Notes under the pieces: generated by a model
What the model saw: only the letters and a program-made list of their open reading frames with translations
What the model was told of the DNA's origin: nothing
The model's database searches: none
Part shown: one piece after another, positions 1 to 26,167 of the stretch
Position numbering within the stretch: position 1 is the stretch's first letter
Layout of the letters: every line of letters starts with the position of its first letter
Made by a program: the position numbers and the translations under genes
Virus record (IMG/VR): IMGVR_UViG_3300033142_000474
Location: 1-26,167 of that record
Direction: 5' to 3' (one strand)
DNA length: 26,167 bases
DNA from: a virus

Positions 1-62
1 TAGTCGTCATCGAGAATGATGGCGTCGAGATATTTAGTTGATATGTATTTTGTATTTATCAT
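1..62 (-). CDS. Partial leftward gene, 5' end only
   Basis: An ATG at 62 opens a frame of 20 codons (MINTKYISTKYLDAIILDDD) that runs off the left edge. It is preceded by an AT-rich leader (AATAATAACAA) like other starts in this window. Promoter-like motif copy 1 (70-101) ends eight bases upstream of the ATG, so a transcript from it would be almost leaderless. The product cannot be recognised from so few residues. Confidence 0.55.
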   Translation of the reverse strand, partial: MINTKYISTKYLDAIILDDD

Positions 63-69
63 TTGTTAT

Positions 70-101
70 TATTATCTTTACTTGTTCGTATTAACATTGT
101 A
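70..101 (-). promoter_or_regulatory. Promoter-like 32-bp motif, copy 1
   Basis: Read on the minus strand, it matches TACA(N3)T(N)A(N2)ACGA(N)CA(N6)GAT(N)ATA, shared with the copies at 890-921, 1006-1037 and 1173-1204. GATAATA could act as a -10 element, and the ACGA/TACA blocks as an upstream recognition region. It overlaps the 3' end of the 78-305 gene and lies just upstream of the ATG at 62. The promoter role is an inference. Confidence 0.6.
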
Positions 102-305
102 TAAATGAATAAGTAAGTCTTCAGTTCTATCTAAGTTGTCTAAGTAATATTGAGCTTCTTCCTCGCTTATTCTACCATTACTTATGTCTTCTTTTATCCA
201 AGTCATTTGATCTTGAACATTATCTATTGCTTCATTCCAATAAGCTTGTTCAGGTAGTTCATACGGTTGTAGTAGTTGGAGTACTGTTATTATTACTTTA
301 ATCAT
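78..305 (-). CDS. Small protein, 75 aa, unknown function
   Basis: I chose the ATG at 305; a TTG at 311 would add two residues. The ATG gives an 8-base overlap with the stop of the 30-aa gene upstream (ATGATTAA), a sign of translational coupling. The N-terminus is hydrophobic (MIKVIITVLQLLQPYELP), possibly a membrane or signal-type segment. The rest is acidic and probably helical (EEEAQYYLDNLDRTEDLL). It is the last gene of a leftward four-gene set (859 down to 78). No family is recognised. Its 3' end overlaps promoter-like motif copy 1, and a degenerate copy of its last codons appears near 906-935. Confidence 0.65.
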   Translation of the reverse strand: MIKVIITVLQLLQPYELPEQAYWNEAIDNVQDQMTWIKEDISNGRISEEEAQYYLDNLDRTEDLLIHLYNVNTNK

Positions 306-390
306 TGTCAAATATTTCTTTAATTGATGTTACTAATATTGTTATTGTTACTATCGCTGCGAAAGCAATTGGTGCTGCTAAAAAGATCAT
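298..390 (-). CDS. Tiny membrane protein, 30 aa
   Basis: The frame encodes a peptide starting MIFLAAPIAFAAIVTITI and ending SIKEIFDND: one hydrophobic segment of about 20 residues with a charged tail. It is too short for ordinary ORF calling. The start ATG at 390 overlaps the TGA of the upstream gene in an ATGA junction (387-390), and its TAA overlaps the next ATG (305). Coupling on both sides is the main reason to call it real. Its function is unknown; it is likely a single-pass inner-membrane microprotein. Confidence 0.5.
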   Translation of the reverse strand: MIFLAAPIAFAAIVTITILVTSIKEIFDND

Positions 391-548
391 AGTTTGTTTA
401 CTTTATATATTACTTCGTTCATAATTATTCCTAGTTCATCTTGCATGAAGTCATACATTGACTCACATATATATTCTTTGTCATTAGTTAAATATAATGG
501 TTCTTCTATCTCACCATAGTATATTTCGAATTCATAAGTATCATTCAT
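387..548 (-). CDS. Small acidic protein, 53 aa, unknown function
   Basis: The ATG at 548 (MNDTYEFEIYYGEIEEPLYL) is preferred because it follows an AT-rich leader (AAACAATAAATTAATAACT) like other starts here. A GTG at 593 would add 15 residues, but those codons contain a C(UUCG)G hairpin (571-584) more typical of untranslated RNA. The product is acidic and aromatic-rich, with no recognised family. Its stop overlaps the next ATG (ATGA). Confidence 0.6.
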   Translation of the reverse strand: MNDTYEFEIYYGEIEEPLYLTNDKEYICESMYDFMQDELGIIMNEVIYKVNKL

Positions 549-570
549 AGTTATTAATTTATTGTTTAAG

Positions 571-584
571 ACTACCGAAGTAGT
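571..584 (-). other. UUCG-tetraloop RNA hairpin upstream of small gene
   Basis: On the minus strand the sequence is ACTAC-TTCG-GTAGT, a perfect 5-bp stem closed by the extra-stable C(UUCG)G loop. No U-tract follows, so it is not a classic terminator. It lies between the 76-aa gene and the ATG at 548. It could be an mRNA stabiliser, a processing signal, or coding sequence if the GTG start at 593 is used. Confidence 0.4.
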
Positions 585-603
585 TTCGATCACTTAGATC
601 TCA

Positions 604-616
604 TCAGTTAAACTGA
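604..616. other. 13-bp palindrome, possible operator
   Basis: TCAGTT-A-AACTGA is a perfect dyad with a single central base, in the gap between two leftward genes just after the stop at 629. It has the shape of a small repressor site, but a palindrome this short can arise by chance in AT-rich DNA. Confidence 0.25.
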
Positions 617-628
617 GTAATTAGTTTA

Positions 629-859
629 CTAAGATATTGTACTTAGTTCTCTGCAAAACTTTGGTACAGTATTGCTATTTGTATATGACTTGTATTCTTG
701 AAAACACTTCATTGATTCAAACTTTTCTTGATATGTTGAGTACACTTCATCGTGATCATAAGTGAAAGTCACATTTTTCTTGTTAGTAAAAGTTATTACT
801 TTGTTTTCGCCGATTAAAGATTTTCTTATCACAAATCTTTTTGTAGTTAAATTATTCAT
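629..859 (-). CDS. Small basic protein, 76 aa, unknown function
   Basis: This is the first gene of the leftward set. It starts at the ATG at 859 after an AT-rich leader, with promoter-like motif copy 2 ending 31 bases upstream. The product is soluble, with Lys/Thr/Phe-rich alternating residues (KRFVIRKSLIGENKVITFTN), suggesting a small beta-rich fold followed by a helical tail. It ends with TAG, a stop used only twice in this window. No family is recognised. Its position in a run of tiny leftward genes suggests an early or accessory phage protein, by analogy only. Confidence 0.65.
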   Translation of the reverse strand: MNNLTTKRFVIRKSLIGENKVITFTNKKNVTFTYDHDEVYSTYQEKFESMKCFQEYKSYTNSNTVPKFCRELSTIS

Positions 860-889
860 AGTTTATATTTGTTATTTAGTTTATATTTA

Positions 890-921
890 TATTATCTTTA
901 CTTGTTCGTTATTAGTTTGTA
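890..921 (-). promoter_or_regulatory. Promoter-like 32-bp motif, copy 2
   Basis: It has the same invariant positions as copy 1, including the whole 19-bp ACGAACAAGTAAAGATAAT core. It lies 31 bases upstream of the ATG at 859, a normal promoter-to-start distance. It is the best placed of the four copies as a promoter, probably for the leftward gene set 859-78. Confidence 0.65.
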
Positions 922-980
922 AAGGTGATTGTTTGTTTATTAGTTTAATTTTAGTTAGTAGTACAACACTTGATTTCTCA

Positions 981-998
981 ATAACTTACATAAGTTAT
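981..998. other. 7-bp perfect hairpin in the leader region
   Basis: ATAACTT-ACAT-AAGTTAT is a perfect 7-bp stem with a 4-base loop. It lies directly downstream of promoter-like motif copy 3 on the minus strand, so it would form at the 5' end of a transcript from that copy. No ORF lies between copy 3 and copy 2. It may be a leader element or a small untranslated RNA. Confidence 0.3.
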
Positions 999-1005
999 AT
1001 ATTAT

Positions 1006-1037
1006 TATAATCATATAGTGTTCGTAGTTACTATGTA
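1006..1037 (-). promoter_or_regulatory. Promoter-like 32-bp motif, copy 3
   Basis: It matches the shared motif with GATTATA in place of GATAATA. It begins immediately after the stop of the 31-aa ORF (1038-1133). No gene lies between it and copy 2, so it could be a tandem promoter for the 859-78 set. Confidence 0.55.
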
Positions 1038-1133
1038 TTACTTAATTACTAGTAACATAATGAAGTAAGAAATAAAGATTACTTGCATTGAAATTGAAAT
1101 TGAATTTGATTTGATAAAGTTTAAAGTTTTCAT
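1038..1133 (-). CDS. Tiny putative membrane protein, 31 aa
   Basis: The peptide begins MKTLNFIKSNSISISMQVIF and ends with a hydrophobic run, ISYFIMLLVIK. It would be a single-pass microprotein with a basic N-terminus. The ATG at 1133 follows a long AT-rich leader (AATTAAATAAAATAAATTCT) 40 bases downstream of promoter-like motif copy 4. Its stop abuts copy 3. The flanking motifs are the main support, since 31 codons alone prove little. Confidence 0.4.
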   Translation of the reverse strand: MKTLNFIKSNSISISMQVIFISYFIMLLVIK

Positions 1134-1172
1134 AGAATTTATTTTATTTAATTATTAATTTATTTACATATA

Positions 1173-1204
1173 TATTATCATGTGATGGTCGTAGTTAGTT
1201 TGTA
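1173..1204 (-). promoter_or_regulatory. Promoter-like 32-bp motif, copy 4
   Basis: It carries the same invariant blocks (TACA, ACGA, CA, GATAATA) at identical spacing, with a divergent spacer (TCACAT). It is the most upstream copy, 40 bases before the ATG of the 31-aa ORF. Confidence 0.55.
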
Positions 1205-1340
1205 TCGTAATAGATATAAATATATACACACAATATTATATCGTAAAAAATCATATATATATAATAAAATTATAAATAAACAAGGGGGCCCGCAATTATA
1301 TATTTCATTTTCGTTTTATGACGCAATTTAATTTTGGGGT

Positions 1341-1357
1341 GGGCTACGCTATAGCCC
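1341..1357. other. GC-rich hairpin GGGCTA/TAGCCC
   Basis: A perfect 6-bp stem (GGGCTA-CGCTA-TAGCCC) is flanked by GGGG (1336-1339) and CCGGG (1358-1362). It is anomalously GC-rich for this genome. No immediate T-tract follows on either strand, so it is not a standard terminator. Confidence 0.45.
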
Positions 1358-1385
1358 CGGGTATCTAATATTATTTTAATTATAC

Positions 1386-1432
1386 TGTGACATTAGCCTG
1401 TAAGGTATACCTAGTAGTAGGCTTGTGTCACA
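1386..1432. other. Long imperfect stem-loop with inner palindrome
   Basis: TGTGACA (1386-1392) pairs with TGTCACA (1426-1432), and AGCCT (1395-1399) with AGGCT (1419-1423), separated by a symmetric 2x2 internal loop. The apical loop contains the perfect palindrome AGGTATACCT (1403-1412). It is either a leader RNA structure for the rightward operon or a protein-binding dyad. It matches no tRNA or riboswitch I recognise. Confidence 0.5.
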
Positions 1433-1478
1433 CTATGCACTTGTAAATATTTTACTTTACCTGTAATATACTAAATTA

Positions 1479-1507
1479 ACCGCGAGACCCAAGCGGTACG
1501 AAAGTAG
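1479..1507 (+). other. Small leader hairpins before the late array
   Basis: ACCGC (1479-1483) pairs with GCGGT (1493-1497) around a 9-base loop. An overlapping 3-bp TAC-GAAA-GTA hairpin with a GNRA-type loop follows (1497-1506). Both are about 40-70 bases upstream of the ATG at 1548 and would lie in its 5' leader if transcription starts further upstream. Confidence 0.3.
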
Positions 1508-1547
1508 AATTGGATTATAGTTATAACTAAACAAACAAATAGAAAAT

Positions 1548-2315
1548 ATGGGATTATTAAAAAAGCTCAAAGCTAAAAGGTCTGCAAAGAAAGCAGAGCG
1601 TAAAGGCAACAGAGCTAAAATGAAAGCCTTTAGAGGCGAGAAGCGAGCTGCTAGAAAAGCAAAGCGAGCTGGTAAAAAACAAGCTAAGGCAGACATGCTT
1701 TCAGGAAAGATCACTCGTAAAGAGATGAGAGCAAAAAAGAAAGATGCTAGAAAAGGTTTTAAATCTGCTAAGAAAGACTCGAAAGCAAAGAACGACGTTA
1801 AAGCAATCAGAAAAGGTAGAGCTAAGAAAGTAGCAAGAGCTGCAGCGGCTGTAGCAACTGGTGGTAAGTCTGAAATTGCAAGAGGTGCTGCTAAAGGTTT
1901 AAAGAAGGTAGCTAAGAAAGTTAAAGAGAAAAAGCCTCTTAAGACTGCTGCTAAAAAAGTAGGTGGTAAATTAGATAAAGCTAAATCAACAGCTAAAGCA
2001 GTTGGTAGTGCTATAAAAACTAAAAAGGATACTACTAAAAGAAAAATGAAAGCTGCTGCAAAAGCGTTTTCTACTGCTAGCTATGGACAACCACACATGT
2101 CTAGAGAATTAACAGACAGAGGACCAATGGATCAGTTCAACAATCAAGGTGGAACTAAAGCTATGTCACCTGCACCAGGTATGTATGGTAAAGGATCTAA
2201 GATTTCTTATGGTAACTACAATGCACCTAAAATGAATTCTTATTCTAAACATGGAGGTAAAGCTGCTCCATCAATGCACAAGATGCCTAGCTTTATTAAA
2301 GGCAAGAAAAAATAA
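1548..2315 (+). CDS. Lys/Ala-rich histone H1-like basic protein, 255 aa
   Basis: This is the first gene of the rightward array; its ATG follows the leader AACAAACAAATAGAAAAT. Residues 1-175 are built almost entirely of Lys, Arg and Ala (KKLKAKRSAKKAERKGNRAK), with very few acidic residues. They resemble the Lys/Ala tails of histone H1 or bacterial nucleoid proteins. From about 175 the sequence changes to a Gly/Met/Tyr/Pro-rich low-complexity tail (PAPGMYGKGSKISYGNY) with a basic end. No enzymatic motif is visible. A role in binding DNA or RNA, perhaps in condensing or being packaged with the genome, is inferred from composition only. Similar basic proteins occur downstream at 5484, 6528, 9719 and 9862. 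Confidence 0.75.
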   Translation: MGLLKKLKAKRSAKKAERKGNRAKMKAFRGEKRAARKAKRAGKKQAKADMLSGKITRKEMRAKKKDARKGFKSAKKDSKAKNDVKAIRKGRAKKVARAAAAVATGGKSEIARGAAKGLKKVAKKVKEKKPLKTAAKKVGGKLDKAKSTAKAVGSAIKTKKDTTKRKMKAAAKAFSTASYGQPHMSRELTDRGPMDQFNNQGGTKAMSPAPGMYGKGSKISYGNYNAPKMNSYSKHGGKAAPSMHKMPSFIKGKKK

Positions 2316-2321
2316 AAGACA

Positions 2322-3296
2322 ATGGCAATAATATATACTTACCCTCAAAAGGCAAGTGTGGACGCTAATGATACTTTTTTAATGACTGATAGCAGTGACA
2401 ATCAAACAAAGACTGTTACTGCTTCAGCCATTGCTGCTTACATCGATGATGAAGTAGACTTACAAGAAGTATTAACAAAAGGAAACACAGCCACACAAGA
2501 TATAAATCTAACCGGTAACTACAATGGTACTGGTAACATAACAGCTTCTGGAACTTTTTCATTAGGTGGTAATGCTACATTAACTGGAGCCGGTACACAG
2601 TTTATAACTAAAACTACAGGTGAGTTAAACATATTAGCTTCTGCCGGAGTCTTAGGATTGAGAGCTAGTGGAGCCTCTAATAAGCTTAAATTACAAAGTG
2701 ACTTTGATATTGATGTAGATGCACCAAGTGGAAAATTCAATGTAGACACATTGGAGAGTAACTTAAATTCTAATAGTACAAAGATAACAGGAGATGACGT
2801 AGTGTTAGGTAGTAGTACAGCAACTGGTACAGTTAGAATAACAGGAGGTTCAGGTAGCAGTGGTTACTTCCCAAACTCAATTACTGATGAGTTTGCGTTT
2901 AATGGTGCTACTAGATTTAATCAAGTAATAAAAGATTCAAATGGATCAACTGGTGGAGCTGGTCAAGCTTTGCTAGCTGTGTCAGGTGGTAAAACAGAGT
3001 GGACAACTTTAAGTTCACAAACCTTAGCACAGAACCAAATACTAATAGGTAACGCATCTAACGTTCCTACGGCAAGTGGATTAATTACTGCTAATGCAAC
3101 AACAGATGATATTACAATAGGAGTTGCTGCTTCAGATGTAACTGTATTCGGTAGTTTAGCTATACCCGCAAATGGTGGAACTAAAACAATGGCTTCTCCT
3201 GGTCAACCTGGAGAATTAGCTTTTAACAATAATCGTTTATATATCTGCACAAGTACTAACTCATGGAAACAAATTGTATTAGATCCAGTTCCTTAA
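2322..3296 (+). CDS. Fibre-like virion protein, 324 aa
   Basis: The N-terminus (IYTYPQKASVDANDTFLMTD) followed by an LQEVLTKGNTATQDINL segment (about 48-64) is a layout I associate with fibre or surface proteins of marine phages. The rest is Gly/Ser/Thr/Asn-rich with alternating hydrophobic residues and short beta-type repeats (SGTFSLGGNATLTGAGTQ), as in beta-helical fibres. The C-terminal part (GQPGELAFNNNRLYICTS) resembles the end module of many tail or head fibres. There is no membrane segment or catalytic motif. It starts six bases after the preceding stop. The exact virion location cannot be told. Confidence 0.65.
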   Translation: MAIIYTYPQKASVDANDTFLMTDSSDNQTKTVTASAIAAYIDDEVDLQEVLTKGNTATQDINLTGNYNGTGNITASGTFSLGGNATLTGAGTQFITKTTGELNILASAGVLGLRASGASNKLKLQSDFDIDVDAPSGKFNVDTLESNLNSNSTKITGDDVVLGSSTATGTVRITGGSGSSGYFPNSITDEFAFNGATRFNQVIKDSNGSTGGAGQALLAVSGGKTEWTTLSSQTLAQNQILIGNASNVPTASGLITANATTDDITIGVAASDVTVFGSLAIPANGGTKTMASPGQPGELAFNNNRLYICTSTNSWKQIVLDPVP

Positions 3297-3304
3297 ATAA
3301 CCGA

Positions 3305-3327
3305 ACTATCAAGTGATAGTATAAATA
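3305..3327 (+). promoter_or_regulatory. Perfect hairpin followed by TATAAATA
   Basis: ACTATC-AAGT-GATAGT (3305-3320) forms a 6-bp stem in the 57-base gap between the fibre-like gene and the 97-aa gene. TATAAATA (3320-3327) follows directly and resembles a T4-type late promoter box. The octamer is expected by chance in AT-rich DNA, so a weak terminator, a processing site and no function are all open. Confidence 0.3.
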
Positions 3328-3353
3328 ACCAACGTTTAACATAAAACCAAACA

Positions 3354-3647
3354 ATGACGTTTTTATACACCCGCACTGGAACGTGGACTAGTGCACCACA
3401 ACCAAATGAAGATACCATTAAGTTATGGAAACATGTTACTAAGAAAAGTAACTGGAGAATAGTACAACTACCTAATGGATATTTACAAACCGAATATAAA
3501 GACATCGAAGATCCTGAATCATGGATAGATGTTACCAGAAGAGAAACAATAGCTGGAGCTGAACAAGCAATAGATGCATCGATAGAACATTATGCAAAAA
3601 AGTTAGAGTTTCTTGAAGGACCGAAAGTAATAAAAACCTTCGATTAA
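3354..3647 (+). CDS. Conserved-looking small protein, 97 aa, unknown function
   Basis: The ATG at 3354 follows the leader ACATAAAACCAAACA. The protein is soluble with several Trp residues: a TGTWTSAPQPNEDTIKLWKH segment near the N-terminus, then SNWRIVQLPNGYLQTEYKD, then a helical ETIAGAEQAIDASIEHYAKK tail. From memory, similar proteins occur in marine phages without assigned function. It sits immediately upstream of the phage chaperonin genes, which suggests late expression. No membrane or catalytic motif is seen. Confidence 0.65.
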   Translation: MTFLYTRTGTWTSAPQPNEDTIKLWKHVTKKSNWRIVQLPNGYLQTEYKDIEDPESWIDVTRRETIAGAEQAIDASIEHYAKKLEFLEGPKVIKTFD

Positions 3648-3679
3648 TATTCAACACAAATCAAATTTAATTAAATAAA

Positions 3680-5230
3680 ATGGAAGAAGTAAAGTTAGTA
3701 AAACAACTGGCCTTTGGTGAAACTGCTAAAGGCCAGATACTAGCTGGCGTAGATAAACTAACTAATGCAGTTGGATCTACATTAGGTGCCAGTGGTAAAT
3801 GTGTTATACTTGAAGACCAAAATGGTAAACCACAAGTAACAAAAGATGGAGTAACAGTAGCTAATTCAATTACGCTAATGAATCCATTAGAAAATATTGG
3901 AGCAACGCTTATTAAGCAAGCAGCTCAAAGAACTGTTAAAGATGCTGGAGACGGTACAACTACCGCGACTATATTAGCACAAGCTATATTAAACGAACAT
4001 GAAAAACATAGTGAGTTAGATAGTTTGAGAAATATAAAATCAGGTATAAGTAGTGCAGTAGACAATGTCGTAACTTATCTTAATAAAAAAAGTAAAAAAG
4101 TAAAAGGTAAGAAGATAGATCAAGTAGCAACTATATCAGCTAACAATGATAAAGTTATTGGCAAAGTAATAGCTAACGCTTTTAAAATGGTGGACAATGA
4201 TGGTGTTGTTATAATGGAGGTTAATGAAAAGCCTGAAACCGAAGTAGAGTTAATAGAAGGAGTACAGTATAACCAACCATTAACTAGTCCTCACTTTATC
4301 ACTAACAAAGAAAAAGGCACATCAGAACTAGATAGTCCATATGTATTAATAATAGATTCTGTAGTAGATAATGTTAGAAAAATACAAAACGTTTTAGAAT
4401 ACATTATTAAAACTAATAAGAGTTTATTAATCATAGCAGATGTAGATCCACAAGTTGGTAATGCATTAGCGATGAATAAAGTTAAGGGCAACATAAAGAT
4501 AAACATTGTCAATGCTCCTGTATATGGTATTAACAGAAAAGAAACATTAAGTGACTTATGCGACATAACAGGTGCTACTTTAATAGATGAAGACTTAGGA
4601 GATGACATGGATATAGTATCTGTTGATTTATTAGGTAAATGCTCTAAATCTATAACCGGTTCAGAAGATACGTTAATACAAGTTGACTTATCTAACAATG
4701 ACATAGTAAAAGATAAGATTAAAAACCTAGAGGATCTAGTTAAGAAAACTAGAAATCCAAACTCTAAGATTAGGTACGAAAAAAGATTAGCAATGTTAAA
4801 AGCTAAAATGGCTGTTGTTAAAGTTGGAGCTAATTCTGAAGTAGAACTTAAAGAAAAGAAAGATAGAGTTGAAGATGCTATATGTGCTACAAAAGCCGCG
4901 ATTAAAGAAGGTATAGTACCAGGAGGAGGTATTGCATTATTAAATGCATCTCAACAATTAACTCCTAAAAATGTAGGAGAAGAAATATTGTATTGTGCTA
5001 TAAGAAAACCTTATGAAACTATATTGCATAACGCAGGTATAGATCATAGTAAAGTTTCAATTAGAGAAGAAGGCATAGGATTAAACGTGGTTACAGGAGA
5101 TGCGGTAAATATGGTAAAAGCCGGAATTATAGATCCATTGCTTGTTACTAAAAGTGCTTTACAAAACGCGGCTTCAGTGGCAACAACTATAATATCTACC
5201 GATTGTGTAATCAATAACATTAGAGCATGA
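3680..5230 (+). CDS. groEL: Phage-encoded chaperonin GroEL (Hsp60)
   Basis: A 516-residue group I chaperonin subunit. Family hallmarks are intact: TKDGVTVA (D56, equivalent to E. coli D52), the ATP-binding DAGDGTTTAT loop (88-97, with D91 equivalent to D87), an apical domain around SLLIIADVDPQVGNALAMNK, and the equatorial VKVGANSEVELKEKK plus RVEDAI segment. D399 there matches the hydrolysis Asp398 of E. coli, and GIVPGGGIAL follows. It is about 30 residues shorter than E. coli GroEL and lacks the Gly-Gly-Met tail. Known GroELs form tetradecameric rings that refold proteins with GroES and ATP. Here it presumably folds capsid or fibre proteins or replaces the host ring. The ATG follows AATTTAATTAAATAAA; its stop overlaps groES as ATGA. 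Confidence 0.96.
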   Translation: MEEVKLVKQLAFGETAKGQILAGVDKLTNAVGSTLGASGKCVILEDQNGKPQVTKDGVTVANSITLMNPLENIGATLIKQAAQRTVKDAGDGTTTATILAQAILNEHEKHSELDSLRNIKSGISSAVDNVVTYLNKKSKKVKGKKIDQVATISANNDKVIGKVIANAFKMVDNDGVVIMEVNEKPETEVELIEGVQYNQPLTSPHFITNKEKGTSELDSPYVLIIDSVVDNVRKIQNVLEYIIKTNKSLLIIADVDPQVGNALAMNKVKGNIKINIVNAPVYGINRKETLSDLCDITGATLIDEDLGDDMDIVSVDLLGKCSKSITGSEDTLIQVDLSNNDIVKDKIKNLEDLVKKTRNPNSKIRYEKRLAMLKAKMAVVKVGANSEVELKEKKDRVEDAICATKAAIKEGIVPGGGIALLNASQQLTPKNVGEEILYCAIRKPYETILHNAGIDHSKVSIREEGIGLNVVTGDAVNMVKAGIIDPLLVTKSALQNAASVATTIISTDCVINNIRA

Positions 5231-5487
5231 AAGCAATAGGTAAGTATATAGTAATAGATCCAATCAGTGAACCTACAACAAAAACAAAAGGTGGTTTAAT
5301 ATTAGCTGATTCGCAAAGAGAAGATATAAGATACAGACGTGCTGAGGTTGTAAAACCCGGCACAGATGTTAGTGTAATTAAAAAAGGTGACAAGATATAT
5401 TATGATAAAGCTTCTGGCTTTAACATAGAGATAGACAAAGAAAGTTACAAGATAATAAAAGAAACAGATATAGTTATAGTATTATGA
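5227..5487 (+). CDS. groES: Co-chaperonin GroES
   Basis: An 86-residue protein with the GroES plan. It has a first strand, AIGKYIVIDPI, and a mobile loop rich in Thr/Lys/Gly (KTKGGLILAD, about 19-28) that ends in the hydrophobic triplet contacting GroEL. AEVVKPGTDV then KKGDKIYYDKASG (52-64) matches the VGDxVxF element, and the end, YKIIKETDIVIVL, resembles the DILAIV strand. It is slightly shorter than the usual 95-97 residues. It overlaps groEL by four bases (ATGA) and the next gene likewise, so the pair is translationally coupled. It would cap the phage or host GroEL ring, as phage T4 gp31 does. Confidence 0.9.
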   Translation: MKAIGKYIVIDPISEPTTKTKGGLILADSQREDIRYRRAEVVKPGTDVSVIKKGDKIYYDKASGFNIEIDKESYKIIKETDIVIVL

Positions 5488-6095
5488 GTTTATTAAAGAG
5501 TCGTAAGATAGTAAAATTTGAACAACCCGCAGGATTTGGCATAATGTCCAGCTTATTCGATCTTGAAGCAAAGAAGAATGAGATGGCGGAGAAATTAAAA
5601 GATGCTATGAAATCTCCTGTTGATGACGTTCCACCTAAGGTGGGTAGTTCATTTAGAAACGACTCTAGAAAAAATTGGTTAGCAAGATCTAAGGAAGAAG
5701 GCGAAGAAATGAAAGCTAAGAAAGAGGAGGAAGAAGCAGCTAAGAAAGCAGAAGAAGAAGCTATAAAAGCTGAAAACGAAAGAGAAGCTTTAAGTCAAGG
5801 TGCTAATATAGCAGACGCTGAAAGAGGAGGTAAAGCTAGAAGAGCAGCTAAGCGTGACGCTAAAGATGCGGCTAAAGAAGAAAAAGCAGCAATGAAAGCT
5901 CAATGTGTAGGTCTTAAAGGAAGTGCTAAAAGACAATGTAACAAAGCTGCTAAACAAAACTTCAGAGGAGATAAGAAAAAGATACGTCAAGCAAATAGAG
6001 CTAAGAAGAAAGAAAACTTTGGAAAAACTAAAGTTGGTAAATTCTTAGGTGTTGGCAAGTGTACAAAAAGAAAAAAGAGAAAAGGTAAGTGTTAA
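5484..6095 (+). CDS. Basic helical protein, 203 aa, unknown function
   Basis: It starts in an ATGA overlap with groES. Residues 1-65 form a mixed N-terminal region (MSLLKSRKIVKFEQPAGFGI). Residues 65-110 are a long charged helix of Glu/Lys/Ala (KKEEEEAAKKAEEEAIKAEN), probably coiled coil. The C-terminal half is strongly basic, with Cys residues in CVGLKGSAKRQC and in the final KCTKRKKRKGKC. The Cys pairs could bind metal or form disulfides, but no zinc-finger spacing is convincing. Coupling to the chaperonin genes suggests late expression; it may be a chaperonin client or a nucleic-acid-binding virion protein. That is inference. Confidence 0.7.
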   Translation: MSLLKSRKIVKFEQPAGFGIMSSLFDLEAKKNEMAEKLKDAMKSPVDDVPPKVGSSFRNDSRKNWLARSKEEGEEMKAKKEEEEAAKKAEEEAIKAENEREALSQGANIADAERGGKARRAAKRDAKDAAKEEKAAMKAQCVGLKGSAKRQCNKAAKQNFRGDKKKIRQANRAKKKENFGKTKVGKFLGVGKCTKRKKRKGKC

Positions 6096-6538
6096 TGAGA
6101 TTAAACTCTAAAGATTTAAAAGAATTAAACTTACTTAAGCATTATAGAATAATACGTAAATGGGCTTGCAAGAGCTATGATCTAAACGATGCAGACTTAG
6201 AGCTGTTAATATACTTAGAAGCTATAAGCCTATTTACAAAAGATGATTTTAAAAAAGGTACGTATTCATATAGTTGGGATAATAGACGCTGGAACAGACT
6301 ATTGAAACAAGGGTGGATTACCGTGTGGAGAAAAAGAAACCGCACAACTCAAAAATATCATATATATAAAGTATCCGTAAAGTGTAAACAACTGATATCA
6401 CGTATGTACCGTATAATGCTTGGTGAAGAAGACATGCCAACTAAAAAAATAGATTCTAAAAATACATATATAAATAAGGTTACTTCAAGATCTGTAACCT
6501 TTGTTAATAAAGATAAAACAAGATCAAATGGCTTATAA
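6095..6538 (+). CDS. Winged-helix DNA-binding protein, 147 aa
   Basis: The ATG at 6095 is chosen over a GTG at 6089 because it forms the TAATG junction used repeatedly here. Residues 30-95 look like a MarR-type winged helix-turn-helix: helices in LNDADLELLIYLEAISLF, a recognition helix SWDNRRWNRLLKQGWITVWR (60-79), then a basic wing, KRNRTTQKYHIYKVS. The C-terminus is polar and probably disordered. It may regulate phage or host transcription, or bind DNA structurally. It is the only recognisable DNA-binding regulator fold in the window. It overlaps the next ATG by 11 bases. Confidence 0.65.
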   Translation: MRLNSKDLKELNLLKHYRIIRKWACKSYDLNDADLELLIYLEAISLFTKDDFKKGTYSYSWDNRRWNRLLKQGWITVWRKRNRTTQKYHIYKVSVKCKQLISRMYRIMLGEEDMPTKKIDSKNTYINKVTSRSVTFVNKDKTRSNGL

Positions 6539-8405
6539 ACAAGACAGAAACCCTGGTAAAATAAATTACGGACCTTCGGGATATAGAGATCCAAAGAGAG
6601 CTACTAAGAACTACAATGCGTTAGAATTTAATATGCCTGATCTAAGTAATATAGTAGATTCTAAAGCGGATGGTGAACAAGTTACAGAAGATAAAAGTAA
6701 CAAGAGTGGAAGCAAAGAAGAAGGTGTAATTAAAAAAGGCGAGAACGTAAAATCAATAACTAATCAGACTTTAGAAAAAGCTAAGAACGCTCAAAGAGTT
6801 CAAGACTTTATTAATGAAGGTAATAGTCTAAAAAAAGAAAGACAAAAAGGTAGACAAACTAAAAGAGGTATTAACAAAGCTATCAGACAGTTTAAAAGAG
6901 ATGATAGAAAAAGAGGGTTAGACGAGGAGAGAACAGAGATGTTAGATGCTGCTATTAAAGAAAGAGATAGACTTAGAGAAGCTGGGCAAGATTTTAAAGA
7001 TAAAAAAGCAAACGACAAAATAATTGAAAAAGATAATCGTCAAATAGATAAAAAAATTCAAAAGATCGAAAAAAATCTTGGATCTAAAAATGATAAGAAA
7101 AAAGCGCAAGCTGAATTTGATAAAAAACAACTAGATAAATTTGGAATTGTTGATGGTAAATATAAAGAAAGCAACATTAACGAAAAAGAAGAATTTGATT
7201 TTGACACTGAACAAGCAATGCTTAACCAAAAATATGGATACGCACCAAACATGTATAAAGATATGAGACCTAAAAACTTATTTAAACAAGGCAAGAATAT
7301 GCCAAACATAGATAGCGAAGAAACTAGACCGGCTATGTATAATCAAGGTCGACCAATGAACTCTGGTGTATTAGAAAACAATCCTAATATAGTACAGCCA
7401 GATAACAAAGTTGCATTTTCTACTCAACAAAGAAATGACAAGTTTGGCAATATAGCTAGTTCTGGTATGCCAGATCAAACAGCTGATGGTATGGGTCAGG
7501 TAAATCCAGCTAACACACCTAACAAACCAATGGGTGGTTTAGATCAAACTTTTAACCAAAGTCAAATGGCAATGTATGGTATGCCAATGTATGATGCTCC
7601 TGCTAAGGCTTTAGTTGGTGATCAAGATAGTTTACCAGATCATTTAAAGGATGCAATAGAAGATGCGCCAGCTAGTCACTATCATGTTAGTAAAGGTAAG
7701 TATGCAAATGATACTAGAGTTAATAAATCTAACTACAAAGCAGCTGAAAGAGATAATGCTGCTCATATTGAATACTTAAAGAAGGATATTGATTATGATT
7801 CTAAACATAACAAAAGTGATATAGATATGACAGCTGATGAAAAGCATATATCTAAATTAGCTGGAGATATGAAGTATGATAAAGAAAAACATGGAGATGG
7901 TCCATCGTATGGTAGACATGGTGCTGCTTGGGATAAAAAGAAAAATACTGGTACTACTAAAAGAGGAGCATCTGTTAGTATAACAACTCAAAAACGTATG
8001 CTTGGTGGAGACGCAATGAAAAAGGGGCAAATGGAAAATAATGAGGTTGGGAAAATGGATAATCAAGAAGGTAATTTTGGACAAAGAAAAAGAGCTGAAA
8101 CTCCTAACACTGTAACATATTCTAAGACTAATAAAAAAGGAAAAACAAAAACTAAAACAGTTAAAGGTAGTACTAGAGCTTCTAAAAGACTTCACAAAAA
8201 ATTTAATAGACAAACAAGTAAAGGTACTAGAAATAAAGCAGAGTACGATCAACCAGGTAGTTTTAAAGGTTTAGTTAGTAAATTAAAGAAAGAAGGTAAA
8301 TCAGAAACAGCTGCTACTAAAATTGCTGGTAAAATAGCTAATATCAAACGACTGGGTGGAGGTTCAGGAGCTACAGCAAAACAAAAAGCAAGAATGGGTA
8401 AATAA
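6528..8405 (+). CDS. Large low-complexity Lys-rich protein, 625 aa
   Basis: The ATG at 6528 (MAYKQDRNPGKINYGPSGYR) is preferred to a TTG at 6501; it overlaps the preceding gene by 11 bases. Residues 60-235 are a Lys/Glu/Asp-rich, probably helical stretch. The middle (240-380) is Met/Asn/Pro/Gln-rich (MYGMPMYDAPAKALVGDQ), followed by an LPDHLKDAIEDAPASHYH motif that I associate with phage proteins of this type. The C-terminus is strongly basic and ends in a FKGLVSKLKKEGKSETAATK helix and a Gly-rich tail. No catalytic signature is seen. Its length and disorder suggest a structural or internal virion protein, an inference from composition and neighbours. Confidence 0.7.
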   Translation: MAYKQDRNPGKINYGPSGYRDPKRATKNYNALEFNMPDLSNIVDSKADGEQVTEDKSNKSGSKEEGVIKKGENVKSITNQTLEKAKNAQRVQDFINEGNSLKKERQKGRQTKRGINKAIRQFKRDDRKRGLDEERTEMLDAAIKERDRLREAGQDFKDKKANDKIIEKDNRQIDKKIQKIEKNLGSKNDKKKAQAEFDKKQLDKFGIVDGKYKESNINEKEEFDFDTEQAMLNQKYGYAPNMYKDMRPKNLFKQGKNMPNIDSEETRPAMYNQGRPMNSGVLENNPNIVQPDNKVAFSTQQRNDKFGNIASSGMPDQTADGMGQVNPANTPNKPMGGLDQTFNQSQMAMYGMPMYDAPAKALVGDQDSLPDHLKDAIEDAPASHYHVSKGKYANDTRVNKSNYKAAERDNAAHIEYLKKDIDYDSKHNKSDIDMTADEKHISKLAGDMKYDKEKHGDGPSYGRHGAAWDKKKNTGTTKRGASVSITTQKRMLGGDAMKKGQMENNEVGKMDNQEGNFGQRKRAETPNTVTYSKTNKKGKTKTKTVKGSTRASKRLHKKFNRQTSKGTRNKAEYDQPGSFKGLVSKLKKEGKSETAATKIAGKIANIKRLGGGSGATAKQKARMGK

Positions 8406-8463
8406 TAATATAATAATGTAATTATATTAATACAAATATTTTAAACAAATTAAACAAATAGTT
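8406..8463 (+). other. AT-only intergenic gap with 9-bp inverted repeat
   Basis: TAATATAAT (8406-8414) is perfectly complementary to ATTATATTA (8421-8429) around a 6-base loop, directly after the stop of the 625-aa gene. Made only of A and T, the hairpin is weak and lacks a T-tract, so termination is doubtful. The leader TTTTAAACAAATTAAACAAATAG... to the next ATG is a typical ribosome-loading region here and may hide a promoter. Confidence 0.3.
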
Positions 8464-8631
8464 ATGCCAAGTTACGGAGAATATCAAGCACCAGCAGGTA
8501 AAAAATTAAAATGTGGATGTAAACCACTAGGAACTAGAACAATGGTTTCTAGAAATCCATTTATCGCGTCAACAGTAAGGTTTGACAATATAGAATATAA
8601 AGGAAACGCAGCTCTTAACGCAAATAAATAA
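8464..8631 (+). CDS. Small protein, 55 aa, with CGC motif
   Basis: The peptide begins MPSYGEYQAPAGKKLKCGCK and is basic, with two Cys (Cys17 and Cys19). It ends in a TAATG junction with the next gene, which supports real translation. The ATG follows an AAACAAATTAAACAAATAGTT leader like the strong starts elsewhere. No family is recognised. The Cys pair might bind metal, but two residues are not enough to claim it. Confidence 0.55.
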   Translation: MPSYGEYQAPAGKKLKCGCKPLGTRTMVSRNPFIASTVRFDNIEYKGNAALNANK

Positions 8632-8795
8632 TGGGCATCGATGATTTAAAGTTATATTGTTTTAATATAACTTCTTTCACGATCGCAAGTTTTGATTGGT
8701 TAGAGCCTGTATTAAAAATAACTTTACTTTTAGTAACTATTGGGTATACTGCTCATAGATGGTGGAAGTTAAAAAATGATAAAGATGGCGAGTAG
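8631..8795 (+). CDS. Small single-pass membrane protein, holin-like, 54 aa
   Basis: The polar N-terminus (MGIDDLKLYCFNITSFTIAS) is followed by one hydrophobic segment (about 24-41, LEPVLKITLLLVTIGYTA) and a basic tail, HRWWKLKNDKDGE. This topology and the position 265 bases upstream of the amidase fit a small lysis-associated membrane protein. The gene starts in a TAATG junction. It is the only rightward gene ending in TAG. The holin role is inferred from size, topology and context; a more standard holin lies at 11414. Confidence 0.6.
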   Translation: MGIDDLKLYCFNITSFTIASFDWLEPVLKITLLLVTIGYTAHRWWKLKNDKDGE

Positions 8796-9063
8796 AAAAG
8801 ATTTAAGTCGCATGCACTCAAACATGTTGAGAGTTAAAAATCCATTGAAACAATTTCATGGGCCAATGTCAAGTGGACCAGGTGATGAAAAAAAAGAAGA
8901 TGGTTTAAAACCTGTTAAAGATGGAAGAAATATATTGGAGAAAGGTTATGACTACCTAACTGGTGGAGATAGCAGATCAACAATGTCAATTGGTGGTAAA
9001 ACTGTTGAATTCACTGACGCAAAAGGAAACTCATACGACAAAGACAAAAATAGAATAAATTGA
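8776..9063 (+). CDS. Small polar protein, 95 aa, unknown function
   Basis: Two starts are possible, the ATG at 8776 and the ATG at 8785 (MASRKDLSRM); both overlap the preceding gene. The protein is polar, with a basic N-terminus (SRKDLSRMHSNMLRVKNPLK) and a Gly/Asp-rich C-terminus (SIGGKTVEFTDAKGNSYDKD). No membrane segment or known motif is visible. It lies between the holin-like gene and the amidase, and its TGA overlaps the amidase start as TTGA, so the two are coupled. Confidence 0.6.
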   Translation: MIKMASRKDLSRMHSNMLRVKNPLKQFHGPMSSGPGDEKKEDGLKPVKDGRNILEKGYDYLTGGDSRSTMSIGGKTVEFTDAKGNSYDKDKNRIN

Positions 9064-9473
9064 GACAAATAAATAAAATTATTGTACATTGCTCCGCTAC
9101 TAGGGAAGGTCAAAATATTTCTGTAGATACTATAAGAAGTTGGCACGTTGATGGTAGAGGGTGGAGTGATATAGGTTATCATTTCTACATTGACCTACAT
9201 GGTGATATATATAAAGGTAGAGATATAGCTAAAATCGGGGCGCACACGAAGGGTCAGAATAGAAACTCAATCGGAATTTGTTATTGCGGAGGCGTTGAGG
9301 TTGATGGTAAGACCCCGAAAGATACTAGAACAGAAGAACAAGAAGATAGTTTGCTAGCAGTGTTAAGAACACTTAAAGCAATGTATCCTGAAGCTACAAT
9401 ACATTCACATAGGGATTTTGCTAAGAAAGCATGCCCATCATTTGACGCAACTAATGAGTATAAAAATCTCTGA
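9060..9473 (+). CDS. Endolysin: T7-lysozyme-like N-acetylmuramoyl-L-alanine amidase
   Basis: A 137-residue Amidase_2 family enzyme that cuts the bond between N-acetylmuramic acid and L-alanine in peptidoglycan. Key residues line up with T7 lysozyme: His10 in IVHCSAT, Tyr40 in SDIGYHFYI, and His117, Lys123 and Cys125 in HRDFAKKACPSFD. His10, His117 and Cys125 are the expected zinc ligands; Tyr40 and Lys123 are the catalytic pair. NSIGICYCGGVEVDG is also conserved. There is no signal peptide, so it needs a holin to reach the wall. An in-frame TAG lies nine bases upstream and no ATG is available, so the TTG at 9060 is the start. It overlaps the previous stop as TTGA. Confidence 0.93.
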   Translation: MRQINKIIVHCSATREGQNISVDTIRSWHVDGRGWSDIGYHFYIDLHGDIYKGRDIAKIGAHTKGQNRNSIGICYCGGVEVDGKTPKDTRTEEQEDSLLAVLRTLKAMYPEATIHSHRDFAKKACPSFDATNEYKNL

Positions 9474-9738
9474 AGGAACGGAATTTAAGATAGATCTTAA
9501 AACCATTATAAGCATAATAGTAATAACAGCTTCTTTTGTAGGTATGTATTTCACCTTACAAGATGATATAACAGAAGCTAAAGCTTTACCTGAAGCCGTA
9601 ATAGATAGAATAGAATATGATTTAAAACAAGATTGGCATACAGATCATATTAATAGACTAGAAAGTGAGGTTAAAGAACTTAGAGACTGGTGTAGGCAAA
9701 TCGATAAAGAATTAACAGATGGCAAGAAAAAGAAGTAA
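9454..9738 (+). CDS. Membrane-anchored coiled-coil protein, spanin-like, 94 aa
   Basis: The ATG at 9454 (MSIKISEGTEFKIDLK) is preferred over a TTG at 9418 deep inside the amidase gene. One hydrophobic segment (17-35, KTIISIIVITASFVGMYFTL) is followed by a charged helical domain with heptad character (about 62-88, HINRLESEVKELRDWCRQID). A membrane anchor plus coiled coil directly after the endolysin fits an inner-membrane spanin or a lysis accessory protein. No matching outer-membrane lipoprotein was found nearby. It overlaps the amidase by 20 bases and the next gene by 20 bases. Confidence 0.6.
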   Translation: MSIKISEGTEFKIDLKTIISIIVITASFVGMYFTLQDDITEAKALPEAVIDRIEYDLKQDWHTDHINRLESEVKELRDWCRQIDKELTDGKKKK

Positions 9739-9862
9739 AGCTAAAAAGAAGAAAGGTAAAAAAGATGCTTGCTATCATAAGGTTAAAGCACGAGTAAAAG
9801 TATGGCCAAGCGCTTATGCTTCTGGCCAATTAGTTCAATGTCGTAATAAAAGAAAAAAATAA
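9719..9862 (+). CDS. Small basic protein, 47 aa, marine phage family
   Basis: A Lys-rich N-terminus leads into DACYHKVKARVKVWPSAYAS, then GQLVQCRNKRKK. I recognise the CYxKVKxRxKVWPSAYASGxLVxCR pattern from small or C-terminal domains in marine phage and giant-virus proteins, possibly the DUF5872 family, named from memory. Cys18 and Cys41 are conserved in that pattern. The function is unknown, and the basic charge suggests nucleic-acid contact. It begins inside the preceding gene and ends in a TAATG junction. Confidence 0.65.
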   Translation: MARKRSKAKKKKGKKDACYHKVKARVKVWPSAYASGQLVQCRNKRKK

Positions 9863-10377
9863 TGGCTACTAGAAAAGTTTGTTTACCAAAAGCTAAAATA
9901 GCTAGCATGAGCTCTGCTGAAAAAAGCAAAGTTGTTAATGCTAAGAAATCCGCAGCGAACAAAGGTGAAAAACGTAGATCTAGTAAAAGCAATGTGAAAG
10001 GCGCTAGAAAACCTGGTGCTACATTAAGAGATTGGTTTAATAAAGAGAAGTGGACAAATGTAGAGACTGGAGAAGAGTGTGGTGCTCCTGCAGCTTATAA
10101 GAAGTTAAAGTTTGGTAGAAGTAAAGGCAAGAAGGTTAGAAAAACTACTAAAGGTAAAAATAGAAACTTTTTATCTACAAAAGAAGGAGCTGGCATGACC
10201 AGCAAAGGGGTTAAAAGATATAGGAAAAATAATCCAGGCAGTAAACTTAAAACTGCTGTAACAGGCAAAGTTAAACCTGGTAGTAAAGCAGCTAAACGTA
10301 GAAAGTCGTTTTGTGCTAGATCAAGAAGTTGGACAGGTCCTAGAGGTAAAGCTGCTAGGAAAAGATGGAAATGTTAA
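9862..10377 (+). CDS. Basic marine-phage protein, DUF6321-like, 171 aa
   Basis: Residues 53-80 carry an LRDWFNKEKWTNVETGEECG motif. The C-terminal half carries GMTSKGVKRYRKNNPGSKLK followed by TAVTGKVKPG, then KRRKSFCARSRSW and GKAARKRWKC. These are hallmarks of a family widespread in cyanophages and other marine phages (DUF6321 from memory). The whole protein is very basic. Cys residues at both ends of the C-terminal block could bind metal. Function is undetermined; association with DNA or the virion is plausible from charge. It starts in a TAATG junction with its smaller basic neighbour. Confidence 0.7.
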   Translation: MATRKVCLPKAKIASMSSAEKSKVVNAKKSAANKGEKRRSSKSNVKGARKPGATLRDWFNKEKWTNVETGEECGAPAAYKKLKFGRSKGKKVRKTTKGKNRNFLSTKEGAGMTSKGVKRYRKNNPGSKLKTAVTGKVKPGSKAAKRRKSFCARSRSWTGPRGKAARKRWKC

Positions 10378-10387
10378 AATAATTATT

Positions 10388-10546
10388 ATGGAAAAGATGA
10401 AAATGTTAATTAATCACCCACTTTCAAAAGCTATTGCTTGTGGAATTGTAGGATCAATGTTATTATTAGAAGGACACGCGCTGTATTCTGGTATTGCGTT
10501 TGGTATGGGGTTAAGAGAAATGTTATTAGCTTTTAAAACAGACTAA
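10388..10546 (+). CDS. Small hydrophobic protein, 52 aa
   Basis: The ATG at 10388 after AATAATTATT is preferred to an upstream in-frame TTG at 10313 that overlaps the basic gene. The peptide (MEKMKMLINHPLSKAIACGI...) has two short hydrophobic stretches (about 14-27 and 31-40) rich in Gly, suggesting a membrane hairpin or a re-entrant segment. It ends in a TAATG junction. It may be another lysis or membrane accessory protein; no family can be named with certainty. Confidence 0.55.
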   Translation: MEKMKMLINHPLSKAIACGIVGSMLLLEGHALYSGIAFGMGLREMLLAFKTD

Positions 10547-11433
10547 TGGGTTTTAAATTACAAGCACCATTTAGAATAGATAACGTACCACAGTATGAGG
10601 TAGCTTTCCAGTATGATAATCAGAAAGATGGTTCACCTCAACCTGTAGCTAGAGCTAATAAAAACTTTAGTATAATATACAATAAGAATGATCACGATTC
10701 AGAAACTAGAGAAACAGCTAGACATCATGAAGGTGAACATTTAAAGTCTATGCTTAAGAAAGATAAAAATGGTAAACCTGAATTAGATTATGGTCCAGCA
10801 GGTGTTACATACAAAGGTAAGTTTCATGATAGAAATTCACCTAACTTTAATGAAGCTGATAAGAATTTGCCATATGAAAAACCAGCTTACGAAGCTGGAG
10901 CTAAAAAGGATCCTAACACTTTAGAGATAAAGCCAAAACATTATCAATCTCCAGGTTTTAATGAGCTTGGGACTAAAAGTGGTGTTGATTCTGACGAGGT
11001 AAATATGGGTGAAGACTTTGGTCCATCTATGAAAAAATGGTATTCACCAAGACAGGATGATGAATCAAATATTATAGGTGTTAGTGATGTTGAAAAAAAG
11101 ATTGCTAAAGAATCAGATAATGTTAAATCTGGAGATAGCAAGACAGTTATAAAAACACCTAAGAATATAGGCTTATGGAAAGCAGACACAGAATCAAGAT
11201 CTTTTAATGACCAAGCTGCTAGACAAAGATGGGGTTATAATAGTAAAGAATATATTCAGTGGAGATTACAAAGACAGTATGATATATCAACACCAGAACA
11301 AAAGAAAAGATTAGACGATTTATCAACTTCTAGTAAAGGAACTTATAATTGGAAGTTTAACACAGAAGACAACGGCATGAGCGATTATGCTAAAACTAAA
11401 CCAAACCCGTTAGATGAAATCATCAAAGGATAA
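10546..11433 (+). CDS. Putative zincin-type metallopeptidase, 295 aa
   Basis: Residues 59-67 read RHHEGEHLK, containing an HExxH motif (H61, E62, H65) as in zinc metallopeptidases. About 45 residues on, LPYEKPAYEAG (108-118) resembles the E-x-x-A-Y helix that supplies the third zinc ligand in several small zincins, with E111 as the candidate. There is no signal peptide. The C-terminal 130 residues are polar and helical (NDQAARQRWGYNSKEYIQWR) with no recognised domain. If active it might process virion or host proteins. HExxH alone is a weak signature, so this is a hypothesis. The gene is coupled to both neighbours. Confidence 0.5.
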   Translation: MGFKLQAPFRIDNVPQYEVAFQYDNQKDGSPQPVARANKNFSIIYNKNDHDSETRETARHHEGEHLKSMLKKDKNGKPELDYGPAGVTYKGKFHDRNSPNFNEADKNLPYEKPAYEAGAKKDPNTLEIKPKHYQSPGFNELGTKSGVDSDEVNMGEDFGPSMKKWYSPRQDDESNIIGVSDVEKKIAKESDNVKSGDSKTVIKTPKNIGLWKADTESRSFNDQAARQRWGYNSKEYIQWRLQRQYDISTPEQKKRLDDLSTSSKGTYNWKFNTEDNGMSDYAKTKPNPLDEIIKG

Positions 11434-11872
11434 GAAGAAATTCAAAGATACAAAGATAGGTGCTTTTCTTAAAAACAAAGCACCTAAGATTTTAAATGCT
11501 GTAGGAGATATATTACCAGATAATGGTGCGTATGGTATAGTAAAAAATCTTATAACAAATGATAAAAGTATTAAAGCCGCCGATAAGGAAATGGCTATGA
11601 AACTTTTAGAACAAGACATAGCTGAGATGAACAATATCTCAGAGAGATGGGCTAGTGATATGAAGAGTGATTCATGGCTAAGTAAGAACACGAGACCTAT
11701 GACGCTTATATTTCTTACTTTAGCTATGACAATATTTATAGTGTTAGATTCAACAATACTATTAGAAATAAAAGAAGGTTGGGTTTCATTATTAGAAGCC
11801 TTACTACTTACAGTATATGTAGCATACTTTGGATCTAGAGGTGCTGAAAAAATAACAAAAATTAAAAATTAA
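11414..11872 (+). CDS. Holin, 3TM/GTA-type family, 152 aa
   Basis: The polar N-terminal half contains an amphipathic stretch, then ISERWASDMKSDSWLSKNTR, then two clear membrane segments: 95-112 (RPMTLIFLTLAMTIFIVLDS) and 123-140 (WVSLLEALLLTVYVAYFG), ending GSRGAEKITK. The pattern 'ERWxSDMxSDSWLSKNxRPxxLxFL ... AYFGSRGxEK' is that of phage holins related to the 3-transmembrane GTA holin family. Holins make inner-membrane pores that release the endolysin. It starts 20 bases before the preceding stop and lies about 1.9 kb after the amidase. The family call is from memory of the motif. Confidence 0.75.
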   Translation: MKSSKDKKKFKDTKIGAFLKNKAPKILNAVGDILPDNGAYGIVKNLITNDKSIKAADKEMAMKLLEQDIAEMNNISERWASDMKSDSWLSKNTRPMTLIFLTLAMTIFIVLDSTILLEIKEGWVSLLEALLLTVYVAYFGSRGAEKITKIKN

Positions 11873-11877
11873 AAACA

Positions 11878-12447
11878 ATGGCAAGTACAAGTGTACAAGG
11901 TAATTGGGCTGCACAAGCTAGGGTATTTGGGCATGATGCTATACCGGTAGCTTTAGACTCAGTTAGTAAAGTAGAAATAAACGCAGGTGGAACAGGACAC
12001 AATGCAGGAGATATTATTACACTAGCTACTGTAGCTTGTGATTTAAAGGTAACAGAAGCTATTGGAGGAGTAGTTACTGGAGTTATGCTAGTGCCTAATC
12101 CTACTGCTTCAGGTTCTCAACCTTACGGTAAAGGCGGTACTATAGGTACATCATATAATCAAAGTGCAACTACAGGTACTGGAACTGGATTTTCAGCTTT
12201 CGTAAGAGAGACTAATTTACCAGACACAGATGTTAGAGGAGCTAGTTTATATGTTACAGCTGACTTAACTGAATTATCTGTAGTTATGGAATCTGGTAAT
12301 TTATATGCTACTTCTGGACCAGCTCACACAGCTAATTTTATAGGTGTTAAAGCTGGAACATTTCTACCAATATTGGTTAAGAAAGTTGTTGCTTGGACAA
12401 GTGCTGCTGGTAGTGATAGTGATTTAGAAATAATAGCTCTTTACTAA
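11878..12447 (+). CDS. Beta-rich virion surface candidate, 189 aa
   Basis: The sequence alternates hydrophobic residues with Gly/Thr/Ser. An AGGTGHNAGDIITL motif (36-49) is similar to VGKNYKPGDVVTF in the 236-aa protein at 25306; such 'G-x-x-Y/H-x-x-GD-x-x-T' turns are common in phage fibre and decoration proteins. No membrane segment or signal peptide is present. It is the first gene of a block of beta-rich proteins. Its stop forms TAATG with the next small gene. A structural role is inferred from composition and context. Confidence 0.55.
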   Translation: MASTSVQGNWAAQARVFGHDAIPVALDSVSKVEINAGGTGHNAGDIITLATVACDLKVTEAIGGVVTGVMLVPNPTASGSQPYGKGGTIGTSYNQSATTGTGTGFSAFVRETNLPDTDVRGASLYVTADLTELSVVMESGNLYATSGPAHTANFIGVKAGTFLPILVKKVVAWTSAAGSDSDLEIIALY

Positions 12448-12620
12448 TGCCTACTACTCAAGGCAATGTCAATGCTATACCTTGGTGGAAGCAGGTAGAC
12501 GGTGGAGGAGTTACACCTCCAGAAACATTTTTTATAATACCTGAGAACAATAGTTTATATCCATTTATAGCTCAAGAGACAGGTTTAACAGATTTAATGA
12601 AAAGCGAAATAGCACCTTAA
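12447..12620 (+). CDS. Small protein, 57 aa, unknown function
   Basis: Coupled by TAATG to the preceding gene and ending one base before the next ATG, this frame encodes MPTTQGNVNAIPWWKQVDGG... . It is polar with a Pro/aromatic-rich centre (TPPETFFIIPENNSLYPFIA). Perfect tiling between two real genes supports it. It has no family and no membrane segment. It may be a fibre accessory or minor virion protein by position. Confidence 0.55.
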   Translation: MPTTQGNVNAIPWWKQVDGGGVTPPETFFIIPENNSLYPFIAQETGLTDLMKSEIAP

Positions 12621-12621
12621 T

Positions 12622-14190
12622 ATGGCAAATATAAAGTTTTCAGGATTTACAGCACCAGGTGGTTCATTTACTCCTGCTAGAGCAAGTACTTATTTTGTAG
12701 GATATGATAATTCTGGAGGTCCAGATAATATTAGATTAGTAACTTCAGATATAGAGACGTTATTAAATTGGCCAGAATATAGTATGAGGCTACAATCAAC
12801 CACGCTTAATCCTACTTTAGAATACGTACAAACAACCAGTTATTCTTATGGTGGTGCTGTAGGCACATTGCAATTTACAGGTGGAACAAATGTTACTGTA
12901 ACAAGACAAAGTCAAACAGAGCTAAAAATTGATGCTACAGATACTAATGATACTTCTTTGCCAATTAAAAATGTAGCTGGAATTACAGAGTTTACAGCAA
13001 CAGACACTACAGGTCTTGCAATAATAGGTAGTGGTTCTGTAACAGCTACGTATACTTCAGGTAGCAAACGAGTAACTTTATCAGGTACAGATACAAATTA
13101 TACATATTTAATAGATGCTACTACAAGTGGTTCTGATGTAGATCTTACTCTAAAAGGATCCGGTGGTGGTAGTAATTCTACTGTTAAGTTCAAAGCTGGT
13201 GCTAATATGACTCTCACTAGAAACGCTTCTGACGAAATAGAGTTTGAAGCTACAGATACTAATACCGCTTATCAATTAGTTAATAGTACTGGCGCTGGTA
13301 CTCAATGTGAAATAGAATTACAAACATTAACTAGTACACCTGCAGGTAAAGTTGTACTTACGCCAGGAGCTAATGTAACTATAACTAATGTTGCTTCTAA
13401 TACTTATGCTATAGCTGCAGCTGCATCTACATCATGGACGCAAGCAGCAGATACAGGTTCTAACAATGCTATAGCAAATGGAGATACTTTAGATATTGCT
13501 GGAGGTACATATATTACTACAACTTCTAGTGCACCATCTAACAAATTAGTTACAATAGCTCATGATAGCACAACAAGAACAGATACAACTAGTTCTACTT
13601 CTCCAGGTGGTGGTGGTACTTTCACTGTTATAGACACGGTTACAACAAATGGTACAGGTCATGTTACAGCTGCAAATGTTAAAACTGTTACAATGCCTTC
13701 AGCTGGTGATACATATGACTTTAATGCCACTGCAGTTGTAGGCCCAGGTGGTAATGTGTCTCTTAATCTCGATTCAACAAGTGGAACTGACGATTCAGCA
13801 GTTCAACTTACAGCAGGTTCTAATATAACCTTAACTAGAAATAGTGCTACAGAAATAACTATTGCTTCATCTGGTGGTGGTGGTGGTGGTAGTGGATTAA
13901 CACCTACTACTAAAACAGCATCATACACGGCTGCTGCTGGTGATTTTGTCATATGCGATGTAACAGGTATTGTTGTAATAACATTACCTTCTTCTCCTTC
14001 AGTAGGAGATTTAGTTGGAGTTAAATATTCTTCACAAAACGCACAGACAGATCAATTAAGAGTTATTACACCTGCAGCTGGTGATTTAATAGACAAAGTT
14101 GATAGAAGTACTAACTGGTTGCCAGTACCAGCAGTTAATACATATTTTGAATTCATATATGGATCTACTAATAATTGGTTTATAAAATAA
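12622..14190 (+). CDS. Tail or head fibre-like repeat protein, 522 aa
   Basis: The N-terminal ~85 residues form an attachment-like region. The body carries degenerate copies of 'G-x-N-[VMI]-T-[VLI]-T-R-x-[SA]-x-x-E-[LI]' at about residues 88, 193, 248 and 398 (GGTNVTVTRQSQTEL, GANMTLTRNASDEI, GSNITLTRNSATEI), typical of phage fibre shafts. A run of six Gly (418-423) links to a C-terminal module with the pattern SYTAAAGDFVICDVTG...VVITLP, common at the ends of marine-phage fibres. It is probably a receptor-binding or host-adhesion fibre, though the virion position cannot be assigned. Confidence 0.7.
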   Translation: MANIKFSGFTAPGGSFTPARASTYFVGYDNSGGPDNIRLVTSDIETLLNWPEYSMRLQSTTLNPTLEYVQTTSYSYGGAVGTLQFTGGTNVTVTRQSQTELKIDATDTNDTSLPIKNVAGITEFTATDTTGLAIIGSGSVTATYTSGSKRVTLSGTDTNYTYLIDATTSGSDVDLTLKGSGGGSNSTVKFKAGANMTLTRNASDEIEFEATDTNTAYQLVNSTGAGTQCEIELQTLTSTPAGKVVLTPGANVTITNVASNTYAIAAAASTSWTQAADTGSNNAIANGDTLDIAGGTYITTTSSAPSNKLVTIAHDSTTRTDTTSSTSPGGGGTFTVIDTVTTNGTGHVTAANVKTVTMPSAGDTYDFNATAVVGPGGNVSLNLDSTSGTDDSAVQLTAGSNITLTRNSATEITIASSGGGGGGSGLTPTTKTASYTAAAGDFVICDVTGIVVITLPSSPSVGDLVGVKYSSQNAQTDQLRVITPAAGDLIDKVDRSTNWLPVPAVNTYFEFIYGSTNNWFIK

Positions 14191-14191
14191 A

Positions 14192-14899
14192 ATGGGTTAT
14201 ACATTTGGACAAGAAGGAGGAACTACATACGGTTTAGTAGACTGGAATGATATATTTAGTCCAGCTACAACAATTCCATGGGATGATATATTACAAGACT
14301 TAGATACAGTAATATGCAGAATGCCTTATACTATAGTCAATGACGGTGGTGGTACAGTTAATATGGTTGCTCATAGGTTATTAACTAACTATAAAATATA
14401 TGGTTATAACCATTGGTTTGGTGATGGTATTGCTTTAGCTTTAAATGTTTCAACTCATAACTTTATTCCAGGAGAACCTTGTTTGATATCCACTGATTCA
14501 GCTGGGACAGGTAGCGGTTTGATTAACGTAAGAGCTTGTATAGAAAAAGTTTCAAGTAGTCCTGGTGTTAATGACTTATCTTTAGGAATAGTTTTAGAAA
14601 CTACAGCAGCATATAACGATGAAGATTTTTCTGCCAACTATACTTCTGTAATAGTTTCAGGAGTAACACCAGCACTAAGAGATAATACATCAAGCACAGT
14701 AGAATATGGAGAACCATTATTTTACGATACGGATAATGTTGGAGCACTTCCTTTTAGTAGAGGTGTTTGTATAACTCAAGCTAACGCAGCTGGTCAAGTA
14801 GGAAGAGTATTGTCTAGAGATACTGACATACCTATAAGCGCAACAGAACAGTGGACAGGTTGCACGGCTTTATTATTTAACAAAGCAGAATTATACTAA
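14192..14899 (+). CDS. Putative virion surface protein, 235 aa
   Basis: This beta-rich protein is rich in Gly, Thr, Asn and Asp. The central region FIPGEPCLISTD and the later VEYGEPLFYDTDNVGALPFS resemble the 'xxGxPLxxD' barrel turns of capsid decoration proteins (DUF2190-like), but the match is only suggestive. No signal peptide or membrane segment is seen. It starts one base after the fibre gene and is followed by two similar-sized beta-rich proteins, so they probably form a virion-surface set. Confidence 0.5.
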   Translation: MGYTFGQEGGTTYGLVDWNDIFSPATTIPWDDILQDLDTVICRMPYTIVNDGGGTVNMVAHRLLTNYKIYGYNHWFGDGIALALNVSTHNFIPGEPCLISTDSAGTGSGLINVRACIEKVSSSPGVNDLSLGIVLETTAAYNDEDFSANYTSVIVSGVTPALRDNTSSTVEYGEPLFYDTDNVGALPFSRGVCITQANAAGQVGRVLSRDTDIPISATEQWTGCTALLFNKAELY

Positions 14900-14900
14900 T

Positions 14901-15626
14901 ATGAGTTATCAAGATCTACCTTATACATACGGCGTTAAAACGTTAAAAGAAATTAATGATATGACAGGAATGGTTGAAGGTGATACTGTGTTTAATAGCG
15001 ATTGGGGTTTAATTGAAATATACAGTGGAACAAATTGGACTAATTCTCAAAGTGTAGAAATGATATATATACGGACAGATACGTCTAGTAATACTAGAGG
15101 AAGGTTAAGTCACTGCCCTCCTATACCTTCATATGGTGATGTATATCAAAGAGTGAGATGTCCTAACATATCTGGTATAAATAATGATGAGCAAAATGGT
15201 TACTATGTAATGCAATGCAATGATGATGGTAGCGATTATTTTAACACTCAAGATGGTTATATACAAAATGCTTATTCGCAAGATGATCAAGATAGAGGTA
15301 TAGGGGTTACTATAAGAGGAGACAACAGTTCAACAGCAGGAACTACAAGAATGGTTATTGCTTTCATGGGTAATTGGAATGCGTTTGTAGCGCCTAATAC
15401 TAATTCTAGTGGAACGTCTTTAGTAGTCACGCAAGGTTTCTTCTGTAAACTATCTACTAATTTTGAACAAGCTGGCATGCTAGATGATAGTATTGGTAGT
15501 TCTATAAACACTGGAAATGCTGGTCCAGTTTTACAAGGTTCTACTCTTCCAGCTTGGCAATACTTAGAGCTTATCCCACCAGACAGAAACATACCAATAC
15601 AAATACAACATACAGAAGTAGCTTAA
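14901..15626 (+). CDS. Putative virion surface protein, 241 aa
   Basis: The N-terminus contains MVEGDTVFNSDWGLIEIYSG followed by TNW (23-45), a pattern seen in many phage fibre or baseplate-like proteins where a short beta element presents 'YsGtnW'. The rest is Asn/Ser/Thr/Gly-rich with several Cys and many aromatic residues, consistent with an exposed beta structure. It lies between two other beta-rich genes. No enzymatic motif is seen. Receptor contact or decoration is inferred only. Confidence 0.5.
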   Translation: MSYQDLPYTYGVKTLKEINDMTGMVEGDTVFNSDWGLIEIYSGTNWTNSQSVEMIYIRTDTSSNTRGRLSHCPPIPSYGDVYQRVRCPNISGINNDEQNGYYVMQCNDDGSDYFNTQDGYIQNAYSQDDQDRGIGVTIRGDNSSTAGTTRMVIAFMGNWNAFVAPNTNSSGTSLVVTQGFFCKLSTNFEQAGMLDDSIGSSINTGNAGPVLQGSTLPAWQYLELIPPDRNIPIQIQHTEVA

Positions 15627-15636
15627 TAATACACAT

Positions 15637-16236
15637 ATGTCATTTCAAAAATTCCACGTATACGGTTCCATTAATAGAGATACTATTACTAATTTTGCTG
15701 CTAGTCCAACTATTTCGCCAACTTTTAATGTTGGTGAAACCGTGTTTGACAGAACACAGGAAAACAATATGGCTTGGATTGAAGGTATAAAAGGTAATAA
15801 AGGTATAATGAAGTCTGGGGATATGTTTACTACTCAAACTACATCTGGATCAAGTATATTCCAATTTTCTTGGGTTACACCTAGAACTGGTATCAATGAT
15901 AAAAGAATAGAAGCGGGTCAAAACAGTATGGTTGCTGGAGATGGTACTTCATATGGTAATAGTGGTGAATGTTGTTTAGGTTTCACATATAATCTTACTT
16001 TAAATACTTTAGACTTAACAGCAGTACAATTTGTAGGTGTGTGCGAAATGAGAGCTACTGGAACATATGATCAAGGTAAATTAATTACAGGAGCAGCTTC
16101 AGCCGCTAACGAAGGTAAAGGAACTTTAACAACTAGCACTGGTACTTCTAATTCTTTTGCTATACAATTAAATGATTATAACTATTCAACAGGTGGTTAT
16201 ATACTAGCTAAAGTTAACGCAGCAGAAAAATTTTAA
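15637..16236 (+). CDS. Putative virion surface protein, 199 aa
   Basis: FNVGETVFDRTQENNMAWIE (29-48) resembles the GDTVF...GLIEIYSG element at the N-terminus of the 241-aa neighbour, suggesting the two are distant relatives. The rest is beta-type, Gly/Thr/Ser-rich with a CC pair (ECCLGFTY). The start follows a short AT leader. It is the last of the surface-protein block before a 46-base gap, and is probably structural. Confidence 0.5.
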   Translation: MSFQKFHVYGSINRDTITNFAASPTISPTFNVGETVFDRTQENNMAWIEGIKGNKGIMKSGDMFTTQTTSGSSIFQFSWVTPRTGINDKRIEAGQNSMVAGDGTSYGNSGECCLGFTYNLTLNTLDLTAVQFVGVCEMRATGTYDQGKLITGAASAANEGKGTLTTSTGTSNSFAIQLNDYNYSTGGYILAKVNAAEKF

Positions 16237-16282
16237 AAAACAAGTGATTATATAAAAAACAATACAAATTAAATTAAATAAA

Positions 16283-16528
16283 ATGAATAAGATTAAAGAA
16301 GAACAATTAAGTAAAATTAAAGATCAAGCTACTAAAACTAATCAATTTCTAAACGAAATAGGTTATCTTGAATCTCAGAAACACCAGTTATTACATAATC
16401 TAGCTCAATTGAATGAGGAGATAAACAACTACAAACAAGAGCTTGAAAAAGAATATGGACAAGTTAATATTAATCTTGAAGACGGTAGTTACACAGATAT
16501 AAAAGAAGAAGAGCTGCAAGATGTCTAA
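16283..16528 (+). CDS. Coiled-coil small protein, 81 aa
   Basis: After the leader CAAATTAAATTAAATAAA the protein is almost entirely helical with heptad hydrophobics (FLNEIGYLESQKHQLLHNLA, then QLNEEINNYKQELEKEYGQV) and a short NINLEDGSYTDI tail. Similar coiled-coil proteins of about 80 residues with an 'INLxDGSYT' tail occur in phages near structural genes (from memory). It overlaps the next gene by 8 bases. No function is known; it may be an assembly or scaffold accessory. Confidence 0.65.
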   Translation: MNKIKEEQLSKIKDQATKTNQFLNEIGYLESQKHQLLHNLAQLNEEINNYKQELEKEYGQVNINLEDGSYTDIKEEELQDV

Positions 16529-16751
16529 TGTAATAAGAAAAATAAGTATAGGTTCTGATTACAAAAATGATGCCATGCATTATTCAGTAGGTCAAGAAGT
16601 CTATGGAGGACATACTATTTGCGATATAATTGGTGACCAAGGAGATGGAGATTATTTAATATATATAAAAAAAAATAAAGAAGTTTTACCTTGGAAAAAA
16701 TTTAATCGTAATATGGCTATAGCGGTTGAATTTGATCTTAAGTATGAATGA
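16521..16751 (+). CDS. Conserved-type small protein, 76 aa
   Basis: It opens MSNVIRKISIGSDYKNDAMH, followed by YSVGQEVYGGHTICDII, and ends WKKFNRNMAIAVEFDLKYE. It is a soluble alpha/beta-type protein with no known motif; I recall proteins with this opening from phage genomes without assigned function. Overlaps with both neighbours (8 bases upstream, ATGA downstream) place it in a tightly coupled cassette leading into the packaging genes. Confidence 0.6.
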   Translation: MSNVIRKISIGSDYKNDAMHYSVGQEVYGGHTICDIIGDQGDGDYLIYIKKNKEVLPWKKFNRNMAIAVEFDLKYE

Positions 16752-17341
16752 GAACTTTATATAATTTTTTAATAAGACCCTACAATGATCGATATAACAA
16801 TACAAGAAAAATTGGTGATAACGATCTTATTGTTAATAGTAATATTGAAGATCATAAATTCGTTAGTAAGAAAGCAGTAGTTGTTTCTACACCAGCTGCT
16901 TTCGATACTGACATAAGAACTGGTGATATAGTCTATGTACATCATAACATATTTAGAAGATGGTATGATCAAAAAGGTAAAGAACGAAACAGTTCAACGT
17001 ACTTTAAAGACGACTTATATTTCTGTAGTTTAGATCAGATATATATGTATAACTCAAAATGTCATTTAAACTATTGCTTTGTAAAACCTATAAAAGATAA
17101 ATCATTCCTAAGTATAGGTAGGGAGCAACAACACTTTGGGATACTAAAACATTCTAATAAGTCTTTAGAAGATGTAGGATTGAAACCTGGGGCGCTTGTG
17201 ATATTTACACCGAACTCCGAATTTGAATTTATTATAGACGATGAACGTCTTTATTGTATGAAATCTAATGATATAGCTTTAACTCATGAACACAAAGGAA
17301 ACGAAGAAGAAAATAATCCAAGCTGGGCAAAAGGCGGTTGA
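16748..17341 (+). CDS. Putative tandem GroES-fold protein, 197 aa
   Basis: Two halves each resemble a GroES-type beta-barrel. Half 1 (about 1-101) has NFLIRP, KKAVVVSTP, then RTGDIVYVHHN (58-67, like the VGDxVxF strand) and LYFCSLDQIYMY (90-101, like DILAIV). Half 2 (about 105-181) has YCFVKPI, FGILKHSN, then KPGALVIFTPNSEFEFIIDD (147-165) and RLYCMKSNDIALTHE. Neither half has an obvious GroES mobile loop, so binding to GroEL is uncertain. It may instead use the fold structurally in head assembly. It lies upstream of the terminase genes in an ATGA-coupled cassette, separate from the phage groELS pair. The domain call is by eye. Confidence 0.5.
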   Translation: MRTLYNFLIRPYNDRYNNTRKIGDNDLIVNSNIEDHKFVSKKAVVVSTPAAFDTDIRTGDIVYVHHNIFRRWYDQKGKERNSSTYFKDDLYFCSLDQIYMYNSKCHLNYCFVKPIKDKSFLSIGREQQHFGILKHSNKSLEDVGLKPGALVIFTPNSEFEFIIDDERLYCMKSNDIALTHEHKGNEEENNPSWAKGG

Positions 17342-17561
17342 GGAACTTATTAAGGTGGCTAAAGAAAAGATCGTAGACTCAGACGATGATGTGAGCGCTG
17401 ACAGACTTAAAAATGCTGCCGCTACTAAAAAGCTAGCTATATTTGATGCTTTTGAAATATTAACTAGAATAGAAGAAGAAGAACTAAGATTAATTGAAAA
17501 ACCTAAAGATATTAAAGAAGAAAGAGTATTTAAAGGTTTTGCAGAAGGGCGTAGCAAATGA
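17286..17561 (+). CDS. Candidate terminase small subunit, 91 aa
   Basis: A small, charged, all-helical protein (KKIIQAGQKAVEELIKVAKE, then SADRLKNAAATKKLAIFDAF, then EILTRIEEEELRLIE). It ends in an ATGA overlap with the large terminase gene. Position, size and helical content fit a small terminase subunit, which recognises phage DNA and regulates the motor. A DNA-binding helix-turn-helix is not obvious, so the call rests mainly on position and on similar helical proteins next to TerL in Bacteroidota phages. The start at 17286 overlaps the previous gene by 56 bases, unusually long, but no better start is available. Confidence 0.55.
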   Translation: MNTKETKKKIIQAGQKAVEELIKVAKEKIVDSDDDVSADRLKNAAATKKLAIFDAFEILTRIEEEELRLIEKPKDIKEERVFKGFAEGRSK

Positions 17562-19786
17562 GTTATGAACAAACACTTTGGAAAGAAGTTGATGATGTGG
17601 TTAATAAAAAAATCATGTCTACAAATAATAGGTACAGTAAGTGGGAGTATGGTTACAACCCTGATTACGACTTTGTATGCATAAGTAAAAGTGGAAAAAT
17701 TGGAAAGATCATTGAAGTTCAAAACCTCCGTATTGCTTTACCAGCAGAACGTGAACCGTTTAAACGAAGCGAAAGCAAGAAGGAACAGTTCTGGCAAAAA
17801 CAACCCTACCCTAAAGAATTAGCAAAAATTAAAAGTAGGTTTGATTGGGATGAATATCCTACAGATTTTAAAGAAAAATGGTTTGATTATATAGATGAAG
17901 AATTTAAACGAAGAGAGCTGGGTTATTGGTTCTATAATGGTGGTGTGGCCACTTATATTACTGGTACTCATTACATGTATTTGCAATGGTCAAAGATCGA
18001 CGTCGGAGCTCCCGATTATAGAGAGTCAAATAGACTCTTCTTTATATTTTGGGAAGCATGCAAAGCCGATGATAGATGTTATGGAATGTGTTATCTTAAA
18101 AACAGACGGAGTGGCTTTAGCTTCATGTCATCCGCAGAACTTGTTAACCAAGCCACAATATCTTCAGACGCTAGATTCGGCATCCTTTCAAAGACTGGAT
18201 CAGATGCTAAAAAAATGTTCACAGATAAAGTTGTCCCGATATCCGTTAACTATCCGTTTTTCTTCAAACCAATCCAAGATGGTATGGATCGTCCTAAGAC
18301 CGAACTGGCATATAGAGTCCCAGCTTCAAAACTTACTAGACGTAAAATAGAAAGCAACGAACAACTTAGAGAATTACAAGGTCTTGATACAACTATAGAT
18401 TGGAAAAATACAGGAGATAACTCCTATGATGGTGAGAAGTTAAAAATACTAGCTCACGATGAAAGTGGTAAATGGGAAAGACCTGATAATATATTAAACA
18501 ACTGGAGAGTTACAAAAACTACATTGAGATTAGGATCAAGGATCGTAGGAAAATGTATGATGGGCTCAACTTCAAATGCATTAGATAAAGGTGGAGATAA
18601 CTTCAAAAAATTATACTACAATTCAAACGTTACAGAAAGAAATAAAAACGGACAAACGTCTAGCGGACTGTATTCTCTTTTCATCCCTATGGAGTGGAAC
18701 TACGAAGGATTCATGGATACTTTTGGATTACCTGTATTCACTACGCCGACAGATCCAATCAAAACAAAACAAGGTGGAACAGTTACTCGAGGAGTAATAG
18801 ACCACTGGAATAACGAAGTAGAAGGTTTAAAGCAAGATCAAGATGGATTAAATGAATATTACAGGCAATTTCCAAGAACAGAAGAACATGCTTTTAGAGA
18901 CGAAACAAAGAATAGTTTATTTAATTTAACTAAGATATATCAACAAATAGATTTTAACGAAGAAATTAATAATAGAACTGCTATAACTCAAGGGAGTTTT
19001 ATGTGGGAAAACGGTATTAAAGATACAAACGTTATATTTTTACCTAATAATAATGGTAGGTTTAAAATATCTTGGGTTCCACCTAAAAATTTACAAAATA
19101 GAGTGATTATAAATAATGGAACTAGATACCCTGGAAACGATCATATCGGAGCATTTGGTTGTGATTCTTATGATATTAGTGGTACTGTCGATGGCCGCGG
19201 GTCTAAAGGAGCACTTCATGGATTAACTAAGTTCTCAATGGAAGATGCGCCGCCTAATCATTTTTTTCTAGAATATGTAGCAAGACCACAGACAGCTGAA
19301 ATATTTTTTGAAGAGATATTAATGGCTTTAGTTTTTTATGGTATGCCTATATTAGCTGAAAACAATAAACCTAGACTATTGTATTATTTAAAAAGAAGAG
19401 GTTATAGAGGTTTCAGCATGAATAGACCAGACAGGTTATATAATAAGCTATCTACAACAGAAAGAGAAGCTGGTGGAATACCAAACTCAAGTGAAGATAT
19501 TAAACAAGCACATGCGGCAGCAATAGAGTATTATATTGAAAATCATGTAGGAGAAATAGAAAGTGGATATGGTGATATGTATTTTAATAACACACTTAAT
19601 GACTGGGCTGGCTTTAATATTAATAATAGAACTAAACATGATGCTTCTATAAGTTCTGGGCTAGCTATAATGGCTTGTAATAAAAACAAATATAGACCAA
19701 TACCTGAAAGAGCTAGTAAAGCTCCTTTAGATTTAGGAATAAGAAGATACAATAATGAAGGATCTATTTCACAAATAATTAAATAA
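17558..19786 (+). CDS. terL: Terminase large subunit (packaging ATPase and nuclease)
   Basis: This 742-residue motor pumps DNA into the prohead and cuts it. The ATPase domain has a deviant Walker A, KNRRSGFSF (181-189), with the Lys at the front as in lambda gpA (KSARVGYSK) and no classical GK[ST]. It has a Walker B LKILAHDE (295-302, D301 and E302) and a coupling motif, GSTSN (336-340). The RNase H-like nuclease domain shows GCDSYD (D536), an acidic helix, TAEIFFEEIL (579-588), and KHDAS (D695). GYWFYNGGVATYITGTHYMY (122-141) is shared with terminases of other Bacteroidota phages as I recall them. It is coupled to the candidate TerS by ATGA and followed directly by the portal gene. Confidence 0.93.
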   Translation: MSYEQTLWKEVDDVVNKKIMSTNNRYSKWEYGYNPDYDFVCISKSGKIGKIIEVQNLRIALPAEREPFKRSESKKEQFWQKQPYPKELAKIKSRFDWDEYPTDFKEKWFDYIDEEFKRRELGYWFYNGGVATYITGTHYMYLQWSKIDVGAPDYRESNRLFFIFWEACKADDRCYGMCYLKNRRSGFSFMSSAELVNQATISSDARFGILSKTGSDAKKMFTDKVVPISVNYPFFFKPIQDGMDRPKTELAYRVPASKLTRRKIESNEQLRELQGLDTTIDWKNTGDNSYDGEKLKILAHDESGKWERPDNILNNWRVTKTTLRLGSRIVGKCMMGSTSNALDKGGDNFKKLYYNSNVTERNKNGQTSSGLYSLFIPMEWNYEGFMDTFGLPVFTTPTDPIKTKQGGTVTRGVIDHWNNEVEGLKQDQDGLNEYYRQFPRTEEHAFRDETKNSLFNLTKIYQQIDFNEEINNRTAITQGSFMWENGIKDTNVIFLPNNNGRFKISWVPPKNLQNRVIINNGTRYPGNDHIGAFGCDSYDISGTVDGRGSKGALHGLTKFSMEDAPPNHFFLEYVARPQTAEIFFEEILMALVFYGMPILAENNKPRLLYYLKRRGYRGFSMNRPDRLYNKLSTTEREAGGIPNSSEDIKQAHAAAIEYYIENHVGEIESGYGDMYFNNTLNDWAGFNINNRTKHDASISSGLAIMACNKNKYRPIPERASKAPLDLGIRRYNNEGSISQIIK

Positions 19787-22177
19787 ATGAAGATTTACAC
19801 AAACAATAGTAGTAGTTTTCCAGATCAGGTAGTACCTGATGAGGTTAAGAAAAGTTGGGAGTACGGGCAAAAAGTAGGTCGTGCTATTGAAGGTGATTGG
19901 TTTAGTGGAACTAGATCTGGAGTAGATAATAGATGGAATACTAATTTTAATAACTTTAGAATGCGCAGGTTGTATGCCCGTGCAGAACAACCAGTTCAAA
20001 AATATAAAGATGAGTTAGCTATTAATGGTGACTTGTCGTACTTAAACCTAGACTGGAAGCCAGTTCCTATTATACCTAAGTTTGTAGACATAGTGGTTAA
20101 TGGAATGGATGATAAGCTTTATGATATAAAAGCTTTTTCTCAAGATCCTGAATCAAGAAAAATGAGATCTAAGTATGCAGAAGATATACTTAGAGATATG
20201 CAAGCAAAAGAATTTTTAACGAGCTTACAGCAAGCTGTTGGTTTAAATCTTTTTAATACTTCTAATCCTGAAGAACTTCCTGAAAATAAAGAGGAGTTAG
20301 ATTTACATATGCAATTATCTTACAAGCAGGCTAGTGAAATAGCGTGTGAAGAAGCTATAAATAATACGTTAGATTATAATAAATATAACTTAACAAAAAG
20401 AAGAGTTATAGAAGACTTAGTTACCCTTGGTATAGGTGCTGTGAAAACAAGTTTCAACAAAGCTGAAGGTGTTACTGTAAAATATGTAGATCCAGCTAGA
20501 ATGGTATACTCATATACGGAAGATCCTAACTTTGAAGATATATGGTACGTAGGTGAAGTAAAAAGTATTACACTTGAAGAGTGCAAAAAAGAGTTTCCTC
20601 ATTTAACAGATGCTGAATTAGAAGAACTTCAAAGATACCAAGGTAATAGTAATTTCTTATACAACTGGAATGGTAGACAAGATGGAAACGCAATATATTT
20701 ACTATACTTTGAATACAAAACTTATAGTGATCAAGTTTTTAAAATTAAGAAAACACCAACAGGTTTAGAAAAGTCGTTAGAAAAACCAGACACTTTTAAT
20801 CCGGAGCCAAATGAAAATTTTGATAAAGTTTCTAGATCAATAGAAGTTTTATATAGTGGTGTAAAAGTTTTAGGTTATGATATGATGCTACAGTGGAAGA
20901 TGGCTGAAAACATGACTAGGCCAAAGTCAAATCTGGTTAAAGTTAATATGAATTATAATATCTGCGCTCCTAAATTATACATGGGTAGAATAGAAAGTTT
21001 AGTAAGTAGAATGATGGGCTTTGCAGATATGATTCAACTTACTCATTTGAAGATACAACAAGTTATATCTAAAGTTATACCAGATGGCGTGTATTTAGAT
21101 GTTGATGGCTTAGCAGAAGTGGACTTAGGTAATGGTACTAGTTATAATGCTAAGGAAGCTTTAAATATGTACTTTCAAACTGGTAGTATATTAGGTAGGT
21201 CGATGACTCAAGAAGGAGATCCAAATCCGGGTAGAATACCTATACAAGAATTACAAGCTAGCTCAGGTGGTAATAAAATACAATCACTTATATCTACTTA
21301 TCAATATTACTTACAAATGATAAGAGATGTTACCGGACTTAACGAGGCTAGAGACGGTAGTATGCCTAATTCAGACTCATTAGTAGGTTTACAGAAACTA
21401 GCAGCAGCTAATAGTAATACTGCTACTAAACACATATTAAATTCGTATTTATATTTAACTATAAGAACTTGTGAGAATATAGTACTAAGAACGTCAGACG
21501 CTTTACAATTTGAATTAACAAATGAAGCTCTTAAAAACAGTATATCAACTTGGAATGTAGGTCAATTAAATGACTTAGAAGATATGCATCTATATGATTA
21601 TGGTATATATTTTGATTTAGTTCCTGATGAAAAAGAAAAAGATCAACTAGAGCAAAATATACAAGCAGCTATAGCAAGTGGAAGTATAAATTTAGAAGAC
21701 GCTATAGATATTAGGCAAATCAACAACTTGAAATTAGCTAATCAAATGATTAAGCTGAAACGTAAGCAAGCTGCTAAAGCAGCGCAAGAAGCTAACGAAG
21801 CAAACATAGCTGCCCAAGGTGCTGCTAATGCACAGGCTAGTGAAGCTGCTGCAATGGCAGAAGTTCAGAAAAAGCAAGCAACTATGGATGTTGATTTAAA
21901 AGTTGCAAAAGGAAAATCTCAATTTGAAATAGAAAGAATGAGAGTTGAAGCTCAAATAAAAAGAGAATTAATGGAGCTTGAGTTTAATTATAACATGCAA
22001 TTGGGTCAGCAAAAAATAAACAGAGAGTCTGAAAGAGAACAAGAAATAGAAAACAGAAAAGATAAACGAACTAAAATCGTTGGAACACAACAAAGCGCAA
22101 TGATAGATCAAAAGAAAAATGATCTTACACCTATCGACTTTGAAAACGAATCAGGTGAAACAGCGCTTAACATTTAA
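19787..22177 (+). CDS. Portal protein, 796 aa
   Basis: The dodecameric portal forms the DNA entry channel at one capsid vertex. The stretch KYNLTKRRVIEDLVTLGIGA followed by VKYVDPARMVYSYTEDPNFE and DIWYVGEVKSITLEECKKEF is the characteristic wing/stem region of long (about 800 aa) portals of the crAss/P22-like type. The C-terminal 150 residues are a long Ala/Gln/Glu/Lys helix (KLKRKQAAKAAQEANEANIA), matching the helical barrel that reaches into the capsid. It starts immediately after the terL stop (TAA-ATG). The function is assigned from sequence style plus position between TerL and scaffold. The crAss-like affinity is an impression. Confidence 0.88.
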   Translation: MKIYTNNSSSFPDQVVPDEVKKSWEYGQKVGRAIEGDWFSGTRSGVDNRWNTNFNNFRMRRLYARAEQPVQKYKDELAINGDLSYLNLDWKPVPIIPKFVDIVVNGMDDKLYDIKAFSQDPESRKMRSKYAEDILRDMQAKEFLTSLQQAVGLNLFNTSNPEELPENKEELDLHMQLSYKQASEIACEEAINNTLDYNKYNLTKRRVIEDLVTLGIGAVKTSFNKAEGVTVKYVDPARMVYSYTEDPNFEDIWYVGEVKSITLEECKKEFPHLTDAELEELQRYQGNSNFLYNWNGRQDGNAIYLLYFEYKTYSDQVFKIKKTPTGLEKSLEKPDTFNPEPNENFDKVSRSIEVLYSGVKVLGYDMMLQWKMAENMTRPKSNLVKVNMNYNICAPKLYMGRIESLVSRMMGFADMIQLTHLKIQQVISKVIPDGVYLDVDGLAEVDLGNGTSYNAKEALNMYFQTGSILGRSMTQEGDPNPGRIPIQELQASSGGNKIQSLISTYQYYLQMIRDVTGLNEARDGSMPNSDSLVGLQKLAAANSNTATKHILNSYLYLTIRTCENIVLRTSDALQFELTNEALKNSISTWNVGQLNDLEDMHLYDYGIYFDLVPDEKEKDQLEQNIQAAIASGSINLEDAIDIRQINNLKLANQMIKLKRKQAAKAAQEANEANIAAQGAANAQASEAAAMAEVQKKQATMDVDLKVAKGKSQFEIERMRVEAQIKRELMELEFNYNMQLGQQKINRESEREQEIENRKDKRTKIVGTQQSAMIDQKKNDLTPIDFENESGETALNI

Positions 22178-22194
22178 TTATTATATTTTATATT

Positions 22195-23355
22195 ATGGAA
22201 AACAAAGATGTACCTCAAGAGGGTGAGTTTAAAATGAAGAAAAAACCAAAAAAACTAACTCAAACTAAAAACAAGGTTAATAAAGTTAACTTAAGAAAAG
22301 AAAAAGAAGAAATTAAAAAAGTAGAAGATGCCGTTCAAAAACAACCAGAAGAACAACCCGTTCCTAAACAAACAGAAGAACCAAAAGTTGAACTTGAAGA
22401 AGTTAAGTCAGAAGCACCAACAAAAGAACCTAGCGAAACTACACAGAAAGAGATAGTTGAAATACACGAGAATAAAAAATACGACAATGTAGATCCAGAA
22501 CCTAAAAGCTTTGAAAAGCCTATAGAGAAACCTGAAATAAAATTACCAGACAATGTTCAAAAACTTGTTGCTTTTATGAAGGAAACTGGAGGATCAGTAG
22601 AAGATTATGTTGTATTAAACAAAGATTACTCTCAATATGATGATAGTTTATTAGTGAGAGAATATTATAAAAAGACTAGACCGAACTTAACAGATGATGA
22701 AGTTAGTTTTCTAATGGAAGATAACTTTAGATTTGATGAGGAAGTGGACGAAGAAAGATTTGTAAGAAAGCAGAAGCTTAAATACAAAGAAGAAGTTGCT
22801 AAAGCCCGAACTTTTCTGGACACAATGAAAAGTAAATATTATGATGAAATCAAGTTGAGGCCATCTATTACTAAAGAACAACAGAAAGCTATGGACTTTT
22901 TCAATAGATACAACGATGAGCAATCATCTATGCAGGAAAAGAGAAATATGTTTATAAACAATACTAAAGACTATTTTCAAGAAAAATTTGAAGGTTTCGA
23001 TTTTGAAGTTGGAGATAAAAAATTTAGATATAAAGTTTCTAATACAAGAGATATAGCAGATAATCAAATAGATATAAATAAGTTTTCTAATAAATTTATG
23101 GATGAAAACGGAAATGTAACTGATTATGCTGGTTATCACAAAGCTCTTTACACTGCTAGAAACGCTGATAAAATAGCACATCATTTCTACGAGCAAGGCA
23201 AAGCTGATGCGACTAGAGATATAGTTCAAAATTCAAAAAACATTAATCAAAACCCTAGATCGGGTGAACAGGGTGAAGTGATGCCTAATGGATGGAGAGT
23301 TAGAGCTATTAATGGCGTAGATAGCACTAAGTTGAAAATTAAAAAAAGAACATAA
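22195..23355 (+). CDS. Capsid scaffolding protein candidate, 386 aa
   Basis: Residues 1-110 are a disordered Lys/Glu/Pro-rich tail (KKVEDAVQKQPEEQPVPKQT). A helical acidic core follows (about 113-250), with LPDNVQKLVAFMKETGGSVE then DYVVLNKDYSQYDDSLLVRE and LTDDEVSFLMEDNFRFDEEV, a pattern typical of phage scaffold proteins. The C-terminus is basic. Position between portal and major capsid protein is the classic scaffold location. No protease or other enzyme motif is visible, and no separate prohead protease was seen in the window. It would be lost or cleaved on maturation. Confidence 0.75.
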   Translation: MENKDVPQEGEFKMKKKPKKLTQTKNKVNKVNLRKEKEEIKKVEDAVQKQPEEQPVPKQTEEPKVELEEVKSEAPTKEPSETTQKEIVEIHENKKYDNVDPEPKSFEKPIEKPEIKLPDNVQKLVAFMKETGGSVEDYVVLNKDYSQYDDSLLVREYYKKTRPNLTDDEVSFLMEDNFRFDEEVDEERFVRKQKLKYKEEVAKARTFLDTMKSKYYDEIKLRPSITKEQQKAMDFFNRYNDEQSSMQEKRNMFINNTKDYFQEKFEGFDFEVGDKKFRYKVSNTRDIADNQIDINKFSNKFMDENGNVTDYAGYHKALYTARNADKIAHHFYEQGKADATRDIVQNSKNINQNPRSGEQGEVMPNGWRVRAINGVDSTKLKIKKRT

Positions 23356-23369
23356 TAAAAAATTAAACT

Positions 23370-24857
23370 ATGAGTTTATCAGGAGGAGCTGTTCCACCAA
23401 GTTTAAAACCAATGCCAAATCAGGTAACTGTTCAAGACAATTACATTGACTTTAACAATTTACCAGCAGGTGTAGAACAATGGACACAGCAATATCTACC
23501 AGAATTGTACGAACAAGAGGTAGAAAGATATGGAAACAGAACTTTAGGTGGTTTCCTAAGAATGGTTGGTGCTGAAATGCCAATGACATCGGATCAAGTA
23601 ATTTGGTCTGAACAAAATAGATTACACGTAGCGTATGATACTGTTGAAGTAGCTGCTAATGGTGGTGGTAACAAATGTTTAGTTACTATTACTCCAGGTA
23701 ATGGTAATCCAAGTACTTCAGGTGTTAGAGTTGGTAATACAATTTTAATTTCTGATAACGCTACAGGATTAGTAACTGTTAAAGCTTTAGTTGTTGGATT
23801 AAACAACGCTAATGGTTACGTGTTAGAGTGTGAATTATACGAAAGTACTTTTGCTAATATCCCAGGTGGTATTGTAACAGGTTCAGGTTCTAATAGCTTA
23901 TTTGTATACGGTTCTGAATTTCCAAAAGGAAGTGACGGAATGTCTGGTGCTATTGAGCCAGGTGTTACAACTTACAATAACTCTCCAATTATCTTAAAAG
24001 ATAACTATGAGTTGAGTGGTTCTGATGCTGCTCAAATTGGCTGGATTGAAGTTGCAACTGAAGATGGAACATCTGGATACTTATGGTATCTAAAAGCTGA
24101 AGCTGAAACAAGATTAAGATTTGAAGATTATCTTGAAATGGCTATGGTTGAAGGTGAGAAAATGACAGGTACTGTTGCTTTTGGTGGTAACTTTAAACCA
24201 ACTGGTGGTCCAGTTACTCAAAACATTAAAGGTACTGAAGGTTTATTTGCTGCTATCGAAACAAGAGGTAATGTATACTCTGGTTTTGCTGGTGCTGCTG
24301 CTCCAGGTTCTGGTGCATTAGGAGACTTTGATGAGATCTTAAAGCAATTAGACAAGCAAGGTGCTATAGAAGAAAATATGTTGTTCTTATCAAGACAAAC
24401 TGCTCTTGACTTTGACGATATGTTAGCTGCTGTAAATGGATCTTTTGCTTCTACACAGTCTGCTTCTTTCGGTTTATTCGATAACGAAGCTGAAATGGCT
24501 CTTAACTTTGGTTTCAATGGTTTCAGAAGAGGTTCTTATGACTTCTACAAAACTGATTGGAAATACTTAAATGATGCTACTACTAGAGGATTAGATAACG
24601 CTATTGATGGTGTTATGATACCAGCTGGTACATCTACAGTATACGACCAAATGATGGGATCTAATATCAGAAGACCTTTCTTACACGTAAGATATAGAGC
24701 TTCTGAAACAGAAGATAGAAGATTCAAAGCTTGGATCACAGGATCTGTTGGTGGTGCTTATACTACTGATTTAGATGTATTAAGAGTTAACTTCTTATCT
24801 GAAAGATGTTTAGTTACGCAAGCTGCAAATAACTTCGTGTTATTTAAAGGAGCTTAA
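23370..24857 (+). CDS. Major capsid protein, 495 aa
   Basis: It is the presumed HK97-fold shell protein. The N-terminal arm (1-45) leads into QYLPELYEQEVERYGNRTLG and FLRMVGAEMPMTSDQVIWSE, a conserved-looking opening. A long beta-rich middle follows, ending in RRPFLHVRYRASETEDRRFK and a strand-rich C-terminus. The gene follows portal and scaffold, and a strong terminator sits directly after its stop, as after many phage capsid genes. Codon usage is visibly more regular (many GGT, GCT, TTC) than in flanking genes, consistent with high expression. HK97 fold is expected for the family, not shown here directly. Confidence 0.88.
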   Translation: MSLSGGAVPPSLKPMPNQVTVQDNYIDFNNLPAGVEQWTQQYLPELYEQEVERYGNRTLGGFLRMVGAEMPMTSDQVIWSEQNRLHVAYDTVEVAANGGGNKCLVTITPGNGNPSTSGVRVGNTILISDNATGLVTVKALVVGLNNANGYVLECELYESTFANIPGGIVTGSGSNSLFVYGSEFPKGSDGMSGAIEPGVTTYNNSPIILKDNYELSGSDAAQIGWIEVATEDGTSGYLWYLKAEAETRLRFEDYLEMAMVEGEKMTGTVAFGGNFKPTGGPVTQNIKGTEGLFAAIETRGNVYSGFAGAAAPGSGALGDFDEILKQLDKQGAIEENMLFLSRQTALDFDDMLAAVNGSFASTQSASFGLFDNEAEMALNFGFNGFRRGSYDFYKTDWKYLNDATTRGLDNAIDGVMIPAGTSTVYDQMMGSNIRRPFLHVRYRASETEDRRFKAWITGSVGGAYTTDLDVLRVNFLSERCLVTQAANNFVLFKGA

Positions 24858-24869
24858 TATTTTTATAAT

Positions 24870-24896
24870 GAGAGTGGCTTTTTTGTCACTCTCTTT
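24870..24896 (+). terminator. Intrinsic terminator after the capsid gene
   Basis: GAGAGTGGC (24870-24878) pairs with GTCACTCTC (24885-24893) with one G-T wobble around a T6 loop, and is followed by TTTATTAATCTTTT. It begins 13 bases after the capsid stop, and the next gene starts 26 bases after the T-tract. That placement fits partial termination that sets capsid mRNA above downstream genes. Confidence 0.85.
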
Positions 24897-24921
24897 ATTA
24901 ATCTTTTAAATAATAAAAATT

Positions 24922-25293
24922 ATGAAAAATATAATAAAGCTAAAATCATATACTGAAGAAGGAGACCCTAATGCAAAAGCAGTAGACGTATATTTCAATG
25001 TAGCAGGATATGTAACTATTAGGTCAACTATTGAGACTTATGGTGGTGTTGGATCTGCATTTACGATCCTTTTCCAACCTAGTCACTATAACGCAAATGG
25101 AATTTACGGTTTAGAACTAAACCCTGGTAAAAATGCAGTTACTCAAGATATGGTTAATGAAGTAGAAGCTGCTATAGTAGAAAACAGTTTAACGCCGTTA
25201 GCTATTGCAGATCTTCAATCAATAATAGAACCAATCAGTGAATTTGGTCCTGTGCAAATAAGTCAACAAACCTTACCGTTACTGACGGAATAA
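24922..25293 (+). CDS. Post-capsid protein, 123 aa, probable virion component
   Basis: The ATG follows the leader TTTAAATAATAAAAATT. The protein opens MKNIIKLKSYTEEGDPNAKA and contains a beta-type middle (GGVGSAFTILFQPSHYNANG) and a helical TQDMVNEVEAAIVENSLTPL segment. It has no membrane or enzymatic motif. Its place immediately after the capsid gene and terminator fits a head or connector protein, but no family is recognised. Confidence 0.6.
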   Translation: MKNIIKLKSYTEEGDPNAKAVDVYFNVAGYVTIRSTIETYGGVGSAFTILFQPSHYNANGIYGLELNPGKNAVTQDMVNEVEAAIVENSLTPLAIADLQSIIEPISEFGPVQISQQTLPLLTE

Positions 25294-25305
25294 AAACTAA
25301 ATAAC

Positions 25306-26016
25306 ATGCAAAACTTAATAAAAACAAACTGCGTTGATAACTTAGTTTTTAGAAACGGTTATGAAGATGCGGCGCCTATTCAAAGTGCTTTTGATATTTC
25401 TGGTGCTACTGGAAATATACAAGGGCCTAATACAACTAATAAAATTGGTACAGGTGGTAGTGGTTCTGGTTTACAGTTACTATTTACAACTGACAATTCA
25501 CCAGCTATAACAAAGATTACTATAACTAGAGTTGGTAAAAATTACAAACCTGGAGATGTTGTTACATTTTCATTTACTGCTGCTGACAATATAGCAACAG
25601 GTGCGTTTGATATAACTTTCACTATACCTACTAATATATCTGACTTACCATCTGCAATGTATATTCCAACTGCTTTCAATAATGGAAATAGTGGTAAAAA
25701 ATATATGGATGCTAGTACAGTGATAGGATGGTATGGATCTGACACAGATCAGTTAGTTGCTACTTACTTAACTAATAGTATAGCTGGATCAGGTACTAAA
25801 AAGTTTGGTTATAAAATAGCGTTTAGCGGACTTGACGGTTCTGTTAGTGCAGATGAGATATTATTCAAAGAAATATCAATGAAAATATCACACTGTTTTA
25901 GAGACGCTTGGCAAGAACCAAAATCAATGCCAATTTTAAATGATACACTTAAAGGTTATTTTGAAACATACCCAAACATAGGTATAATCAATATAACTCT
26001 TGAAGAGGTTCAATAA
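25306..26016 (+). CDS. Post-capsid beta-rich structural candidate, 236 aa
   Basis: The protein is Gly/Thr/Asn-rich with a Gly-Ser hinge (TGGSGSG) and the motif ITITRVGKNYKPGDVVTF (70-87), similar to the 'G-x-x-Y-x-x-GD-x-x-T' turn in the 189-aa protein at 11878. The C-terminus contains a more helical, Cys-bearing region (KISHCFRDAWQEPKSMPILN). It probably belongs to the head-neck or decoration proteins. The role is inferred from position only. A terminator follows its stop. Confidence 0.55.
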   Translation: MQNLIKTNCVDNLVFRNGYEDAAPIQSAFDISGATGNIQGPNTTNKIGTGGSGSGLQLLFTTDNSPAITKITITRVGKNYKPGDVVTFSFTAADNIATGAFDITFTIPTNISDLPSAMYIPTAFNNGNSGKKYMDASTVIGWYGSDTDQLVATYLTNSIAGSGTKKFGYKIAFSGLDGSVSADEILFKEISMKISHCFRDAWQEPKSMPILNDTLKGYFETYPNIGIINITLEEVQ

Positions 26017-26033
26017 AATTAAAACACAACAAT

Positions 26034-26057
26034 GATCCCGCTTCGGCGGGGTCTTTT
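26034..26057 (+). terminator. Intrinsic terminator with UUCG loop
   Basis: GATCCCGC (26034-26041) pairs with GCGGGGTC (26046-26053) as an 8-bp GC-rich stem with one G-T wobble, closed by the stable C(UUCG)G tetraloop and followed by TTTT. It is the most GC-rich stretch in the last several kilobases. It lies only 22 bases before the next ATG, so termination here is likely partial or the next gene has its own start signal. Confidence 0.9.
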
Positions 26058-26060
26058 ACT

Positions 26061-26080
26061 TATTATATTATATTATATTA
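26061..26080 (+). repeat. Four tandem TATTA repeats at a start codon
   Basis: TATTA is repeated four times exactly, ending on the A of the ATG at 26080. It fills the whole gap between the terminator's T-tract and the coding sequence. It may serve as the AT-rich ribosome-loading leader, as the -10 region of a promoter, or both. Confidence 0.6.
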
Positions 26081-26167
26081 TGGAAACAAAACAAAAAAAA
26101 TCTCAAGAAAAAAAATCTTGGGAATACAAAGATAAAAACTATTACTTACTAGGTAACAAAACGCCTT
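26080..26167 (+). CDS. Partial gene, 5' end only, probable structural protein
   Basis: The ATG at 26080 opens 29 codons (METKQKKSQEKKSWEYKDKN, then YYLLGNKTP) and runs off the right edge. The 'SWEYKDKNYYLLGNKTP' stretch resembles the start of conserved proteins near capsid genes in Bacteroidota phages, from memory. The product is otherwise unknown. Confidence 0.6.
   Translation, partial: METKQKKSQEKKSWEYKDKNYYLLGNKTP

Follow-up and report, generated by a model that had tools for sequence, protein, structure and literature searches.

A repeated motif that is very likely a transcription-start signal in uncultured phages, and the phage sigma factor that may read it

Four motif copies in the leftward arm of the window

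The IMG/VR virus record IMGVR_UViG_3300033142_000474 was analyzed over its whole length of 26,167 bases (hereafter the window). Near its left end a 32-bp motif recurs four times on the minus strand, and the question is what these copies do and, if they are promoters, which protein reads them. A preliminary description, made from the letters of the window, had proposed a phage-specific early promoter or a regulator binding site. The comparisons below indicate that the motif is very likely the virus's own transcription-start signal.

The window is organized in two arms. The rightward structural arm includes genes for GroEL (3680-5230), a GroES-like protein (16748-17341), the terminase (17558-19786), the portal (19787-22177) and a virion protein (23370-24857), the first two being annotated as well in Cellulophaga and Flavobacterium phage relatives. 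The leftward arm, made of small genes, lies to the left of a divergent junction (1205-1547), beyond which the first gene of the structural arm begins (1548-2315). The junction holds inverted repeats (GTGACA...TGTCAC, GGGGTGGGCTACG...) that are very similar in the nearest long relative compared, G001 (IMGVR_UViG_3300025086_000018, 63,514 bp), and partly kept in a second relative, G002; it is possible that this segment is an origin or control region. G001 matched 32 of the 39 window ORFs with a mean identity of 91%, and G002 matched 23 of 39 with 67%. At the end of its structural arm G001 encodes a giant protein of 2,988 aa (locus L128, 10914-19880), with counterparts in G002, G003, G010 and G016, for which Pfam returned no significant domain and PHROGs a weak match to a polynucleotide kinase (phrog_415, 1.2e-5, residues 2129-2308).

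The four copies (70-101, 890-921, 1006-1037 and 1173-1204) were confirmed as exact matches with equal internal spacing, all on the minus strand and in the leftward arm. Allowing up to three mismatches, five matches (four of them exact) were found in the window, vs. 0.08 expected and a maximum of two in 100 shuffles; the fifth (14656-14687) has three mismatches and lies on the opposite strand, within the structural arm. Distances of 8, 31 and 40 bases to an ATG had been reported for three copies, and these hold for 70-101, 890-921 and 1173-1204, respectively, when counted to the A, the bases in between numbering 7, 30 and 39.

With the start base predicted below, each copy can be assigned a putative +1. 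Copy 4 (1173-1204) would start at the G at 1167 and leave a leader of 34 nt before the ORF of a 31-aa peptide (ATG at 1133), and small ORFs like this one were seen by eye at the corresponding position of both G001 and G002. Copy 3 (1006-1037) bears the variant GATTATA in its -10 part, has its predicted +1 at the A at 1000, and no ORF of at least 20 aa begins within about 90 bases of it. For copy 2 (890-921) the predicted +1 is the A at 884, with a leader of 25 nt before a 76-aa gene on the minus strand (629-859). The G001 counterpart of this gene lies at 57273-57503, and each of the eight motif-bearing relatives that were compared has a relative of its G002 counterpart. Copy 1 (70-101), which covers the 3'-terminal part of the leftward ORF 78-311, would start at the A at 64, with a leader of 2 nt before a gene that begins at 62 (MINTKYISTKYLDAIILDDD...) and runs off the window (G001 counterpart, 58377-58640). 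With a pattern of the same type, seven copies were counted in G001; the first four (56754, 56921, 57193 and 58338) correspond in order to those of the window, and so do the genes that follow three of them.

Between two genes of the same arm, the minus strand at 549-625 contains what looks like an entire hammerhead-ribozyme core (CUGAUGAG...CGAAAC...GUC, comprising stems I, II and III), and the alignment of G001 to the window breaks at this place (569 to 621). The candidate scored 23.9 bits against Rfam HH9, below the gathering score of 52, and in a plain fold it was no more stable than shuffles and did not form stem I. A pattern search of the loci of this analysis gave three more cores (L123 at about 7174, L091 at about 1504 and L342 at about 16561), whose stems differ yet pair, and Rfam detected no hammerhead in three stretches of G001 and G002.

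The motif family and a sigma70-family protein encoded with it

An exact-pattern scan of IMG/VR yielded at least 118 stretches with 140 sites, which match the pattern by construction. The consensus from 128 distinct sites was TACAAACTAAATACGA-N9-GATAATA; positions left free by the scan pattern were conserved too, and many sites lay directly upstream of an ATG. Whole records were then searched, namely 19 long IMG/VR records picked for holding the motif and three GenBank relatives. The 19 records had 3-11 copies each (up to two mismatches), with 127 of 128 on one strand per record, one sequence from G008 sitting at both contig ends and being maybe counted twice among the 128. The reversed pattern gave zero matches in all 22 records, and the motif was absent from the three GenBank relatives (MW202828, Elemovirus NC_055854 and Cellulophaga phage phi38:1 NC_021796), which were scanned whole. 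BLAST of a 41-base consensus against GenBank phages returned only weak partial matches, and the parts of the open-access literature that were available held no description of the motif, which is a weak negative.

The placement of the copies was analyzed in five relatives of 63-68 kb under a slightly different rule: 45 copies were on the strand of the motif arm and one on the opposite strand, and 29 of the 45 lay mostly outside ORFs of at least 40 aa (16 mostly inside), in genomes where such ORFs take up 95-97% of the bases. Under the same rule there were no copies in three outgroup genomes (in one of them, G037, 60,000 of 60,577 bases were read). GATAATA was near-constant across lineages, GATTATA also occurring as in copy 3 of the window, and it should be considered that GATAATA also served as anchor of several scans. 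Random occurrence elsewhere in the genomes and in relatives would have spoken against the preliminary description; the motif instead keeps to one strand and one arm.

On the motif strand, G001 encodes a 249-aa protein of the sigma70 family. Sigma regions are detectable in it by sequence: region 2 matched phrog_351 (2.5e-13), and among solved sigma factors FliA (1rp3) matched over residues 28-241 at 5e-9. The G001 protein stays below the Pfam and NCBIfam cut-offs (Sigma70_r2 for region 2, 22.1 bits vs. a cut-off of 24; TIGR02937 for the whole length, 33.2 vs. 42.9), the latter of which is exceeded by the G002 protein (54.6 bits). In structure searches with its fold model the best Foldseek E was 9e-6, and the best rows were sigma factors, with Z 13.3 and an rmsd of 16 over 175 residues, the domains being arranged differently and the overall arrangement uncertain (pTM 0.49), while region 2 alone aligned to 3ugo with Z 11.5 and an rmsd of 2.2 over 99 residues.

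Homologues of this protein were found in 18 of the 19 motif records, always on the motif strand. In the remaining one, G016, the contig breaks at that point, the arm running to 65,946 and continuing at 185 with the primase gene, and also missing are the HTH, Erf and exonuclease genes that relatives have there; in G008 the sigma gene is in broken frames, with motif copies present. The sigma gene was found in none of 18 outgroup records lacking the motif, many of which are fragments, and MW202828, NC_055854 and NC_021796 have neither motif nor sigma. A set of 28 records (29-77 kb) was picked by terminase similarity only. The 15 that lie near MW202828 had neither motif nor sigma, five first-look sigma candidates failing to reach E 0.001; nine of these 15 are shorter than 50 kb and are therefore probably fragments. 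Among the 13 near the window, all three above 60 kb have the sigma gene; motif copies number 7 and 15 in two of these, and the remaining one is the variant G027 described below. In these 13 records the sigma gene was present in four (G021, G027, G028 and G029), at least four motif matches in four (G028, G029, G030 and G032) and a single match in another four (G020, G021, G025 and G027, two of these with two mismatches). G030, G032 and G020, all below 50 kb, have the motif without the sigma gene, as does the window's own 26-kb record. Since motif and sigma gene both follow one phage clade, their co-occurrence does not amount to many independent events.

By tblastn at E 0.001 the G001 sigma had no match in 50,697 GenBank phage records, a set from which records very near the window may have been left out. 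In a one-per-species genome collection nine contigs matched it. The matching bins bear the names Lewinella, Sphingobacteriales, Saprospiraceae and Flavobacteriaceae, besides three contigs in an Aliivibrio bin and one in an Ilumatobacteraceae bin, both taken to be binning errors; a Ruminococcus bin gave a weak partial match. The hosts of the motif-bearing phages, whose long records mostly measure 60-77 kb, are probably in Bacteroidota.

Predicted start site and promoter layout

In order to locate the start of transcription, 80 loci were picked by their sigma gene alone from at least 463 IMG/VR stretches; they comprise 70 different sigma sequences, and a few of them belong to records of the first set. 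In these loci, GATAATA followed by an ORF start within 70 bases occurred 493 times on the sigma strand vs. 28 on the other. Motif-like sites were then defined without the use of ORFs, as an exact GATAATA with at most 4 of 13 upstream positions off; there were 328 on the sigma strand vs. 3 on the other, and 314 of the 328 lay upstream of the sigma gene. As control we took the 330 GATAATA sites, on both strands, with at least 8 of the 13 positions off, sites with 5-7 off being dropped.

Position 38 of the motif, seven bases after GATAAT, was a purine in 321 of the 328 motif sites vs. 182 of the 330 control sites (Fisher p 5e-44), and in 284 of 291 once the sites with an ATG at this position were set aside. 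G reached 39% at this position, vs. 0-12% at the eleven other positions listed. An ATG lay exactly at position 38 in 37 motif sites, vs. 2 and 9 one base to either side and 3 of the 330 controls; judged from sequence, genes of this kind would be leaderless. An ATG at offset 3 was commoner (87 motif sites), and in the sites that were read it is directly followed by a stop (ATGTAA), which puts a G at position 38. The purine and the pile-up of ATGs at a fixed distance imply that GATAAT behaves as a -10 element, bearing out the resemblance to a -10 box that had been noticed in the window. Short or missing leaders also suit the probable hosts: Bacteroidetes mRNAs are described in PMC6847099 as naturally without Shine-Dalgarno sequences, a lack with which A-rich or absent leaders fit.

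Features of a sigma70-type promoter were found together, i.e. a -10 element 6-7 bp from a predicted purine start and a conserved element near -35. If position 38 is +1, the proposed promoter would have TACAAAC at -37 to -31 (lineage variants exist), ATACGA at -27 to -22 and GATAAT(A) at -12 to -6. The two upstream blocks form a near-repeat at 11-bp spacing (TACAAAC/TACGAAC).

One family of small genes departs from this arrangement. In eight loci (L343 at 8731, L348 at 2215, L351 at 8277, L353 at 8234, L354 at 8686, L361 at 8222, L362 at 7158 and L380 at 8713), and also in L006, the ATG of the small gene overlaps the motif end (GATAATATG) and lies upstream of the predicted start; this gene therefore cannot be read from there, and it may be read from further upstream. 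The eight loci are exactly those that have no HTH protein (see below), one per member of their clade.

Candidate readers of the motif

We read the motif as the core promoter from which the non-structural arm is transcribed; the enzyme that opens it is most likely host core RNA polymerase together with the phage sigma. To this reading we assign a probability of roughly three in four. It agrees with the promoter proposal of the preliminary description, which is strengthened by the restriction to one strand and one arm, the mostly non-ORF placement, the purine start and the leaderless ATGs. The holoenzyme would open GATAAT and start at the purine of position 38. In the 50 loci that extend more than 6 kb to the upstream side of the sigma gene and contain one or more sites there, the closest of these sites is a median 2.7 kb from the gene, so that transcription of the sigma may start at the very promoters it reads. 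Encoded further downstream on the same strand, it would then feed back positively on its own synthesis, and we infer this loop, as well as the reading of the motif by the sigma. The motif arm begins with small genes, followed by replication genes; as the likely reader is encoded downstream in this arm, delayed-early or middle expression is as likely as early expression.

A sigma made from the motif arm cannot start the first round. A strict host-type promoter pattern did not occur at the junction and, in the three genomes compared, was about as frequent as in shuffled sequence, which leaves weak activity of a host sigma on the motif promoters, read-in, or a virion-borne factor as possible sources of the first sigma.

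A second protein is encoded close by. It has about 206 aa with a C-terminal helix-turn-helix (HTH), and its gene was found in 17 of the 19 motif records (not in G016, nor in G019, whose contig ends inside the sigma gene), and in G021, G028 and G029; G027 lacks it. Of the 80 sigma loci, 72 have it, at no more than about 340 bases upstream of the sigma. It occurred in none of five long outgroup records tested, NC_055854 giving one partial match at 3e-4. The fold model (pLDDT 88.6) had a best Foldseek E of 0.91, and the helix-turn-helix matches from VIA-align were short and fell almost entirely in residues 146-204 (Z up to 6.2), results that exclude no protein family. This protein may help to read the upstream boxes, which vary among lineages. 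G027 and five relatives have (T/A/G)CGAA in place of TACAA, the G027 variant being (T/A)CGAA...ATACGA-N9-GATAATA; G030 has mostly ACAA for ACGA; and other upstream variants are TACAAACAAAATA..., AAAAGGGTTGACACGA or CCCCAACTAATTAC.

The eight loci that lack the HTH protein group in a single clade (support 95/84 with a midpoint root), in which six have the distal box (T/A/G)CGAA, and L348 and L362 keep TACAAAC without ACGA. CGAA was found at the distal box in none of the 61 HTH-bearing loci that matched the pattern (61 of 72 had any match). This distribution hints at a box-related role for the HTH protein, resting on one loss, and a simple rule by which the protein sets the distal box did not hold up, as L348 and L362 have TACAAAC without it. 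On the sigma side, the region 4.2 helix does not differ between TACA-box and CGAA-box lineages, and the columns that mark CGAA loci mostly mark their clade. Residue 58 is I in five of the six CGAA loci, whereas both TACA members of the clade and 69 of 72 other loci have V. Within the clade this residue and residue 18 go with the box, and both are outside region 4. For the variation of ATACGA, no sigma or HTH column offered a clear explanation (best p 0.003 over about 250 sigma columns, 30 vs. 11 loci) in a scan that used 41 of the 51 loci with at least three usable sites, 10 intermediate loci being dropped.

The proposed promoter was compared with known systems. Phage-encoded sigmas with promoters of their own include gp28 of SPO1 (middle genes) and gp55 of T4 (late genes). 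A sigma70-family phage protein, a consensus of its own (as read here), a -10 element and normal start spacing are shared with these, while the sequence (TACAAAC/ATACGA/GATAAT), the third conserved block within the spacer and the phages concerned are different. FliA (sigma28) promoters read TAAA-N15-GCCGATAA; GATAA in the -10 element is common to both, and sequence and fold comparisons with the phage sigma include the FliA structures 1rp3 and 1sc5 among their matches, yet the TACAAAC box at -37 to -31, the TAAATACGA block in the spacer and the spacing differ, and the phage sigma falls far below the FliA_WhiG cut-off. Housekeeping promoters of Bacteroidota have TTTG at -33 and TAnnTTTG at -7. 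The probable host phylum and the short or A-rich leaders are the same, whereas neither element is present in the motif consensus, as had been pointed out for the copies of the window. The 7-bp near-direct repeats with an 11-bp pitch, in place of a -35 element, recall PhoB-type activated promoters; in contrast to those, no PhoB-like protein was identified and the repeat is weak in some lineages.

Other readers would account for part of these observations. A phage RNA polymerase, virion-borne or single-subunit, might read the promoters, the sigma serving something else. In promoters of T7-like single-subunit polymerases, +1 is the first base of the downstream conserved block, and the ATACGA block with its 15-base distance to GATAATA resembles a T7 promoter whose +1 would be the G of GATAATA, a start which the ATG overlapping GATAATATG would fit. 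The purine and the accumulated ATGs at position 38, though, put the start 12 bases past that G, and a T7-type promoter was rejected on this ground. Some enzyme must carry out the first round of transcription when there is no sigma yet, and a giant protein of about 2,450-3,040 aa, in G001 without a clear known domain, ends the structural arm; against this, Pfam found no RNA polymerase in the giant protein of G001 or in its 1,499-aa protein, a DxDxD motif is present in the G002 giant (DLDVD at 1931) and not in that of G001, and PF00940 was found in 0 of 20 records, which counts little since the controls were silent too. On balance we regard a phage polymerase as unlikely. A crAss-like virion RNA polymerase, guessed from gene order, was rejected: the terminase relatives are phages of Flavobacterium, Cellulophaga, Tenacibaculum and Maribacter, and the taxonomy of two of them names Elemovirus and Pervagoviridae, not Crassvirales.

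It is very unlikely, in our judgement, that the upstream 16 bp instead serve as an operator at which a phage activator, be it the HTH protein or a different one, brings host RNA polymerase and a host sigma to GATAAT in the manner of a PhoB box. The 11-bp-spaced near-repeat at the place of a -35 element, the G030 variant, the HTH protein in 72 of 80 loci and the CGAA box in 6/8 loci without vs. 0/61 with it are in line with such an operator; yet the eight HTH-less loci represent a single loss, with TACAAAC kept in two of them, the phage sigma is present in all 80 loci (though by selection), and GATAAT is unlike the Bacteroidota -7 element. That the motif is a chance repeat, or one that serves replication, packaging or recombination, seems scarcely credible. 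The window copies are near the divergent junction, one has no clear ORF downstream, and 16 of the 45 copies in the five relatives are mostly inside predicted ORFs; the strand bias, the fixed distance to the purine and the leaderless ATGs, as well as the many different genes that the motif precedes, argue otherwise.

Recognition of the motif by the phage sigma may be extended, tentatively, to a two-protein system in which the sigma and its dedicated, side-by-side HTH partner would read a three-part promoter (TACAAAC, ATACGA and GATAAT) with some leaderless genes, the upstream boxes drifting by lineage and the -10 being nearly fixed. If this were true, the promoter code would be private to each of the related phages. 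For a widespread group of uncultured phages (at least 463 IMG/VR stretches with a sigma relative), the analysis provides a promoter map with a predicted start base, a likely reader and a natural series of promoter variants. The rules of transcription in the probable host phylum differ from those of E. coli, and both the promoters and the sigma could be tested in Flavobacterium without a phage in hand.
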